Source: Bacteroidota bacterium | Lineage (GTDB): Bacteria; Bacteroidota; Bacteroidia; JABDFU01 | Length of the DNA stretch: 64,000 nucleotides | Assembly (NCBI GenBank): GCA_016183775.1 | Contig: JACPDY010000087.1 | Location: forward strand, 1-64,000 | Reading direction: 5' to 3' | Shown here: one piece after another, positions 1-64,000 of the stretch | How the letters are laid out: each line of letters opens with the position of its first letter | How positions within the stretch are numbered: the stretch's first letter is position 1 | Notes under the pieces: generated by a model | Databases searched by the model: none | What the model saw: the letters and a program-made list of their open reading frames with translations, nothing else | Told to the model about the DNA's origin: nothing | Made by a program: the position numbers and the translations under genes

Positions 1-765
1 AAGGAAAAGGAGAAATACTATTCTGGCCATATAGACTATTTGGTCATTCAGGATAAATTACGATATGAATTGTTGAAAAAGGAGAATAATTTAAAGAATG
101 ATATAAAGACTTTTTTAATTTCTGTATCTCCGGCTTATGAAGATGTAAAGGCCGAAAATATTTACCAGAGGTTTGGTATTCCATTAAACAAGACATTGAT
201 AATTCATTCCGGTAGCGTTGCTGATTGGTCCGGGATGGATATCATTTTGAGCCTGATCAAAGAAAGTCGCGGTCATGATGTTCATTTTGTGATACATTCT
301 CATAAGGAATTAAGCAGTAGCGACCCATATAAAACGGCCATTGATGATCTCATTCGGGATGGCTATCCTGTTTCGATTCACAATCATCCTTTTGTTGATT
401 ATGCAATGTATTGTGGCTTTCTGAAAGGTTTTCACATAGGTCTGGCATTTTATGTGTCCGCTGCTCAACGTAATCCGCATCTTGGAAAAAATCTGACTAA
501 CATAGGTCTGGCATCCGGCAAATTTTCCACATATATGATGGTGGGATTGCCGGCAATTGTTAATTTAGAGGAAAGCTTCAGTGATCTTTTTAAGAAGTAT
601 AAATTTGGCGGTATATTGATGGATAACGATAACTTTTTTTCAATTGTAAAAAGAATTAAAGAGGAATTTTATACCTATTCAACAGAAAGCAAACGAATGT
701 ATAATGAGGTTCTTAATCCGGAAGAAAGCGTTCAGACCTTTTTTAAGGATTTATTTAAGTCATAG
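1..765 (+). CDS. Glycosyltransferase, GT4-like C-terminal part (5' truncated by window edge)
   Basis: The reading frame is open from base 1, so the true start lies outside the window; the TTG at 40 is only the first possible internal start. About 254 residues remain. The visible part looks like the C-terminal nucleotide-sugar-binding half of a GT-B glycosyltransferase: a strand entering the domain (LIIHSGSVADWSG), a following strand (VHFVIHSHK), and a late glycine/serine-rich segment followed by MVGLPAIVN, a typical position for the donor-binding loop. It probably adds a sugar during surface-polysaccharide synthesis, in keeping with the sugar genes downstream. The donor and acceptor cannot be read from sequence. 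Family assignment is by pattern only. Confidence 0.7.
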   Translation, partial: KEKEKYYSGHIDYLVIQDKLRYELLKKENNLKNDIKTFLISVSPAYEDVKAENIYQRFGIPLNKTLIIHSGSVADWSGMDIILSLIKESRGHDVHFVIHSHKELSSSDPYKTAIDDLIRDGYPVSIHNHPFVDYAMYCGFLKGFHIGLAFYVSAAQRNPHLGKNLTNIGLASGKFSTYMMVGLPAIVNLEESFSDLFKKYKFGGILMDNDNFFSIVKRIKEEFYTYSTESKRMYNEVLNPEESVQTFFKDLFKS

Positions 766-888
766 AATTTGATTGAAATAAAGGTTAGGGTATTATTTTG
801 ATATAAAATTAAATCACTTTTGTTTTATTTTGGCACTTACCCTGAGGTAGGCTTTGAATTTGGATTGAAATAATTAGGGGATAATAAA

Positions 889-1614
889 ATGATTTCATCG
901 TTCGTATTAAATTTCATCAAAAGAAGAGGTGTCGCTTTTTACAAAGCAGGAGTTACCGATAAAACTTCTATTAACTACCGGAAAATATTCGACCATTTTA
1001 AAATTGATACTCTTCTTGATGTAGGAGCCAATGAGGGTCAATATGCAATGGCGATGAAGAAATGGGGATATTCAAATAAAATAGTATCGTTTGAACCGGT
1101 TGAAGCTGTGTACAAAAAGCTTTCGGCTAATACACGTGAAGGAAATAATTGGGAAGCCATTAACATAGCGCTGGGAGATAAAGATGGAGAAGAATATATT
1201 AATGTTTCACAAAATACGGTTAGCAGTTCATTGCTAGAAATGCTTCCTGCGCATGTTAAGCAGGAGGCAGGTTCGGCATACATAACCAAAGAAAAAATAA
1301 CAGTCAGAAAACTGGATTCCATTTTTAACACCTATTCAAAGCCGGGCAGCTCTGTGTACCTGAAGCTGGATGTTCAGGGTTTTGAAAAAAATGTAATTGA
1401 AGGGGCATCCGACTCCTTAAAGAATATTAAGCTTATTCAACTTGAAATGGCAATTGTACCCTTATACAAGGGCGAATTGCTTTTGGCGGATATGATAAAC
1501 TATATGAATGGGAAAGGATTTGTATTGTATAACCTTATTCCCGGATTTAATAATTTTGAAACCGGCCAGCAATTTCAGACAGATGGCATTTTTGTTCGGA
1601 ATGATTTAGTTTAA
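889..1614 (+). CDS. FkbM-family SAM-dependent methyltransferase
   Basis: This 241-residue protein has the layout of FkbM methyltransferases, which usually O-methylate sugars or other hydroxyls in polysaccharides and natural products. The SAM-binding motif I is LLDVGANEGQY near residue 42, followed by an acidic post-motif strand (IVSFEPVE), and the family signature KLDVQGFE lies near residue 160. It is preceded by a 120-base gap after the first glycosyltransferase and followed by a repeat-bearing spacer. The ATG start gives a normal family length. It is the first of four FkbM-type genes in this locus, and its exact acceptor is unknown. Confidence 0.88.
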   Translation: MISSFVLNFIKRRGVAFYKAGVTDKTSINYRKIFDHFKIDTLLDVGANEGQYAMAMKKWGYSNKIVSFEPVEAVYKKLSANTREGNNWEAINIALGDKDGEEYINVSQNTVSSSLLEMLPAHVKQEAGSAYITKEKITVRKLDSIFNTYSKPGSSVYLKLDVQGFEKNVIEGASDSLKNIKLIQLEMAIVPLYKGELLLADMINYMNGKGFVLYNLIPGFNNFETGQQFQTDGIFVRNDLV

Positions 1615-1630
1615 TAGTATAAGGTAGGGT

Positions 1631-1690
1631 GTTTTACGATACTTTCAAAAGTTTAAATGTCGCCCAAGTAATGGGCGTATTAGTAGTGTA
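1631..1690 (+). repeat. Direct repeat copy A upstream of toxin-antitoxin cassette
   Basis: This copy begins GTTTTACGAT and runs about 55-60 bases. A second copy at 2449-2503 begins with the same ten bases and differs at only a few later positions (for example TTTAAATGTCGCCC against TTTAAGTGTCGCCC). The two copies bracket the toxin-antitoxin pair. Just downstream (about 1691-1709) is CTGAGCTTGTCGAAGGG, which resembles a short dispersed repeat type I know from many bacterial genomes. Confidence 0.75.
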
Positions 1691-1778
1691 CTCTGAGCTT
1701 GTCGAAGGGAATATGTGAATTTGTCATACACCCCAAAGGATGACATTGAAGGCTGCCAGGATTTGTTATACTCCTCAT

Positions 1779-1809
1779 TTTGGTTTTGCAGCATAATACA
1801 TTAACTTTG
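1779..1809 (+). promoter_or_regulatory. Bacteroidota-type promoter for the MazF-type toxin-antitoxin operon
   Basis: TTTG at 1779-1782 is followed after exactly 19 bases by TAACTTTG at 1802-1809, a full match to the Bacteroidota -33/-7 pattern TTTG-N19-TAnnTTTG. The antitoxin ATG begins at 1832, giving a short leader of roughly 15-20 bases. Confidence 0.75.
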
Positions 1810-1831
1810 TTTAAAATAAAAACATAACACC

Positions 1832-2056
1832 ATGCTAAGTATTCAGGGAATATACGATGGCAAAAAATTAAAATTGTCAGAAAAAATAGATGTGCATACA
1901 CCTAAAAAGGTAATAGTAACATTTTTAGAAGAAGAAGGTTGGAATGAAGAAAGCTTGCGAAATTTTTCAGCTCAAACTAATGGTTTGGAATTTTGGGAAA
2001 ATGAGCAGGAAAATATTTATCAGGATTATCTAAAACCTAAACACAAGCGGAAATGA
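1832..2056 (+). CDS. Putative antitoxin of a MazF/PemK-type toxin-antitoxin pair
   Basis: This 74-residue protein lies directly before a PemK/MazF-like toxin and overlaps it by the four bases ATGA, the usual arrangement of translationally coupled toxin-antitoxin pairs. The N-terminal half (MLSIQGIYDGKKLKL) is like small beta-rich proteins often found as antitoxins upstream of MazF-type toxins. The C-terminus is acidic and then basic (LKPKHKRK). It would bind and neutralise the toxin and probably repress the shared promoter. I infer the role mainly from position and size, since the N-terminal family is not strongly diagnostic. Confidence 0.7.
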   Translation: MLSIQGIYDGKKLKLSEKIDVHTPKKVIVTFLEEEGWNEESLRNFSAQTNGLEFWENEQENIYQDYLKPKHKRK

Positions 2057-2379
2057 AAATCGGAGATATTGTTTTAATTCCGTTTCCCTTTGCTGAACTA
2101 ACAAATATTAAAGTCAGACCCGCTGTAGTACTTACTCAAACAGCAGATAAATATAAGGACATTGTCGTTTCTGCTATAAGCTCTGTCGTACCTGATAAGA
2201 TATCGAAAAGAGAATTTATTTTATCGCCTGATAAAATTAATAAGTTAAGAGTGAAATCTGTTGTTAAAGCAGATAGAATAGTAACCCTAAAGCAAGAGAA
2301 CAAAATAGCTGATTTAGGTAAACTATCATCAAAACAATTGGCTATGTACAAGCAAATATTATCCGAAATCATTGTGTAA
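2053..2379 (+). CDS. PemK/MazF-family toxin (endoribonuclease)
   Basis: This 108-residue protein opens with GDIVLIPFPFAEL followed by VRPAVVL, the classic start of PemK/MazF toxins, which are single-strand-specific mRNA interferases. The later segment VKADRIVTLKQENKI matches the family's conserved beta-strand region ending in a short helix (LSSKQLAMYKQIL). Length is normal for the family. It starts inside the last codons of the antitoxin gene. The cassette sits between two near-identical direct repeats inside a polysaccharide locus and is not obviously related to its neighbours, which suggests lateral insertion. The family call is firm; the cleavage site is unknown. Confidence 0.88.
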   Translation: MKIGDIVLIPFPFAELTNIKVRPAVVLTQTADKYKDIVVSAISSVVPDKISKREFILSPDKINKLRVKSVVKADRIVTLKQENKIADLGKLSSKQLAMYKQILSEIIV

Positions 2380-2448
2380 AATCATGAGAGTAGTTGAAGC
2401 TGCAGAGTAGTAGGAAGCTTATGCGACAATTTATTTAACAAAATCTTT

Positions 2449-2503
2449 GTTTTACGATGCCTTCAAAGGTTTAAGTGTCGCCCAGGTAATGTGCGTAGTA
2501 GTA
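2449..2503 (+). repeat. Direct repeat copy B downstream of toxin-antitoxin cassette
   Basis: This is the partner of the copy at 1631-1690, in the same orientation and about 70 bases after the toxin stop codon. The two are identical over the first ten bases and nearly so over about 50. Confidence 0.75.
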
Positions 2504-2520
2504 TATAAATTAATCCACAG

Positions 2521-2580
2521 CTTCTCTCTCCTCTTTCGACTGCGTTCTGGGCCGGTTTGGAGAGAGATAAAGAGTGAGGT
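2521..2580 (+). repeat. Dispersed palindromic repeat (TCTCTCC...GGAGAGAG type)
   Basis: CTCTCTCC near the left end pairs with GGAGAGAG near 2560-2567, and the element ends in AGTGAGGTC. Similar short-armed elements occur at 46023-46053, 50341-50390, 50863-50901 and 51321-51362. This copy supplies the GTG that an automatic gene caller might take as the start of the FkbH-like gene. Confidence 0.55.
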
Positions 2581-2627
2581 CAAAAAAACAAGGACTAATT
2601 TATATTTGGTATAAATTCCGAATTTTA

Positions 2628-4349
2628 ATGCTTGACTTTGCTACTTTAAAAAGAAATCTTAAAAAAGACCAGTCCAATCTGTTAAAGGTAAAGGTAGCTT
2701 TGGTGGGCGATTCTTCTGTACAACTTCTTGTTCAAGCCATTAAAGGCTATGGGGTTGAAGCCGGTATAAATTTTGAAATATTCGAAGCCGGATATGACCA
2801 GGTTGATCAGCTTATTTTTGATAATTCATCTGAATTATATGAATTTAACCCCGATCACATTGTGATTTTTAAAGCTTCGGAAAAGCTCCTTTCGAAATTT
2901 TATAAAAGTGAAAATAATTCCAGGGTAAATTTCGCTTCAGATCATATTTCTTGGTTAACGGAAGTCTGCAATTCAATTTCAAAAAGTCTTTCGTCAGAAA
3001 TTATTTATCTGAATTTCCCCGTACCACTTGATATGGTTTATGGAAATTATTCGAATAAAATGGAAGCCTCTTTTTCATATCAGCTCAGGAAGCTGAACTT
3101 TGGATTAATGAAGCTTTCATCGGATGTGAATAACCTGTTTATTTGTGACCTCTGCGCGATCCAGGATCAATCGGGTCGCAATTTTTTATTCGATCCAAAA
3201 ATGTATATCAATGCCGGTATGGTGTTGAGCATAGATGCGTTGCCTTTTGTGGCGAAAAGTATAACAGATATTGTGAGTTCGCTGAATGGCCGGTTTAAAA
3301 AATGCCTGGTACTTGATCTTGATAATGTAATGTGGGGAGGAGTGATCGGTGACGATGGGATTGAAAACATACAGATAGGTGAACTGGGCATTGGTAAGGC
3401 ATTCACTGAATTTCAGTTATGGGTAAAGCAATTAAAGAACAGGGGAATATTGCTTGCTGTATGCAGCAACAACGAGGAGGCAATTGCCAAAGAGCCATTC
3501 GAAAAGCATCCGGATATGATACTAAGCCTGCAAGACATTGCTGTTTTTGTCGCTAATCGTGAAAGCAAGGTTGACAATATAAAAGAGATACAAAGGACAT
3601 TGAATATTGGATTTGATGCGATGGTTTTTATTGACGATGATCCTTTTGAGCGGAACCTGGTCCGGACATATATTCCTCAAATCGAAGTTCCTGACTTGCC
3701 AAAAGATCCGGCCAAATATTTAGAATTCTTCCGCCCGCTTAATTTGTTTGAAACATGTTCTGTTACAGAAGAAGACGAGCAGCGTACCGCTCAGTATCTG
3801 CAGGAATCGAAGCGAAGCAGTATTCAAAGGAAATATACAAATCAGGACGATTTCCTGGCTGGTCTCGATATGATTTGCACTATAGAATCCTTCAATAAAT
3901 TTAATATCCCCCGTGTTGCTCAGCTTTCCCAGCGTTCAAACCAGTTTAATCTCCGTACAGTACGTTATACCGAGCCGGAACTTCATAGAATTTCTGATTC
4001 AACTGATTTTATAACCCTTGTCTTCACTCTGGAGGACAGGTTTGGAGACAGTGGTATTGTAAGTGCGGTTATTTTAAAAAAGCAGGATGGAAAGAAGCTG
4101 TTTATTGATACCTGGCTGATGAGCTGCAGGGTATTAAAAAGAGGGATGGAACATTTTGTGCTGAACAGCATTGTAAAATGTGCTTTGCAGAACGGATTTG
4201 ATATGATCATTGGAGAATATATTCCTACACCCAAAAATAAGCTGGTAAAGGATCATTATTCGGTTCTTGGATTTAAAAACGAAAATGCTTGTTGGATCCT
4301 GAATACAAAGGAATATCGTGAAAAGGCGAAATATATTCGGCAAAAATAA
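2628..4349 (+). CDS. FkbH-like HAD-superfamily protein
   Basis: This 573-residue protein matches the FkbH type. It has an N-terminal domain, then a HAD phosphatase core with motif LDLDNVMWGGVIGDDG (near residues 225-240 of this start), a later IDDDPFERN motif, and a C-terminal acyltransferase-like region (about 410-570). Known FkbH homologues dephosphorylate 1,3-bisphosphoglycerate and load a glyceryl unit on an acyl carrier protein. An ACP gene follows nine bases downstream, supporting the same chemistry. I chose ATG 2628 because the extension to GTG 2574 is repeat-derived. Its presence in a polysaccharide locus suggests a three-carbon acyl decoration, which is inference. Confidence 0.85.
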   Translation: MLDFATLKRNLKKDQSNLLKVKVALVGDSSVQLLVQAIKGYGVEAGINFEIFEAGYDQVDQLIFDNSSELYEFNPDHIVIFKASEKLLSKFYKSENNSRVNFASDHISWLTEVCNSISKSLSSEIIYLNFPVPLDMVYGNYSNKMEASFSYQLRKLNFGLMKLSSDVNNLFICDLCAIQDQSGRNFLFDPKMYINAGMVLSIDALPFVAKSITDIVSSLNGRFKKCLVLDLDNVMWGGVIGDDGIENIQIGELGIGKAFTEFQLWVKQLKNRGILLAVCSNNEEAIAKEPFEKHPDMILSLQDIAVFVANRESKVDNIKEIQRTLNIGFDAMVFIDDDPFERNLVRTYIPQIEVPDLPKDPAKYLEFFRPLNLFETCSVTEEDEQRTAQYLQESKRSSIQRKYTNQDDFLAGLDMICTIESFNKFNIPRVAQLSQRSNQFNLRTVRYTEPELHRISDSTDFITLVFTLEDRFGDSGIVSAVILKKQDGKKLFIDTWLMSCRVLKRGMEHFVLNSIVKCALQNGFDMIIGEYIPTPKNKLVKDHYSVLGFKNENACWILNTKEYREKAKYIRQK

Positions 4350-4358
4350 CATGTATCT

Positions 4359-4604
4359 ATGGAAACAGTTGAAGTGTTGCAACAGTTGAACAGAATATTT
4401 AATGAGGTGTTAAATAATGATTCGATCGTTTTAACTGAAAAAACAACCTCAAATGATGTTCCGGAATGGGATTCTCTGGCTTATATTGAACTTATTGTGG
4501 CCATTGAAAAGCACTTCAACATAGAGTTTACTGCTTCCGAAATCAAAGATTGGGAAAATGTTGGTGGGATGGTGAGTGCCATAAGGGAAAAAATTGATAA
4601 ATAA
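4359..4604 (+). CDS. Acyl carrier protein
   Basis: This 81-residue protein shows the phosphopantetheine attachment motif DSLAYIEL with the modified serine at residue 39, and the short four-helix length of the family. It starts nine bases after the FkbH-like gene and is surely co-transcribed with it. It is not next to fatty-acid genes, so it is probably a dedicated carrier for the FkbH-loaded unit rather than the housekeeping AcpP. The following gene is a glycosyltransferase; no clear acyltransferase lies beside it, so which enzyme transfers the carried group is unresolved. Confidence 0.9.
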   Translation: METVEVLQQLNRIFNEVLNNDSIVLTEKTTSNDVPEWDSLAYIELIVAIEKHFNIEFTASEIKDWENVGGMVSAIREKIDK

Positions 4605-4670
4605 CCTTTTCTGAATACCGGAAAGAATTATCGCATAGGTTTAGCCAGGGTGCTGGTGAAGTTTTATTAT

Positions 4671-4678
4671 TAACTTTG
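4671..4678 (+). promoter_or_regulatory. Candidate -7 promoter element
   Basis: TAACTTTG matches the Bacteroidota -7 consensus completely, but no TTTG is seen at the expected -33 distance. It would start transcription a few bases before the proposed TTG start of the glycosyltransferase at 4693. Confidence 0.4.
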
Positions 4679-4692
4679 ATGCTCTTGGTGTT

Positions 4693-5814
4693 TTGAGCGA
4701 AAACCTGCAACATACGAAACGAATAGCCTTGCTTTTTAGCAGGTCATATGTTGATGCACACAGCTGTTTTACAGAGTTGGCAAGTCACCTGGCTCAAAGC
4801 GGATACATGGTTGATCTTTATTGTATTTTCAATCCTTATAATTCTCCGCCTTTATTTTCTGATTCAAAAATACGTGTCCTTAATTTTCCGCGTTCTAAGT
4901 TTGAAAGAGCCGAATTTTGGTACAGGTTATCCTTTAAAAAAGAATATAAATATAATGCAGTGATCGGAACTCCTTTTGAAGGGGCTTTTCTGGCAGAAAA
5001 AATTTCCAGGCGGCTTGGTATACCCTTTATCTATTTAGCTGATGAAGTATTTAATACAGATTTAAAGCGCCATGAAGTTCCGAATTATAAAAAGCTGAAA
5101 AAATCAGATATTATTGTAAATCAAAAGGCCGACGCTTCAATAGCATTAGGTATTGGCAGGTATGAGTATCAAAGACAGATAAATAGATTACCTCTGGACC
5201 ATAAGTATTTTGTTATTCCAAATTCCCCTTCGGGGAGATCTGTGCGTTTAAGAAGTAATTACTTCAGAGATATTTTTAACATTACGGATCAGAAGCCTCT
5301 CATTCTGTTTATAGGTACACTTGGTTGGAATCTTGCAAAGGAGTTGTTTGAAAAATCAAATCAATTTAGGGATAAGCCATATCATCTTGTTTTTCATTCC
5401 CGTACTTTGGGTTTGATGGGTACTGAAATACATCCTTTTATTAAACTGTCTCAAAAGCCGGTTCCATCGACGATGCTCAATTATATTGTAAGTTCTGCGG
5501 ATGTCGGATTGATCTTGTATGATAAAGATGAAAAGGCTGAAAGGGAAAATGCTTTGACCGGAGGAAAGATCGGGACATATCTGAAGAATAATTTGCCTGT
5601 AATTGCCGGAAATGTTGAGGATCTCAGAACGATTGAAGAAAAAGGCATGGGAGTCTATATTTCGAAAATAGATGAGTTTGAATCAGCTGTATTAAAAATT
5701 GCCGATGATCCTGAGTCATATCGACGTAATATCGAAAATGTGTATTCAGCCGAATATGATTTCTCAGCATTTTACAAAGAATTTGAATCGTTTTTAAGCA
5801 ATAGAATCCACTGA
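4693..5814 (+). CDS. Glycosyltransferase, GT-B fold
   Basis: This 373-residue protein has two Rossmann-like halves. The first begins RIALLFSRSYVDAH and the second begins PLILFIGTLGWN near residue 200, followed by YHLVFHSR and a donor-site-like region (SSADVGLILYDKD, then GGKIGTYLKNNLPVIAG). It probably transfers a sugar in polysaccharide assembly. No ATG is available near the N-terminus; TTG 4693 is the first usual start after an in-frame stop at 4657, and the conserved first strand begins about ten residues later. Donor and acceptor are unknown. Confidence 0.78.
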   Translation: MSENLQHTKRIALLFSRSYVDAHSCFTELASHLAQSGYMVDLYCIFNPYNSPPLFSDSKIRVLNFPRSKFERAEFWYRLSFKKEYKYNAVIGTPFEGAFLAEKISRRLGIPFIYLADEVFNTDLKRHEVPNYKKLKKSDIIVNQKADASIALGIGRYEYQRQINRLPLDHKYFVIPNSPSGRSVRLRSNYFRDIFNITDQKPLILFIGTLGWNLAKELFEKSNQFRDKPYHLVFHSRTLGLMGTEIHPFIKLSQKPVPSTMLNYIVSSADVGLILYDKDEKAERENALTGGKIGTYLKNNLPVIAGNVEDLRTIEEKGMGVYISKIDEFESAVLKIADDPESYRRNIENVYSAEYDFSAFYKEFESFLSNRIH

Positions 5815-5971
5815 TGTGAAAAGTCATGGAGAGCTTCGGATATGCAAATGGCTGCTTTCCATCGCGTGGCCAACTTCTGTTTTGGTGATCAGTGATTGTG
5901 GCATATAAATATTTTAATAAAAATTTATTCATTTTGAATTTTAAAATACTCTTGGAATTAAAGAATGGGTT

Positions 5972-6006
5972 TTTGATCAAAAAATTAAACAAATATTGTT
6001 ACTTTG
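5972..6006 (+). promoter_or_regulatory. Weak candidate promoter upstream of methyltransferase
   Basis: TTTG at 5972-5975 precedes TTACTTTG at 5999-6006. The second element differs from TAnnTTTG at one base and the spacer of 23 is longer than usual. The ATG at 6041 lies about 35 bases further on. The rest of the 5815-6040 gap shows nothing recognisable. Confidence 0.35.
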
Positions 6007-6040
6007 CAAAGCAGGACAATCACAAAATAATTTAATTAAC

Positions 6041-6574
6041 ATGATAGATACGCTCACTAAATATTTAAAAAGGCTGAAATATAAGTTTATCGGGGGGTAT
6101 GACTCTGAAGAATATTGGCGTAACCGACACAAACAATTCGGATTTGATATTCGTGGTTGTGGAATAGGATTTTATACAAATATTTTTAAGCAAAATGGTT
6201 GTAAAAATTATATTGGTCTTGATATTACAGATACATTGTTTGCTGAACTAGGTAGGAATTATCCTACTTATACATTTGTAAAGAAGGATATTACAGAACA
6301 ATTGGTGAATGGGAAATTCGATGTGGTTATTATGATTGATGTTACACAACATATCACAGAGGAAAATAGATTTAAGAATGCTATGATGCATATAAAAGAT
6401 GCTATTGGTGAAACCGGCATTTTTATTGTAACATCGTGGTTACTTACCGATAAAGTAAAGACCTTTTATGAAAAGGCGCGTTCCATCGAGAATTATAGGG
6501 CGTGTTTTCCCGGTTATCATTTTAGTGAGCCGGTTCCATTCAGAGATAAATTTATATTTACGATACGGAAATAA
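6041..6574 (+). CDS. Class I SAM-dependent methyltransferase, possibly internally deleted
   Basis: This 177-residue protein has the arrangement of small class I methyltransferases: an N-terminal YWRNRHKQFGFD segment, a glycine-rich nucleotide loop (CGIGFYTNIF), YIGLDIT as the acidic second motif, and VVIMIDVTQHI as motif IV. In relatives I know, about 35-40 residues separate the RHK..G.D.RG segment from the LDIGCGTGFY loop. Here they are joined directly as DIRGCGIGFY. This looks like an in-frame internal deletion that removes the strand before the loop, so activity is doubtful. ATG 6041 is preferred over TTG 5996, which lies in the promoter-like region. Confidence 0.7.
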   Translation: MIDTLTKYLKRLKYKFIGGYDSEEYWRNRHKQFGFDIRGCGIGFYTNIFKQNGCKNYIGLDITDTLFAELGRNYPTYTFVKKDITEQLVNGKFDVVIMIDVTQHITEENRFKNAMMHIKDAIGETGIFIVTSWLLTDKVKTFYEKARSIENYRACFPGYHFSEPVPFRDKFIFTIRK

Positions 6575-6638
6575 TGAGAGTATTCTTTATTTAATTTTAT
6601 ACTGTTTAATAAGTTAACCGATTGAAAAGTAGGCTAAA

Positions 6639-7523
6639 ATGCTTCAACGTATAAGAAAGCTTGTGCGCCGGTTTCCGATAGTAAGGCATATAATAGCTCA
6701 TTATATTATTCCCTCAGGTCTTTACGACAAAACCTTTATGAATATTGAAGTTGATAATGGTTGGAGAGCCAGGATCAATAGTGCTGTTCGGGCGAAAGAT
6801 AACAATTATATTAAACGTGTAAAAAATGCCGGGGAGGTTAATCGGGGTAAGCAAATAATGCACAATGGAATTAGAATCAATCTGGGCAGCTATTATGGAC
6901 TTGAAATTGCCCGGTTGTTGTATGAAAATAAGGGGGTACATGAGCCTCAGGAGGAGCGTGTATTTATGGAAGTTCTGAAGGGAATTAAGCCGGGTTCAAC
7001 AATGATCGAATTAGGATCGTTTTGGGCATTCTATTCCATGTGGTTTTATAAAGAGATAAAAAATGCTAAATGCTACATGATAGAACCTGATGCTTATAAT
7101 ATTAAAAGTGGCAGGGCTAATTTTAAGTTAAATGGCATGAAGGGTGAATTTTTTCAGTTTTTTGTAGGCAACGAAACTGTTTCGGTACCCGGAGGAACAG
7201 GCTTTATTTGTATTGATGATTTTATTAAAGTTAATGACATTAATTTTATTGATGTTTTGCATTGTGATATTCAGGGTTTTGAGTACGACATGCTTAATGG
7301 TGCTAAACAAGTTTTTGCTGAAAATAAGATTGGTTACATTTTCGTTTCTACCCATTCACAGGAGTTACATTACAAGTGTCTGCAGTTTTTGAAAGAAAAA
7401 GAATTTATAATTATTTGTTCTGCTGATAAAGCCCAATCCTTCTCAGAAGATGGACTTATTGTTGGACGTGCTCCAATGTATTCAGGAATTAATCCGGTTG
7501 TCATTGATCTTAATGGGGAGTAA
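6639..7523 (+). CDS. FkbM-family methyltransferase
   Basis: This 294-residue protein has an N-terminal extension of about 110 residues before the SAM-binding segment MIELGSFWAFYSMWF (near residue 122), an acidic strand (YMIEPDA), and the FkbM signature DIQGFEYDML near residue 210. The usual DxGANxG loop is altered to ELGSFWAF, so the cofactor loop is atypical. It likely methylates a glycan hydroxyl. Its last 14 bases overlap the end of the convergent minus-strand gene at 7510, leaving no room for a terminator between the two operons. Confidence 0.8.
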   Translation: MLQRIRKLVRRFPIVRHIIAHYIIPSGLYDKTFMNIEVDNGWRARINSAVRAKDNNYIKRVKNAGEVNRGKQIMHNGIRINLGSYYGLEIARLLYENKGVHEPQEERVFMEVLKGIKPGSTMIELGSFWAFYSMWFYKEIKNAKCYMIEPDAYNIKSGRANFKLNGMKGEFFQFFVGNETVSVPGGTGFICIDDFIKVNDINFIDVLHCDIQGFEYDMLNGAKQVFAENKIGYIFVSTHSQELHYKCLQFLKEKEFIIICSADKAQSFSEDGLIVGRAPMYSGINPVVIDLNGE

Positions 7524-8229
7524 GCGGGCTTTTTAATTTACTTTCGTTAAGTGAATTGTTAATATAAAGCATGTTGCAGCCAAATTCTTTTAAAAGGGTA
7601 AATTTATTGCCGAGTAATTGACTATAATCAATCTTGTCCTGTTGGTTATCAAATTCAATACATAATAAAAGACTTTTTGCCAGGGTTTTTTCAGCCCCTT
7701 TTAAAACCTCTAGATTTATACCTTCCACATCAATGCTTAATAAATGAATATATTCATATTCGATATTTTCGAGTGCCTGATCAAGTTTCATTACTGGTAC
7801 ATAAACGCTTTTGTAAGTGTTGTTTTCAGTGCGTTCAGAAAAACTACTCATAACAGGAGTTTTTGAAATATTGAATTTTGAAATTGCGGTTTGGTTACCG
7901 CATCCGATTGCAAGTGTTATATCTTTTGGTCTGAAACGTAAAAATAAATTTACAAGTTCCGGATTTGGTTCAATCACTACTCCATTTAATCCATTTCGGT
8001 AAAGTAAGTAAGTATTCGAAATATCTGTTGGATGATTCGCGCCAACATCTGTATAGATTGAATCGGTCAGATCATATTTCGATAGGATTTCCCAAATATA
8101 GGCATCTTCCTTATGTTGAGAATAACTCGCTTTCTTTGCGCTGTAACAATCTTTAAGTGCAACACCAAATCGTTTATATTGGCCCAGAAATGTTAAGTTA
8201 TTTACAATAAATTTTTTTATCATTTTCAA
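7510..8229 (-). CDS. FkbM-family methyltransferase
   Basis: This 239-residue protein carries YSQHKEDAYIWEIL near the N-terminus, the cofactor loop DVGANHPTDIS (about residue 62), VVIEPNP as the following acidic strand, and the FkbM signature SIDVEGINLEVLKGAE (about 166). The YSQ.KED start is typical of a subgroup found in glycan loci. It is the last gene of the long minus-strand operon, and its start overlaps the preceding gene by four bases (8226-8229), indicating translational coupling. It converges on and overlaps the plus-strand FkbM gene. The substrate is unknown. Confidence 0.87.
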   Translation of the reverse strand: MKMIKKFIVNNLTFLGQYKRFGVALKDCYSAKKASYSQHKEDAYIWEILSKYDLTDSIYTDVGANHPTDISNTYLLYRNGLNGVVIEPNPELVNLFLRFRPKDITLAIGCGNQTAISKFNISKTPVMSSFSERTENNTYKSVYVPVMKLDQALENIEYEYIHLLSIDVEGINLEVLKGAEKTLAKSLLLCIEFDNQQDKIDYSQLLGNKFTLLKEFGCNMLYINNSLNESKLKSPLTPH

Positions 8230-9101
8230 ATTTCTTTAAGTTGTCTGATCAATTGGCTTGGAATATCGTTTTCGCTTTTGTAATTAAAGGGTCCTTCAAA
8301 ATGGATTTTATTCACTTCTTCAGGTCGTATGTCGCGCATAAAAAAATCCGGGTGATGTAACAGTATTGAGTCAGAAATAAATCCCGCAAACAATCCAAAT
8401 GTGCTGCTGGGACTTGGGATAATTATTTTGCATTTACTTAGTGCTAACATATCCTCCAGGTCGGATTTTCCTTTAAAAAGCTCGACATTAGGCAACCCCA
8501 AAACAGGGGTTAGTTCACTTTCATATCCGTCACTGAAAATTACAGCCTTTAAATCTTTACCGGATAAATATCTGAGCAGCTTAATTGTTTGCACAAAATA
8601 GTCTATGGGAGTCTGCACCAATACAACTTCTCTGTCAAATTTCTGATTATGTTTAAATGCAGCAAAGTCTCCGCGCCTGATATGAACCCCAATAGCATTT
8701 GTAGGAAGGGATATGAATATCTTTCGAAATTTTTTCGTAAGAAGATCATCAAAAAAAGTTTTTTTTATAAAATCGCGGTGTATCCGTATAGAATCAAAAA
8801 AATGCATCCAAAAAAAAATATTTTTGAATTCAAACACGTTACTTGGTATCTGGTAAATTTCAATAAGTGGGTCTGTAATTTTATTAGTGTTGAGTAACAT
8901 CAAATGGGCCCTTAACCGGTCCAAAAGAGTATTATGGTTGAAATAACCGAGGTAAATCCGCTTCGTTCTTTCCTTTCTCAGTATTGGGCCAATATGAAGT
9001 GTTGACCAATTGATCGTAATCATACGAAAGCCATTGATATGCGCAAACGATAGTGCCCTCGACCAAACAAGGAGTTTGTTCGCCAAGCCGGCCCTTGGCA
9101 A
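8226..9101 (-). CDS. GT11-like (fucosyltransferase-type) glycosyltransferase
   Basis: The motif HIRRGDF at residues 140-146 is the HxRRxD signature of GT11 alpha-1,2-fucosyltransferases. Later segments AVIFSDG and IIIPSPSSTFGLFAGFIS fit the same family, where the serine-rich turn contributes to GDP-fucose binding. The TTG start at 9101 is not certain: the conserved opening (ANLPRAGLANKLL) continues upstream in frame for several codons towards 9143, and the usual M.GGLGNQ start of the family falls around there. The predicted role is transfer of fucose or a similar deoxysugar to the repeat unit, but no fucose-synthesis gene is in the window. Confidence 0.78.
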   Translation of the reverse strand: MPRAGLANKLLVWSRALSFAHINGFRMITINWSTLHIGPILRKERTKRIYLGYFNHNTLLDRLRAHLMLLNTNKITDPLIEIYQIPSNVFEFKNIFFWMHFFDSIRIHRDFIKKTFFDDLLTKKFRKIFISLPTNAIGVHIRRGDFAAFKHNQKFDREVVLVQTPIDYFVQTIKLLRYLSGKDLKAVIFSDGYESELTPVLGLPNVELFKGKSDLEDMLALSKCKIIIPSPSSTFGLFAGFISDSILLHHPDFFMRDIRPEEVNKIHFEGPFNYKSENDIPSQLIRQLKEI

Positions 9102-9120
9102 ATTAGCAATAACATATTTA

Positions 9121-10536
9121 TTATATTGTTTCAGGTTTATGTTTTAAAAAAGGTTGTTCTCTGATAAATAAGTTCAATGCATAAAAAAGGATAACCATTA
9201 CAACGACTGACTTTACAAATTGGTTGAATATACTGGTAAAGTCCTCTTCAGCTTTAATAACATAAAAAAATAAAAAGGGCAGCCATAACAGAGTTTCTGC
9301 CTTAAGCTGAGCCCGTTTAAGGATTATCCAATATACAATATTAAAGAAGAGTCCATAAATAAACATAAATATCACTCCTTCTACTTCTCCGTAGTTGGCA
9401 TAAGCCTCGCCAATAATACCCAGGTTCATGCTTGCGCCGGCAAGAGCCAGACCGGTGAATCGTTCAAAATTTTTTGCTCCGCCTGACATGGCTTTGTTAG
9501 GTGAAAGAAATCTTGGTAAGAGTGAAGCGTAAATACCCTCTATAATGGTTTCACCATGGGCGAAATCTTCATATTGAGGCACCACATACATGATCCTGGC
9601 AATGATCCATCCCTGATTCAGGCGGTCCGTAAATTCCTGGTAATAATCACTTTGTATACCACTACCACCTACTTTTTCATTTACCATGCCAATCAGTTGA
9701 CCTGCATTTCCTTTTACCCCTGTTTTTTCCTGTCCCGGAAATTGTGGCTGATCCTTTTGTTCTGACCAAACCGCTTCCCTGTAATCCTTTTTAACGGCAT
9801 TTATAAGAAAAATACTTGCTACCATAAACGAGAGCAATATGGTTTTGGAAAGAACTCCCGATTTATTAATAAAAGTATACATGATCACAAGGAATCCCCC
9901 CCATATGAACATTTCATGAAAAACCGAACTTTCTGCGGCGCCTGCAAAAATAGGTGCAAATGCAGCAGCAAGGGTAATATATTTAAACCGGCTATTTGCT
10001 TTAAGTAAATAAAGCGCTCCTAATATGGATGAATAGGACAACAGCAAAAAAAAGTAACCCAAAGCAGCCGGAGTAAAGGGTTTTATTAAAAATGCCAAAA
10101 GTCCAATAATAAATATTGCCTGACCGCGCTTAAAATAGTAATTAGGATTTTCAATATAATTTTCTCCCTGTAATTTAATAGGTTTTCGCAGAGGTAATAA
10201 TAATCCCGTAATTAAAGCCAAAGTTGCAGGAATAACGAAACTCATATACCGGCTTTCATCAATTATCATGTAGTAAAATTCACTTTTGGTATAGAAATGG
10301 TAAGATAATATGGGTGCAATGACCCATTGAATAAGGGCGATAAGTATTATAAGTTCCCTTACAGGAATTCCCCTGCCTAATTTGTAATAAAAGCTTAACC
10401 CGAAGAAAATGAAAAGTCCTAAGCCAATTATAGAAAGAGGATCTGTTTCGGGCTTGAAAAATTTCAGCGTTGAAGCCAGGATCATCGAAACGAATAGTTT
10501 GACAATTCTCACTACACCGTTTTCTGTATCTTCCAT
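9121..10536 (-). CDS. Polytopic membrane protein, O-antigen polymerase (Wzy)-like
   Basis: This 471-residue protein has about ten to twelve hydrophobic segments (for example IIGLGLFIFFGLSF, ELIILIALIQWVIAPIL) and a long polar loop at about residues 250-350 containing YYQEFTDRLNQGWIIARI and LLPRFLSPNKAMSGG. This architecture, inside a glycosyltransferase operon, fits a polysaccharide polymerase or ligase acting in the inner membrane on lipid-linked repeat units. Sequence in these families is poorly conserved, so the call rests on topology and context. It starts two bases from the upstream gene's stop. Confidence 0.68.
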   Translation of the reverse strand: MEDTENGVVRIVKLFVSMILASTLKFFKPETDPLSIIGLGLFIFFGLSFYYKLGRGIPVRELIILIALIQWVIAPILSYHFYTKSEFYYMIIDESRYMSFVIPATLALITGLLLPLRKPIKLQGENYIENPNYYFKRGQAIFIIGLLAFLIKPFTPAALGYFFLLLSYSSILGALYLLKANSRFKYITLAAAFAPIFAGAAESSVFHEMFIWGGFLVIMYTFINKSGVLSKTILLSFMVASIFLINAVKKDYREAVWSEQKDQPQFPGQEKTGVKGNAGQLIGMVNEKVGGSGIQSDYYQEFTDRLNQGWIIARIMYVVPQYEDFAHGETIIEGIYASLLPRFLSPNKAMSGGAKNFERFTGLALAGASMNLGIIGEAYANYGEVEGVIFMFIYGLFFNIVYWIILKRAQLKAETLLWLPFLFFYVIKAEEDFTSIFNQFVKSVVVMVILFYALNLFIREQPFLKHKPETI

Positions 10537-10537
10537 C

Positions 10538-11662
10538 TTATAAATTCATAAAATTCATAAATGCCTTCTTATTCCATTCATACGAATATATCTCATTTTT
10601 TCTTTTCAAACCTTCTGTATATGAAGCAGGATCACTTAAAGCGGCGGCTAAAATTCTTTCCTGAAGTTGTTTTGTGTCCCCTGTTTTATAATGATATCCC
10701 GTTTTTCCGTCTTCAATTAAGTCAGCAGAGGAGCCGCAGGCCTCACTCACAATCGCCGGAATTCCCATACTAAAGCATTCATTCACAATTAAGCCCCAGG
10801 TTTCCCTGTGATCACTTGTGAGTAAAATAAAATCGCTTTTGCTTAATAATGTTTTTAACTCAGTTTGGTTTTTAAACCCCCAGAACTTAATTGCCTTATG
10901 GTTATCCGCCAGAAGCTGACACGACTCCAATAATGCTCCTGATCCAATCATCCAAAGTTCAATATTTTTGTTGTAATCATAAGCGCTTTTAAATGCTTCT
11001 ATAGCATCATGAGGTCTTTTCTTTTCAATAAATTTGGCAGCCCACGCAAATATTAGTTTGTTTTCGGTTTTACTGTTTATTTCCGATAGATCCATTTTCC
11101 AAAAGGATTGATCAACAGCATGCGGAGAAAAAATCAATTGAGATTCTTGGGCGCCATATTCAACCAGGTATTTTTTGTTGCGTTCACCCACATACATCAG
11201 GGTATCATATTTTCGGATAAGAAAACCGTAAAATATTTTTTTAAATATGTGCTTAAAAATAGAGTCATCCGGATTTAGCTGGCTGTCACCTCTCACGGCC
11301 ACTTTAATTCCGGATCTTTTTGATTGCAAAAGCGCCTGAATATATGATTTTAAATACCAGCCGATGATTACAACATGAGAGATACTGTTTTCCTTTAACA
11401 CCCGGCCTATATCAGGAGTATCGCATCCGGAAAAAGAATTAAGTGATGGATGGGCGGAAATATTATTCAGATAAATATACTTATAGCCGCTTAATAGGTC
11501 AATATCCCATTTAAACTTAATACCAAATCCATTGCTCCCTATCTGTTCTTCAGAAGGGTTGTGGCAATAAAAAACGACTAAATCAATATATTTAGCCAGG
11601 TACCTGAACAGGGGGCTGTAATATTGAATAGGATGACTTACTACTATTCCTAATCGTTTCAT
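10538..11662 (-). CDS. Glycosyltransferase family 4-like
   Basis: This 374-residue protein begins MKRLGIVVSHPIQYYSPLFR, an opening common to one GT4 subgroup of surface-polysaccharide enzymes. The C-terminal half has the typical GT4 order: KLIFAWAAKFIEKKRP, an ELWMIGSG strand, then a donor-binding segment LLTSDHRETWGLIVNECFSMGIPAIVSEACGS, shown here only in part, with the E-x7-E-like glutamates. It would add one sugar from a nucleotide donor at the cytoplasmic face. The start overlaps the preceding gene by four bases, which supports coupled translation. Confidence 0.85.
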   Translation of the reverse strand: MKRLGIVVSHPIQYYSPLFRYLAKYIDLVVFYCHNPSEEQIGSNGFGIKFKWDIDLLSGYKYIYLNNISAHPSLNSFSGCDTPDIGRVLKENSISHVVIIGWYLKSYIQALLQSKRSGIKVAVRGDSQLNPDDSIFKHIFKKIFYGFLIRKYDTLMYVGERNKKYLVEYGAQESQLIFSPHAVDQSFWKMDLSEINSKTENKLIFAWAAKFIEKKRPHDAIEAFKSAYDYNKNIELWMIGSGALLESCQLLADNHKAIKFWGFKNQTELKTLLSKSDFILLTSDHRETWGLIVNECFSMGIPAIVSEACGSSADLIEDGKTGYHYKTGDTKQLQERILAAALSDPASYTEGLKRKNEIYSYEWNKKAFMNFMNL

Positions 11663-12921
11663 TTTCCGAAAGTGATTAGATCCAGTTTTTGAGCCAATAA
11701 AAAAGCCGACTGCCGTGATGAATAATGATTTAATGTTTCAAGTTTGGGAATCCAGTTCTTTCCTTTTTTTACAAAGGAATCGAAGGTGTTATAGATGGAA
11801 AACTCCAGCTTTATTACATCCATACTGTCAGTATATTCGCACAAGTAGTTGTCTGCTTCTGCCTGTTTTAGAATCGAAACCACACTGCTTTCTTTATGAA
11901 ACACAGCGAATACGGGCTTTTTGGATAGTAATGATTGAAATATTTTAGATGCAGTATAGTGGTTCTCTATACTTCCAATTACCATTACTCCCGAGGAAGC
12001 TGATAGAAAGTTTAAAATGTGTATAAAGGGAAATCGTTCAGGTATCTCATGAATTGAATCGGAAACTTTATTTTCATTTGCATGATCGGTAATTGTTTTT
12101 CCAGGATAAATTCCTGTACCTAAAAAGTAAAGATGAATATTTTTATTCCATTTTCCTTCCATTTTTAATTTAGCTATTGATTTAAACAGAAGTTCAATAA
12201 ATAAATGTGATTTAGGTAAAAATGCTCCCGCATAAACCAATGGAATGCATCCCGGAATATTATTCCATGGAAACTGAAGTCCTTCAATTTTTATTTCATG
12301 ATCATGAGGGTCAAATCCATATGGCATTCCAATATGTTCTATTGTTTTGTTTTTAAAATTTCTATCAAGCACAGGCCGGTAGTAAGAAGTGGCAACTCCT
12401 GAAATTAGAGAAGCTTTTTTTACTGCATAAGGTTCAAGCAGTTTTGCCAAATTGTTGCTGAGCCATGCTTTACTAAAAAGGAGGTCGTAATTTGTGAAGC
12501 CATTTACCCACGGATCAATATAGTCTATCCCGTAATTGATGCCGGTTTTTTCGTAAATCAGCCTCCCCAAAACTGCGGTGTAGAATGAAGGAATAGGAAT
12601 CCATATAAAGTCGATTTTGTTTTTTTTAGTTATTTCTATAGCTTTTTTATAAAGCTGTCCGAAAGCCCGGATTCCAATATCTCCAAAGAAGCGAAATCGT
12701 TTAAGTGTATTAAAGGCACTTACATAATTTATTTCTATTGCAGGCGATACAGTTTTAACAATATCCGGATCAGGCCGCTCTTCATAAAACTTCGGATCTA
12801 CAGTCAAAATGACCGGTAGCCAGCCAAATTCATGAATAAAATTCGCAATAAGCCTTGGTCTGTGGACTCCTGCTAAATTGGAGGGAGGCCAGTGAGGATA
12901 TATGATAAGTATTTTTTTCAA
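11659..12921 (-). CDS. Glycosyltransferase, GT4-like
   Basis: This 420-residue protein opens with KILIIYPHWPPSNLAGVHRPRL, the glycine-loop strand of GT-B enzymes that sits near the acceptor site. A second Rossmann half starts near residue 235 (IPLVYAGAFLPKSHLF), with YFLGTG and a weak donor site (SSGVMVIGSIENHYTASKIF). It resembles the gene at 17288 in its first strand (PP.N.GG/AG...RP.), so the two may be distant paralogues with different linkages. It lies in the minus-strand operon, four bases from its upstream neighbour. Confidence 0.8.
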   Translation of the reverse strand: MKKILIIYPHWPPSNLAGVHRPRLIANFIHEFGWLPVILTVDPKFYEERPDPDIVKTVSPAIEINYVSAFNTLKRFRFFGDIGIRAFGQLYKKAIEITKKNKIDFIWIPIPSFYTAVLGRLIYEKTGINYGIDYIDPWVNGFTNYDLLFSKAWLSNNLAKLLEPYAVKKASLISGVATSYYRPVLDRNFKNKTIEHIGMPYGFDPHDHEIKIEGLQFPWNNIPGCIPLVYAGAFLPKSHLFIELLFKSIAKLKMEGKWNKNIHLYFLGTGIYPGKTITDHANENKVSDSIHEIPERFPFIHILNFLSASSGVMVIGSIENHYTASKIFQSLLSKKPVFAVFHKESSVVSILKQAEADNYLCEYTDSMDVIKLEFSIYNTFDSFVKKGKNWIPKLETLNHYSSRQSAFLLAQKLDLITFGK

Positions 12922-12924
12922 AAT

Positions 12925-14160
12925 TTATGTTTTGGAACTCATTTCTTTCCAAACAGCTTCATAATCATGTTCCCAGAACAATTCTTTCTGTGAAACTTCG
13001 CTGGAACGATCTTTAAAATTACGAAGTTGGTCCTTATTTTTGCAAAGTGAATCTATTAATTCTGCCATTTTTACAGAATCTCCGGATGGATAAGTGTAGC
13101 CTATATTATATTCTTTAATTGTTTCATTCAGTCCTGGCATATCACTTGCAATTACTGCTAATCCTGCATTTATAAAATCAAAAAGTTTATTTGAGGATGT
13201 CAGCATTTGATTTTCTTCCTGCGGTAACTCTCCTATAAGGCCTATATCATATTTTGTGAGCGAACTAACAATATTGTATGGATCGGCAGGAGGAACAAGA
13301 GTAACCTTATTTCCTAACTTCAACTCCTTAACATAATCATTAAATATAATTAACTGTTCGTTGTTGATCAGGCCTTGAAGATATAATTTAACATTACTTT
13401 TGCAGGCGGCAATAGCTTTTAATAAAATATGAACGCCACGTGTATTGTTAAAATATATAGTCATTCCGTGCCACACTAATTTTACAGAATCATTTTCAAA
13501 GTTGTTTTCAGTCTTGGGTTTAACTCCAGAAAGCATTAATCCTGATGGAACATTGCGTACACGAAAAGCTGGAATTTTTAAAGCATAATCCCTGGTAAGT
13601 TGTCTAAGCATAACAGTTGTTGTTGCCAAAAGTATATCAACATGACTAATATATTTCGGTTCTGTTAGGTGCACCCAATCGCGTAACGGGGTCTCGTATT
13701 TATTATATTGACCCCTGAAATATTCCTGAGAATCGTAAATCAGTCTGGCTCCTGTTTTTTTTTTGAGTTCAACAGCAAATGGAAGGTTATCAACCAGGTG
13801 AATAAGGATAAAATCAAAATTGCTCTCTATCTTTCTTTTTGCACCCAGCAAGCCTTTATTCATATAATAAATAAACCCGAATTTTAATCGAAATTTGTTC
13901 CAGCAAATAGAAATAAACTTATTGATAATACTTATGTATAGCCACCTTGCATAAGAGTTTACTGTTCTTTTGCTTATATCATTTTCGATTATTTTCCAGT
14001 TTTTATTGGCGATAGAGTTTTTATAAACCTCGGCACTGGAAATCCCTGTAACCGGATTAAATACGGTGACCTCATATCCTTTCGTGCTGAAAAAATCGGC
14101 AGCTTTTAAAAGCCTGGCATTGTAGCAAATTTCATTATTGGATATAAGGAGTATTTTCAT
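12925..14160 (-). CDS. Glycosyltransferase, GT4-like
   Basis: This 411-residue protein starts MKILLISNNEICYNARLLK, typical of a GT-B subgroup whose first domain binds the acceptor. The second half includes VKLVWHGMTIYFNNTRG, VKLYLQGL, then YDIGLIGELPQEENQMLTSS and KLFDFINAGLAVIASDMPG, which correspond to the donor-binding loop and the conserved proline/glycine turn of GT4. It would add a sugar during repeat-unit assembly. It is separated from the wecB gene by eight bases and from the next glycosyltransferase by three, so it is firmly within the operon. Confidence 0.82.
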   Translation of the reverse strand: MKILLISNNEICYNARLLKAADFFSTKGYEVTVFNPVTGISSAEVYKNSIANKNWKIIENDISKRTVNSYARWLYISIINKFISICWNKFRLKFGFIYYMNKGLLGAKRKIESNFDFILIHLVDNLPFAVELKKKTGARLIYDSQEYFRGQYNKYETPLRDWVHLTEPKYISHVDILLATTTVMLRQLTRDYALKIPAFRVRNVPSGLMLSGVKPKTENNFENDSVKLVWHGMTIYFNNTRGVHILLKAIAACKSNVKLYLQGLINNEQLIIFNDYVKELKLGNKVTLVPPADPYNIVSSLTKYDIGLIGELPQEENQMLTSSNKLFDFINAGLAVIASDMPGLNETIKEYNIGYTYPSGDSVKMAELIDSLCKNKDQLRNFKDRSSEVSQKELFWEHDYEAVWKEMSSKT

Positions 14161-14168
14161 AAAATGAA

Positions 14169-15272
14169 CTATCCTTTTAATAAGGTGTCAGCTATACGTA
14201 TAGAAGCTTTACCATCACCAAACGGATTTTTACCTGATATCATTTTGTTATATGCTTTTGTATCATTAAGTAAGGCAATAGTTGCATTGACAATGTCTGA
14301 TGTATTTGTACCGATCAGTTTACCAAAGCCGGATGCAATAACTTCAGGACGTTCAGTAACACTGCGTAAAATAAGTACTGGTTTTTTTAAAGTTGGGGCT
14401 TCTTCCTGTATTCCTCCTGAATCGGTCCATATTAAATAGGATTCACGCATCATTTTAATTAATTCAATATATGAAAGAGGAGCGCATAAATTAACTCCTT
14501 GTGTTTTTCCGAGTTTTGAATAAACAACTTCTGCAACATTTGGATTTGGATGTACCGGCCAGACAAACTCAATGTTTTTATATGTCTTAAGGAGGCGTAT
14601 AACAGCATTGCAAATACTTTCAATTCCGCGGCCATGATTTTCCCTTCTGTGGGCAGTAATTAAAATTCGCTTTTTTGTGCTGGTGTTTTTTGTTTTGTTT
14701 TGTTTTGTTTTGTTTAATACCAGATGAAGTGAATCAACGACCGTATTGCCTGTAATAAAAATGGTAGAAGATCTGACGTTTTCTTTACGTAGATTTTTAG
14801 CGGTTAAGACGGTCGGAACGAAGTTATACCTGGCGAATAATGAAATTACCCGTCTGTTGAATTCTTCAGGATATGGATTGTAGATGTCAGCACTTCTGAG
14901 TCCCGCCTCCACATGGGCTACATGTATGTTTCTGTTAAATGCTGCTATACCCATTGATAACACTGTTGTTGTATCCCCCTGGACAACAACAATATCAGGA
15001 TTAAATTTACTGAATAGGTCGTTTGCTTTTCCGACAATGTTTGAAAGTATATTATTCAGTGATTGATCATGGGTCATTACATTGAACTTTACGTCAGGTG
15101 TAATTGAAAAAATGGTTTCTAATTCAGTTACCATTTCCTTGTGTTGACCGGTATTCACGACTAACAGCTCTGCGGTCTTTCGTTTTTTCAGTTCGAATAT
15201 AAGCGGTACAAGTTTTATTAATTCAGGACGGGTTCCGTATGCCAGTAATATTTTTTTCTTTAATTGAGCCAC
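14169..15272 (-). CDS. wecB: UDP-N-acetylglucosamine 2-epimerase (non-hydrolysing)
   Basis: This 367-residue cytosolic enzyme interconverts UDP-GlcNAc and UDP-ManNAc, feeding ManNAc-type sugars to the polysaccharide. Conserved elements are GTRPELIKL (13-21), GDTTT (99-103), HVEAGLRS (120-127), TAHRREN (206-212) and DSGGIQEEA (about 281). Residues 187-197 (NKTKQNKTKNT) come from a run of five perfect TTTTG units (as written on the plus strand) inside the gene. Because the unit is five bases, gain or loss of one copy would shift the frame before the catalytic HRREN region. No ManNAc dehydrogenase gene follows, so the product may be used as ManNAc. Confidence 0.93.
   Translation of the reverse strand: MAQLKKKILLAYGTRPELIKLVPLIFELKKRKTAELLVVNTGQHKEMVTELETIFSITPDVKFNVMTHDQSLNNILSNIVGKANDLFSKFNPDIVVVQGDTTTVLSMGIAAFNRNIHVAHVEAGLRSADIYNPYPEEFNRRVISLFARYNFVPTVLTAKNLRKENVRSSTIFITGNTVVDSLHLVLNKTKQNKTKNTSTKKRILITAHRRENHGRGIESICNAVIRLLKTYKNIEFVWPVHPNPNVAEVVYSKLGKTQGVNLCAPLSYIELIKMMRESYLIWTDSGGIQEEAPTLKKPVLILRSVTERPEVIASGFGKLIGTNTSDIVNATIALLNDTKAYNKMISGKNPFGDGKASIRIADTLLKG
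14688..14712 (+). repeat. Pentanucleotide microsatellite (TTTTG x5) inside wecB
   Basis: Five perfect TTTTG units lie at 14688-14712, with extra T bases on each side. They read as AAAAC-type units on the coding strand. The unit is not a multiple of three, so slippage would switch the epimerase reading frame. Confidence 0.85.
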
Positions 15273-15277
15273 AATTT

Positions 15278-16045
15278 CTACAATTTAACAGCAAATACTT
15301 CGATGTAACGACTTTGGGTTTTTTGGGGTAGTTGAGTAATAATTTCTTTTATTTGAATGGAATTGAGCCATTTTTCTACTGCGAAGCCATTCGCTAAGTT
15401 AGATAAAAAATAATTATATCTGTATGTAGCCAACCTTTCCATCAGGTCGATGCATTCAATAGTTTTGTTTACGTGATGAGGTAAGTTACATGTTATGGAT
15501 AAAGCAGGTATTGGATGTGATAATCCCTTTATTATTTCAAGTTCATAACCAACGGTTGATATTTTGCAATAATCAGGTATGCCGAATTTTTGAATAAGCA
15601 TATCTATAGTTTGTAGTTTAACCAAAGTTGTTTTCTCAAATGCAAACCCTGTGAAACGTGGATCACATAATGTGTTTTTTGCATCTATGTCGTCAAATGT
15701 AGAAAGAGCATGATTGGAAAAATTATGAAGTGTTTTCTCTGTGCTGGAAGAGCCCAATCCTATGTTAAGCAGATGAATAGTGTTTTTATTGTTATATTTT
15801 TCCTTTAAGGCGGAGAATGCGCTAGGATCAGGCTCAACTGCAACGACGGTTGCACCTGATAGATTAAAAATATTGGTTTTGGCACCAATATTTGCACCAA
15901 TATCAAAACAAAGTTGACCAGGTTTAATAAATTGACCGTAAAATTTCAGGTTAATCTCTCGTTCACGTTTAATGTACGGCTTTAGAATGCAAATAATCCT
16001 GAAATACAGATTTGAATTTTTGATGAGCTGATAAAGTGATTTCAA
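15278..16045 (-). CDS. FkbM-family methyltransferase
   Basis: This 255-residue protein contains CFDIGANIGAKTNIF (about residue 47), VVAVEPDPSAF as the acidic second strand, and the degenerate signature STVGYELEIIKGL near 166, where the usual DVEGxE is changed to TVGYE. The fold assignment is clear, but loss of the acidic residue in that signature may alter or remove catalysis. It is the fourth FkbM-type protein of the locus. It lies six bases from wecB in the minus-strand operon, and its glycan substrate is unknown. Confidence 0.82.
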   Translation of the reverse strand: MKSLYQLIKNSNLYFRIICILKPYIKREREINLKFYGQFIKPGQLCFDIGANIGAKTNIFNLSGATVVAVEPDPSAFSALKEKYNNKNTIHLLNIGLGSSSTEKTLHNFSNHALSTFDDIDAKNTLCDPRFTGFAFEKTTLVKLQTIDMLIQKFGIPDYCKISTVGYELEIIKGLSHPIPALSITCNLPHHVNKTIECIDLMERLATYRYNYFLSNLANGFAVEKWLNSIQIKEIITQLPQKTQSRYIEVFAVKL

Positions 16046-16060
16046 GTGTGAGGTTATGTG

Positions 16061-17284
16061 TTAATTTAGATCCTTCAAAGTATCAATTTTAATTTTAAGC
16101 ATAAGTGCGTCGGCAAAAAACTTCGCTGCCCAGTTGGGGTATTCATTCGGATGATAATTACCCCAGATCGGATAAGAACCTGCAATTGCATTTTTGTAAG
16201 GTAAATCCGGTCCATCCATTTTTTGTGTTTTCTTTACTACATTAAGTAAATTAGTAGCAGCTGTATAATATTTTTCATTGTCAGTCAGCATATATAGTTC
16301 ATACCATACTATACTAAATTGTGTGTTTCCTGTAAGGCAAACATATTCATCTCCTGCTTCCCATGTATTTGTAAATGTACCGGGAAGTATGTTCATATCT
16401 GTTTTTTCGTTTTGAAGCCCGTATTTATCAATAATGCGATCACTGAATAGTACTATTTCCGAATAAAGTTTGGCTTTGAGAGGATTTTGGTTATCCATTA
16501 GCACATATGCTCCCCAGAATCCCTGCAGTATGTATGCAACTGTATGGGAATAGGGTTGTTCTTGAAGGTCAAATCCCATATAATCATACCAGCCATTCGG
16601 GTAACGAATTGAAAATATCCATCCAAGATTTTTTTCGGCAGCAATTTTATACTTTTCATCCCCCGAAATATTGTATAATTTGAAAAGCGCCCATGCAACT
16701 TTGGAGTGATAAGTATGCGGAATCATTTTATAGCTGTAAGTGCTCCATTTTCCATCATTGTCCTGTACATCTGTCAGCCAATCACCTGCTTTGCAGGCAG
16801 CATCATAATAGGTTTTATCTTTCGTTTCTTTATATAGATCCGTTAACCCTAACAAAACCATGCCCGTATCAAATATATCTGCTTGCGTATTGTCCGGATG
16901 CTGAACACGCGTTCCTCCGGAAGGTAGCTGTATATCCATTTCCCAATTTCCCAATTCTATAGCTTTATTCAAATAGTATTCGTTATTTGTAAATTTGTAA
17001 TATTCAATAAATGTATTTATAATGTAACCCGTTGTTTCCGGATATGCGGGAAGCCACCCCAGTTTCATGGAATAAGCCAGAGAAATACCTTTTGATCCAG
17101 AATGTTTTTGAGCAGTGATTATCCAGTTTATTGATGCCTGCAAGTGTTTCATATCTTCCTGAATTTTCTCCGTATGGTTTCTATTATCGCGAAGTAAAAT
17201 ACGGAAGTGCTGGTTCTTGAAATAATATTTCAGGCAGCGCTGTATTTTTTTTATATAGTTGATTAAGATCATTCGAATCAACAA
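16061..17284 (-). CDS. Alpha/alpha-toroid (six-hairpin glycosidase-like) protein of a polysaccharide locus
   Basis: This 407-residue protein shows repeated helical hairpins with aromatic- and glycine-rich turns, for example GWLPAYPETTGYIINTF, ADIFDTGMVLLGLTDLY, HSKVAWALFKLY and EQPYSHTVAYILQGFWG. These are spaced about 55 residues apart, as in (alpha/alpha)6 toroids of glycoside hydrolases, polysaccharide lyases and C5-epimerases. There is no clear signal peptide; the N-terminus is basic. It might trim or epimerise the polymer or its lipid-linked precursor. I do not recognise the exact family, so only the fold is offered. Confidence 0.6.
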   Translation of the reverse strand: MLIRMILINYIKKIQRCLKYYFKNQHFRILLRDNRNHTEKIQEDMKHLQASINWIITAQKHSGSKGISLAYSMKLGWLPAYPETTGYIINTFIEYYKFTNNEYYLNKAIELGNWEMDIQLPSGGTRVQHPDNTQADIFDTGMVLLGLTDLYKETKDKTYYDAACKAGDWLTDVQDNDGKWSTYSYKMIPHTYHSKVAWALFKLYNISGDEKYKIAAEKNLGWIFSIRYPNGWYDYMGFDLQEQPYSHTVAYILQGFWGAYVLMDNQNPLKAKLYSEIVLFSDRIIDKYGLQNEKTDMNILPGTFTNTWEAGDEYVCLTGNTQFSIVWYELYMLTDNEKYYTAATNLLNVVKKTQKMDGPDLPYKNAIAGSYPIWGNYHPNEYPNWAAKFFADALMLKIKIDTLKDLN

Positions 17285-17287
17285 TAA

Positions 17288-18646
17288 TTACACATGTTTT
17301 TTAATAATATTACTGATTTTCTCAGTAAGGCTGACTCTCTCAAATTGTTTTAAAAATTCAATATCAGGTTTGAATTGATATTTACCTGTTATCAATTTGT
17401 ACAGTTTTCTTGCAGACAAGGCTGTATGATCAGGATTACAGATCAATGCCATACCTGAACCTTCCAGAAAATCAAGCTGTGCTCCTTTTGTAACAAAACC
17501 CAGGATCGGTTTTCTCATTGTAACATATTCAAATGTTTTTCCGGCAATGCAATAATCTTCACCACCAATGACTTTAACTGATGTGGCCAGTAAAGCATCG
17601 CATGAATGCTGAAACTTCAATGAGTTTTCATAAGAAATCTGACCAAGATGTGTTATCACTTTTTCAAGTCCGAACTCCTTTACCATCGAATCCAGCCAAT
17701 CCGGCTTTTGACCGACAAATATGATAGATAATTTGTCTTTTAATTCCGGCTTATGAGTTATAAGGTATTGTACTGCTTTTAAAAAGAAATAAGGACTTCG
17801 GTATAACCAATCCTCTTTACGAGGTACATATTGTATCATCCGATTGGGTTTTCTTTTCCACCAGGGTGAAAAAATCTGTTCTCTCATTTGGGGTATGTAG
17901 TAAAAACTTCCAACATATCCAATAACAAATTTTTTATCGCTAATGTGAGGAGTAAACTGATCCTGTGAAGAATATATATCTTCAATTTTAACATCCAATC
18001 CGTTGGTAATTACTTCATACTTATTGTCAAATACATTGCCATGGATTTGTTTCCAATCGTTTATCATTTGTTTTGTAACTCCAACAATTGATTTCGCATG
18101 TAAGAAAAAAGAAGCCTCGAGTTGTTTCGTTTTCCAAAAATGTATATAGCTTGCATAGGGTCTGTCAATCCACATACTTAATGAATCTCTCATTGTAAGA
18201 ATCAGTGGGACATTATATTTTTTTGAGGCTTCCACGGCCAGGGGTATGATGCTGAATGGAGGAGCCGAAATAAGTATTAGTTTAGGTTTATGAGTTTTAA
18301 AAATTGATTCGAGTTCGTGGAATAGATTTTTTTTCCAGAAATTTCCTTCATAACCACCAATAACATTAAAATATATATTTATGAAATTTTTTATTTTACC
18401 TATTTGTTTGTTAATCAATTTTTCAGATGGGATATGCCTTATTTCAATTTGGGGTGGAATTTCCCGCAACATTTCATTGTCGGTTGAAAATTCATCGTAT
18501 ACAAGTTCATAGCTCTTCGGAGACAATGTGCATACAATGGGATTTATTTCATATTGATGAAAATACTTTACAAACTTTAATGGTCTTATACTTCCTCCTG
18601 TATTTAGGGGAGGAAATTGATAGGCTATAAAAATTATGTCAATCAT
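17288..18646 (-). CDS. Glycosyltransferase, GT4-like
   Basis: This 452-residue protein begins MIDIIFIAYQFPPLNTGGS, with the glycine loop of GT4 enzymes, then RPLKFVKYF. The middle contains LILTMRDSLSMWIDRPY and VGVTKQMINDW, and the donor half has FVIGYVGSFYYIPQM, LSIIFVGQKPDW and KTFEYVTMRKPILGFV, the last being the usual E-x-x-x-x-x-KP turn. It probably adds a sugar on the cytoplasmic side. The start overlaps the upstream GT9 gene by eight bases. Confidence 0.84.
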   Translation of the reverse strand: MIDIIFIAYQFPPLNTGGSIRPLKFVKYFHQYEINPIVCTLSPKSYELVYDEFSTDNEMLREIPPQIEIRHIPSEKLINKQIGKIKNFINIYFNVIGGYEGNFWKKNLFHELESIFKTHKPKLILISAPPFSIIPLAVEASKKYNVPLILTMRDSLSMWIDRPYASYIHFWKTKQLEASFFLHAKSIVGVTKQMINDWKQIHGNVFDNKYEVITNGLDVKIEDIYSSQDQFTPHISDKKFVIGYVGSFYYIPQMREQIFSPWWKRKPNRMIQYVPRKEDWLYRSPYFFLKAVQYLITHKPELKDKLSIIFVGQKPDWLDSMVKEFGLEKVITHLGQISYENSLKFQHSCDALLATSVKVIGGEDYCIAGKTFEYVTMRKPILGFVTKGAQLDFLEGSGMALICNPDHTALSARKLYKLITGKYQFKPDIEFLKQFERVSLTEKISNIIKKHV

Positions 18647-19658
18647 TTAACGAGTCAATGATTTGTGTCGGGTATATATTCTTCATACACTTTACTTCAT
18701 AAGGACAATTTATATAATAATTTACCAATTGTACCTTGCCTGTTCCAAATTGGCAGGGTTGACAAGGGTATGCATTGTAAATGGGTTTTATATTAATATT
18801 ATAAGGTTTGTTTTTCTGAACCGATGTTGGTCCGAATAATACAGTGCCTTTTGCCCCAACAGAAGCGGCAAGATGTGTTAATCCCCCATCATTGCCGATA
18901 AATTTTTTACATCGTTTAAACAAAGAAGAAAGCTCGGGCCAGCTGAATTTTTCTATATAAACATTGCTATATGTATCAATGCTATTAATGTGGGCATGAG
19001 GTTTTAAAATATGAATTTTTTTTAAAAACTTCCAGAGGCTCTTACTGTTTAAAAATTGTTGAGGTAATAACCTGCTTATAAACCAGGGATAAACAAAAGA
19101 ATAATTATAATTAATATCATCTTTGCTGCCGACAACAATAACATTATTCTTGCCAAATAAATTCATTAACTCTATATAGTAGGGCCACCTTCGGGCCGAA
19201 TGCACTGCGGATCCGCCCGGATAAAGAATGTATTTTGTTTCGATTGATAAGCCTTTTACCGTGGATGAATATTGTTCCTTTAAAGAAGTAAGAACAGTGC
19301 TGTGGTATGTTGAAGGGAATAATGCTTTAACAATGGAAAGGTATTGTTCTGTTTCGCTGAGATTCTGTGAGCTGTGGGAATCAGGAAAAACATAGAAGTA
19401 ATGTTCGAAACTGGTATGTATTTTTTCCTGGTAAGTGAAAGAGTGAATTAAATATTTAGTGGAAATATTTTCTAGCGATAGTAAAATGACGGCATTGCTA
19501 TAACAATCAGTTAAATAATTCTGAAATGATTTATTTACTTTATTCAGGTAAATACAAACATTCACTTTATTGTACAGGCAATATTCAACCGCATAGAGTG
19601 CTTGTATCGCATTCCCTATCCCGGCATCCGCTATTATTAAAACCTCAACTTTTTTCAT
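18639..19658 (-). CDS. Glycosyltransferase family 9 (heptosyltransferase-like)
   Basis: This 339-residue protein has GT9 features: VLIIADAGIGNAIQALYAVEY at the N-terminus (shown here in full at the limit), YILYPGGSA in the second half, VIVVGSKDD, and the signature FIGNDGGLTHLAASVGAKG, which binds the nucleotide-sugar in WaaF/WaaC-type enzymes. A C-terminal pair of cysteines (YPCQPCQFG) is common in this family. It may use a heptose or another sugar. It shares the family with the divergent gene at 21656 but is clearly a different member. Confidence 0.85.
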   Translation of the reverse strand: MKKVEVLIIADAGIGNAIQALYAVEYCLYNKVNVCIYLNKVNKSFQNYLTDCYSNAVILLSLENISTKYLIHSFTYQEKIHTSFEHYFYVFPDSHSSQNLSETEQYLSIVKALFPSTYHSTVLTSLKEQYSSTVKGLSIETKYILYPGGSAVHSARRWPYYIELMNLFGKNNVIVVGSKDDINYNYSFVYPWFISRLLPQQFLNSKSLWKFLKKIHILKPHAHINSIDTYSNVYIEKFSWPELSSLFKRCKKFIGNDGGLTHLAASVGAKGTVLFGPTSVQKNKPYNINIKPIYNAYPCQPCQFGTGKVQLVNYYINCPYEVKCMKNIYPTQIIDSLND

Positions 19659-19700
19659 TTTCTGTCCAGTAGACTATTTACGAAAGTGTCCAGAGCGGTA

Positions 19701-20519
19701 TTATAAATTATAATTCACTAATTCGGTTAGTTGCTCCTTTAATGATTTACAAATAATTACCGGTTCAAGTCTGCGGTCAATTTTTTCAGCAGCTTCAAAT
19801 GCATCAATTTTGTAGTCGGTTGAATAAAATTTCTGAAATAATTCAAGCATATGATATTTGGACAGATGGTCCCTGGTGCCTAATTGCAGTAATTTACTTG
19901 GAGCATTTAAATCATGATTTTTTAGTTGTTCTTCAATTTGTTTGCACCATTCAAGAGTAGTAATGCCATTCCACAGGTGATTGGTAAAGCCCTTAAGGCT
20001 GCTTTTAGGTTTATTCGAAAGAAACCATGCCAGTAAACCTTTTCCATGAGGGTTCTTGTCAGGACCAATAATGGAAACACGAATAATAAATGTGTTCTTA
20101 CGATTCTTAAGTACAACTTCCGCAAGTCGTTTCGACCAGCCATAGGAATCTGTGGCGTTCTGTACAGCAGATATGGGGTAAGGTATGTTTGTATGCGCAT
20201 CAAACACGCAATCCGTACTGGGGTGAACAATAGTTATTGCAGGTTTTAAATGATGAACGAGTGCTAAGGGTAGTATAGTGTTTGACCAAAGCAGGTCCTT
20301 TTCATTTTCGGTTTTCTGTTTGATCCGACCGACACAGTTAAAAATTATTCCATTATCATATTGGTTTATGGCATCGATGAAATCCCATTTGGTATCCTCT
20401 TCAAAGCGCTCGGTAACCGGGATAACATTAAATCCTCTTTTTGTAAAATAAGATACTACCATTTGACCCAACATTCCTTTGGAACCTATAACTATTATGG
20501 GTCTTTTTACAAACGACAT
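19701..20519 (-). CDS. RmlD-like NAD(P)-dependent sugar-nucleotide reductase
   Basis: This 272-residue extended short-chain dehydrogenase has the nucleotide loop IVIGSKGMLGQMV at the start, the segment VHPSTDCVFD, and the catalytic pair Y-x3-K in SYGWSKRLAE. These match the RmlD (dTDP-4-dehydrorhamnose reductase) group. No rmlA, rmlB or rmlC gene is in the window, so it could act on another 4-keto sugar nucleotide. It lies between a GT2 and a GT9 gene in the minus-strand operon, consistent with donor-sugar supply. Confidence 0.8.
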   Translation of the reverse strand: MSFVKRPIIVIGSKGMLGQMVVSYFTKRGFNVIPVTERFEEDTKWDFIDAINQYDNGIIFNCVGRIKQKTENEKDLLWSNTILPLALVHHLKPAITIVHPSTDCVFDAHTNIPYPISAVQNATDSYGWSKRLAEVVLKNRKNTFIIRVSIIGPDKNPHGKGLLAWFLSNKPKSSLKGFTNHLWNGITTLEWCKQIEEQLKNHDLNAPSKLLQLGTRDHLSKYHMLELFQKFYSTDYKIDAFEAAEKIDRRLEPVIICKSLKEQLTELVNYNL

Positions 20520-20537
20520 TATTCGGATTCACTTATT

Positions 20538-21488
20538 TTAATACCGGTTATACTTTTTACCAATTAATTGAGTTATTTCCCTGTCATTCAGTACCGGTTT
20601 ATTTTCCATAAAACGTTTCATAAGCGCTCTTGGTAAAATGGGGAGGGATTTTATCAATGCAAAATAAGAATTTTTCCCTGTTCTCCAATTAACTATTAAG
20701 CGATAAGGGAGCTTGAGAATGAACTTCAGAAGAAAATTGTTATAGCGAAGATTGCGTACAAATAGAATGATCTTTTGTCTGTTTTGAAGTTGGGAGAGTT
20801 TTTCTTCCTTCATTTGATCCTTAATGGTTGCGGAAATGCGGTGATAAAGTATGGCATCAGGATGATATATTGTTTCCCATCCCCGGTGCCAGGCTCTCAT
20901 TGAAAGATCCCCATCTTCGCAATAAGCTGGTCTGAATAATGGATCGAAGCCATCAAGCTCATTATACATCCTGGTATTAAAAACTGCTGCTCCACCCCCT
21001 GCAAACCAGGTATAGTACAAATTTTTATCCGGTGCAGGAACCTCCGTTATTCCTGCCCAGCCGTTTTTAATTGTGAGATATCGTAACCCGGTTGTTTCAA
21101 ATTGTCCGTCGAAATCCATGATGTTACAGGTTACTGAAAATAATTTTTGGTCTTTTGATATAACATCAAGCGTTTTGTTAAGTACGTCCGGGTGTAATTT
21201 CATATCATCATTCAATATGAAGGTGTAGTCCGACCTGATATCCCTTACAAAATTGTTCAATGAAAATAAATAATCATTGACAGGCGAAAATTTGAAATCG
21301 AATTCGGGAAATCGGGTATTTGTGTAATCTTTTGTTTTTTGATCACATCCGTTATCTACGATCAAAACATCAATTTGGTAGCCGGGTGTATTGTTGATGG
21401 CTTCCCTGACAGTTGGTAAAAGGTATTCAAGATGATGAATTCCTTTGTATGTTAATATAACAACCGAGCAAGAGACCTTAACGGGCAT
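20538..21488 (-). CDS. Glycosyltransferase family 2
   Basis: The protein begins MPVKVSCSVVILTYKG with the standard GT2 first strand, then VLIVDNGC, FILNDDMKLHPD (the metal-binding DxD-like site) and CEDGDLSMRAWHRGW, with the catalytic ED motif of the rhamnosyl/galactosyl-transferase type. It is a GT-A fold enzyme using a nucleotide sugar and metal. The frame stays open to a TTG at 21617, which would add 43 residues. I prefer ATG 21488 because it starts at the family's normal first strand and a promoter-like element lies inside the extension. It is the first gene of the minus-strand operon. Confidence 0.88.
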   Translation of the reverse strand: MPVKVSCSVVILTYKGIHHLEYLLPTVREAINNTPGYQIDVLIVDNGCDQKTKDYTNTRFPEFDFKFSPVNDYLFSLNNFVRDIRSDYTFILNDDMKLHPDVLNKTLDVISKDQKLFSVTCNIMDFDGQFETTGLRYLTIKNGWAGITEVPAPDKNLYYTWFAGGGAAVFNTRMYNELDGFDPLFRPAYCEDGDLSMRAWHRGWETIYHPDAILYHRISATIKDQMKEEKLSQLQNRQKIILFVRNLRYNNFLLKFILKLPYRLIVNWRTGKNSYFALIKSLPILPRALMKRFMENKPVLNDREITQLIGKKYNRY

Positions 21489-21553
21489 ATACTTTGAGAA
21501 TGATTCTTGTTTGTTGGATCGTTTATTGAACTTGATTGTGCTTAAATTTACAT

Positions 21554-21561
21554 CAAAAGTA
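21554..21561 (-). promoter_or_regulatory. Candidate -7 element for the minus-strand polysaccharide operon
   Basis: On the minus strand this reads TACTTTTG, a full match to TAnnTTTG. It lies about 65 bases upstream of the preferred ATG at 21488. No good -33 TTTG is seen at 19-20 bases, so the support is partial. Confidence 0.4.
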
Positions 21562-21598
21562 TTGAATATATCCGTCAACTTATTGTTTAGCCCATAAC

Positions 21599-21632
21599 TT
21601 TTGTAATTTTTAGGCAATAGCGCTTATCTTTA
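21599..21632 (+). promoter_or_regulatory. Candidate promoter for the divergent GT9/asnB group
   Basis: TTTTG at 21599-21603 is followed after 21 bases by TATCTTTA at 21625-21632, one base off TAnnTTTG. The GT9 ATG is at 21656. The divergent arrangement with the element at 21554-21561 fits a shared regulatory gap. Confidence 0.45.
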
Positions 21633-21655
21633 AGCTTTCAAATTGCTTTTGAAAT

Positions 21656-22795
21656 ATGGATTTTTTTTTGAATTTATTGGTAAGAGGTGATTATTGGCTC
21701 AGCAATTTCATTTTACTGACAGTACAAAAAATTTTATTCGGTAAAGTCGAAAAAACCGATTTTATAAAAAAGATTATTGTTTTCCGTACCGGTTCCATTG
21801 GCGACAGTATTTGTGCCTTACCCGCTTTGTCGGTGATAAGAAACAATTTCCCTTCGGCCCAGATTGATATATTAACAAATGCCGGTTCCGGCAATTTTGT
21901 TTCATTGGACAAATTGATTGATCGATCGAAGTTTAATACGATCATAAATTATTTGGGGATGGACAAAAAAGCTTTAGCCATTGATTTGAAAAAAAACAAA
22001 TATGACCTTTTCATAGAGTTGCCTCAATATGATGCATCGTTGACCAGGCAGGTCAAGTCCATAATCTTTGCAAAATTTATTGGGGTAAAGCACGCTTTTG
22101 GATGGCGTATTTCACAGACATTTATTTTTAAAAAATTCCAGGAAAGAAAAATCAAATTTACGAATGAACGCGACAGGCTTTTGATCATTCTGAAGGACAA
22201 TGGTCTTGTAATTTCCGGCTCCTCCTATATTGTTGCCGATAATTCATCTGTTGTGCAATCTGTAACCGATGTTTTCAAAAAAAACAATCTTGCCGATAAA
22301 GCTCTTAATATAGGTGTTGTTATCGGCAGCAAGGTAGAGAGAAATAAGTGGCCCATTGATCATTTTAAACAGCTGGTTAAATATTATTCAGATAAGAATT
22401 TTAATCTGCTGATATTTGGTGGAAGTGATGATGTAGTAAACGCGGATGGATTGAGACTTGGGGATGCCGTGTTTAATTTCTGCGGTAAATTCTCGCCGCT
22501 CGAAACAGCGGAAGCTATGAAATTCTGTTCCGTTGTTATTACAAATGATACCGGACCGATGCATTTGGCATATCTTTACAATACACCTGTGGTTGCTATA
22601 TTCAGTGCGCGCGACTTCCCTTACAAATGGTATCCGCCTGGAGATGGCAAAAACAAAGTGTTTCGCTCAAGCGGTATTGCCTGTTCAATATGTTTCAAAA
22701 GGGAGTGTTTTGACAATGTGTGTATGAAAAAAATAACAGCTAATGAAGTTATTGAGGCTGCTAATGTAATTTTAAATAGGAAAGATGTTTCATAA
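21656..22795 (+). CDS. Glycosyltransferase family 9 (heptosyltransferase-like)
   Basis: This 379-residue protein has the GT9 opening IIVFRTGSIGDSICALPAL, the second-half segment IGVVIGSKVERNKWP, FNLLIFGGSDD, and the conserved VVITNDTGPMHLAYLYNTP that binds the nucleotide sugar. A late cysteine group (SSGIACSICFKRECFDNVC) follows, as often seen in GT9 proteins. It begins the plus-strand arm of the polysaccharide locus, with 54 bases before asnB. It probably transfers a heptose or similar sugar onto a lipid-anchored acceptor. Confidence 0.87.
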   Translation: MDFFLNLLVRGDYWLSNFILLTVQKILFGKVEKTDFIKKIIVFRTGSIGDSICALPALSVIRNNFPSAQIDILTNAGSGNFVSLDKLIDRSKFNTIINYLGMDKKALAIDLKKNKYDLFIELPQYDASLTRQVKSIIFAKFIGVKHAFGWRISQTFIFKKFQERKIKFTNERDRLLIILKDNGLVISGSSYIVADNSSVVQSVTDVFKKNNLADKALNIGVVIGSKVERNKWPIDHFKQLVKYYSDKNFNLLIFGGSDDVVNADGLRLGDAVFNFCGKFSPLETAEAMKFCSVVITNDTGPMHLAYLYNTPVVAIFSARDFPYKWYPPGDGKNKVFRSSGIACSICFKRECFDNVCMKKITANEVIEAANVILNRKDVS

Positions 22796-22849
22796 AAACC
22801 ATCCCTTTCTTAGTAAATGAGAGTTGAGGTGGGTACCAGTTAAAATACT

Positions 22850-24736
22850 ATGTGCGGGATCAACGGTATAATCGGAATTGAAGCTGTCAGGGCTGAAGAG
22901 CTTGTGAAACGTATGAACAAAGCCCTCGCGCACCGCGGCCCTGACGATGAAGGGGTTTTTATTCACAGCAATGTGGCATTAAGTCACAGGCGGCTTTCTA
23001 TCATCGACCTGTCAGTCGCCGGTCATCAGCCAATGAGTTATGATGGCGGCCGATATACCATCGTATATAATGGTGAACTTTATAACTACGTGGAGGTTCG
23101 CAATGAGCTTTTGAGTAAGAAGGCTATAGCTTTTACAACTCAAACTGATACAGAGGTCATTTTAGCCGCATATGCCGCATGGGGAGTAAGTTGCCTGCAA
23201 AAATTCAACGGCATGTATGCTTTTGCGATCTATGATAAACAAACCAATGAGGTATTTATAACCCGCGACCGGATGGGTATAAAGCCCCTATATTATTTCA
23301 AACAGAATAATGCTTTCATTTTTTCTTCGGAAGTTCGGGCGCTTTTAACATCCGGGTTAATTCCCCGGAAGTTGGATGAAGACGGGTTGATCGATTATCT
23401 CCGTTACCAGACGGTGCATGCACCGCGTACTATACTTAAAGATGTGTTTATGCTTTTGCCAGGACACTACGGTTTATTAAATACTGCTACAGGCAATTTT
23501 AATACAACCTGTTATTGGGATATTACTTCAAAAGTTTCCATGCCCTCTAAAGCTATTAGTTATAATGAAGCGTGTGAACGGGTGAATACACTCTTTAAGC
23601 AGGCCGTTAAAAGAAGATTGGTGGCCGATGTTCCTTTTGGCGCATTTCTTTCGGGTGGTATCGACTCAAGTGCTGTTGTGGGAATGATGAGTAAAGTATC
23701 AAATAGTCCTGTGAAGACATTTTCAATTACGTTTCACGAAGCAAAATATAACGAAGAGTATTTTTCGCAGGTCATTGCAAAAAAATTTAATACAGAACAT
23801 CACAACATTAAATTATCAGCCGAAGACTTTAAAAATGAATTGCCCCGTGCTTTGAAAGCTATGGACCATCCGAGTGGTGATGGACCCAATAGTTTTGTGG
23901 TTTCAAAAGTGACAAAACAAGCCGGGATTACAATGGCCTTATCCGGTCTCGGTGGAGATGAACTATTTGCCGGTTACGATATTTTTAAACGGACAAAAGC
24001 GTTGATGGGAAATGCCTGGCTTTCTAATGTTCCGTTGTTACTGAGGAGATCAGGGGCTGCGGTATTAAAGAACATTAAATCATCTGTGGCCGGCGATAAA
24101 ATGGCAACAATCTTATCGCGGTCAAAAATATCGATCGAAAATTTTTATCCCGTATCTAGGCAGGTATTACTGGACGACCAGATAGTAAAGCTGGTAAATA
24201 CTTCCGGCATACAATCCAATGAAGTTCAAAAACTTGCGCACAGTATAATTTCGGGAGTACCGCAGCCCGGTTTTGTGTTGTCAACTGTTTCCCTGCTCGA
24301 AATAATGACGTACATGCAAAATGTTTTATTGCGCGATACCGATCAGATGAGCATGGCAAGTGCACTTGAGGTCCGTGTTCCCTTTCTTGACTATGAGCTG
24401 GTAGAATATGTCCTGCGTCTTAATGATGATATTAAATACCCGCATACTCCCAAAAGATTATTTGTCGATGCGATGGGCGACATGCTTCCGCCTGAAATTG
24501 TTAACAGGACAAAAATGGGATTCACATTTCCCTGGCAGGAATGGCTGAAAAATGACCTAAGACAATTTTGTGAGGAAAGGATCTATTCATTAGCAAAACG
24601 TGCCATCTTTAATGAAAAGGAAGTACTTGATCTATGGAAACGTTTTTTGAATGATGATAAACGTATAACCTGGTCACGTATCTGGTACCTGGTGGTAATG
24701 GAAAACTGGCTCATCGAAAATAATATTGAAGACTAA
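22850..24736 (+). CDS. asnB: Asparagine synthase (glutamine-hydrolysing), polysaccharide-locus type
   Basis: This 628-residue enzyme starts MCGINGIIG, leaving the catalytic Cys2 of the class II glutaminase domain, followed by LAHRGPDDEG and RLSIIDLS. The synthetase half carries the PP-loop SGGIDSSAVVG near residue 268 and the later SGLGGDELFAGYD. Known AsnB enzymes amidate aspartate using glutamine and ATP. Copies in glycan clusters are often thought to amidate uronic acids or other carboxylated substrates, which is inference here. The stop overlaps the following glycosyltransferase gene by 11 bases. Confidence 0.92.
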   Translation: MCGINGIIGIEAVRAEELVKRMNKALAHRGPDDEGVFIHSNVALSHRRLSIIDLSVAGHQPMSYDGGRYTIVYNGELYNYVEVRNELLSKKAIAFTTQTDTEVILAAYAAWGVSCLQKFNGMYAFAIYDKQTNEVFITRDRMGIKPLYYFKQNNAFIFSSEVRALLTSGLIPRKLDEDGLIDYLRYQTVHAPRTILKDVFMLLPGHYGLLNTATGNFNTTCYWDITSKVSMPSKAISYNEACERVNTLFKQAVKRRLVADVPFGAFLSGGIDSSAVVGMMSKVSNSPVKTFSITFHEAKYNEEYFSQVIAKKFNTEHHNIKLSAEDFKNELPRALKAMDHPSGDGPNSFVVSKVTKQAGITMALSGLGGDELFAGYDIFKRTKALMGNAWLSNVPLLLRRSGAAVLKNIKSSVAGDKMATILSRSKISIENFYPVSRQVLLDDQIVKLVNTSGIQSNEVQKLAHSIISGVPQPGFVLSTVSLLEIMTYMQNVLLRDTDQMSMASALEVRVPFLDYELVEYVLRLNDDIKYPHTPKRLFVDAMGDMLPPEIVNRTKMGFTFPWQEWLKNDLRQFCEERIYSLAKRAIFNEKEVLDLWKRFLNDDKRITWSRIWYLVVMENWLIENNIED

Positions 24737-25874
24737 AAAGCGCATATTGATCTTTATTGACTGGTATTTGCCTGGCTATAAGGCGGGCGGGCCTATACAG
24801 TCATGTGCCAACCTGGTTAGCCACTTAAAAACATTTTATGATTTTTCAATTGTAACACGGAATACCGATTTTGGCGAAACCATACCCTACCTGAATGTTA
24901 AAAGCGATGAATGGGTTATAATTGAAGAGGGTATTAGGGTATATTATATTTCCGGTGATAAGCTTAACTCTTCAATAATAAAAAATTTTTTAACCGCTGA
25001 TTACGACGCACTTTACCTGAACAGTTTGTTCTCAATTCATTTTACATTGTTGCCATTATGGTATAATAAAGGGATAAAAAAAGTTATTGTTGCTCCGCGC
25101 GGAATGTTAGGTTCGGGCGCCTTGGCAATAAAACCATTTAAAAAGAAACTATTTTTAATAGTATCGAAGTTATTCGGGCTCTATTCGGAAATTACCTGGC
25201 ATGCTTCAACGCCTATAGAGGCAGATGAAATAAAAGAAGTGTTCGGCCGGCAGATTAAAATAGTTGAAGCAGTGAATTTGCCTCCTGTAAAAACACTTAC
25301 CTATGTTAGTCGGACCAAACAGCCTGGCATTTTAAAATTATTCTTCTTATCGCGCATTTCTCCCAAAAAGAATTTACTCACTGTGTTTCATTTTTTAAAA
25401 AGCATAAATCAAAAAATGATGATATCGTTTGATATCATCGGGCCTATTGAAGATGCAAACTATTGGAACCTGTGTCTTAAAGAAATAGATAGCCTGAAAA
25501 ATTCAAACACGAATATTAAAATAGAGTATGTAAAAGCTATCGAAAATCGGGACTTATTAAATAGGTTGCTTAATTATCATTGCATGATCCTGCCAACGTT
25601 GAATGAAAATTTTGGACATGTTATCCTGGATTCATTTGCGGCGGGATGTCCCGTCATTATTTCTGATCAGACACCCTGGAAGAATTTAACCGAAAAGAAA
25701 TTGGGTTGGGATTTACCTTTAAATGGTACTGATAAATTTGTGGGTGCAATTGAAACAATCGCGGCAATGAACCAGGAAACATTTAATGAACTATCTTTGA
25801 ATGCGTTTAATGAAGCCGTTGGGTTTTACACGAATAAGGAAATAGTCGCTCAAAACGTAAGAATTTTTGAATAG
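24726..25874 (+). CDS. Glycosyltransferase, GT4-like
   Basis: This 382-residue protein begins ILIFIDWYLPGYKAGGPIQS, a GT4 opening common in colanic-acid-like clusters. It has VAPRGMLGSGALAIKP, LKLFFLSRISPKKNL at the domain junction, and LNENFGHVILDSFAAGCPVI as the donor loop. The TTG start lies inside the last 11 bases of asnB, giving tight coupling, and the stop abuts the acetyltransferase start by one base. The sugar transferred is not known. Confidence 0.87.
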   Translation: MKTKKRILIFIDWYLPGYKAGGPIQSCANLVSHLKTFYDFSIVTRNTDFGETIPYLNVKSDEWVIIEEGIRVYYISGDKLNSSIIKNFLTADYDALYLNSLFSIHFTLLPLWYNKGIKKVIVAPRGMLGSGALAIKPFKKKLFLIVSKLFGLYSEITWHASTPIEADEIKEVFGRQIKIVEAVNLPPVKTLTYVSRTKQPGILKLFFLSRISPKKNLLTVFHFLKSINQKMMISFDIIGPIEDANYWNLCLKEIDSLKNSNTNIKIEYVKAIENRDLLNRLLNYHCMILPTLNENFGHVILDSFAAGCPVIISDQTPWKNLTEKKLGWDLPLNGTDKFVGAIETIAAMNQETFNELSLNAFNEAVGFYTNKEIVAQNVRIFE

Positions 25875-25875
25875 C

Positions 25876-26427
25876 ATGCAGAAGGCAACAGATTTATCTA
25901 AATATGATAACAGCTGGTATCAACCAGGTGCCGGTGCATTAAAACGTGCGCTTTGGTTTTTTGTTAATGCCTGTTTTTTTGTTTCCTATAATCCATTTAA
26001 CGGATTAAAAATAGTTTTACTCCGTTTGTTTGGAGCTAAAATAGGTTTTGGTGTTGTTGTTAAGCCCTCTGTAAATATAAAGTATCCCTGGAAGTTAACT
26101 ATTGGCAATTATGTATGGATAGGGGAGAAGGCCTGGATTGATAATTTAGATCAAGTGATTATTGGAAATAATGTATGTATTTCGCAAGGTGCAATGTTAT
26201 TGTGCGGTAATCATAACTATAAAAAATCAACCTTCGATCTGATGACTGGAAAAATAACTCTTGAAGCTGGGGCATGGATTGGAGCCCGGGCTATTGTATG
26301 TGGAGGCGTTACCTGTGGTTCTCATTCGGTTTTAACTGTTAATTCCGTAGCAGTATCAAATCTTGTTGCGTATTCTATAAATAGTGGTAATCCTTCTCAA
26401 CAAGTAAAAGACCGTACAATAGAGTAG
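25876..26427 (+). CDS. WcaF-like hexapeptide-repeat acetyltransferase
   Basis: This 183-residue protein has the left-handed beta-helix pattern of hexapeptide repeats (IGFGVVVKPSVNI, LTIGNYVWIGEKAWI, VIIGNNVCISQGAML) and the catalytic-histidine-containing segment GNHNYKK. It matches WcaF/NodL-type O-acetyltransferases, which use acetyl-CoA to acetylate sugars before or after polymerisation. ATG 25876 is preferred over the TTG at 25867 because it leaves only a one-base gap after the preceding stop. It is the last gene of the plus-strand polysaccharide arm. Confidence 0.9.
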   Translation: MQKATDLSKYDNSWYQPGAGALKRALWFFVNACFFVSYNPFNGLKIVLLRLFGAKIGFGVVVKPSVNIKYPWKLTIGNYVWIGEKAWIDNLDQVIIGNNVCISQGAMLLCGNHNYKKSTFDLMTGKITLEAGAWIGARAIVCGGVTCGSHSVLTVNSVAVSNLVAYSINSGNPSQQVKDRTIE

Positions 26428-26543
26428 TTTGCATTCATTTTGCTCCATTTTCTTTCCTCTTATTCCAATTAACAAGGTTACGTTAATATCTAATATTTTT
26501 CATTCCTTTTTCAAGGTCAATACAGAACTAATTTTACTGTGGT

Positions 26544-28154
26544 ATGTTAGGTTCGCCCTGTAAATATGTCCTGGTAGTTGTGCTTTTGTTTGGCCTTCAT
26601 TTAAAGGCACAAAAAAAAACATATGAGGGACAGGGATCTGTGACAGAAATAATAATGGCTTCCCAGGCAGAAATGGTTGGACATTTCGATATGTTTTTTA
26701 ATTCCAAGGTTAACCAGGATGAAGTTGATAAAAAGATGTATTGGTATAAAATTGTTTTTGCCAAAGAATGTACATTCGACTTTACCCTTTTCCCACTTTA
26801 TGAAAGCGACCGCTATTCCTTTATTGCATTTAAAGTAGAAAACGATTTGAATTTTTGCGATGCAAAAGCAAAGCAAAGTATAACCGCTATAAACGACATA
26901 CGGATAGTGAGAAAATATGCTGATAATGAACAGTCCGAATCGTTTCGTGCCAATGTTGTTGTCACTAAAAAAGTTCCTGTTAAAGCAGGAGAAGCAGTTT
27001 ATATTGTAATTAAAAACTTGTGGGGTAAAGATCTCGGGCATATCCTGGGATTAAACACTTGCGATTATTCGTATGTATTAGAAACGGAAAAGTTAAAATA
27101 CAAGTCAGATACAGTGGTCCAACAGCAATCAGTTTATAATGAACTTAGTGAAGAAGAGGCATTAGCCTCAATCGGTAAAAAATTATGCCCTCCCGATAGA
27201 ATACCTATAAAGCTGGGAACCATTAGTTTTAATAAAAAGATAAGTGTATCAAACCAGCCTTATGCCAATGGAGAGTCGAAAAATAATTCACAAAAAAAAA
27301 TAATACCAACAGACTTTGTTCCTTCGTCTGCAGTGAACAATAAGGTAAAAGCCAAAACAGATACCAGCACAAGTAGAGTTGAAATAAAAACACAACCGGG
27401 AAGCAATTCTCTCAGACAAAATAATCAGGTAAAAGATAAGAGTTTAGTTGCGGCCGATATTTTTAAAACCAAGCCTGCAGATGCACAACGCGTTCCGGTA
27501 AGATGTTTAATTACAGATGCAGTAAAAGGATTAAGTGTGGATAATGCGCCTGTTATTATTGATGAACTTTTGGGAAAGTCCGTTGAAGTAAAAAAAATAA
27601 AACCAGGCGAGTACGAATTTGCCATTGAAAAGGAGAAAACGTATAAAGTGGAGTGTAACGCAATCGGATATAAATATTTCGATCACAGCATTAACGTATA
27701 TAAAGTTTTAAAGGGCGAGGGAAACGAATTGGAGTTGAAACTAGATCCCCTGAAGCAGGGGGAAAATTTTATTTTGCGAAATATTTATTTTCACCCCAAT
27801 ACTCCCGTAATTAAAAATGAATCCAACAAAGAATTGGAGAAGTTATATGTGTTCATGAGAAACAATCCCAACGCGATCATTTCCATTGAAGGACACACCA
27901 ACAGTAACCGGCGTATCGGAAGAGAATCGAGGAGAGAACAGATTGGTGGCAAATGGGCTTTTCATGGGTCTGCAAAAAAACTGTCCCGGTTCAGGGCTGA
28001 TGAAGTGAGGGCCTACCTTACTAGGAAGACAATTGAGCCCGAACGGATCAAAACAAAAGGATGGGGAGGTGACCGTGAACTGTATCCGGGTGCAAACACG
28101 CTGCAAGAGAGCTCAAAAAATATGAGAGTAGAAGTGGTCATTCTTAAAACATAA
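26544..28154 (+). CDS. OmpA-family outer-membrane-associated protein
   Basis: This 536-residue protein has a signal peptide (VLVVVLLFGLHLKAQ), an N-terminal beta-rich domain of about 190 residues, a low-complexity lysine/serine/asparagine linker (about 230-310), a carboxypeptidase-regulatory-like stretch (VDNAPVIIDELLG), and a C-terminal OmpA-like peptidoglycan-binding domain with ISIEGHTNS and FRADEVRAYL. It likely tethers an outer-membrane or periplasmic structure to the cell wall. It lies just upstream of the chaperone/subunit/usher-like genes and may contribute to that structure, though a separate role is equally possible. Confidence 0.82.
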   Translation: MLGSPCKYVLVVVLLFGLHLKAQKKTYEGQGSVTEIIMASQAEMVGHFDMFFNSKVNQDEVDKKMYWYKIVFAKECTFDFTLFPLYESDRYSFIAFKVENDLNFCDAKAKQSITAINDIRIVRKYADNEQSESFRANVVVTKKVPVKAGEAVYIVIKNLWGKDLGHILGLNTCDYSYVLETEKLKYKSDTVVQQQSVYNELSEEEALASIGKKLCPPDRIPIKLGTISFNKKISVSNQPYANGESKNNSQKKIIPTDFVPSSAVNNKVKAKTDTSTSRVEIKTQPGSNSLRQNNQVKDKSLVAADIFKTKPADAQRVPVRCLITDAVKGLSVDNAPVIIDELLGKSVEVKKIKPGEYEFAIEKEKTYKVECNAIGYKYFDHSINVYKVLKGEGNELELKLDPLKQGENFILRNIYFHPNTPVIKNESNKELEKLYVFMRNNPNAIISIEGHTNSNRRIGRESRREQIGGKWAFHGSAKKLSRFRADEVRAYLTRKTIEPERIKTKGWGGDRELYPGANTLQESSKNMRVEVVILKT

Positions 28155-28179
28155 AGGCATGGTTTTTGTAAAACAATTG

Positions 28180-28187
28180 TATCTTTG
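28180..28187 (+). promoter_or_regulatory. Candidate -7 element upstream of chaperone-like gene
   Basis: TATCTTTG matches TAnnTTTG fully. The nearest TTTG is only 11 bases upstream, so the -33 box is not where expected. The chaperone-like gene starts 131 bases downstream. Confidence 0.4.
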
Positions 28188-28317
28188 AAAAATAAATTGA
28201 TTATGCGTCTTTCATTTTATGAACGCAAATTTACTTCTAACCTGTCCTACGGAGCGTAGTATGAATAAGTAAGCATATTGTTTTGCAAGAGATTATTAAC
28301 GTATAAATTATATACAA

Positions 28318-29265
28318 ATGAAGATGAAACAAATAAAAATTATTTTTGCGCTGCTTAGCCTGAGTCCGGTTTTTGATTTAGTAGCACAGGACGCAAACAA
28401 ACCAAAACCCAATGCCGTAACGGTTCAGGATACTTCGAAGGCAAAATCAGGCGCTGCGATAACATCACCTGAGCAGCCATTTCATTTGGCAGATACCGGT
28501 ATAACTGATTTGGGAGTGGCTGTATCTCCTTCTAATGTGCGTTTTAGAACTAAACCAGGTTCATCTGAAACCAAGTACATTACCGTAACAAATGATACGC
28601 ACAAATCAGAAAAATTTAAAATAAGTTTCGCTGATTATAATATGAATAATCAGGGAGCTGTTGCTCAATTACCTATAGGACAGAATCATGAATATGGAGT
28701 TAGTAAATGGATGAGTATTACTCCTTCATTCGTAGAGCTTAAAGCAGGCGAAAAGAAAAAAATTGCAGTTACATTGTCTATACCCGATGACCCAACCGCT
28801 TACAGGGCAGGTTGGGGACTAATTATGGTTGATCAAACAAAAGAAAGAGAATCATTAGCTCCTCCAAAAGATCAAAAGGATAATATTGTGATGGGTGTTA
28901 TTCCTGTGTTTGGCTTCGGAATATTTGTCTTTCAAAATCCTCCGAATGTTAAAATAAATAAAGTGGAAATTCTTAAATTCAATTACGCATATGATGATAA
29001 AAATAGATATGTAAATATTACAGTTAAAAATGTTGGCGATGGATTGGCCTTTTGTAAAGCTTACATTGAAATTAGTAATTTGAATAATGGTTTTAAAGAT
29101 AAACTTATGTTAAGGCAATTAACTATTTTTCCCGGAATGGAAAGAAATATTGACTATACATTGCCGGGGGCTTTGCCTAAAGGGAAATATGTAGCAACAG
29201 CTGTAATGGATTTTGGAAGTGACTCTGAGGTTGAAGCTGCTGAATTGGAATTCACAATAAATTAA
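28318..29265 (+). CDS. Periplasmic Ig-like chaperone-type protein (PapD/COG1470-like)
   Basis: This 315-residue protein has a signal peptide (FALLSLSPVFDLVAQ) and a short linker. It then has a first beta-sandwich domain (VSPSNVRFRTKPGSS, YITVTNDT, WMSITPSFVELKAGEKKKI, VTLSIPDD) and a second one (PPNVKINKVEILKFN, YVNITVKNVGDG, PKGKYVATAVMD). The first domain reads like the N-terminal domain of periplasmic pilus chaperones. A transmembrane anchor is absent, in contrast to DUF916/WxL proteins. Two small secreted proteins and an usher-like outer-membrane protein follow, so I infer a chaperone for those subunits. Homology to PapD is by pattern, not proved. Confidence 0.65.
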   Translation: MKMKQIKIIFALLSLSPVFDLVAQDANKPKPNAVTVQDTSKAKSGAAITSPEQPFHLADTGITDLGVAVSPSNVRFRTKPGSSETKYITVTNDTHKSEKFKISFADYNMNNQGAVAQLPIGQNHEYGVSKWMSITPSFVELKAGEKKKIAVTLSIPDDPTAYRAGWGLIMVDQTKERESLAPPKDQKDNIVMGVIPVFGFGIFVFQNPPNVKINKVEILKFNYAYDDKNRYVNITVKNVGDGLAFCKAYIEISNLNNGFKDKLMLRQLTIFPGMERNIDYTLPGALPKGKYVATAVMDFGSDSEVEAAELEFTIN

Positions 29266-29733
29266 TATTGCCCGCTTTATTCTTCTGTGATTTTTTTATT
29301 ACTCTCAGAATAGTTTTTCATAACTATTATTAAACTAATTTGGATAGATATTTATCCAAATGACATCTATCCAAATTAGTAATATTAACTAGGTGTTTAT
29401 ACGTAAAAATTATTTATAATCTCTTTTTTTGTGGAGTTGTTTTTGATAATATTATTAAAAAAAATACTTTTTCAATATTTTGTTATCTGTTTGATCTTCA
29501 ATATTAACTGTTGATTGAGCGCTTCGATAATTTCTTTATTTTAAAATATGTAACCTTTTATCTAACGATTTCGTAGAACTCAAAAGTTAGTTACTATAAA
29601 CATGTTGATCTTTAAAATTACATATCGAAATGATAGCTCATAAAGTGAAGATTTTATTTCACCGTCCAATCTTTTTTTTTACTTTTGACATTCTAACCTA
29701 AACGTTAATAAACAAACCAACACCCCAAACATT
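29266..29733 (+). other. 468-base leader/intergenic region before the major subunit gene
   Basis: This is very AT-rich, with no credible gene. It contains the three-armed inverted repeat at 29334-29380, T-rich stretches (about 29421-29455 and 29669-29690), and an AACATG-rich middle. No complete TTTG-N19-TAnnTTTG promoter is evident. The length suggests a regulated leader for the subunit gene. Confidence 0.6.
29334..29380 (+). repeat. Nested inverted repeats with alternative pairing
   Basis: ACTAATTTGGATAGAT (29334-29349) pairs perfectly with 29365-29380. Inside it, TTTGGATA (29339-29346) can instead pair perfectly with TATCCAAA (29353-29360). The two hairpins exclude each other. There is no T-tract after either, so a plain terminator is unlikely. 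Confidence 0.75.
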
Positions 29734-30603
29734 ATGAAAAAGATCATGAAATCATCAGCGCTTCTTATGGCAATGGCTATGGCTACTGCCTCGTTTGCGC
29801 AATTACAGGATGAACAAAACGTTACCATAACGATGGACCTTCAGCCTGTACTTCAATTAAAAATGGAAGGCCCGGACCAGCTTGAATTTACTTTTGATGA
29901 AATCAATAAGTATTATGCAGGTATTACTAAATACGGAGCAACTGTTTTGAAAGTTAGTGCTTCTGTAGGTTGGGATCTTTGGGCGGCTGGTCTGTCTCAA
30001 AATGCTACTAACCGTATGTGGGATAATCCTTTGTCGTACGCAATTGTTGGAGCAACCAACGCAACTACTTCTATTCCAGTTACTGCGTTAGAGCTTCACC
30101 AGTTTCCTGCAAACCCTTCAATCGCGGGCCTTTGTGCAACTACAACTTCTAACTTAGCTGATTACAGTGCTCCATTCGCACCTGTGACGTCTGCATCTGC
30201 ATCTTCTATGGCAGGTAATAACGTTATTTTTGCTGCGGATAATACTGCTCCTTACACGGCACCTACTACAGCAGCCGCGGCAACATCTGAAAAATATATT
30301 GCAGGTGCAAGCGGAACATATGCTGCACTTCTTCAGTGTGGTGTTGTTGGAGGTAGTTACTTGACACAAACGCTTGCTTCGAATAACTATCGTTATGTGT
30401 TGGATTATAGGATATTGCCAAACTTACCGGTGAAATTTCCTGCACACTATACTGCTACTTCTACAGGCAAAGCAACTTCGTTGACTACTGCTGAAGGTGC
30501 TTCAGGCTTACCTGCTGCAACTCAAGCTGCAACAAGCGGAGTTTATGCAGCTCCTGGTGTCTACACTATGTACGTAAAATACATTTTGATGCAGGATAAC
30601 TAA
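29734..30603 (+). CDS. Secreted subunit-like protein (probable major structural subunit)
   Basis: This 289-residue protein has a clear signal peptide ending SFA, then a mature chain rich in Ala, Thr, Ser, Gly and Tyr. The motif LEFTFDEINKYYAGIT...GATVLKV near residues 50-75 and the C-terminal pattern LDYRILP...PGVYTMYVKYIL recur in the next gene. It follows a long leader and is closed by a strong terminator, typical of an abundant product. There are few cysteines (two, around residues 132 and 208). I infer a fibre or surface-layer subunit exported with the chaperone-like protein. No named family was recognised with confidence. Confidence 0.65.
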   Translation: MKKIMKSSALLMAMAMATASFAQLQDEQNVTITMDLQPVLQLKMEGPDQLEFTFDEINKYYAGITKYGATVLKVSASVGWDLWAAGLSQNATNRMWDNPLSYAIVGATNATTSIPVTALELHQFPANPSIAGLCATTTSNLADYSAPFAPVTSASASSMAGNNVIFAADNTAPYTAPTTAAAATSEKYIAGASGTYAALLQCGVVGGSYLTQTLASNNYRYVLDYRILPNLPVKFPAHYTATSTGKATSLTTAEGASGLPAATQAATSGVYAAPGVYTMYVKYILMQDN

Positions 30604-30613
30604 AATTTATTCC

Positions 30614-30660
30614 AATAATAAAAAGGGGCTATTTTTAATGAATAGCCCCTTTTTATTATT
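30614..30660 (+). terminator. Strong bidirectional-type intrinsic terminator
   Basis: A perfect 20-base inverted repeat (30614-30633 against 30641-30660) with a 7-base loop, a GGGGC/GCCCC core and A/T flanks, followed by TTTTT. It lies 11 bases after the major-subunit stop codon, so it should cut transcription before the minor-subunit and usher-like genes. Confidence 0.92.
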
Positions 30661-30717
30661 TTTTTGTCTGTCCTTCCTTATTATAATCACTTTAAAAATA
30701 CATATATTTACTGAACT

Positions 30718-31410
30718 ATGTATACATGTACGAAGGAGGTTTACATTTTTCAGGCTCAACGACTATTTTTGATTGCTATTTTTGCATTTTTCTCCTTTAA
30801 TAATTTGGTTTCTCAACCAACTTGTACGGCCGCTCTCCCAACTCCTGCCCCTGGGAATTGCAATTCCACTTTGGCAGCTTTAAACCCTTCGCTTTACATA
30901 ATGACAACTACAGCCAATATTGATTTTACATTCGATAATATGGCAAAGTATTTAGGCGGTATAACTCAAAATGGCGCAACGGTGTTAAAGCTGGTTGTCA
31001 ACACCAACCCAGCAGGTGTAGCCGTTTGCAGATGGAATATGGAAATACACATTGAGACGTTTGGTGGCACGCCTGCTACTGAATGGGAACTGCTCACACC
31101 TTATGGTTTTGATGTCCTGCCTCATGCACCACTTAATCTTCTTCAAATTCGTACAAGGAATGAATGTAATACACCCGTTTTTTCGACTTTTCAAAGTATT
31201 GCAGATAATAGCCTTTCCAGCATTCCGATTATTAATCTTACTGGTGCAACAAATGCCGGATGTGTGCCTAATGTGAATGCTCCGGGAAGTTTTCTGACGA
31301 ATTACAGTCAATATCATTTTACTATGGATTACAGAGTTTTGCCGCCTACTACATTACAACCAGGTATATATCAGGTACTCGTTCATTATTGTTTGTTCGA
31401 ACAAAACTAA
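30718..31410 (+). CDS. Secreted subunit-like protein, paralogue of the 29734 product (minor/tip candidate)
   Basis: This 230-residue protein has a hydrophobic signal segment (LFLIAIFAFFSFNNLVSQ). The mature part has IDFTFDNMAKYLGGITQNGATVLKL, quoted here in shortened form as TFDNMAKYLGGIT, matching TFDEINKYYAGIT of the upstream protein. Its end, MDYRVLP...PGIYQVLVHYCLFEQN, matches the end of the other subunit. It has several cysteines (CTAALPTPAPGNC near the N-terminus, CRW, NEC, GCV, YC), unlike its partner. I infer a minor or tip subunit. It is followed six bases later by the usher-like gene, so these two are one unit. Confidence 0.62.
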   Translation: MYTCTKEVYIFQAQRLFLIAIFAFFSFNNLVSQPTCTAALPTPAPGNCNSTLAALNPSLYIMTTTANIDFTFDNMAKYLGGITQNGATVLKLVVNTNPAGVAVCRWNMEIHIETFGGTPATEWELLTPYGFDVLPHAPLNLLQIRTRNECNTPVFSTFQSIADNSLSSIPIINLTGATNAGCVPNVNAPGSFLTNYSQYHFTMDYRVLPPTTLQPGIYQVLVHYCLFEQN

Positions 31411-31416
31411 TATATA

Positions 31417-34400
31417 TTGAAAAAGAGCAGTAAATACAATGTTCTGTTTACGTTTTTATGTCGGGGCTTTGCATTGTGTTTAATGCTGTTTCCTGTTTCT
31501 TCGTTTTCTCAAGTTGATTCCGCAAAAGTAAAGTCAGATACTGCTTCGCAGGCTTCTCCTTTAAAAAAGGGTTTTGAAAAAAAAATAACCGCTAGTTTCG
31601 ATACTTTGCCATGCGTGTTAAAGGAGGGAGATATTATATCAAAAGTATTGCAGGTACGGAACAATTCAGGGAAATCATTCGCTTTTACCATTCAGGTGGA
31701 TCACCCACCCGGATGGAGATCGTTCAACACCCGTAATCGCTTATATGAAGTTAATAATGGTGACACGATATTTGTACCGGTTCGGGTAATTCCGAACGGA
31801 AAAATAATTGGAAATACAAAATACAGGATCAATGCTTATGTTTTAGAAAAGGATAGTACACCTGTTGCAACTGATCATTTTTATGTAATCAGAAATAAAC
31901 TTAGTAACTGGGAAATCAGTGTAAGTCCCGGCGAAAAAATATATTTTTTAAATAGGGAAAACACAACAAAGTTTAAAGTTAGTATCAGTAATAATGGAAA
32001 TGAAGACCAGGAGGTTGTACTTGGATTTGAGAATCCAAGAAAAAGTGTGATCATTTCAGATTCCACCAACCGGCGAATTAAAAACGAATTAAAAAATCTT
32101 AAACTTAAACCCGGCAATGATACTACCTTTCAATACAATGCAACATATACTGATGGAATAAAGAATCAAAAAAGAGTGGATACAGAAAGTTACAATATGC
32201 AATCGAGTTCTGAAACGCATACTTCGTCAATTTATGTAAATGCCAGTGAGCCTCTGTTAAGTGGTGGTGGATTAAAAAGGGCCAAGAAGGTTTCATTTAT
32301 TAAACTTGGTAATCAAATTGAGGCTAGTCGCTATGGTTATTCAGCATTTCCGCTTATAATGGATGCTAATATGTATAATATTATTGGTGGACAGCCAATT
32401 CTGGGTATTAATTTGAGAGGGTCAACAAACATTGGAACGGATGGAATCGTGAATTATTATTCCCAGTATTTTTTCTCAAATTCATATTATACAAATGATT
32501 ATTTCATGAATAGCTTTAACTACATAGGATATTTTGATAGTAAGTATTCAGTTGAGATTGGTGATATAGGGGGGGCCATAGGCGGTTATGGTTCTGCCGG
32601 TAAAGGTCTGAGTGCAGGGTATCAATTCCATCCTGAACATAAAGTTGCTGCATTCTATACCAGATCAAGACTTTTTAGCAACGCTGATAGAGAAGGATTT
32701 GGAGCAGCTTACAAGTATACCCCTTCCTTTGGTGTATTTAATGTTTCGTATACAAGAACTTCATATAACCCCAATAGTTTAACTACAGATTATTTTGGTG
32801 GAAACGCATCTGTACCCATTAAAGGTGGACATTCCGTTAGCCTTGGTGGTTTTTTGGCCAATAATAATTCTACTCAGCTGTTGAATTCATATAAACGAAC
32901 AGGCTACCAGCTGTTTGGAGGATACTCCGGGGTTTTCTTTAAAGATGCCCGATTACACACCGGTTTGAACGGGTCATACGTCTCCAGATATTTCGAGCCC
33001 AATAATAGTGGCAGTATGATCAACGGTGGTTTGACAAATTATTTTTACTTAAATAAAAAAACTGCCCTCATGCTTTCAAATCTGTATAGTCAGATAGATT
33101 ATAAGCCGGTGCAGTTTTCTAATTATTCGTATTTTTCACAATCATTTTTGAATAACCTTTCTACTTCTTTTAAAACGGATAAGGTGTCTATCTCTCCCGG
33201 ATTATTTTATAATGTAAATTACTATGAGCGATCTAATAAATCTCATCTTTATCATTCAAGGGGTATAAGCATTGGTACAGGAACATATGAATATGAAACA
33301 AATAAATTACTTAGTGCCTCTGTCATGGCGGGGTATAACAGAGAAATTGGGATTCAGCCGGTGCGTGATTATTTTTTCCTGCAGTTTTTTTCAATGTACA
33401 GGTACAAAGTTTACAGTGCCAGTCTCCGGTACTCATATGGCAATATAGCCGCTTCTGCGGAACATACAAATGCCCCTCCTCAGGTTATTGCCCTTATGTT
33501 TAATCATCAGTATCAATTTAATGATCCACATTTGATTTTACAAAATTATTTTAGTTATTCATATTACACCGCTTTTCAACGGCAGTCACTTTCTTATACC
33601 CCTGAATTATATTATTATACGAATACGGGTTGGCGATTGAAGTTATCTCCGGGAGTTTATTGGAGCAGATCTAAGTCCTCGGCTGAAGGTATAGTAAACG
33701 GACCTGTTTCTTATGCATACTTTGGCACGCCCACACCTACCACAAGTACAACTGTTAATATAATGGTTGGTGTTAGAAAGGAATTTGGTATTCCGAACCC
33801 GTTTTCTAAAAAGAGATTTTATTCACTCGACTTTGTTGCTTTTGTTGACGTTAATGGGAATAACAAGAGGGATCAGGGAGAATATTTGCTCGAGAATATT
33901 GTGTTACGACTTGGCGAGTTGGAAGTATTGACAAATGAAAGGGGCAGAGCAAGCATCAAAAATATTGCAATGAATAAATATAATTATTCTGCGTTTTCTT
34001 TGGTTGATATTGAAGGCTTTTTCCCCAATATTGAAGATGAACTGAATGTTTTCAAAACCAGAACCGGTGATAGCGCAGTTTGCGTCCCATTCGTGAAAGG
34101 AATAAAAATATACGGTAAATTAGTTTTAGATAGAGAAAAAGTGGCAGAAAACACAGAGCTGCCTGTAGACCTTGGAGGGATTACTATTAGCGCTGTAAAT
34201 GGTAAGACCATAAAAACCCTAACGGAAGCTGACGGTTCTTTTCAATTCTATGTTCCATACGGACGTTATAAACTTAACATGGATGAGCGCATTTTGGGCG
34301 ATCGTTTTCATCTGCTCGAAAATAATATTGAGCTAAGTTTGGATAGGAAAACAGAAAGCATGTTTATTACTTTTTATATTGTTGAAAAGAAGCGTAGAAT

Positions 34401-35067
34401 CAATAAGAAACGGTTTGATGCCAACGGACATCGAATTGATGATGGTACCGGTTCACTTAATAATAATCGTACGCATGATGGTGTAACAACAGTTGATAGT
34501 GAAGGTGACATAAATAAAAATCCCAACGCAGGAAAAAATTTAGTTGAGGAGGCCAATGCCGCCGCGGCAAGTGTTAGTCCCCGTCCACCTTATGAGGCGA
34601 CCAAAGATGCGTTCCTGAAAGATAAGACAAGTGTTACTAATACTAATGGGGTGATCTATACGGTTCAGTTAGGTGCCTTCCAAAAGCCTTTAAATCCCAA
34701 TGTATTTAAAGGACTTAAAAATTTAATGTATGAACGCATTGATAATGAGTTTGTGCGTGTAACAGCCGGTATGATATCAAGCGAGGCCGAAGCCCAGAAC
34801 GAAAAAGATAATTTAGCAAAAGTAGGCTTCCCAACGGCATTCGTTTCTGCATACAACAATGGTAAAAATATATCATTAGAGGATGCGACTAAGATCCTTA
34901 ATGCAAATAAGCAACCTGCAAACAAACAAGCTGTGGGTGGAAAAAATGCCGTTAAAAAACCAGCTACTACACCTGCAGGAAATGGTGCGAAGTCAAATGT
35001 TCCCGCGACAAAAGGCGTAGTTAAAAAGCCAGCTACTCCTGCTGCTAAAACTACTGGTGGTAAATAA
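31417..35067 (+). CDS. Large usher-like outer-membrane protein with C-terminal SPOR domain
   Basis: This 1216-residue protein has a signal peptide (1-31). Two Ig-like N-terminal domains follow (about 45-260: VLQVRNNSGKSFAF, KFKVSISNNGNEDQ), then a long tyrosine/serine-rich region of alternating strands that looks like a beta-barrel (about 290-790). After it comes FVAFVDVNGNNKRDQGEYLL, a carboxypeptidase-regulatory/SdrB-like turn also seen after barrels in ushers (shown at the 20-residue limit), and a second such domain near 920-980. A SPOR domain (IYTVQLGAF near 1079) and a Lys/Ala/Pro-rich tail finish it. It starts with TTG. I infer an outer-membrane assembly platform for the two subunits, anchored to peptidoglycan by SPOR. 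Confidence 0.65.
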   Translation: MKKSSKYNVLFTFLCRGFALCLMLFPVSSFSQVDSAKVKSDTASQASPLKKGFEKKITASFDTLPCVLKEGDIISKVLQVRNNSGKSFAFTIQVDHPPGWRSFNTRNRLYEVNNGDTIFVPVRVIPNGKIIGNTKYRINAYVLEKDSTPVATDHFYVIRNKLSNWEISVSPGEKIYFLNRENTTKFKVSISNNGNEDQEVVLGFENPRKSVIISDSTNRRIKNELKNLKLKPGNDTTFQYNATYTDGIKNQKRVDTESYNMQSSSETHTSSIYVNASEPLLSGGGLKRAKKVSFIKLGNQIEASRYGYSAFPLIMDANMYNIIGGQPILGINLRGSTNIGTDGIVNYYSQYFFSNSYYTNDYFMNSFNYIGYFDSKYSVEIGDIGGAIGGYGSAGKGLSAGYQFHPEHKVAAFYTRSRLFSNADREGFGAAYKYTPSFGVFNVSYTRTSYNPNSLTTDYFGGNASVPIKGGHSVSLGGFLANNNSTQLLNSYKRTGYQLFGGYSGVFFKDARLHTGLNGSYVSRYFEPNNSGSMINGGLTNYFYLNKKTALMLSNLYSQIDYKPVQFSNYSYFSQSFLNNLSTSFKTDKVSISPGLFYNVNYYERSNKSHLYHSRGISIGTGTYEYETNKLLSASVMAGYNREIGIQPVRDYFFLQFFSMYRYKVYSASLRYSYGNIAASAEHTNAPPQVIALMFNHQYQFNDPHLILQNYFSYSYYTAFQRQSLSYTPELYYYTNTGWRLKLSPGVYWSRSKSSAEGIVNGPVSYAYFGTPTPTTSTTVNIMVGVRKEFGIPNPFSKKRFYSLDFVAFVDVNGNNKRDQGEYLLENIVLRLGELEVLTNERGRASIKNIAMNKYNYSAFSLVDIEGFFPNIEDELNVFKTRTGDSAVCVPFVKGIKIYGKLVLDREKVAENTELPVDLGGITISAVNGKTIKTLTEADGSFQFYVPYGRYKLNMDERILGDRFHLLENNIELSLDRKTESMFITFYIVEKKRRINKKRFDANGHRIDDGTGSLNNNRTHDGVTTVDSEGDINKNPNAGKNLVEEANAAAASVSPRPPYEATKDAFLKDKTSVTNTNGVIYTVQLGAFQKPLNPNVFKGLKNLMYERIDNEFVRVTAGMISSEAEAQNEKDNLAKVGFPTAFVSAYNNGKNISLEDATKILNANKQPANKQAVGGKNAVKKPATTPAGNGAKSNVPATKGVVKKPATPAAKTTGGK

Positions 35068-35117
35068 TAAACATTCGCTTTTGTAAAACATTTTTCTTTA
35101 TTTTCAGATCAATTTGT

Positions 35118-35705
35118 ATGTCGCAACTTGTTTTTGCAAGCAACAATGCCAATAAATTGCAGGAAATCGCTTTGCTTCTTCCTCCTGGGTTTGTCCTTAA
35201 AGGTCTTGCAGATATAGGCTGTTTCGATGATCTCCCGGAAACCCAACCCGATATTGAAGGGAATGCATTACAAAAAGCCAGGTATATAAGCGAAAAATAC
35301 AGGGTTAATTGTTTTGCCGATGACACCGGATTAGAGATCGATGCGCTGTCTGGCCGGCCGGGCGTATATTCTGCGCGTTATGCCGGAGAACAAAAGAATG
35401 CGGATGATAATATGAATAAAGTGTTGTCGGAGATGAAAGGTATAAGTAACCGCAAGGCCCGCTTTAAAACAGTTATTGGGCTCGTATGGAACGGAAAGGA
35501 TTTTTTGTTTGAAGGTATTGTGGAAGGAACAATTACTGAGAACAAAAATGGTTCAATGGGTTTTGGTTATGATCCGGTCTTTATGCCGGATGGATATTCG
35601 AAGACTTTCGCGCAAATGGATATTGACGGGAAGAACAAGATCAGCCATCGTGCAAGAGCGGTTAATAAACTGGTCAACTATCTAAACAGTCTCTCCATCC
35701 GGTAA
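35118..35705 (+). CDS. rdgB: XTP/dITP diphosphatase (HAM1/RdgB family)
   Basis: This 195-residue cytosolic enzyme removes non-canonical purine nucleotides (ITP, dITP, XTP) by releasing pyrophosphate. Family motifs are clear: FASNNANKLQEI, the catalytic FADDTGLEIDAL, RPGVYSARYAG, GSMGFGYDPVF and ISHRARAVNKL. The length is normal and the ATG start gives the usual N-terminus. It follows the usher-like gene by 50 bases but is functionally unrelated. The 209-base gap after it holds a GGTTTGC/GCAAACC hairpin near 35773-35792 and nothing else recognisable. Confidence 0.96.
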   Translation: MSQLVFASNNANKLQEIALLLPPGFVLKGLADIGCFDDLPETQPDIEGNALQKARYISEKYRVNCFADDTGLEIDALSGRPGVYSARYAGEQKNADDNMNKVLSEMKGISNRKARFKTVIGLVWNGKDFLFEGIVEGTITENKNGSMGFGYDPVFMPDGYSKTFAQMDIDGKNKISHRARAVNKLVNYLNSLSIR

Positions 35706-35915
35706 TTAGCTTATACGGAAAGTAGTTGAGTTTATGAAATGAAACGTACTTGCCGTTAATGCCCGACGTGGCGGTTTGCATTTTCGCAAACCTGAGTTGG
35801 GTAGGTATAACTGGTAGTTATCAACAATAACTTGCTCATACATAATAGGCTAACTACATACTGCAATAGGGCATTACAGCTATTTTTGTATGGATCCAGA
35901 TAGTGTTTGTATTCA

Positions 35916-38660
35916 ATGAAACTGAAAGTTGGAATATTTTTTGGTGGCACCTCTAAAGAGCGCGAAATATCTTTTGCAGGCGGTCGTACAGTATACGACA
36001 ATTTAAACAAATCGCTTTTCGAAGCGATACCCATACTTGTTGATAGTTTTGGAAATTTTATTCTTCTCAACTGGCAATTTATTTACAAAGGCAGCATCCG
36101 CGATTTTTATCCCCCGGTTGATTCTATCCCTGACTCCAATGGGGAGTTCCAGGTGTATGCCGAAAATCTTGGCCCACTTACAGTTCAGCAGCAGGATGAA
36201 CTAATAGAAAAGATCGGCACTAAAGTATATCATTCCGAACTAAGCACACTGATCGATTTTGCTTTTCTTTGTTTGCATGGAGCAAATGGTGAAGATGGTC
36301 GCATGCAGGGGCTGTTGGAATATTTGAATATCCCTTATTCAGGTTCTGGAATATTACCATCTGCCATAGGAATGAATAAGGCTGTTCAAAAGGAGATGAT
36401 GGTGAACGCGGGTTTTGCCAGCCCGAAGTTTTTCAGTATTGACAGGAAAGGATGGATGGACGGGAAAAATTGTAAGGAAAGTTTTATTAAAGCAAACACA
36501 GAAATTGGATTTCCCTTAGTCATAAAACCGGCTAACCAGGGTTCGTCAATTGGTGTAACTATACTTCAGCATGCGGATGAACCCAGTTTTATGGTGGCCG
36601 TCGAAAAAGCGTTGTTCACACGCTGGGTAGATGCAAAAATGTGGAATGGTCTTACAGAACAGGAAAAGAATGACTTTGTACGTGTATTAGCTGATATTCG
36701 TGAAGGGATCGGGATGCCTGTAAAGGTTTCAGGTTTTAGGTTTCAGGTTCAGCAACCGTCATACCTGAAACCTGAAACCAGTAACCAGATTTATCATCCT
36801 GATAAATTGGTTGAGTGTCTGAACGATGTTTTGAAAAACGAGGAGGTAGTTGTTCTTGAATCACTTGATGGTGAAAGCAATGTGCTGGTTGAAGGTTTTA
36901 TTGAAGGCAAGGAATTTTCATGCATCGTTGTGCAGAATGAAAACGGAAAAGCAATTGCGTTGCCTCCAACTGAAATAAGAAAGGGTAAAGAATTATTCGA
37001 TTACCGTTCAAAATATTTACCGGGCCTTTCCCGGAAGATCACTCCTATTGATCTTCCTACTGATCAGATCAATGATATACGTATACAGTGCGAGCGCTTG
37101 TTCAACACGTTTCATTTCGATGTGTATGCCCGTATTGATGGTTTTATCGGTAAAGGTGGCAGTGTGTTTCTCAATGACCCTAACACAACATCTGGTATGA
37201 TGCCGTCCTCTTTCTTCTTTCACCAGGCGGCAGAGATCGGACTTAACCCGTCTCAATTTTTAACGTATATTATTCGTACTTCATTGTCACAACGAATTGT
37301 GGCATCTGGAGGAAGCGGCGCATTCGATCATTTATTAGATGCGCTTGATAATGCTATTCACCAGGACCAGAAGGCAGCTTCGCAACGTATTAAAGTAGCT
37401 GTCATATTTGGAGGCTATTCATCCGAACGACATATCTCTGTTGAAAGCGGACGTAATGTATATGAAAAGCTGGCTTCATCAACCAAATACGAACCTTTTC
37501 CAATCTTCTTAACCGGGAATGAGAATGAACACCAGATGTACCAAGTGCCTGTGAACCTTCTGCTGAAGGATAATGCTGATGATATAAAGGATAAGGTCAA
37601 TAACTATTATGTGCATGATGTTATTAAAGAGATCATTGATAAATGTTCATCCATAACACATAAATATTCCAATGCTGAAAGCATCGTTAAGCCAAAACAT
37701 GTAACATACGATGAACTGGGCCGGATGGTTGATTGCGTATTCATAGCCCTGCATGGACGCCCGGGTGAAGATGGCGCTGTACAGGCCGGCCTGGATAGAA
37801 TTGGTTTGCCATATAATGGTTCAGGTGTAGCGAGTTCGCAGATAACAATTGATAAATATAAAACCAACGAGCTATTAAAGCGAAATGGATTCCTTATTGC
37901 TGAACATCTATTGGTAAATGAAGAAGATTGGCTGAATGATAAAGCAAAGGTGTTATCAATTATTAAATCGGATATCAGGTATCCGTTTATAGCTAAGCCG
38001 GTCGACGATGGCTGCAGCTCGGCCGTTCGTAAAATAAAATCGGAAGCAGAGTTTGAAGCTTTCGCCAGACTTATCTTCAGAAAGACAGAAGAGTTGGATG
38101 AAGCGGCTGCGCAGTTATTGCATATTAAGGCTAAGGAAGAATTTCCGATGAAACGTGTTATCCTGGTGGAGGAGTTGATATCGAAAAGAGACGCTAAACA
38201 CTTTTTGGAAATAACCGGCGGTATGCTTACCAGGTATGATGAAAAAGGGAATGTTGTTTATGAAGTGTTTGAAGCCTCAGAAGCTTTATCGGAAGGAGAA
38301 GTGCTTTCACTGGAAGAAAAATTCCTCGCCGGGCAGGGGCAAAACATAACTCCTGCGCGGTATTCACATGATCCGGTTGAGCGCCAGAAAATTTCTGATA
38401 AAGTAAAACAGGTACTTGGTTCGGCTGCACGATTATTAGATATTAATGGATACACCCGTATTGACGCTTTTTTACGCATTTATGATGCAAATAAGGTCGA
38501 AGTTGTTTTTATTGAAGTGAATTCTTTGCCCGGCATGACTCCCGCAACCTGCATTTTTCATCAGTCAGCTATAAACGGCTATAAACCTTACGAGTTTATT
38601 GACAAGATACTCGATTTTGGTTTTGCAAGAAAAAGACGCCAATTGGCAAATCTTGCGTAA
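35916..38660 (+). CDS. ddl: Tandem two-module D-alanine--D-alanine ligase
   Basis: This 914-residue protein holds two Ddl modules, each about 420-480 residues, whereas standard Ddl has a single module of about 300-370. Module 1 starts KLKVGIFFGGTSKEREISF, and module 2 starts KVAVIFGGYSSERHISVES near residue 490. Both have LHGxxGEDG and ATP-grasp segments. Module 2 keeps the metal-binding EVNSLPGMTP. In module 1 the same place reads NDPNTTSGMMP, so its active site is altered. Module 1 also has an in-frame repeat insertion near residues 270-288. It makes the D-Ala-D-Ala dipeptide for peptidoglycan. I chose ATG 35916 over TTG 35907. Confidence 0.9.
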   Translation: MKLKVGIFFGGTSKEREISFAGGRTVYDNLNKSLFEAIPILVDSFGNFILLNWQFIYKGSIRDFYPPVDSIPDSNGEFQVYAENLGPLTVQQQDELIEKIGTKVYHSELSTLIDFAFLCLHGANGEDGRMQGLLEYLNIPYSGSGILPSAIGMNKAVQKEMMVNAGFASPKFFSIDRKGWMDGKNCKESFIKANTEIGFPLVIKPANQGSSIGVTILQHADEPSFMVAVEKALFTRWVDAKMWNGLTEQEKNDFVRVLADIREGIGMPVKVSGFRFQVQQPSYLKPETSNQIYHPDKLVECLNDVLKNEEVVVLESLDGESNVLVEGFIEGKEFSCIVVQNENGKAIALPPTEIRKGKELFDYRSKYLPGLSRKITPIDLPTDQINDIRIQCERLFNTFHFDVYARIDGFIGKGGSVFLNDPNTTSGMMPSSFFFHQAAEIGLNPSQFLTYIIRTSLSQRIVASGGSGAFDHLLDALDNAIHQDQKAASQRIKVAVIFGGYSSERHISVESGRNVYEKLASSTKYEPFPIFLTGNENEHQMYQVPVNLLLKDNADDIKDKVNNYYVHDVIKEIIDKCSSITHKYSNAESIVKPKHVTYDELGRMVDCVFIALHGRPGEDGAVQAGLDRIGLPYNGSGVASSQITIDKYKTNELLKRNGFLIAEHLLVNEEDWLNDKAKVLSIIKSDIRYPFIAKPVDDGCSSAVRKIKSEAEFEAFARLIFRKTEELDEAAAQLLHIKAKEEFPMKRVILVEELISKRDAKHFLEITGGMLTRYDEKGNVVYEVFEASEALSEGEVLSLEEKFLAGQGQNITPARYSHDPVERQKISDKVKQVLGSAARLLDINGYTRIDAFLRIYDANKVEVVFIEVNSLPGMTPATCIFHQSAINGYKPYEFIDKILDFGFARKRRQLANLA
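36725..36779 (+). repeat. GGTTTCAGGTT-type palindromic repeat inside ddl
   Basis: The left part (36725-36749) is built from GGTTTCAGGT units and the right part (36763-36779) is their inverted complement (ACCTGAAACC units). It is read in frame as a low-similarity insertion in ligase module 1. Related copies lie at 45411-45435 and 57770-57800. Confidence 0.75.
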
Positions 38661-38686
38661 ATTTAACGGTTCACTTAACCCGTTAA

Positions 38687-39496
38687 ATGAAGGCCTTTTT
38701 CAACTTTATAAAAAGTAAGTTTTTTCTGAAAAATCTCGCATTCGCCCTGGTGCTTTTATTTGTATTGATTTGGGGTGTTTTGAAATGGCTTGATGTATAT
38801 ACCCATCACGGCGAATTAGTAGAAGTTCCTGATTTTGCCGGTATTAAAATGGCCGACCTGGACGCTTTTATTCAAGATAAGAGGCTTAAATATACCATAA
38901 TAGACTCTGTTTATGACCCCAAAGGACCTAAGGGTGTCGTTATTCGCCAGGAACCCGAAAAAAAAATCAATGTAAAGGAAAATAGAACCATCTATTTATA
39001 CGTTACTACAATACTTCCTCCGCAGGTGGTCATGCCAAAATTAATGGATAAATCACTCCGGCAGGCCGCTTCCATACTTGAAACCTATGGTTTAAAGCTT
39101 GGTCGCGCGCGTTATGTGCCTGATCAGTGCGCTAATTGCGTGTTGCAGCAATTGGTGAAGGGTAAAAAGGTAGAACCCGGAACGCAACTGCCCAAAGGTT
39201 CAGTGGTTGACCTGGTTGTGGGTAAGGGCTTAAGCGGAGAAAAAATACCTGTGCCCAATTTGTTGGGTTTAACACGGGTAGAAGTGCTGGACAGGTTGGC
39301 AGAATATTCATTGAATGAAGGAGCTGTAGCGTTTGACCAGCCTTCCGATTCAGGAAGAGCAAGGGTATACAGGCAAGTGCCAGGTCCAAGTAAAGAAGAT
39401 AATATTAGTATGGGGAGCAGTATAGATTTATTTTTTACGAATAAAAAAGAGAAGTTGCCAACAGTTCGCGACTCAACACAAGCGGGGAGTAAATGA
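38687..39496 (+). CDS. PASTA-domain membrane-anchored protein
   Basis: This 269-residue protein has one N-terminal transmembrane segment (AFALVLLFVLIWGVLKWL, about 16-34) and three consecutive PASTA domains (starting near VEVPDFAGIKM, VVMPKLMDKSL and IPVPNLLGLTR), with a polar tail. PASTA domains bind peptidoglycan fragments or beta-lactam-like groups. No kinase domain is attached, unlike Firmicutes PknB proteins. It follows ddl by 26 bases and overlaps the next gene by four bases, so a cell-wall role together with ddl is likely. This arrangement is familiar in Bacteroidota. Confidence 0.9.
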   Translation: MKAFFNFIKSKFFLKNLAFALVLLFVLIWGVLKWLDVYTHHGELVEVPDFAGIKMADLDAFIQDKRLKYTIIDSVYDPKGPKGVVIRQEPEKKINVKENRTIYLYVTTILPPQVVMPKLMDKSLRQAASILETYGLKLGRARYVPDQCANCVLQQLVKGKKVEPGTQLPKGSVVDLVVGKGLSGEKIPVPNLLGLTRVEVLDRLAEYSLNEGAVAFDQPSDSGRARVYRQVPGPSKEDNISMGSSIDLFFTNKKEKLPTVRDSTQAGSK

Positions 39497-41376
39497 AGAT
39501 AATAATATATTTAGCAGTGATCTTTACTTTTTTTACTTGTCGTGGTTTAGTCGCGCAGGAGGAGGTGTTGATGGATATACAAATGAATCCGGTGGTTGCA
39601 AAAAGATGGCATCAATTGCAGCTTAATTATTCTTCTGCAAAGTTGGCGCAGCAAATTATCGATACACTGGTCTTGCCTTTTCTCGATGATTTTTCTAAAG
39701 AAAGTATTTTCCCTGATACGGCTAAATGGGTGGGAAGTTCAGTATTTATCAACCGGACTTATCCTAAAGCCCCCGTATCTATAGGTGTCGCCACATTTGA
39801 TGGAGTGGATTCTACCGGCTACCCGTATAACTTTACTGCATCAGGTACCTCTTCAGGTGAGGCCGATCATCTTACTTCACTGCCGATCGATCTCGGTTCG
39901 TTTTTTCCGGTAGATTCTGTTTATTTCAGTTTTTTTTATCAGGCCCAGGGGCGGGGTAATGCGCCTGAAACAAAGGATTCATTGGTGCTGCAATATAAGC
40001 GCCCGTCAACCGGTATATGGGAGAATGTGTGGTCGCACAAGGGGTACACTCCTTCTAATAATGATACAAATTTTCACCTTGTAATTGTTCCTGTTATTGA
40101 TACAGCCTATTTGCGTAATGGTTTCCAGTTCAGGTTTAAGAATTATGCCACATTATCCGGGAATGTTGATCATTGGCATATTGATTATGTTTACTTAAAT
40201 AATAACAGAACACAAACTGACACGATCTTTGAAGATGTTGCTTTTGTTTATGAGCCATCTTCATTGTTAAAAAAATACCAGGCCATGCCATGGGAACAGT
40301 ATAATACCTCCGAGTTAAAAGACGTTGTCACAACCTTGTCAACTGTTATTCGGAACAATAATAATGTCACAAAAAACACTTTTTACAATTATGTTATTAA
40401 GGATGGATCAGGTACTGTGGTTTCCAGCTATAATGGCGGCAGCACAAATGTAAATCCTTACTCATCCACGGGCTATCTTAATAATCCACCCTTTACAAGT
40501 CCTCCTTTAAATTATACAATACCGGCTTTAACAGATAGCGCGGTATATGTTTGGGAAAGTTATTTGAAATCGATCCCTGATTTTGACAACTATAATGATA
40601 CGATACGATTTTACCAGAAATTTTACAACTACTATGCCTATGATGATGGTACAGCTGAAGCCGGATATGGTTTAAGCGGCACTAATCCGAAAATGGCCAT
40701 TCGATACACGTTGAATGTGGCAGATACCTTAAGGGCCATTCAATTATATTTTAATCCTATTATTACAAATGTTACTAACTTTTCGTTCCGCCTGGCTGTA
40801 TGGAATAATAGCGGCGGAGTCCCGGGAACTTTGATCTATAGCGATAGTGTGGTTAAACCGGTGTACGACCCGGGTGCAAATCAGTTTCATACCTACAGGC
40901 TTAGTAACCCGGCCTTGTTGTTGACCCCCGGCACCTATTTTTTCGGCTGGATACAGAATACCTCCGACCTGTTAAATGTTGGTTTCGATCTCAATACCAA
41001 TTCTATAAGCAATACATTTATAAGTGTTTCAAATGTATGGAAGCCCTCAAATTTTAAAGGCTCGGTAATGTTGAGACCGGTATTTGGAGAACAGTTTTCC
41101 ATTGCGGGAATTCATGGACCGCCAACAGCGAATTTTGATTTCGATGTGTACCCCAACCCGGTACAGGATAAGCTGAATATAAATTTGAATGACCGTTTCA
41201 AGTATGGCAACATACATGTGAGTATAATCGATATGTTCGGAAAAATAGTCCGGACAGAAAATAATTTTACCGCTGAAAGTATAGATGTTTCTCAACTCGC
41301 TCAGGGACTTTACTTCCTGAAGATAACCGGCGAAAGTGCCAGCTCAATTATTAAGCGGGTGGCTGTTGTCCGCTAA
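39493..41376 (+). CDS. Secreted protein with T9SS type A sorting domain
   Basis: This 627-residue protein has a signal peptide (IIYLAVIFTFFTCRGLVAQ), a large beta-rich region with FLDDFSKE and PIDLGSFFPVDSVYFSFFYQ segments typical of immune-protein-like lectin folds, and a C-terminal sorting domain. The sorting domain begins DFDVYPNPVQDKLNI near residue 552 and ends GLYFLKITGESAS...KRVAVVR. Proteins with this tail cross the outer membrane by the type IX system and lose the tail at the surface. The gene overlaps the PASTA gene by four bases. The specific substrate of the central region is unknown. Confidence 0.9.
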   Translation: MKIIIYLAVIFTFFTCRGLVAQEEVLMDIQMNPVVAKRWHQLQLNYSSAKLAQQIIDTLVLPFLDDFSKESIFPDTAKWVGSSVFINRTYPKAPVSIGVATFDGVDSTGYPYNFTASGTSSGEADHLTSLPIDLGSFFPVDSVYFSFFYQAQGRGNAPETKDSLVLQYKRPSTGIWENVWSHKGYTPSNNDTNFHLVIVPVIDTAYLRNGFQFRFKNYATLSGNVDHWHIDYVYLNNNRTQTDTIFEDVAFVYEPSSLLKKYQAMPWEQYNTSELKDVVTTLSTVIRNNNNVTKNTFYNYVIKDGSGTVVSSYNGGSTNVNPYSSTGYLNNPPFTSPPLNYTIPALTDSAVYVWESYLKSIPDFDNYNDTIRFYQKFYNYYAYDDGTAEAGYGLSGTNPKMAIRYTLNVADTLRAIQLYFNPIITNVTNFSFRLAVWNNSGGVPGTLIYSDSVVKPVYDPGANQFHTYRLSNPALLLTPGTYFFGWIQNTSDLLNVGFDLNTNSISNTFISVSNVWKPSNFKGSVMLRPVFGEQFSIAGIHGPPTANFDFDVYPNPVQDKLNINLNDRFKYGNIHVSIIDMFGKIVRTENNFTAESIDVSQLAQGLYFLKITGESASSIIKRVAVVR

Positions 41377-41380
41377 ATCA

Positions 41381-42442
41381 ATGGCAACCACTGAACAGGA
41401 AATACCCGATGATGAACAGGAATTGTTTGAACATTTCCGTTTTGTAACTAATAAGGGACAAGAGCTTATCCGCATCGATAAGTTTTTGATGAGTCGTATT
41501 GCTAATGCTACCCGTTCGAAAATTCAACAGGCAGCTGAAGCAGGTACAATATATGTAAATGGAAAACCCGTACGATCGAACTATAGGGTAAAACCCCTCG
41601 ATACCATAACAATTCTTTTGGCGGAACCTCCGCGCGAAATAGAACTCGTTCCCCAGGATATTCCCTTAAATATTGTTTACGAAGATAATGACCTGATTAT
41701 TGTGAATAAAGAAGCCGGGATGGTGGTGCATCCCGCCTATGGCAATTATAAGGGGACTTTAATGAACGCGCTTGTTTACCATTTTGCTAACTTACCTATA
41801 CGCGAATACAATGAGAAGGATATTGATGCGCGTATCCGCCCCGGGCTTGTACACCGCATTGATAAAAACACTTCCGGCATTCTGGTGATCGCCAAAACAG
41901 CTGCAGCCATGACCAAGCTCGCGAAAAATTTTATCGATCATACTATTGACAGAACCTATTGGGCCCTCATTTGGGGTGACCCTAAAACGGATGAGGGAAC
42001 GATTACCGGTCACATTGGCCGCAGCTTAAAGGATAGGAAGAAAATGGATATTTTCCCGGGAGGAGAATTTGGCCGGCATGCCATTACCCATTATAAAGTT
42101 CTTGAACGTTTTGGCTATGTAACCCTGATTGAGTGTAAACTCGAAACAGGCCGCACTCACCAAATACGTGTGCATATGAGGTATGCCGGCCATCCTGTTT
42201 TTAATGATGAGGTGTATGGGGGCGACAGGATATTGAAAGGCACGACTTTTGCTAAGTATAAACAGTTTGTCGAAAATTGCTTTAAAATGATGCCAAGGCA
42301 CGGCTTACACGCTAAATCGCTTGGTTTTATGCATCCTACAACCCAAAAGAAAGTTCATTTTGATTCGGAATTGCCCGAAGACATGGCAAGTGTAATACAG
42401 AAGTGGAGGGCGTACTTGGTGAATAAGGCGTTGGAGGAGTGA
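41381..42442 (+). CDS. RluA/RluD-family 23S rRNA pseudouridine synthase
   Basis: This 353-residue protein has an N-terminal S4 RNA-binding domain (FLMSRIANATRSKIQQAAEAG, shortened here to IANATRSKIQQA, and VNGKPVRSNYRV) and the catalytic PSUS domain with HRIDKNTSGILVIAK, in which the aspartate is the family nucleophile. Late motifs RTHQIRVHMRYAGHP are diagnostic. It isomerises uridine in 23S rRNA. I chose ATG 41381, four bases after the T9SS gene's stop, over a start inside that gene at 41336. RluD-type specificity (helix 69) is likely but not proved. Confidence 0.95.
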   Translation: MATTEQEIPDDEQELFEHFRFVTNKGQELIRIDKFLMSRIANATRSKIQQAAEAGTIYVNGKPVRSNYRVKPLDTITILLAEPPREIELVPQDIPLNIVYEDNDLIIVNKEAGMVVHPAYGNYKGTLMNALVYHFANLPIREYNEKDIDARIRPGLVHRIDKNTSGILVIAKTAAAMTKLAKNFIDHTIDRTYWALIWGDPKTDEGTITGHIGRSLKDRKKMDIFPGGEFGRHAITHYKVLERFGYVTLIECKLETGRTHQIRVHMRYAGHPVFNDEVYGGDRILKGTTFAKYKQFVENCFKMMPRHGLHAKSLGFMHPTTQKKVHFDSELPEDMASVIQKWRAYLVNKALEE

Positions 42443-42471
42443 TCGATAGGCTTGATATGAAAGTTGTGCTA

Positions 42472-42514
42472 TTGCCAAAGCCGTATAAAATTTATATATT
42501 TGTACGTATAAATT
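42472..42514 (+). promoter_or_regulatory. Promoter with flanking inverted repeat (toxin-antitoxin autoregulation site)
   Basis: TTG at 42472-42474 is followed by 20 bases and TATATTTG at 42495-42502, a full -7 match. A perfect inverted repeat AATTTATA (42489-42496) and TATAAATT (42507-42514) brackets the -7 element with a 10-base spacer, a good position for an antitoxin operator. The antitoxin starts at 42522. Confidence 0.6.
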
Positions 42515-42521
42515 AAACCCT

Positions 42522-42770
42522 ATGGATACTAAACTGACAATAAAACTTAATGGCTTCGTGATCGAAAAGGCCAAAAGTTACGCAAAACAAAAACACACAA
42601 GTCTTTCGAAGCTCATTGAAAGTTATTTGAATTATTTGACTGCATCTAAAGCTGAAGCGGACGATATAACACCATTAGTAAAAAGTCTTTCGGGGGTTAT
42701 TGATTTGTCTAAGAATTACGACCATAAAAAGGAATACAAGCGACATGTTTTAAATAAATATTCCAAATGA
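42522..42770 (+). CDS. Antitoxin of PIN-domain toxin pair (DUF6364-like)
   Basis: This 82-residue protein begins MDTKLTIKLNGFVIEKAKSYAKQ, the start of a ribbon-helix-helix-like antitoxin family seen next to PIN toxins in Bacteroidota. The N-terminal strand would bind DNA and the C-terminal tail (KEYKRHVLNKYSK) would block the toxin. It lies one base before the PIN-domain gene. A promoter and a matching inverted repeat lie just upstream, consistent with self-repression. Family assignment is by pattern and neighbour. Confidence 0.8.
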   Translation: MDTKLTIKLNGFVIEKAKSYAKQKHTSLSKLIESYLNYLTASKAEADDITPLVKSLSGVIDLSKNYDHKKEYKRHVLNKYSK

Positions 42771-42771
42771 C

Positions 42772-43185
42772 ATGACAAAAATATTTGCGGATACTGACGT
42801 ATGTATTGATTTGCTTTCGGGTCGAAAGCCTTTTAATGTCAGTGCGGAAAGATTGTTTTCAATGGCTGATGGTGGAAAAATTAAGATTTTTGTTTCATCT
42901 CTTTCATTCGCTAATATCGATTACGTTCTTCGTTTACAATATTCTGGCTTAAATTCACGGAATATCATAGCAAAATTTAAGACACTTGTAACTGTTTTAG
43001 CGGTTGATTCAAAAAAAATTGATCTGGCAATAGCTTCCGAATTTAACGACTTTGAGGATGCTATACAATATTACACTTCAATAGAATCAGGTATTGGCAT
43101 TTTTGTAACCCGAAATGTTAAGGACTACAAAAAGGCACATATCCAGGTAATGACACCGGAAACGTTTTTAACTAAACTTGTATAG
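42772..43185 (+). CDS. PIN-domain toxin (VapC-like ribonuclease)
   Basis: This 137-residue protein has the PIN acidic residues in order: KIFADTDVCIDLL (first aspartates), an SSLSFANIDYVL helix, NDFEDAIQYYTSIE (central acidic pair), and IFVTRNVKDYKKAHI with the final aspartate. These coordinate the metal of VapC-type RNases, which cleave tRNA or rRNA. It is closely coupled to the antitoxin gene. Together they form the second toxin-antitoxin module of the window, unrelated in type to the MazF-like one at 1832-2379. Confidence 0.88.
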   Translation: MTKIFADTDVCIDLLSGRKPFNVSAERLFSMADGGKIKIFVSSLSFANIDYVLRLQYSGLNSRNIIAKFKTLVTVLAVDSKKIDLAIASEFNDFEDAIQYYTSIESGIGIFVTRNVKDYKKAHIQVMTPETFLTKLV

Positions 43186-43213
43186 GTGTATTTGCCATAA
43201 ATTAGGAAACAAA

Positions 43214-43660
43214 ATGAAATCCGCCCTCCTGATAGTTTCCACTTTTCTTTTCTTTGCTTATGATTTTTTATCCGCTCAAACCTTAAAAGCCGGAACAATC
43301 AGAGTAACCTACGATACCATCGCCAACACTCCTATCAGAGAAGCACTTGGTCCGATCCCAAACGATGAGAAGACTGCATTCATTGGTTTTGATTCAGGAT
43401 TTGAAAACGATTCGGTTGAAGTGTGGGTAAATAAAAAAATGGTCGCATCCGGACTTATGCATAGTAAATTGTCGCTTGGTAAAGCCGGTGGTTTTCAAAT
43501 TCCGAAGACAGACAAAATGGATTTAATGCTTGTGGTAAAAAACAAACGAGAGAAATTTGAAATTTTTTTTGATAAAAAATATTGTGTCGCACACTTGCAT
43601 CACGATGCCATCGACTCCAGGTTAGTATGGACCTATTCCAATCAGGTGTATACCTATTGA
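43214..43660 (+). CDS. Small secreted protein of unknown function
   Basis: This 148-residue protein has a signal peptide (ALLIVSTFLFFAYDFLSAQ). The mature part is beta-rich and charged (TIRVTYDTIANTPIREAL, VEVWVNKKMVASG, CVAHLHHDAIDS) with one cysteine-histidine cluster near the end. It resembles the small Ig-like or DUF-type periplasmic proteins of Bacteroidota, but I do not recognise a family. ATG 43214 is preferred because it places the signal peptide at the N-terminus; the frame reaches back to an earlier start at 43178 inside the toxin gene's end. Confidence 0.6.
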   Translation: MKSALLIVSTFLFFAYDFLSAQTLKAGTIRVTYDTIANTPIREALGPIPNDEKTAFIGFDSGFENDSVEVWVNKKMVASGLMHSKLSLGKAGGFQIPKTDKMDLMLVVKNKREKFEIFFDKKYCVAHLHHDAIDSRLVWTYSNQVYTY

Positions 43661-43712
43661 CCCTTCATTCTGTGTCACTTTTAATTTTTGCCTTCTGTCT
43701 CCCAACCCTTGT

Positions 43713-44807
43713 TTACCTCAAATAACTAAAATCATGACCCTTCTTAACTACCAGCAGAGATTCATAGATGAGCCGGATAACATTTTCTACATCTGTTTTG
43801 TGAACCATCTCAACAGTAGTATGCATGTAACGCAATGGTAAAGAGATCAGCGCTGAGGCAACACCTCCTAATGAATAAGCAAATGCATCAGTATCTGTAC
43901 CTGTTACACGTGATGCCGCCTGCCGTTGGAAAGGGATCTTTTTTTTGTCGGCAGTATTGATGATCAGTTTTAATAAATTGTTTTGCACAGCAGGGCCGTA
44001 GGTTAACACGGGACCTTTGCCGCAACTCAGGTCTCCGTTTGTGATCTTATTCATCATCGGGCTTTGTGTATCGTGGCATACATCGGTAATAATGGCAACA
44101 TTGGGTTTTATCCGTTGTACGATCATTTCAGCTCCGCGTAAACCAACTTCTTCCTGTACCGAGTTGGTGATATATAATCCAAACGGAAGTTTTGTTTTTT
44201 TCTCTTTCAGCAGACGCGCCACTTCAGCTATTATAAATCCGCCAATGCGATTGTCCAATGCGCGCCCTACAAAGTACCGGTCATTCAAAGTGATGAATTC
44301 ATCTTCATACGTGATCACGCAGCCTACATGTACTCCAAGGCTTTCAACTTCTTTAGCCGATTTGCAGCCGCAATCCAGAAAAATATTTTTTAGGGTAGGT
44401 GCTTCCTCTTTCAGGGTTTCCCGCACATGAATGGCCGGCCAGCCGAATACAGCTTTAACAATCCCTTTGGAAGTATGAATGTTCACGCGTTTCGATGGCG
44501 CGATCTGATGGTCAGAGCCGCCATTCCTGCGAACATAAATGAAACCTTCATCTGTAATATAATTTACAAACCACGAAATCTCGTCGGCATGCGCTTCAAT
44601 AACAACTTTGTATTCGGCTTTGGGGTTGATAACGGCCACAGCTGTTCCATACGTATCAACAAAATAATCGTCAGAATACGGTTTTATATAATTGAGCCAT
44701 AGCTTTTGCCCTTCGCTTTCAAAGCCCGTTGGAGAGGCATTGTTAAGATATTTTTTTAAAAACTCTAGTGAGTTTTTGTTCAGTGTTGAATTGTTTTTTT
44801 TTGCCAT
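43713..44807 (-). CDS. M42-family metallopeptidase (aminopeptidase)
   Basis: This 364-residue cytosolic enzyme has the M42/TET aminopeptidase pattern: VIEAHADEISW (first metal histidine and aspartate), FVGRALDNRIGG (bridging aspartate), NSVQEEVGLRGAE (catalytic Glu pair), IITDVCHDT and PLRYMHTTVEM (final histidine). It removes N-terminal residues from peptides and forms large tetrahedral assemblies in known members. It is on the minus strand and convergent with the 43214 gene. The 240-base gap to the next gene (44808-45047) holds nothing recognisable. Confidence 0.93.
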   Translation of the reverse strand: MAKKNNSTLNKNSLEFLKKYLNNASPTGFESEGQKLWLNYIKPYSDDYFVDTYGTAVAVINPKAEYKVVIEAHADEISWFVNYITDEGFIYVRRNGGSDHQIAPSKRVNIHTSKGIVKAVFGWPAIHVRETLKEEAPTLKNIFLDCGCKSAKEVESLGVHVGCVITYEDEFITLNDRYFVGRALDNRIGGFIIAEVARLLKEKKTKLPFGLYITNSVQEEVGLRGAEMIVQRIKPNVAIITDVCHDTQSPMMNKITNGDLSCGKGPVLTYGPAVQNNLLKLIINTADKKKIPFQRQAASRVTGTDTDAFAYSLGGVASALISLPLRYMHTTVEMVHKTDVENVIRLIYESLLVVKKGHDFSYLR

Positions 44808-45047
44808 GTTTGGTTTCTGTCCCTGTTAGTTTACATTTATGATGGAGAAGGGCTAAAGGGGGTATTAATCTTTCTCCTGCACTCTGATCTTTGCAAAAAT
44901 ACAATTTACTTTTCTAATTTATAGCAATGCAGGATCAATAGTTTAAGCCGGCTTGATTTCATTTTCCTGTTTTGGCGGATCAGGAGACGTTTTTTATACC
45001 TTAGTGACGCTTTTTTGAGCACTTCCATAAACAACGTAAAAGAATTT

Positions 45048-46013
45048 ATGAAGATATTGATCACAGGCAGTAACGGTCTGCTCGGACAAAAGATAGTTTA
45101 CGCACTATTAAAACTTAATGCCGGCCAGAAGCCTGTCGGCAATTGTATTTGGCCTGAAGTGAGCGATATGACTATCATTGCTACTTCAAAAGGTGAGAAC
45201 AGAATAATTGAAAAGTCTGGCTATATTTTTGAATCCCTTGACATTAGTGATAAAAAGCAGGTCGAAACAATTCTCAATAAGCACAGGCCTGATGTGGTGA
45301 TCAACACAGCCGCGATGACCAACGTTGATGCCTGCGAAACCCAAAAGGAAGAATGCTGGAAAGCCAATGTAATTGCTGTACAAAATTTAGTGGATGTACT
45401 TTCTGCCTATAACCTGAAACCTGGAACCTGGAACCCGCAACTCATTCACCTCTCCACCGATTTCATATTCGACGGTGAGGCCGGCCCTTATAAGGAAGAT
45501 GATAAGCCCAATCCTCTCAGTTACTATGCTTTGTCTAAATATGAATCAGAAAAAGTAATTCAGGCCAGTAAAATAAAATGGGCTATCCTTCGTACGATTA
45601 TAGTATATGGAATAGTTGATAATATGAGCCGTACAAATATTGTTTTGTGGGCAAAAGGAGCCTTAGCCAAAGGAGAAAAAATCAATGTGGTAGATGATCA
45701 GTTTCGTGCGCCTACACTCGCCGAAGACCTGGCACAGGGCTGCATACTTACCGCGTTGAAAGGTGCCACAGGCATTTATAATGTTTCTGGTAAGGATATT
45801 ATGAGTATTCTCGAACTTGTCTACGCGGTGGCTGATTTCTGGAAACTCGATAAGTCAATTGTCAATCCGATAAAGTCCGACACTCTTAACCAGGCCGCCA
45901 AACGCCCTCCCCGTACAGGTTTTATTCTCGATAAGGCCATTAAGGAACTTGGCTATACCCCGCACTCTTTTAAAGAAGGACTTGCTATACTTGATGAACA
46001 ATTGAAAAAATAG
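45048..46013 (+). CDS. RmlD-like sugar-nucleotide reductase
   Basis: This 321-residue extended short-chain dehydrogenase starts MKILITGSNGLLGQKIV and carries VDACETQKEECWKAN, HLSTDFIFDGEAGPY and the catalytic YALSKYESE. These match dTDP-4-dehydrorhamnose reductases. It is distinct from the homologue at 19701 and outside the polysaccharide operon. Residues about 122-130 (NLKPGTWNP) come from a dispersed repeat at 45411-45435, at a loop just before the STDF strand. I chose ATG 45048 over a TTG at 45015. Confidence 0.87.
   Translation: MKILITGSNGLLGQKIVYALLKLNAGQKPVGNCIWPEVSDMTIIATSKGENRIIEKSGYIFESLDISDKKQVETILNKHRPDVVINTAAMTNVDACETQKEECWKANVIAVQNLVDVLSAYNLKPGTWNPQLIHLSTDFIFDGEAGPYKEDDKPNPLSYYALSKYESEKVIQASKIKWAILRTIIVYGIVDNMSRTNIVLWAKGALAKGEKINVVDDQFRAPTLAEDLAQGCILTALKGATGIYNVSGKDIMSILELVYAVADFWKLDKSIVNPIKSDTLNQAAKRPPRTGFILDKAIKELGYTPHSFKEGLAILDEQLKK
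45411..45435 (+). repeat. AACCTGAAACCTGGAACC-type repeat inside the RmlD-like gene
   Basis: Three short related units (AACCTGAAACC, TGGAACC, TGGAACCC) run in tandem and are translated as NLKPGTWNP. They belong to the same family as the repeat in ddl. Confidence 0.6.
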
Positions 46014-46017
46014 TTTT

Positions 46018-47270
46018 TTATTCCCTCTCCTTTGGAGAGGGTTGGGGAGAGGTCAATTTATCCACCCTCAAAAACACATCCCAGTATTTCTCTTTCGTCA
46101 TCTCACTCCAATGTATCTGGTAATACCTGTATTGGTAAGTCTGTATCATGCAAATAAAAACAGCGATCATAATCAATGAGTAGTATATTTTCTTTAAAAT
46201 CTTATTTGAAATTGTTGTTAATGCTGTTGTCATGAGGATCGCGAAAAGTGCATAGAACTCAACATATGCGCGTAACCCAAAACTTCCGCCGTAATACCAG
46301 CACCACCAGGATGAAAGTACATACGTAAGCAAAATAAAAAATCCTAGAAAAGTAAACAGTTGATAACGATTCTGTTTGAAAAGATGAAAGAGTCCTGTTA
46401 AAGAAAGTAATGTTATTGGCGTATAAACAAACAGCCCCTTTTTATAGCTGAATAATATATTTATAAATTCGGGGTTCAACCAGTTGAAATGTTCATGCCT
46501 GTATGCATCAACAAAAAAATGTCCTGTGGCCAATTTGTAAATAATAAATTGGATGGCAATAATTGCAAAAGTAATTATGATTGCAAAAAGAGTTTGACAA
46601 GACCATTTATAGGTCTTATAAGCATTACCAAACCTAAAAACAGGGCACTTAAATAGATGTGCTTATTGCTGAAAGCACTAGTTAAACATCTGAAATAATA
46701 GATAAAAGCGCTAATGCAGAAAAACGAGTATACATGCGACATTGCCGGTTCCGTTATGGCATAGTAAAACAGGTTGGTGCCGAATACCAAAACAATAAGT
46801 ATAAAGCTTACTATTGATTCATTTGAAGTATAAAATCTCAGCAAGTGTTTCAAGTAAAACAAGCCTGCAATTAAATAGAAAATTGCCGCAATGTTAACTG
46901 ATATGGGATAAAATTTAGAATAGCCATCTGCAGGTAAATCTGCCAAAAGTGTTAATGCATGCGCCTGCAGAAAGAAGGGCAGCATTAATACTGCGGTTCC
47001 GCTGAAATATTTATTTATTACATGGCCTTGTTCGTCATCAGCCCTGTAATCGTAATAAGTGTTTTTGTAATAATACTTCTGTTCAATACCCTCGTAAAAG
47101 CCAAGGTTAAGGTCGTGATATATAAATACGGCAGGGAGGTAGGCATAATAACCTTTGCCATCGCTTAATACAATGTTTTTCCACCTGTCACCGCCCCAAT
47201 TTATATTCGACGCGCAAAAAACAAGTATGGCAGCTATTAATACAATTACGTATTTGTTTATGAGGGTCAA
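46018..47270 (-). pseudogene. GT-C-type integral membrane glycosyltransferase, frameshifted
   Basis: Two minus-strand frames together give one protein of about 415 residues. The first (47270-46575) begins with membrane segments and DGKGYYAYLPAVF, the pattern of GT-C mannosyl/arabinosyl-type transferases. It ends abruptly as LVKLFLQS. The second frame continues as FAIIITFAIIAIQFIIYKLATG and then further membrane segments; only part is quoted. The break is at an A5 tract (46585-46589), where one extra base would restore a single frame. The last residues (TSPQPSPKERE) are translated from a dispersed repeat. Either a real inactivating frameshift or a sequencing error. Confidence 0.75.
46023..46053 (+). 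repeat. CCTCTCC...GGAGAGG palindromic repeat forming a gene's 3' end
   Basis: CCTCTCC pairs with GGAGAGG (46023-46041), followed by GTTGGGGAGAGGTC. Read on the minus strand it encodes the tail TSPQPSPKERE of the membrane protein. It is the same class as the elements at 2521, 50341, 50863 and 51321. Confidence 0.8.
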
Positions 47271-47380
47271 AGGGGGTATATTTTTTTCAAAAGTAATTTA
47301 TTCCCGCCTTCTTTTAATCCAAAACTTCTTTATATTCGTTCCGTGTTAATTTTCAGTTTTTAATTCTTAATTTCTAAATC

Positions 47381-48865
47381 ATGTCTCTCAGACGAAAAAA
47401 ATCACTCGATCATTTAATGTCCGAAGCTTCGGACTCCGAATCAGGTCTTAAGCGAACATTAGGTGCTTGGAGTCTCGTAGCGCTTGGTATAGGAGCTATT
47501 ATTGGTGCCGGCCTTTTTGTAAGGACCGCTGCTGCTGCAGGAGAGCATGCGGGTAACGCGGTAACGTATTCATTTATTATTGCAGCCATTGGCTGTGCCT
47601 TTGCAGGTCTTTGCTATGCCGAGTTTGCATCCATGATCCCGATCGCGGGGAGTGCTTATACTTACGCTTATGCAACAATGGGCGAACTGGTTGCCTGGGT
47701 GATCGGTTGGGCCCTGATCCTTGAATATGCACTTGGTGCGGCAACTGTATCAATTGCGTGGAGCGAATATTTTAATAATCTGTTGGGAGGAGCCATTCCT
47801 TTTCGATGGTGCCATTCCCCGTTTGAAGTCTCTCCTGAGGGTATGCATGGTTTTGTGAATTTGCCGGCCTTGTTTATTATTTTGATGTTAACATTTCTTC
47901 TTATAAAAGGAACGCAGGAATCAGCGATCGTTAACGGGGTCATTGTATTTGTTAAAGTGGCGATCGTACTTTTATTCATCACTATTGGTTGGAAATTCAT
48001 CAATCCCTCTCATTATACCCCTTATATTATTCCACCCGATGCACCTCCTGTAGACCTTGGCAATGGAAAGGTATATGACTACTCACCAACTTTCAATCAT
48101 GGTTGGATGGGAATTCTGAGAGGTGCGGCAATTGTGTTCTTTGCTTTCATTGGTTTTGATGCGGTTTCAACAGCTGCACAGGAAGCGAAGAATCCGAAGC
48201 GTGATATGCCTATTGGTATTTTGGGTTCTTTGGCCATATGTACCTTGCTTTATGTTTTGTTTTCACATGTTCTCACAGGTGTTGCCCCATTTACCGATTT
48301 TGTAAAGTCAGGTAAAGAGGCCTCCGTTTCTTACGCGATAAAAAATTACATGCCAGGTTATAATTGGCTGGCAACGCTTATATCTGTTGCTATTCTTGCG
48401 GGATTTTCTTCCGTTATGCTCGTCATGCTAATGGGGCAATCACGTGTTTTTTATTCAATGTCGAAGGATGGTCTCTTGCCCAAAGTTTTTTCTGACCTGC
48501 ACCCCAGGTTCAGAACACCATGGAAATCCAATTTGATTTTATTCCTTTTTGTAGGTTTCTTTGGAGGCTTTATTCCGGGTAGTGTGGCCGGCGATTTGAC
48601 CTCGATAGGAACATTATTTGCATTTGTACTCGTATGTATAGGTATCATGATCATGCGCAGGTCGGATCCTGACCGCCCACGGCCATTTAAAACGCCGCTG
48701 GTTCCTCTGGTTCCGATACTTGGTGTACTTGTTTGTTCTTCAATGATAGTGTCTCTCGATCAGATGACACTTTTAACGGCAGTTGTTTGGATGGTGGCCG
48801 GGCTTTTTATATTTTTCATGTATAGCCGGCATAATAGTAAGTTAAAGCATCCACACTCAAAATAA
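47381..48865 (+). CDS. APC-family amino acid permease
   Basis: This 494-residue protein has about twelve to thirteen membrane segments and the APC hallmark IGAIIGAGLFVRTA in the first one, followed by FAGLCYAEFASMIPIAGSAY, the substrate-path segment of cationic amino acid transporters. The polar N-terminus (LRRKKSLDHLM) and the internal FFAFIGFDAVSTAAQE-like segment fit the CAT/YfnA group. It probably imports amino acids with protons. A hairpin terminator separates it from a second APC permease immediately downstream. Confidence 0.92.
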   Translation: MSLRRKKSLDHLMSEASDSESGLKRTLGAWSLVALGIGAIIGAGLFVRTAAAAGEHAGNAVTYSFIIAAIGCAFAGLCYAEFASMIPIAGSAYTYAYATMGELVAWVIGWALILEYALGAATVSIAWSEYFNNLLGGAIPFRWCHSPFEVSPEGMHGFVNLPALFIILMLTFLLIKGTQESAIVNGVIVFVKVAIVLLFITIGWKFINPSHYTPYIIPPDAPPVDLGNGKVYDYSPTFNHGWMGILRGAAIVFFAFIGFDAVSTAAQEAKNPKRDMPIGILGSLAICTLLYVLFSHVLTGVAPFTDFVKSGKEASVSYAIKNYMPGYNWLATLISVAILAGFSSVMLVMLMGQSRVFYSMSKDGLLPKVFSDLHPRFRTPWKSNLILFLFVGFFGGFIPGSVAGDLTSIGTLFAFVLVCIGIMIMRRSDPDRPRPFKTPLVPLVPILGVLVCSSMIVSLDQMTLLTAVVWMVAGLFIFFMYSRHNSKLKHPHSK

Positions 48866-48869
48866 TAAT

Positions 48870-48897
48870 AAGGGCGGCTTTGCTGCCCTTATCTTTT
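48870..48897 (+). terminator. Hairpin terminator abutting the next start codon
   Basis: AAGGGCGGC (48870-48878) pairs with GCTGCCCTT (48882-48890) with one G-T wobble and a TTT loop, followed by ATCTTTT. The second permease ATG begins at 48898, directly after the T-tract. The hairpin could end the first transcript or control expression of the second. Confidence 0.75.
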
Positions 48898-50340
48898 ATG
48901 TCAACACCAGAACTCAAGCGCTCACTCGGATTTATTGATGCTACAATGATTGTGGCCGGCTCCATGATCGGGTCGGGCATTTTCATTGTTACATCTCAAA
49001 TGGCCCGCGATGTAGGTAGTTCAGGATATATATTGTTGTTGTGGTTAATAACAGGGTTTATCACAATTGCTGCAGCTCTTAGTTATGGTGAGTTAGCAGG
49101 CATGATGCCTAAAGCTGGTGGTCAATATGTTTACATACAGCGTGCATATAACCCACTCGTTTCCTTTCTGTATGGCTGGACGGTTTTTACGGTTATTCAG
49201 ACAGGTGTAATTGCTGCCGTAGCTGTTGCTTTCGCCAAATATGCTGCTGTTTTTATTCCTTCATTAAATACTGTTTTATTACAGGCAGGTAATTTTAAAA
49301 TTACCTCAGCGCAGGTTCTTGCCATTGCAAGTATTGTGTTTTTAACATTTTCGAATAGCCGTGGTGTACGAAACGGTAAAATGGTACAACTTATATTCAC
49401 TTCGGCAAAAGTATTGGCGTTATTTGCGATCATAATTTTAGGTCTTATCATTGGCTCAAATACGGATGTGTTATCACATAATCTGCACGATATGTGGAAC
49501 GCAACGAAAACAACACTGGGGGCAAACGGAGCCATAACGATCGAACAAATAGCAGGCTGGACTTTAGTGGGCGCTTTGGGCGCTACAATTATCAACCCGC
49601 TTTTTTCGAGCGACGCATGGAACAACGTAACATTTATTGCAGGTGAAATTAAAGACCCTCAGAAAAACATTCCACGTAGTTTGTTTGTCGGAACACTTGT
49701 TGTTACCATAATTTACATTTTAGCCAATGTTGCTTATCTGGCCTTGTTGCCCCTCCGGGGCGATCCAAATGCAGTCGATGTTGTAGGCAATGGTATTCAG
49801 TTTGCGGATAATGACAGGGTAGGTGCTGCTGCAGCCTATGTGATATTCGGTCAATCGGCCACGTACATTATGGCGGCATTAATTATGGTATCAACCTTTG
49901 GATGTAACAATGGCCTCATCCTTTCAGGTGCACGTTTGTTTTACGCTATGGGCAATGATGGTCTCTTTTTTAAGAAGGCAGGACAGCTTAATAGTAAGGA
50001 AGTTCCCGGCTTTGCATTGGTTCTTCAATGTATCTGGGCATCCGCTCTTTGCTTGTCGGGTAAGTACGGTGATCTGTTGGAGTATTCTACTTTTGCATCA
50101 TTGATATTTTATATTGTAACAATTGTGGGGATATTTATTTTAAGAAGAAAGGAGCCGGATGCGGATCGTCCTTATAAAGCCTGGGGATATCCGGTTCTAC
50201 CGGTGTTATATATAATCATAACAACGCTTATCTGTGTCGACCTGCTTATATACAAGCCAAACAGCGCGGGTTTAGGATTATTAATTGTGTTACTGGGTGT
50301 GCCGGTTTATTTCATAAATAAAAAATTAAAACAAAATTAA
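48898..50340 (+). CDS. APC-family amino acid permease
   Basis: This 480-residue protein has about twelve membrane segments with the APC first-segment motif GSMIGSGIFIV and SYGELAGMMPKAGGQYVYIQ. The latter is typical of the LAT/AGT subgroup rather than the CAT type of its neighbour, so the two permeases are not recent duplicates. I chose ATG 48898; the frame reaches back to a TTG at 48880 inside the terminator hairpin, which is an unlikely start. It probably carries neutral amino acids by exchange or proton symport. The substrate is not readable from sequence. Confidence 0.92.
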   Translation: MSTPELKRSLGFIDATMIVAGSMIGSGIFIVTSQMARDVGSSGYILLLWLITGFITIAAALSYGELAGMMPKAGGQYVYIQRAYNPLVSFLYGWTVFTVIQTGVIAAVAVAFAKYAAVFIPSLNTVLLQAGNFKITSAQVLAIASIVFLTFSNSRGVRNGKMVQLIFTSAKVLALFAIIILGLIIGSNTDVLSHNLHDMWNATKTTLGANGAITIEQIAGWTLVGALGATIINPLFSSDAWNNVTFIAGEIKDPQKNIPRSLFVGTLVVTIIYILANVAYLALLPLRGDPNAVDVVGNGIQFADNDRVGAAAAYVIFGQSATYIMAALIMVSTFGCNNGLILSGARLFYAMGNDGLFFKKAGQLNSKEVPGFALVLQCIWASALCLSGKYGDLLEYSTFASLIFYIVTIVGIFILRRKEPDADRPYKAWGYPVLPVLYIIITTLICVDLLIYKPNSAGLGLLIVLLGVPVYFINKKLKQN

Positions 50341-50390
50341 CCTCTTTCTCCGGCGTCTCCTGAGCGGAGTCGAAGGAGGAGGGGTGGGGC
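50341..50390 (+). repeat. Dispersed repeat abutting the helix-hairpin-helix gene
   Basis: The element includes CTCCTGAGCGGAGTCGAAGG and ends GGGGTGGGGC directly at the ATG at 50391. Its arms resemble those of the other CTCC/GGAG repeats of the window. It fills the whole gap between the permease and the next gene. Confidence 0.6.
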
Positions 50391-51290
50391 ATGAAAAATT
50401 TCCTCAGACAATATTTCACCTTCAATAACCGTGAGCGAAACGGCATCATTGTCCTTTTATCCATTATCGTTTTGCTTATCGTTTCAATTCAATTAGTTCC
50501 ATTTCTGGTAAAACCTCCTCCGATAGATTTTAATTACGTGCAAGGACAAATTAAACAATTGCAGAATGTTCATGCGGGTGACACCTCAGAGCCTCAACTT
50601 GCGCTCTCATCTCTGGAAATGGATGGTGCTGTCGTTTCCGAAAAGAAAGAACAACTGTTTAATTTTAACCCTAACACTGTAACTCCGGATGAGTTAAAGC
50701 AATTGGGTTTCTCATCCCGACTTATTCATACAATACTCAACTACCGGAATAAAGGCGGTCATTTTTACAAAAAGGAAGATCTGAAAAAAATATATGGTTT
50801 AAAGGAAAACCTCTATCAAAAACTTGAATTGTACATCATTTTAGATAGCGCAAAACAAACTTCTCCTCTGCTGGTGGAGAGGAGCCCGGGAGGTGAAGCG
50901 GAATTAAATACGGCCGACTCAATATCTCTTGTAAAACTCAGAGGCGTTGGTCCGTCATTTGCCCATCGCATAATAAGTTATCGGAAAAAGCTGGGTGGTT
51001 TTTACAAAATGGAACAGTTGAGAGAAGTATATGGTTTGGATTCATCCATGTATGCTCTCGTTTCACAGCAGTTGGAACTCAATCCCCAACAGTTAGCCAG
51101 GATAAACATCAATACGGCAAATGTTGATCAGTTAAAGAAGCATCCTTATATTAAATCCAACATCGCAAACCTTATTGTTAATTACCGTGATCAACACGAG
51201 GCCTATGAAAATGTTGACGATATTAAAAAGCTACGTTTGGTAACCGATGAACTTTATCTTAAACTTGCACCTTATTTAACAACAAAGTAA
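50391..51290 (+). CDS. Membrane-anchored helix-hairpin-helix (ComEA-like) protein
   Basis: This 299-residue protein has an N-terminal hydrophobic segment (GIIVLLSIIVLLIVSIQLVPFLV) and three helix-hairpin-helix units: FNPNTVTPDELKQLGFSS, LNTADSISLVKLRGVGPSFA and ININTANVDQLKKHPYI, each with the usual GxxxxxAxxIxxYR continuation. Such proteins bind DNA non-specifically; ComEA homologues help DNA uptake. The segment LVERSPGGEAEL between units 1 and 2 is encoded by a dispersed repeat, so the linker is partly repeat-derived. The next gene follows after one base. Confidence 0.85.
   Translation: MKNFLRQYFTFNNRERNGIIVLLSIIVLLIVSIQLVPFLVKPPPIDFNYVQGQIKQLQNVHAGDTSEPQLALSSLEMDGAVVSEKKEQLFNFNPNTVTPDELKQLGFSSRLIHTILNYRNKGGHFYKKEDLKKIYGLKENLYQKLELYIILDSAKQTSPLLVERSPGGEAELNTADSISLVKLRGVGPSFAHRIISYRKKLGGFYKMEQLREVYGLDSSMYALVSQQLELNPQQLARININTANVDQLKKHPYIKSNIANLIVNYRDQHEAYENVDDIKKLRLVTDELYLKLAPYLTTK
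50863..50901 (+). repeat. CTCCTCT...AGAGGAG repeat inside the helix-hairpin-helix gene
   Basis: CTCCTCT (50863-50869) pairs with AGAGGAG (50878-50884), followed by CCCGGGAGGTGAAGCGG. It is in frame and lies in the linker between two helix-hairpin-helix units. Confidence 0.6.
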
Positions 51291-51291
51291 A

Positions 51292-51885
51292 TTGCCCTCA
51301 CACAAAAAAATTTACCGCTGTCCTTCTCCATTTGGAGAAAGTGCCGGAAAGGCGGATGAGGTACAATCACAACTTAAATCAGTTATCCGCGATGTTCGCG
51401 ATTTCCCAAAGCCGGGAATATTATTCAGAGATATAACACCGGTTTTTCAAAACGTACAACTCTGCAATTCTATCGTTGATGAATTTATTGTACGTCTCAA
51501 TGGTCAGAAAATTGATGCGGTTGTTGGCGTTGAAAGTCGTGGTTTTTTGTTTGGAATTATGCTGGCTAACCGGTTGAATATTCCATTGGTTCTTGTCCGG
51601 AAAAAGGGAAAATTGCCATATAAGTCGGTCAGCTATGAATACAATCTGGAGTATGGAACAGCCGAAATGGAACTGCAGGTTGATGATATTAAGTCCGGCT
51701 GGAATGTTTTGATACACGATGATGTTCTTGCAACAGGTGGAACTGCAGATGCCACCGCCCGTTTGATTAAAAGTCAAAAAGGCAATGTAATGGGTTTCGC
51801 TTTTCTTTTGGAATTAAAATTTTTAAACGGACAGCAAATGATAAACCAACATTCACGAAATATTATTAGTTTAGTGGAGTATTAA
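51292..51885 (+). CDS. apt: Adenine phosphoribosyltransferase
   Basis: This 197-residue enzyme converts adenine and PRPP to AMP. The catalytic core is intact: DFPKPGILFRDITP, GVESRGFLFG, LVRKKGKLPY, and the PRPP loop LIHDDVLATGGTA. A standard Apt begins only about ten residues before DFPKPGI. Here about 27 residues precede the expected start point, and most (CPSPFGESAGKADE) come from a dispersed repeat at 51321-51362. No ATG, GTG or TTG lies between the repeat and the core, so TTG 51292, one base after the preceding stop, is the only usual start. Confidence 0.93.
   Translation: MPSHKKIYRCPSPFGESAGKADEVQSQLKSVIRDVRDFPKPGILFRDITPVFQNVQLCNSIVDEFIVRLNGQKIDAVVGVESRGFLFGIMLANRLNIPLVLVRKKGKLPYKSVSYEYNLEYGTAEMELQVDDIKSGWNVLIHDDVLATGGTADATARLIKSQKGNVMGFAFLLELKFLNGQQMINQHSRNIISLVEY
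51321..51362 (+). repeat. CTTCTCC...GGAGAAAG repeat at the 5' end of apt
   Basis: TTCTCC (51324-51329) pairs with GGAGAA (51334-51339), followed by AGTGCCGGAAAGGCGGATGAGGT, shown here only to name its parts. It is translated as part of the N-terminal extension of Apt. Confidence 0.7.
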
Positions 51886-51891
51886 CAGAGA

Positions 51892-51971
51892 GGTCATTCG
51901 TTCATTGGGCAATAGTCATTAGGTAACAATGACCAATTAATCAATCAACAATGACCAATAAACGAATGACC
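51892..51971 (+). repeat. AATGACC-type inverted repeat supplying the ACAD 5' end
   Basis: GGTCATTCGTT (51892-51902) pairs perfectly with AACGAATGACC (51961-51971), and several AATGACCAAT units lie between. The acyl-CoA dehydrogenase ATG starts two bases after the right arm. Confidence 0.75.
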
Positions 51972-51972
51972 A

Positions 51973-53148
51973 ATGACAACTGACCCTTTAACACAAGAAT
52001 CGGCCTCGATTGATTTCAGTCAGAACGAAAATCAGCGTATGATAGCTGATATGATTCGCAAATTTGGAGAAGAACATATCAAACCAAAGCTGATGGAGTG
52101 GGATGAAGCGCAGATCTTTCCTGTTGAAGTATTCAAAAAGTTAGGAGAATTGGGGTTGATGGGAGTACTTGTACCCACAGAGTATGGCGGGTCGGGTTTT
52201 ACTTATACCGAGTACGTAACTGCAATAGTAGAGTTGTCAAAAATATGCGGTTCTATTGGCTTGTCAATGGCGGCGCACAATTCGCTTTGTACCGGACATA
52301 TCTTATCATGTGCGAGCGAAGAACAAAAAAGAAAATATTTACCAAAGCTTGCCACCGCCGAGTGGATCGGGGCATGGGGCCTTACCGAAGTAGGTACCGG
52401 TTCTGATTCAGGTAATATGTCAACCACAGCGGTTAAGGATGGCGATCATTATGTTCTCAATGGCTCTAAAAATTTTATCACACATGGCAAGTCCTGTAAT
52501 GTAGCTGTTGTAATTGCAAGAACCGGCGAAAAAGGAGATTCTCACGGAATGACCGCTTTCATTATCGAAAAGGGTACAGCAGGCTTCTCCTCTGGCCGTA
52601 AAGAAAATAAATTAGGCATGCGTGCTTCTGAAACTACGGAGTTAATTTTTCAAAATTGCAGGGTACATAAAAGCCAGGTTATAGGTGAAGTTGGGGATGG
52701 TTTTATTCAATCCATGAAAGTGTTGGATGGCGGGCGCATCTCTATCGCGTCATTATCTGTTGGTATTGCAAAGGGAGCATTTGAGGCCGCAGTGAAATAT
52801 TCCAAAGAGCGTGAACAATTTGGTAAACCCATTTCAGAGTTTCAGGCCATCGCTTTCAAGCTTGCCGATATGGCTACACAAATTGAAGCTGCTGAGTTGC
52901 TCACTTACCGGGCTGCAGACCTTAAGAATAGACATAAAAAGGTGAGTAAGGAAAGCGCTTTTGCGAAATATTATGCATCAGAAGTAGCAGTAAAAGTATC
53001 GACCGAAGCGGTTCAGATATTCGGTGGTTACGGTTACACCAAAGATTTTCCGGTCGAAAAATATTACCGTGATTCAAAGCTTTGTACCATAGGCGAAGGA
53101 ACCTCTGAGATCCAAAAACTCGTTATTTCAAGAGAAATATTAAAATAA
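51973..53148 (+). CDS. Acyl-CoA dehydrogenase
   Basis: This 391-residue flavoenzyme has the full ACAD arrangement: an N-terminal helical domain ([18 protein letters not shown]), [17 protein letters not shown] and [13 protein letters not shown] in the middle FAD-binding region, [18 protein letters not shown], and the C-terminal [13 protein letters not shown] with the catalytic glutamate. It oxidises an acyl-CoA to the trans-2-enoyl form. The short-chain/butyryl type is likely. No other beta-oxidation gene is adjacent. The start codon lies at the edge of an AATGACC repeat. Confidence 0.95.
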
Positions 53149-53281
53149 TAGGAAATTTTATTCCTGTTAAAACACTTTAAGTTTCTTCTTCTTAAAATAT
53201 AATTCAATTACTATCGTTTGGACAATAAATCAATCCAATAAGATAATGCCCGGATAATTACTTTTCTCCAACAATTGTCAT

Positions 53282-53902
53282 TTGAAACGGGTGTTTTTTA
53301 TCTTTTTAGTTCCATATTCTGTTTTTGCTCAATACAATGGTGAAAAGCATTGGGATATTCTGTATGGTTTAAGTAAAAGTTTTGCAAGCCCTGAGTTTAA
53401 AGCGTATAATCTAAGATTTGTTTCCCCACCGTTTAAAATAGAAACTGGAAGCGAATATTGGACTGATGAGGAAGAAAAGAATCCGGAGAAATTTAAGAAA
53501 TACCGTTTTATGTTTGAGTTAATGTATGCATCATCTTATGCCGATTCGTTTCAAGTTTATCCTAAACCCGCGGCACTATACCATTTTAAGGATGTAAAAC
53601 AATATTTTTTTTCAGGAAATATTTTGTACGCAATAGTAAACTATAAAAGATTAAGAATGGAGTTATCATGTGGATTGCAGATGTTTTTTTTAATAAATCC
53701 GGATTTTGGTTTAATTAACTTTCGAAGATTTTATAATTATAATGTGGGGTTATTCACTCAGCTTGAGTTTGAAATAATTTCCCCGTTTATTGATATTGGA
53801 TTGAATGGCATCTGCACTTTTGGAGCCAAATGCTCATTTGAACCAATTTATTCAAGGACTCATAGAAAGTACAAGCTTCACCTAAAAAAAGGTATAAAGT
53901 AA
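53282..53902 (+). CDS. Secreted hypothetical protein, possibly small outer-membrane barrel
   Basis: This 206-residue protein has a short signal peptide (VFFIFLVPYSVFAQ). The rest alternates aromatic and polar residues in possible beta strands (YRFMFELMYASSYADSF, LRMELSCGLQMFFL, VGLFTQLEFEIISPF), which suggests a small porin-like or outer-membrane-associated protein. I do not recognise the family. The start is a TTG at 53282 just before KRVFFIF. The 217-base gap after it (53903-54120) contains the rpsU promoter element and nothing else recognisable. Confidence 0.5.
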   Translation: MKRVFFIFLVPYSVFAQYNGEKHWDILYGLSKSFASPEFKAYNLRFVSPPFKIETGSEYWTDEEEKNPEKFKKYRFMFELMYASSYADSFQVYPKPAALYHFKDVKQYFFSGNILYAIVNYKRLRMELSCGLQMFFLINPDFGLINFRRFYNYNVGLFTQLEFEIISPFIDIGLNGICTFGAKCSFEPIYSRTHRKYKLHLKKGIK

Positions 53903-54078
53903 AGATAGATTTTTCTAATAAGAGTTGTAATTCCCAAATCCCCACCATTTTTTGCATCGCTTAAAAGTATTTGCCGATTTAATGGTTAAAATCGGCCCTT
54001 TTTGTAGCATTTTTTCGTATTGAATTCAATAACCCGAATAATAATTCCTGAATTCTTTCCCCTTTTTACTTTTTTTAA

Positions 54079-54086
54079 TATATTTG
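54079..54086 (+). promoter_or_regulatory. Candidate -7 element for rpsU
   Basis: TATATTTG fully matches TAnnTTTG and lies 34 bases before the rpsU ATG. The expected -33 region (around 54056-54059) reads TTTC, one base from TTTG. Confidence 0.55.
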
Positions 54087-54120
54087 CAGCCCTATTAATA
54101 AAACATAAGAAGAAAACAAT

Positions 54121-54318
54121 ATGCTAATAGTACAAGTAAAAGAAGGCGAATCGATTGAAAAAGCCCTGAAAAAATTCAAGAAAAAATTTGAAAAAACAGG
54201 TGTTGTAAAAGAATTACGTGAACGTCAAAAATTCACCAAACCTTCTGTTGTAAGGCGCGAAGAGATCATCCACGCACGATACAAGCAAAAACTGCAAGCC
54301 GGCGAAGACGCTGAGTAA
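54121..54318 (+). CDS. rpsU: 30S ribosomal protein S21
   Basis: This 65-residue basic protein begins MLIVQVKEGESIEKALKKFKKK and continues GVVKELRERQKFTKPS and RRREEI-like arginine/lysine-rich helix, the S21 pattern. S21 sits near the anti-Shine-Dalgarno region of 16S rRNA. It is transcribed alone, with its own promoter-like element and a strong terminator, as is common for S21 in this phylum. Confidence 0.96.
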   Translation: MLIVQVKEGESIEKALKKFKKKFEKTGVVKELRERQKFTKPSVVRREEIIHARYKQKLQAGEDAE

Positions 54319-54343
54319 TTTGCGATAATTATATTTTATTAAG

Positions 54344-54374
54344 TAGCAATCGAAAAATCGGTTGCTATTTTTAT
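54344..54374 (+). terminator. Intrinsic terminator after rpsU
   Basis: TAGCAATCGA (54344-54353) pairs with TCGGTTGCTA (54358-54367), with one wobble and an AAAA loop, followed by TTTTTATTT. Confidence 0.9.
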
Positions 54375-54425
54375 TTCCTATGGGTCGGGACATTTTTCAT
54401 TATGGTAGATTAATTAATTAACACA

Positions 54426-55970
54426 TTGAAAAAAACAACTACTTTTTTTACTTTTCTAATTACAATCGCTGCTTTCGGTCAGACGACTTTTCAAAGCCGG
54501 TTTGGAAGAGGATCAAGTTATTACCCGGCTGTAATACTCACGCATGATGGCAATTTTCTTATTGCCGGCGGCAGTCTTAATCACCAGAATGGTACTGTAT
54601 ATGCAACTTTAAAAAAAATAGATACTAAAGGAGATGTATTGTGGTCAAATACTTATGTTGATTATTACCATGCAACTTCGCTCGAGCAAATAAATGACTC
54701 AGAGTATATTTTTGCATGTCATGGATTTTCAAGTGGAGCGTCTTTTATGAAAGTTGATTCTGTAGGTTATCCTATAAATTATAAAACATATTATAATATT
54801 CAGGATTATTTTACTCAGGAGGCTATATGTAGTAAGCCGACAGCTGACGGTGGGTTTGTAGTTGCCGGCAATTCGCAGCATTTTACATCTTTAAACACCA
54901 AACCATACTTAATCAAAACTAACTCATATGGTGATACTTTATGGTCACGTGCGTATGGTGGAGCAAGCTATGATTATTTTGGCGCACTTGAAGTAACCAG
55001 TGATGGTAGTTATGTTATTACCGGATGGACGGCAAATTTTGGAGGCGGGGGTGGGGTATATCTTACCAAAATTGATTCTTTGGGAGATGTAATCTGGAGT
55101 AAGGTTTATGGAGGGCCATCAATGGATAGAGGATTCTCAATCCATCAAAATTTCGACAAAGGTTATATAATAGGTGGATTTACTGATAATTATGGCGCCG
55201 GCGATTCAGATGCTTTTTTGCTCAGGACAGATTCGATGGGTCAGGTAATTTGGGCTAAAGCTTATGGAAATTCCGGATACGATAAAGTTAATTCCGTTTG
55301 TCAAACTTCTGATAGTGGATTTGTTTTTACCGGAGTCATATCTGATGATGATCATAACTGGAATGCATATCTTGTTAAAGTTAATTCAATGGGTGATACT
55401 ATTTGGACAAAGTCTTATGGCGGTAAAAACACTGCTTTGCCAATTGGAACATGCGTCCGACAAACAAATGACCTAGGATATATAATTGCAGGACCTGCCC
55501 AAGACTCGATTGGGGGAATATATATTATAAAAACTGATTCTAAAGGCAATTCAAGTTGCGGTGATCACCCAATCCCAACCATTGTAACAACTGCACCTAT
55601 TTCTGCGCGTAACACATTTCCTTCTGCTTTGGGGCTTCCTTCAGGAACATTTGGAACTTACCCTTCTAATATTCTTACAAAAGATACTGCTATAACAATC
55701 TGTTATGTGTCAGGTATAAGCGAAGGCAGGGATTCGGATGCCATTGTCATTTTCCCAAATCCCACATCCGACATCATTAATATTTCTGTGCATAAAAATA
55801 TATTTAATGGTACAATGAATGTTTTTAATGATATCGGAGAGAAAGTTTATTCACAAGCTTTCAACGGGAGAAAGGAATTAATAAATTATAAACTCAAACA
55901 AGGAATTTATTTTATGCAATTAACAAATGGTAATGAAACATGGACTCAAAAAATTATAATAGTCCAATAG
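54426..55970 (+). CDS. Secreted repeat protein with T9SS type A sorting domain
   Basis: This 514-residue protein has a signal peptide (FFTFLITIAAFG) and about seven tandem units of roughly 50 residues. Each carries a D-G-G/G-G-[FY]-[VI] turn and a W-[ST]-[KR]-x-Y-G-G motif (for example GDVIWSKVYGGPSMDRG, GQVIWAKAYGNSGYDKV, GDTIWTKSYGGKN), which suggests a beta-propeller-like array. The tail IVIFPNPTSDIINI through GIYFMQL and KIIIVQ is the T9SS type A sorting signal. Surface export by the type IX system is expected. It starts with TTG. Confidence 0.88.
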   Translation: MKKTTTFFTFLITIAAFGQTTFQSRFGRGSSYYPAVILTHDGNFLIAGGSLNHQNGTVYATLKKIDTKGDVLWSNTYVDYYHATSLEQINDSEYIFACHGFSSGASFMKVDSVGYPINYKTYYNIQDYFTQEAICSKPTADGGFVVAGNSQHFTSLNTKPYLIKTNSYGDTLWSRAYGGASYDYFGALEVTSDGSYVITGWTANFGGGGGVYLTKIDSLGDVIWSKVYGGPSMDRGFSIHQNFDKGYIIGGFTDNYGAGDSDAFLLRTDSMGQVIWAKAYGNSGYDKVNSVCQTSDSGFVFTGVISDDDHNWNAYLVKVNSMGDTIWTKSYGGKNTALPIGTCVRQTNDLGYIIAGPAQDSIGGIYIIKTDSKGNSSCGDHPIPTIVTTAPISARNTFPSALGLPSGTFGTYPSNILTKDTAITICYVSGISEGRDSDAIVIFPNPTSDIINISVHKNIFNGTMNVFNDIGEKVYSQAFNGRKELINYKLKQGIYFMQLTNGNETWTQKIIIVQ

Positions 55971-56051
55971 CTCCCCAAAAATAAAGCCCAATCTTTGCGG
56001 AAATCCCATAGGGTGACCACAACATTTTTCCCTTAACTTCGTTATCACTAC

Positions 56052-56059
56052 TATCTTTG
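56052..56059 (+). promoter_or_regulatory. Candidate -7 element directly before the Xer recombinase
   Basis: TATCTTTG fully matches TAnnTTTG. The recombinase ATG begins at 56067, seven bases after the last G, so a transcript from here would have almost no leader. No TTTG lies at the -33 distance. Confidence 0.5.
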
Positions 56060-56066
56060 CAGAACG

Positions 56067-56960
56067 ATGACCATTCTTCAATTAAAAGATAATTTCCTCG
56101 AATACCTCCAATTCGAAAAGCGGCTTTCCGGACATACGGTAACGTCATACAATACTGACCTGGATCAATTTATTGCCTATTTAATTGAAAATTATAAGAT
56201 CGAAACAATTGATGGGGTTAACCACTTGCTTATCCGCTCGTGGGTGGTGAGCCAGATGGAGCAAAAAATTTCTGCGCGCACAATAAATCATAAAATTACA
56301 GCATTAAAAACATTCTATAAGTATCTGCTGCGCCAGGGGGTAGTGACCGAAAATCCAATGCCTAAGATACAAACACCTAAAATAGCCAAACGGTTAACGG
56401 TGTTTGTAGAAAAGGATAATATGGATAAACTGCTCGACAATGTTGATTTTGGTGATGATTTCGCGGGCATTCGCAATCAGCTTATGATCGAGCTTTTTTA
56501 TGCAACAGGCATTCGTTTGGCTGAGTTGGTTGGCTTAAAGCAACAAAATGTGGATATGTATAATTGCACCATAAAAGTGCTGGGTAAGCGAAACAAGGAA
56601 CGTGTAATTCCTTTTGCCGATTCGTTAAAGCCTAGGATCAAAAAATACCTGGCTCAGAAAGCTAAAATCAATAATATTAATGAAGAGCACTTTTTTGTTA
56701 CCGAAAAAGGCAACAAATTATATGAAAAGTTAGTATACAGGGTTGTAAATAATTACCTTAGTATGGTAACAACAATCGAAAAAAGAAGTCCGCATGTATT
56801 ACGTCACACATTTGCCACACACATGTTAAACAACGGAGCCGATCTGAATGCCATTAAAGAATTACTCGGTCACTCCAGTCTTGCTGCGACACAGGTGTAT
56901 ACGCACAATACAGTCGAAAAGCTGAAGGCGGTTCACAAGCAGGCTCATCCTAAAGCATAA
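56067..56960 (+). CDS. Xer-type tyrosine recombinase
   Basis: This 297-residue protein has an N-terminal SAM-like DNA-binding domain (FEKRLSGHTVTSYNTDLDQF) and the catalytic domain with Arg150 (ATGIRLAELVGL), His243 and Arg246 (HVLRHTFATHM), LGHSSLAATQ and the nucleophile Tyr278 (VYTH). It matches the XerC/XerD group that resolves chromosome dimers at dif. The neighbourhood (hpf, tRNAs, tuf) is chromosomal-core, so it is a housekeeping copy rather than a phage integrase. Which of XerC or XerD it is cannot be fixed. Confidence 0.93.
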   Translation: MTILQLKDNFLEYLQFEKRLSGHTVTSYNTDLDQFIAYLIENYKIETIDGVNHLLIRSWVVSQMEQKISARTINHKITALKTFYKYLLRQGVVTENPMPKIQTPKIAKRLTVFVEKDNMDKLLDNVDFGDDFAGIRNQLMIELFYATGIRLAELVGLKQQNVDMYNCTIKVLGKRNKERVIPFADSLKPRIKKYLAQKAKINNINEEHFFVTEKGNKLYEKLVYRVVNNYLSMVTTIEKRSPHVLRHTFATHMLNNGADLNAIKELLGHSSLAATQVYTHNTVEKLKAVHKQAHPKA

Positions 56961-57005
56961 CAAAAGAATAATAAACAAAGTATTAACCTCCAAAACTTCC
57001 CGGTT

Positions 57006-57305
57006 ATGAACATCAAGATCCAGTCAATCCATTTCGACGCCGATACCAGGCTCCTCGAATTTGTACAAGAAAAAGTAAATAAATTAGGTCGTTATTATGA
57101 TGGAATTATTGGAGGGGAGGTATTCCTTAAACTTGATAAATCCAGCACTACAGAAAATAAGGTTGCAGAAATCAAGATCCAGCTACGCGGAAACGATCTT
57201 TTTGTAAAGAAACAGTGTAAAACCTTCGAAGAAGCGGTGGATACGAGTATTGTGGCCCTTACTAACCAGGTTAAAAAATACAAGGAAAAAGTGAAGGGCT
57301 TGTAG
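57006..57305 (+). CDS. hpf: Ribosome hibernation/stationary-phase factor (HPF/RaiA family)
   Basis: This 99-residue protein begins MNIKIQSIHFDADTRLLEFVQ, then VNKLGRYYDGI and VEIKIQLRGNDLFVKK-like strands, and ends VALTNQVKKYKEKVKG. These fit the short HPF/RaiA fold, which binds the 30S decoding centre and promotes 100S formation or dormancy. It follows the Xer gene by 45 bases and precedes the tRNA-tuf cluster, a common Bacteroidota order. The long-form C-terminal domain is absent. Confidence 0.92.
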   Translation: MNIKIQSIHFDADTRLLEFVQEKVNKLGRYYDGIIGGEVFLKLDKSSTTENKVAEIKIQLRGNDLFVKKQCKTFEEAVDTSIVALTNQVKKYKEKVKGL

Positions 57306-57371
57306 AAAAATACCACTTATATCAAATTTTGTTCCAATCCAGTTCTTTTTTGTAAAAAAAGCTGATTTTAT

Positions 57372-57402
57372 TTTGTAGGTTACTAATAGTTTTATAGATT
57401 TG
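57372..57402 (+). promoter_or_regulatory. Bacteroidota-type promoter before the tRNA-tuf operon
   Basis: TTTG (57372-57375), a 19-base spacer, then TAGATTTG (57395-57402) give a complete match to the phylum consensus. The first tRNA begins at 57467. The last base of the -7 element is also the first base of a terminator-like hairpin. Confidence 0.75.
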
Positions 57403-57431
57403 CAGTCCTTTTAAAAAAGGGCTGCTTTTTT
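57402..57431 (+). terminator. Intrinsic terminator between hpf and the tRNA cluster
   Basis: GCAGTCCTTTT (57402-57412) pairs with AAAAGGGCTGC (57415-57425), with one wobble, followed by six T. It can end hpf transcription, but its left arm overlaps the -7 element of the next promoter, so it may also lie in the tRNA operon's leader. Confidence 0.8.
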
Positions 57432-57466
57432 ATTGTATATAAGTTCTTTAAAATGCTTGAATACAG

Positions 57467-57540
57467 GCCGATGTAGCTCAGTTGGCCAGAGCAGCTGATT
57501 TGTAATCAGCTGGTCGGGGGTTCGAATCCCTCCATCGGCT
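57467..57540 (+). tRNA. tRNA-Thr (anticodon TGT)
   Basis: This is a 74-base cloverleaf. The acceptor arm GCCGATG pairs with CATCGGC, the anticodon loop is TTTGTAA with TGT, and the T arm contains GGTTCGAATCC. The discriminator is T, and no CCA is encoded. It is the first of four tRNA genes before tuf, matching the classical order Thr-Tyr-Gly-Thr-tuf. Confidence 0.97.
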
Positions 57541-57567
57541 CTGTTTATGCTAATTCCGGTTGATTTT

Positions 57568-57650
57568 GGGGAGATAGCCAAGTGGCCAAAGGCAACAGAC
57601 TGTAAATCTGTCCTCTTCGGAGTTCATAGGTTCGAATCCTATTCTCCCCA
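57568..57650 (+). tRNA. tRNA-Tyr (anticodon GTA)
   Basis: This is an 83-base gene with a long variable arm (TCCTCTTCGGA), acceptor GGGGAGA/TCTCCCC, anticodon loop CTGTAAA and T arm GGTTCGAATCC. The discriminator is A, and no CCA is encoded. Confidence 0.97.
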
Positions 57651-57678
57651 CGTTCTTAACGCGTGGAACTTGAATTAA

Positions 57679-57751
57679 GCGGAAGTAGCTCATTTGGTAG
57701 AGCATCAGCCTTCCAAGCTGAGGGTGGCCGGTTCGAGCCCGGTCTTCCGCT
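57679..57751 (+). tRNA. tRNA-Gly (anticodon TCC)
   Basis: This is a 73-base cloverleaf with acceptor GCGGAAG/CTTCCGC, anticodon loop CTTCCAA and T arm GGTTCGAGCCC. The discriminator is T, and no CCA is encoded. Confidence 0.97.
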
Positions 57752-57765
57752 CACACTGGGTTTAA

Positions 57766-57805
57766 GGTTGCTGGTTTCAGGTTTTACCTGGAGCCTGGAT
57801 CAAAG
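57766..57805 (+). repeat. GGTTTCAGGTT-type repeat between tRNA-Gly and tRNA-Thr
   Basis: GGTTGCTGGTTTCAGGTTTT is followed by ACCTGGAGCCTGG, a partial inverted complement. It belongs to the same family as the repeats in ddl and in the 45048 reductase gene. Confidence 0.55.
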
Positions 57806-57815
57806 AACCGGAAAA

Positions 57816-57887
<72 letters not shown>

Positions 57888-58039
57888 CAAAAGCTGTCTG
57901 GGGGCCGCCCGAATAAAACCGAGTCAATAACTCAAGCATTAGATGATGATTCATCAGTTTGGTAAAAAGTAGCAGGAAATAAAAAGTAAATTTTGTAAGA
58001 AAATAAAACCAGTATAAACACCTTAAATAATCAATTGAT

Positions 58040-59230
<1,191 letters not shown>

Positions 59231-59255
59231 TTCAATAAAAGAGTTAACAGAAGAT

Positions 59256-59285
59256 AAAGGTGTCCTGATATTTCAGGACACCTTT
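59256..59285 (+). terminator. Hairpin terminator after tuf
   Basis: A perfect 13-base stem (59256-59268 with 59273-59285), a four-base TATT loop and the core AGGTGTCCTGA. The stem ends in TTT, with no longer T-tract after it. Confidence 0.8.
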
Positions 59286-59372
59286 GCTGCCCTCTAAAGG
59301 GAAAGAAAATTCCGTAATAAGCACGCGTGCAGAGGGTTTAAGAATTGAAAAATGGAGGAATTGGGGCCAAAG

Positions 59373-59444
59373 ACGGGCATAGTTCAATGGCTAGAATAGC
59401 GGTCTCCAAAACCGTTGATCTTGGTTCGAGTCCAGGTGCCCGTG
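59373..59444 (+). tRNA. tRNA-Trp (anticodon CCA)
   Basis: This is a 72-base cloverleaf with acceptor ACGGGCA/TGCCCGT, anticodon loop CTCCAAA with CCA, T arm GGTTCGAGTCC and discriminator G. Its 3' half is duplicated exactly about 100 bases downstream. Confidence 0.95.
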
Positions 59445-59494
59445 CAAGGAGAATAAAAAGGCCGCAATTTTTTGCGGGGGGGATTAAAGGGAAA

Positions 59495-59552
59495 TAGAAT
59501 AGTCCCGCTCAAAGCGGGATTGATCTTGGTTCGAGTCCAGGTGCCCGTGCAA
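59495..59552 (+). pseudogene. tRNA-Trp 3'-half remnant with substituted anticodon arm
   Basis: Bases 59520-59552 repeat 33 of 33 bases of the tRNA-Trp end and its flank (59415-59447), and TAGAATAG at 59495-59502 matches the D-arm end (59392-59399). Between them, the anticodon arm is replaced by a perfect palindrome TCCCGCTCAAAGCGGGA (17 bases, 59503-59519). The 5' acceptor arm is missing, so this cannot be a working tRNA. Confidence 0.85.
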
Positions 59553-59585
59553 AGAAAGAGAAGTTAAGAAACAAAATAAAGAATA

Positions 59586-59777
59586 ATGAGCAGGATCAAG
59601 ACATATTTTGAAGAAACAACAAGCGAACTTTTAACAAAAGTTTCTTGGCCAACCTGGAGTGAATTGCAGGGAAGTGCTATTGTTGTTATGGTTGCTTCGT
59701 TGATCATCGCGTTGTTGATCTTTGCGATGGATACAGTTTTTAATAAGCTGATGGAAGCTTTCTATCAAATGTTTTAA
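59586..59777 (+). CDS. secE: Preprotein translocase subunit SecE
   Basis: This 63-residue protein has the SecE pattern: an amphipathic N-terminal helix with ELLTKVSWPTWSEL, then a single transmembrane segment (IVVMVASLIIALLIFAM). It clamps SecY in the inner membrane. It lies 33 bases after the tRNA remnant and 16 bases before nusG, the usual order. Confidence 0.96.
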   Translation: MSRIKTYFEETTSELLTKVSWPTWSELQGSAIVVMVASLIIALLIFAMDTVFNKLMEAFYQMF

Positions 59778-59793
59778 TTTAAAATAAAAACAA

Positions 59794-60363
59794 ATGAGCC
59801 AGAATGTACAAGTAAAAGAAGGTAGCTCTGTGAAGAAATGGTATGTTGTCCGCGCTATCAGCGGCAAAGAGAAGAAGGTGAAGGAGTATATCGAGAATGA
59901 AATAAATCGTCTTGGCTTAAAAGATTTTGTTTCGCAGGTTTTGATACCAACCGAAAAGGTTTATCAGATCCGTGCCGGAAAAAAAGTGAGTAAAGAGAGA
60001 AGTTTTTTTCCCGGTTACGTGCTTATTGAAGCAGCGTTAGTAGGAGAAGTGCCGCATATTTTGAAAAACATATCAGGTGTGATAGGCTTTTTAGGTGATA
60101 AAGCCGGTAACGCTACACCACTTCGTTTATCTGAAGTGAATCGTATTTTAGGTAAGGTAGATGAATTGGCTGAAAGTGAAGCACAGATCACTAACCCGTT
60201 TGTTGTTGGAGAAGCTGTTAAAGTAATTAACGGTCCGTTCAACAGCTTTACAGGAACTATTGAAGAAATTAATGAAGAAAAGAAAACCCTTAAAGTAATG
60301 GTAAAAATATTCGGACGTAACACTCCGCTTGAACTGGGTTTCCTTGAAGTTGAAAGAGCATAA
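59794..60363 (+). CDS. nusG: Transcription termination/antitermination factor NusG
   Basis: This 189-residue protein has the NGN domain (KKWYVVRAISGKEKKVKEYI, shown at the limit; then FFPGYVLIEA and ISGVIGFLG) and a C-terminal KOW domain (VKVINGPFNSFTGTIEEI). NusG binds RNA polymerase and suppresses pausing, and links to Rho or the ribosome. Length is normal for the phylum. It is followed by two adjacent inverted repeats before rplK. Confidence 0.97.
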   Translation: MSQNVQVKEGSSVKKWYVVRAISGKEKKVKEYIENEINRLGLKDFVSQVLIPTEKVYQIRAGKKVSKERSFFPGYVLIEAALVGEVPHILKNISGVIGFLGDKAGNATPLRLSEVNRILGKVDELAESEAQITNPFVVGEAVKVINGPFNSFTGTIEEINEEKKTLKVMVKIFGRNTPLELGFLEVERA

Positions 60364-60380
60364 CCGGTTTATTGTTTTTT

Positions 60381-60453
60381 GTTAAAAGTTTTTGCGCTTC
60401 CAGCCAAAACTTTTAACCTGCCTGCGGGCCGAACTGCCCCTTCGGCAGGCAGG
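60381..60453 (+). repeat. Two adjacent inverted repeats between nusG and rplK
   Basis: GTTAAAAGTTTT (60381-60392) pairs perfectly with 60406-60417, and CCTGCCTGC (60417-60425) pairs perfectly with GCAGGCAGG (60445-60453). The two stems share base 60417. The second is a GC-rich dispersed type, in contrast to the AT-rich first. Confidence 0.85.
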
Positions 60454-60506
60454 CCTGAAACTGATGAGTAAAGTAGTAGATAAATAGAATTTTAAACTAA
60501 TAAAAC

Positions 60507-60944
60507 ATGGCAAAAGAAGTAAGTGCATTCGTAAAATTACAGATCAAAGGTGGTGCTGCGAATCCGGCTCCTCCGATCGGTCCGGCTCTTGGTGCTAAAG
60601 GTGTTAACATCATGGAGTTCTGTAAGCAGTTCAATGGAAGAACCCAGGACCAGGCGGGTAAAGTACTTCCTGTTATTATTACCGTATACAATGATAAATC
60701 ATTTGATTTCATCATAAAACGTCCGCCTGTGGCAGCCCAGATCATGGATGCTATCAAGATCAAAGGAGGCTCTGCTGAATCGAACAGGAAAAAAGTGGGT
60801 ACCATTAACTGGGACCAGATAAAAAAGATCGCTGAAGATAAAATGCCTGATATGAATTGTTTTACCGTTGAATCAGCTATGAGCATGATCGCAGGTACAG
60901 CGCGCAGTATGGGTGTAAATGTAAGCGGTAATAAACCGTTCTGA
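60507..60944 (+). CDS. rplK: 50S ribosomal protein L11
   Basis: This 145-residue protein has the L11 pattern: [21 protein letters not shown] with the conserved proline-rich linker (shortened to [14 protein letters not shown]), then the C-terminal RNA-binding domain with [15 protein letters not shown] and [12 protein letters not shown]. It forms the GTPase-associated stalk base with L10 and 23S rRNA. The order rplK-rplA-rplJ-rplL-rpoB is standard. Confidence 0.98.
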
Positions 60945-61018
60945 TATTTAGTATTTTAACTGATGGAGGCATTGAGCAGAAATGTATCGTGCCGTTCGTA
61001 CATCGCAAAACCAATAAA

Positions 61019-61717
61019 ATGGCAAAATTAACCAAGAAGAGAAAAGCGGCGCTGGCCAAGTTTGATCAGACAAAGGCCTACAGTATTACTGAAGCTGCTA
61101 AAATTGTAAAAGAGATCACAAACACAAAATTTGATTCTACAGTTGACATCAGTATCCGCCTAGGAGTTGATCCTAAAAAGGCAAACCAAATGGTACGTGG
61201 TATCGTTACGCTTCCGCACGGTACCGGTAAAGCAGTTCGTGTATTGGCATTAGTTACACCCGATAAAGAGGCTGAAGCTAAAGCTGCAGGAGCTGACCAT
61301 GTTGGTCTTGACGAGTATATCGAAAAGATCAAGGGTGGATGGACAGATGTTGATGTAATCGTTACCATGCCGAGTGTAATGGGTAAAGTGGGTGCGTTGG
61401 GCCGTGTATTAGGTCCACGTGGTTTAATGCCTAACCCTAAAACAGGTACAGTTACCATGGAGATCGGTAAAGCTGTGACTGACGCTAAAGGCGGTAAGAT
61501 TGATTTCAAAGTTGATAAGCAAAGCCATATTCATTCGGCTTTCGCTAAAACATCTTTCGATAGTCAGAAAATTGCAGATAATGCCAATGAATTGTTACAG
61601 GCAATTATCAAATTAAAACCTTCGTCAGCGAAAGGCGCTTATTTGAGGAGTGTGTTCATGTCAAGCACCATGAGCCCAAGCATCCAGATAGATACTAAAA
61701 CGCTGGCCGGAGTATAA
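61019..61717 (+). CDS. rplA: 50S ribosomal protein L1
   Basis: This 232-residue protein shows KYS-type N-terminal basic helix ([16 protein letters not shown]), [51 protein letters not shown] and KSVFMSS-like C-terminal signature ([14 protein letters not shown]). L1 also represses its own operon by mRNA binding in many bacteria. I chose ATG 61019; the frame reaches back to GTG 60989, which would add ten unconserved residues. Confidence 0.97.
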
Positions 61718-61757
61718 TCAGAATTAAATCTCCGGGATTCCGGATAAACCAAGTATC

Positions 61758-62300
61758 ATGAACAAAGAAGAAAAAACAAAGGCGATAGAAGAGTTGTTCG
61801 GTCAATTGGCCGCCACAACGCATTTCTATCTGACCGACATATCAACCTTAAGCTCCGAGAAGACCAGTAAGTTAAGAAGGCTGTTTTTTAAGCAGAACGT
61901 CACGATGCAGGTCGTGAAAAATTCATTGCTTAAAAAAGCAATTGAAAAAAGTACCGGTCGTGATTACAAAGATCTGATGGGCGCTCCGTTGAAAGGTTCT
62001 ACTGCGGTATTATTCAGTGAATCCGGAAGCGCACCTGCCAAGATCCTTAAGGAATTCCGTAAAACAAGCGACCGACCTTTATTAAAGGCGGCCTATGTTG
62101 AATCGGCAATTTATTTAGGGGATGCCCAGATCGATATTCTTGCCGCTATTAAGAGCAAGAATGAATTGATCGGAGATATCATCGGCTTATTGCAATCTCC
62201 TGCCCGAAATGTTATTTCGGCGCTTACAAACCCGGCCAGGAAAATGGAAGGTGGTACCGATGCAGCAGCAGGTAATGCTGAAGCAGCACCGGCAGCTTAA
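61758..62300 (+). CDS. rplJ: 50S ribosomal protein L10
   Basis: This 180-residue protein has the L10 layout: an RNA-binding N-terminal domain (FYLTDISTLSSEKTSKLRR, VVKNSLLKKAIEK) and a C-terminal helix that binds L7/L12 dimers, ending in an Ala-rich tail. It precedes rplL by 60 bases. The L10-L7/L12 complex recruits elongation factors. Confidence 0.95.
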   Translation: MNKEEKTKAIEELFGQLAATTHFYLTDISTLSSEKTSKLRRLFFKQNVTMQVVKNSLLKKAIEKSTGRDYKDLMGAPLKGSTAVLFSESGSAPAKILKEFRKTSDRPLLKAAYVESAIYLGDAQIDILAAIKSKNELIGDIIGLLQSPARNVISALTNPARKMEGGTDAAAGNAEAAPAA

Positions 62301-62360
62301 ATTGTAATTAAATAATTAAAATTTTTTATAAACCAGTAATTAATTAAAAACCTCAATAAA

Positions 62361-62729
62361 ATGGCAGACGTAAAAGCGATAGCTGACCAATTAGTTAGCT
62401 TAACAGTAAAAGAAGTTCAGGAATTAGCGAAAGTGCTAAAAGATGAGCATGGTATTGAACCCGCAGCTGCAGTAGCAGTAGCAGGCGGCGGAGGTGGTGC
62501 AGCAGCAACAGAAGCTAAAACATCATTTGACGTAATTCTTAAAAGTGCCGGCGCTCAGAAACTTGGTGTTGTAAAGATCGTTAAAGAACTTACAGGACTT
62601 GGCTTGAAAGAGTCTAAAGACCTGGTAGACGGAGCTCCAAAACCTATCAAGGAAGGTGTTTCTAAAGAAGATGCTGAGAACATGAGAAAACAATTAGCTG
62701 ACGCGGGAGCAGAAGTTGAAGTTAAGTAA
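62361..62729 (+). CDS. rplL: 50S ribosomal protein L7/L12
   Basis: This 122-residue acidic protein has an N-terminal dimerisation helix ([18 protein letters not shown]), an Ala/Gly-rich hinge, and the C-terminal domain [19 protein letters not shown] with [15 protein letters not shown]. It forms the stalk that recruits EF-Tu and EF-G. An 8-base-pair hairpin follows before rpoB. Confidence 0.98.
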
Positions 62730-62792
62730 ACTCATTCTACAATATATTGATAGTGATCTGTGTCCGGACAGGACGCGGATCATATATCATAT

Positions 62793-62813
62793 AGCCCACT
62801 TTTATAGTGGGCT
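62793..62813 (+). promoter_or_regulatory. Hairpin in the rplL-rpoB spacer, possible attenuator
   Basis: AGCCCACT (62793-62800) pairs with AGTGGGCT (62806-62813) with a TTTAT loop, followed by a weak TTAGTTGTTTT tail. The position between L7/L12 and beta matches the place where other bacteria attenuate rpoBC relative to ribosomal genes. The rest of the 160-base spacer holds a TGTCCGGACA palindrome (62761-62770) and TGCATTTATGCA (about 62853-62864). Confidence 0.6.
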
Positions 62814-62889
62814 TTAGTTGTTTTGAAATTTTTTTAAACCAGTCTGCTCGTGTTGCATTTATGCACGGCAGGCGTAATACTCGATCGCC

Positions 62890-64000
62890 TTGGCTCAGAA
62901 CAAAAAAAATCAGAGAATAAATTTCTCCAAAAGTAAAAATCAGGTTGAGTATCCTGATTTCCTTGATATACAATTGCAGTCGTTCAAGGACTTCTTTCAG
63001 TTAGAAACTACCAGCGAAAACCGTAAGGACGAAGGGTTGTTTAAGGTATTCAGTGAGAATTTTCCTATTTCCGATGCCCGTAACAATTTCGTACTTGAGT
63101 TTTTGGACTACTTCGTAGATCCTCCGCGTTACTCAATCGATGAGTGTATCGAACGCGGATTGACTCACAGCGTTCCGCTTAAAGCGAAACTTAAGCTGTA
63201 TTGTACAGATGCCGAACACGAGGATTTTGAAACTGTTGTTCAGGATGTATATCTGGGAACAATTCCATATATGACCCCAAAAGGTACGTTCGTTATCAAT
63301 GGTGCTGAACGGGTTGTTGTATCCCAATTACATCGTTCACCAGGTGTTTTCTTTGGTCAAAGCCGTCACGCTAACGGAACCAAACTGTATTCTGCGCGTA
63401 TCATACCTTTTAAAGGATCGTGGATAGAGTTTGCTACAGATATCAACAGTGTGATGTATGCTTACATCGATCGTAAGAAAAAATTACCAGTAACTACTCT
63501 TTTAAGAGCGATCGGGTTTGAAAGTGATAAACAGATCCTTGAAATATTTGGTCTTGCTGATGAATTAAAAGTAAGTAAGGCTGCCTTGTTAAAAGTTGTT
63601 GGACGTAAATTGGCAGCACGTGTTTTAAAGACATGGGTGGAAGATTTCGTGGATGAAGATACCGGTGAAGTTGTATCTATTGAGCGTAACGAGGTGCTGA
63701 TCGATCGTGAAACTGTTCTCGAAGAATCTCACATTGATATGATCGTTGATGCGAATGTTAAAGCGGTTATACTCCACAAGGAAGACGTTAACTCGGCTGA
63801 TTACGCCATCATTTACAATACGCTCCAAAAAGACACATCTAATTCGGAAAAGGAAGCGGTTGAACACATTTACCGTCAGTTGCGTAATGCTGAACCACCC
63901 GATGAAGAAACAGCGCGTGGTATCATTGATAAATTATTCTTCTCCGATAAGCGTTACGATCTTGGAGAAGTTGGCCGTTATAGAATAAATAAAAAATTAG
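62890..64000 (+). CDS. rpoB: DNA-directed RNA polymerase subunit beta (3' truncated by window edge)
   Basis: The frame runs from an in-frame stop at 62875 to the right edge of the window and continues beyond it. The translated part has [64 protein letters not shown] and [14 protein letters not shown], which are the N-terminal protrusion and lobe of bacterial beta subunits. TTG 62890 is the only usual start that keeps the conserved QRINFS segment near residue 8. About 370 residues are visible of roughly 1270. Confidence 0.95.

Follow-up and report, generated by a model that had tools for sequence, protein, structure and literature searches.

Within the window, i.e., the 64,000-nucleotide stretch of a Bacteroidota genome that was analyzed, ORF calls place four forward-strand genes at positions 28318-35067 in the order A-B-C-D, and the products of all four begin with signal-peptide-like N-termini (Table 1). 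An earlier note, made from the letters alone, had described this order, with a signal-peptide Ig-like protein first, and the ORFs and N-termini are present as claimed. A and B are 469 bp apart, and the B/C gap holds a terminator-like hairpin; thus, the locus is not one evenly read operon.

Table 1. Features of the four-gene locus, with positions in the window and the basis of each assignment.
Feature	Position	Strand	Length and basis
A: candidate periplasmic chaperone-like protein, two Ig-like domains, signal peptide	28318..29265	+	315 aa; Pfam, profile match
B: putative major pilin, homologue of the TLP-1a/TLP-2 subunit	29734..30603	+	289 aa; phmmer
B: putative N-terminal donor-strand motif, about residues 27-44, DEQNVTITMDLQPVLQLK	29812..29865	+	spacing to Phe; C-B fusions
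Terminator-like hairpin between B and C	30614..30660	+	20-pair stem, then T run
C: minor subunit, probable tip or first subunit, without B-type donor strand	30718..31410	+	230 aa; profiles
D: usher-like outer-membrane platform (predicted)	31417..35067	+	1216 aa, TTG start; AlphaFold2, Foldseek
D: two N-terminal Ig-like domains resembling A	31585..32253	+	profile-profile match; strands in model
D: barrel of ~24-26 strands, no plug insertion	32275..33795	+	secondary structure and confidence of model
D: two small C-terminal beta domains (SdrD_B/CarboxypepD_reg-like)	33817..34386	+	model; Pfam
D: SPOR-like domain, optional in family	34729..34896	+	Pfam, below cut-off

Residues 25-286 of B match two helical-fiber subunits of known structure in phmmer searches, PDB entries 9ikk (TLP-2, E=2.4e-31) and 9ikj (TLP-1a, E=8e-30), and the B family profile reaches E=2e-54 against 9ikk/9ikj. 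Both entries contain 16 identical chains, and 9ikj carries the title "Cryo-EM structure of TLP-1a". The homology spans the whole mature length of B, N-terminal strand included, and it is this relationship to fiber subunits that identifies B, on sequence grounds, as the pilin of the locus. The fibers come from water of the Tsinghua Lotus Pond, sampled in the CryoSeek study, which reportedly described a fiber of ~8 nm whose protomer n is completed by the N-terminal strand of protomer n+4, and which is said not to have given the assembly machinery. In 63 relatives, the predicted cleavage site of B's signal peptide lies 30 residues (median and both quartiles) ahead of the first conserved Phe, and the consensus N-terminal motif reads VTITMDLQPxLQL.

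B and C both carry AxA|Q-type signal peptides, and mature B starts with Q and has no lipobox Cys. Pfam returned nothing of note for either protein, with no match to Por_Secre_tail, WxL or fimbrillin families, and profile comparison with the fimbrial subunits of E. coli was also negative. An NCBIfam VirB5 match of B and a weak Pfam match of C to TRAPPC8 were judged to be chance. In the type V pili of Bacteroidales (FimA/Mfa1), strand exchange is thought to be used, and the subunits are protease-processed lipoproteins. The present locus differs from that system in its signal peptides, in the absence of a lipobox and of a fimbrillin match, and in the presence of a barrel platform.

C is related to B (phmmer 1e-7; family profiles E=3e-27, i.e., the same superfamily), which agrees with an earlier description of two secreted proteins with common motifs, and the C profile matches 9ikk as well (E=5e-8). 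The N-termini of C proteins, which span 17-58 residues by the measure applied and are often Cys/Pro-rich, do not contain the B motif. Because they are variable and not simply shorter, the difference between the two subunits rests on this missing motif, and C is probably the tip or the first subunit to be assembled. The second subunit of more distant loci is a protein of 340-480 aa whose C-terminal end looks pilin-like, a layout that, by inspection, is reminiscent of two-domain tip adhesins.

A natural arrangement of the two subunits in one chain is found in six loci, where C and B are fused. The first half of each fusion resembles C (E 1e-14 to 1e-23), the second resembles B (E 1e-43 to 1e-63), and B's strand sits between the halves. 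A fragment consisting of a fusion's C domain and ending after B's strand was modeled with AlphaFold from a 53-sequence alignment (pTM 0.81); the B strand (residues 194-206) is ordered, with a pLDDT of ~92, and adjoins the last strand of the C domain in sequence. According to the model, B's strand would supplement the C domain of the fusions with one more strand, the exact strand pairing being inferred. The motif is thus kept and predicted to be ordered in the fusions, evidence that does not extend to the donor contact within a B polymer. A Foldseek search with the fragment returned TLP-1a first, followed by the donor-strand chaperone-usher pilins AggA, CooA, CfaE-CfaB, FimA, EcpA and PsaA, from E. 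coli and Yersinia, and CsuE (E 2e-4 to 1e-2), at modest TM-scores of 0.25-0.6; unrelated GH123 enzymes and PAD4 were also among the matches. Given these scores and unrelated matches, an Ig-like pilin fold is supported but not proven.

Terminator-like hairpins, differing in sequence, recur in 44 of 58 B/C gaps, as opposed to 5 of 47 A/B gaps and 1 of 58 C/D gaps; the C/D gaps are short, and the A/B gaps are the fairer control. In the fim and pap operons, partial termination occurs after the major pilin gene. By analogy, the hairpin fits what would be expected of an over-produced major subunit, and it probably sets B above C and D.

The first domain of A is WxLIP_PGBD (formerly DUF916), detected at 27.3 bits, exactly the Pfam cut-off, and found in all 12 A-family members scanned. 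Several of these members also show Ig domains of the MSP/ASH/PapD_N type, with PapD_N itself weak in two. Against seven fimbrial chaperones of E. coli K-12, the A family profile aligned over both domains (E=7e-5, probability 63%, 196 columns), compared with E=0.0036 against pilins and E=0.44 against ushers; Synaptotagmin matches of the profile were read as generic beta-sandwich similarity. In the strand of A that aligns with PapD G1, residues 198/200/202/204 are hydrophobic in 94-100% of 70 sequences, and the basic cleft/anchor residues of PapD are not conserved in this G1-like strand across the same set. A is therefore best called a candidate PapD-superfamily/DUF916-like chaperone, an assignment made by sequence comparison, and it is inferred that A probably lends its G1-like strand to the subunits.

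The same domain raises the question of whether the locus might instead encode a Gram-negative WxL-type surface complex, in which A would hold C and B as adhesins and no pilus would be polymerized. WxLIP_PGBD is A's best Pfam domain, the A profile weakly finds EfmWxLIP1 (E=0.011), and WxL clusters likewise comprise one WxLIP and two WxL proteins (PMC10599100). In such clusters, AlphaFold predicts that a WxLIP strand completes the WxL sandwich (PMC10599100), which is the kind of contact proposed for A. The match to these DUF916-DUF3324 systems ends there: B has a homologue whose structure was solved as an assembly of 16 chains, neither B nor C has a WxL match, and A terminates after its second Ig domain, with no DUF3324 match and no C-terminal transmembrane helix. 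In addition, the described WxL clusters have no barrel (PMC10599100), whereas the present locus has a predicted outer-membrane one. On this evidence, a complex without a polymerized pilus is very improbable.

The barrel belongs to D, whose residues 30-1012 were modeled with AlphaFold2 from 45 sequences (pLDDT 83, pTM 0.60). The model consists, in order, of two Ig-like domains, a barrel of ~24-26 long strands and a pair of small domains; it contains no plug, the longest insertion between barrel strands being about 23 residues. The earlier note had seen in D a 1216-residue outer-membrane-like protein with Ig-like N-terminal domains and an apparent barrel, and had named the lack of a barrel or channel as grounds for refutation. 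A barrel is predicted, and its top fold matches are ushers: in a Foldseek search of the PDB, the seven best matches were FimD and 9 of the top 11 were FimD or PapC (best E=2.6e-12), with TonB receptors and LptD ranking after ushers at 1e-8 or weaker. Because the TM-scores are low (0.26-0.38; 0.28-0.34 for FimD), with a high RMSD, the similarity of D to ushers is partial. Profile comparison with PapD-type and usher families, which had been suggested earlier, thus gave only a match of 63% probability for A and none of significance for D, as the D family profile did not reach significance against E. coli ushers (E=0.026) and D has no Usher Pfam match.

At its N-terminus, D matches the A family in profile-profile comparison (E=4e-8 to 8e-7, probability 92-95%); to our knowledge, chaperone-like N-terminal domains have not been described for an usher. 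At the other end, Pfam finds CarboxypepD_reg in eight and SdrD_B in six of nine family members, and in the model these C-terminal beta domains are comparable in place to usher CTD1/CTD2. For D of the window, SPOR scores 17.2 bits against a cut-off of 21 (E 0.0067), a carboxypeptidase-regulatory-like match is also sub-threshold, and SPOR is missing in three of nine aligned relatives. Of the C-terminal parts claimed beforehand, small domains are thus present in the model, and the SPOR domain, optional in the family, stands only as a weak match. Two Vicingaceae loci contain, after the first, another D-like gene of smaller size (L087, 15744-18533; L090, 14846-17476).

A SPOR-like C-terminus, together with the missing plug and the absence of a usher sequence match, would also be compatible with D as an outer-membrane/cell-wall anchor of the fiber base and not a channel, with B and C exported by another route, e.g., type IX secretion. 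Several relatives, however, keep D without SPOR, and B and C, having no Pfam match, lack the Por_Secre_tail sorting domain of type IX secretion. Since the nearest fold neighbors of D are moreover ushers, ahead of TonB receptors and LptD, a mere anchoring role appears improbable.

For a view of the locus in relatives, one genome per species was scanned with the B family alignment, yielding 66 loci; a search with D alone as the query had returned no loci. The loci come mainly from Bacteroidia MAGs labeled Flavobacteriales, Bacteroidales, Sphingobacteriales or Chitinophagaceae, with one labeled Chlorobiota; about a dozen genomes of the window's own class encode close relatives of D. Linkage of all four genes is seen in 52 of these 66 independent loci, and most of the remaining loci are interrupted by contig ends. 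Subunit genes occurring frequently without the other two would, by the earlier note's own account, have counted against it; B lacks partners in only two loci (L102 and L103), and the proposed genome search recovered the four-gene set in several orders (ABCD, BCDA, BACD). As the order varies while linkage is kept, the pattern points to selection for the gene group and not to recent common descent alone. The four proteins also co-vary in their pairwise distances (Mantel r 0.73-0.88 versus a permutation maximum of 0.17 in 1,000 permutations), to which common species ancestry contributes as well; linkage and co-variation together exclude a chance arrangement. In the window's own genome, there is a single A gene and neither an Usher family (PF00577) protein nor a WxL domain (PF13731).

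Several other genes accompany the set in some loci. By inspection, a secreted protein with four tandem FKBP-like (prolyl isomerase) repeats is encoded directly after D in 13 of 66 loci (including L084, L088, L096, L100 and L107), and in 6 of these 13 the gene lies inside the set, sometimes between D and A; the protein is likely a dedicated folding helper for pilins. Just upstream of A in the window (26544-28154) is a gene for a secreted protein with a C-terminal OmpA (peptidoglycan-binding) domain, which is kept mainly in close relatives and present in two related copies upstream of A in L031. It was set aside as a fifth part, as homologues lie near the set in only 5 of 66 loci. Farther downstream, positions 35907-38660 encode a 917-aa protein apparently made of two D-Ala-D-Ala-ligase-type halves fused in tandem, and similar genes for 911-938 aa lie downstream in L032, L033 and L035. 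In the divergent loci L112, L113 and L114, a gene resembling an AraC-type regulator and one for a 143-153 aa secreted protein stand beside the pilin, perhaps as regulator and minor subunit.

The A family is present in 20 of 297 sampled Bacteroidota genomes, and 16 of its 20 sites adjoin a D-like protein (found by iterated profile) and small secreted proteins. The other four, all from one family, have only A, next to dUTPase- and PIG-L-like genes. The chaperone may have a second use in L120, L122, L123 and L126, where an A-family gene without barrel or pilins lies beside response-regulator-, dUTPase- and PIG-L-like genes.

A potential bridge to ushers was found in a class referred to here as Balneolia-like, an assignment that is a guess. 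In this class, 56 of 117 genomes match a protein of ~860-1,670 residues at E<=1e-10, the match in a few being confined to the protein's short C-terminal repeat. The protein matches E. coli ushers over 277 columns, plug region included (E=2.5e-6), and D over the last barrel strands and the C-terminal domain (E=1e-11), and it has an A-type chaperone neighbor in all 30 loci examined (A family match E=2e-18). Because the region of the protein matched by ushers is not the one matched by D, the link between D and ushers is not closed, and the bridge remains suggestive, resting as it does on sequence matches. In L137, L138, L139 and L140-L169, the usher/D-matching protein carries SPOR or TPR, and small secreted proteins ending in TVSY-type strands adjoin it in the Balneolia-like loci. 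Within the phylum, the chaperone-usher system of these loci may be the one that has changed least.

Such a bridge, together with the usher-like fold of D, the PapD-like chaperone and the chaperone-usher pilin-like fold of the subunits, could be taken to mean that the locus is a true classical, alternative or archaic chaperone-usher member that has diverged beyond sequence recognition. This explanation overlaps in mechanism with the one preferred here and differs in descent. It is unlikely, though it retains some weight: the window has no PF00577, PapD_C or Fimbrial match, profiles connect neither B nor C with E. coli fimbrial subunits, and D has extra chaperone-like domains and no plug. As a formal member, the locus falls short on three counts: the Usher domain, a plug and pilin sequence similarity. 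It is like the chaperone-usher pathway (FimCD, PapDC and the archaic CsuCD) in its inferred gene roles, two-Ig chaperone candidate, putative donor-strand pilins, modeled barrel flanked by N- and C-terminal domains, and terminator-like hairpin after the major pilin; besides the features just listed, including the two chaperone-like N-terminal domains of D, it differs in that its pilins are larger.

Taken together, the locus is very probably a chaperone-usher-like, donor-strand pathway of Bacteroidota that builds TLP-1-type pili. The linked four-gene set, the homology of B to a fiber, the N-terminal difference between B and C, the barrel with an usher-like fold and the hairpin were observed computationally; the working scheme built on them is inferred, with neither bench data nor a modeled complex for strand donation by A, assembly order, secretion through D, or an adhesive or biofilm role. 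A would capture unfolded subunits in the periplasm, probably lending its G1-like strand, and D, using its N-terminal Ig-like domains, would recruit the complexes of A with subunits and export the subunits in order. Lacking a B-type donor strand, C would come first, as the tip or initiating subunit. B would then polymerize by donor-strand exchange, in which the open groove of an earlier subunit receives the N-terminal strand of each new copy, and A's strand would be swapped for that of the next subunit during exit through the barrel. Capping by A, export of C and then B, and the strand swap are inferred by analogy with the chaperone-usher pathway (PMC9452303). The hairpin after B would keep B in excess, and gating, in the absence of a plug, would fall to the N- or C-terminal domains of D.

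The earlier proposal of a separate fimbria-like Bacteroidota system with an undescribed platform is supported by these results, which go beyond it in three respects: B's filament is in the PDB, A resembles both WxLIP (DUF916) and PapD, and SPOR is optional. The fiber has been published already, and the PDB entries hold its subunit only; the locus adds a chaperone, a second subunit and a platform. We know of no assembly system for the TLP-1 fiber from pond water, and no description of its assembly locus was found in the literature searched, so that the machinery is undescribed as far as that search reached. The locus therefore offers a probable assembly route for the otherwise unattributed TLP-1, and any cultured relative could serve to test it. 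It would also bring usher-like secretion to Bacteroidota, a phylum in which PF00577 passes the Pfam cut-off in none of the 297 sampled genomes, and suggests a possible connection among chaperone-usher chaperones, plug-less ushers and Gram-positive WxLIP proteins. Tentatively, and with the balance still somewhat against it, the locus may represent a separate Bacteroidota branch of strand exchange, with a plug-less usher that has its own chaperone-like domains and a DUF916-type chaperone in common with Gram-positive WxL clusters. If so, chaperone-usher pili and WxL/WxLIP complexes would be two outcomes of one ancient chaperone-subunit pair.
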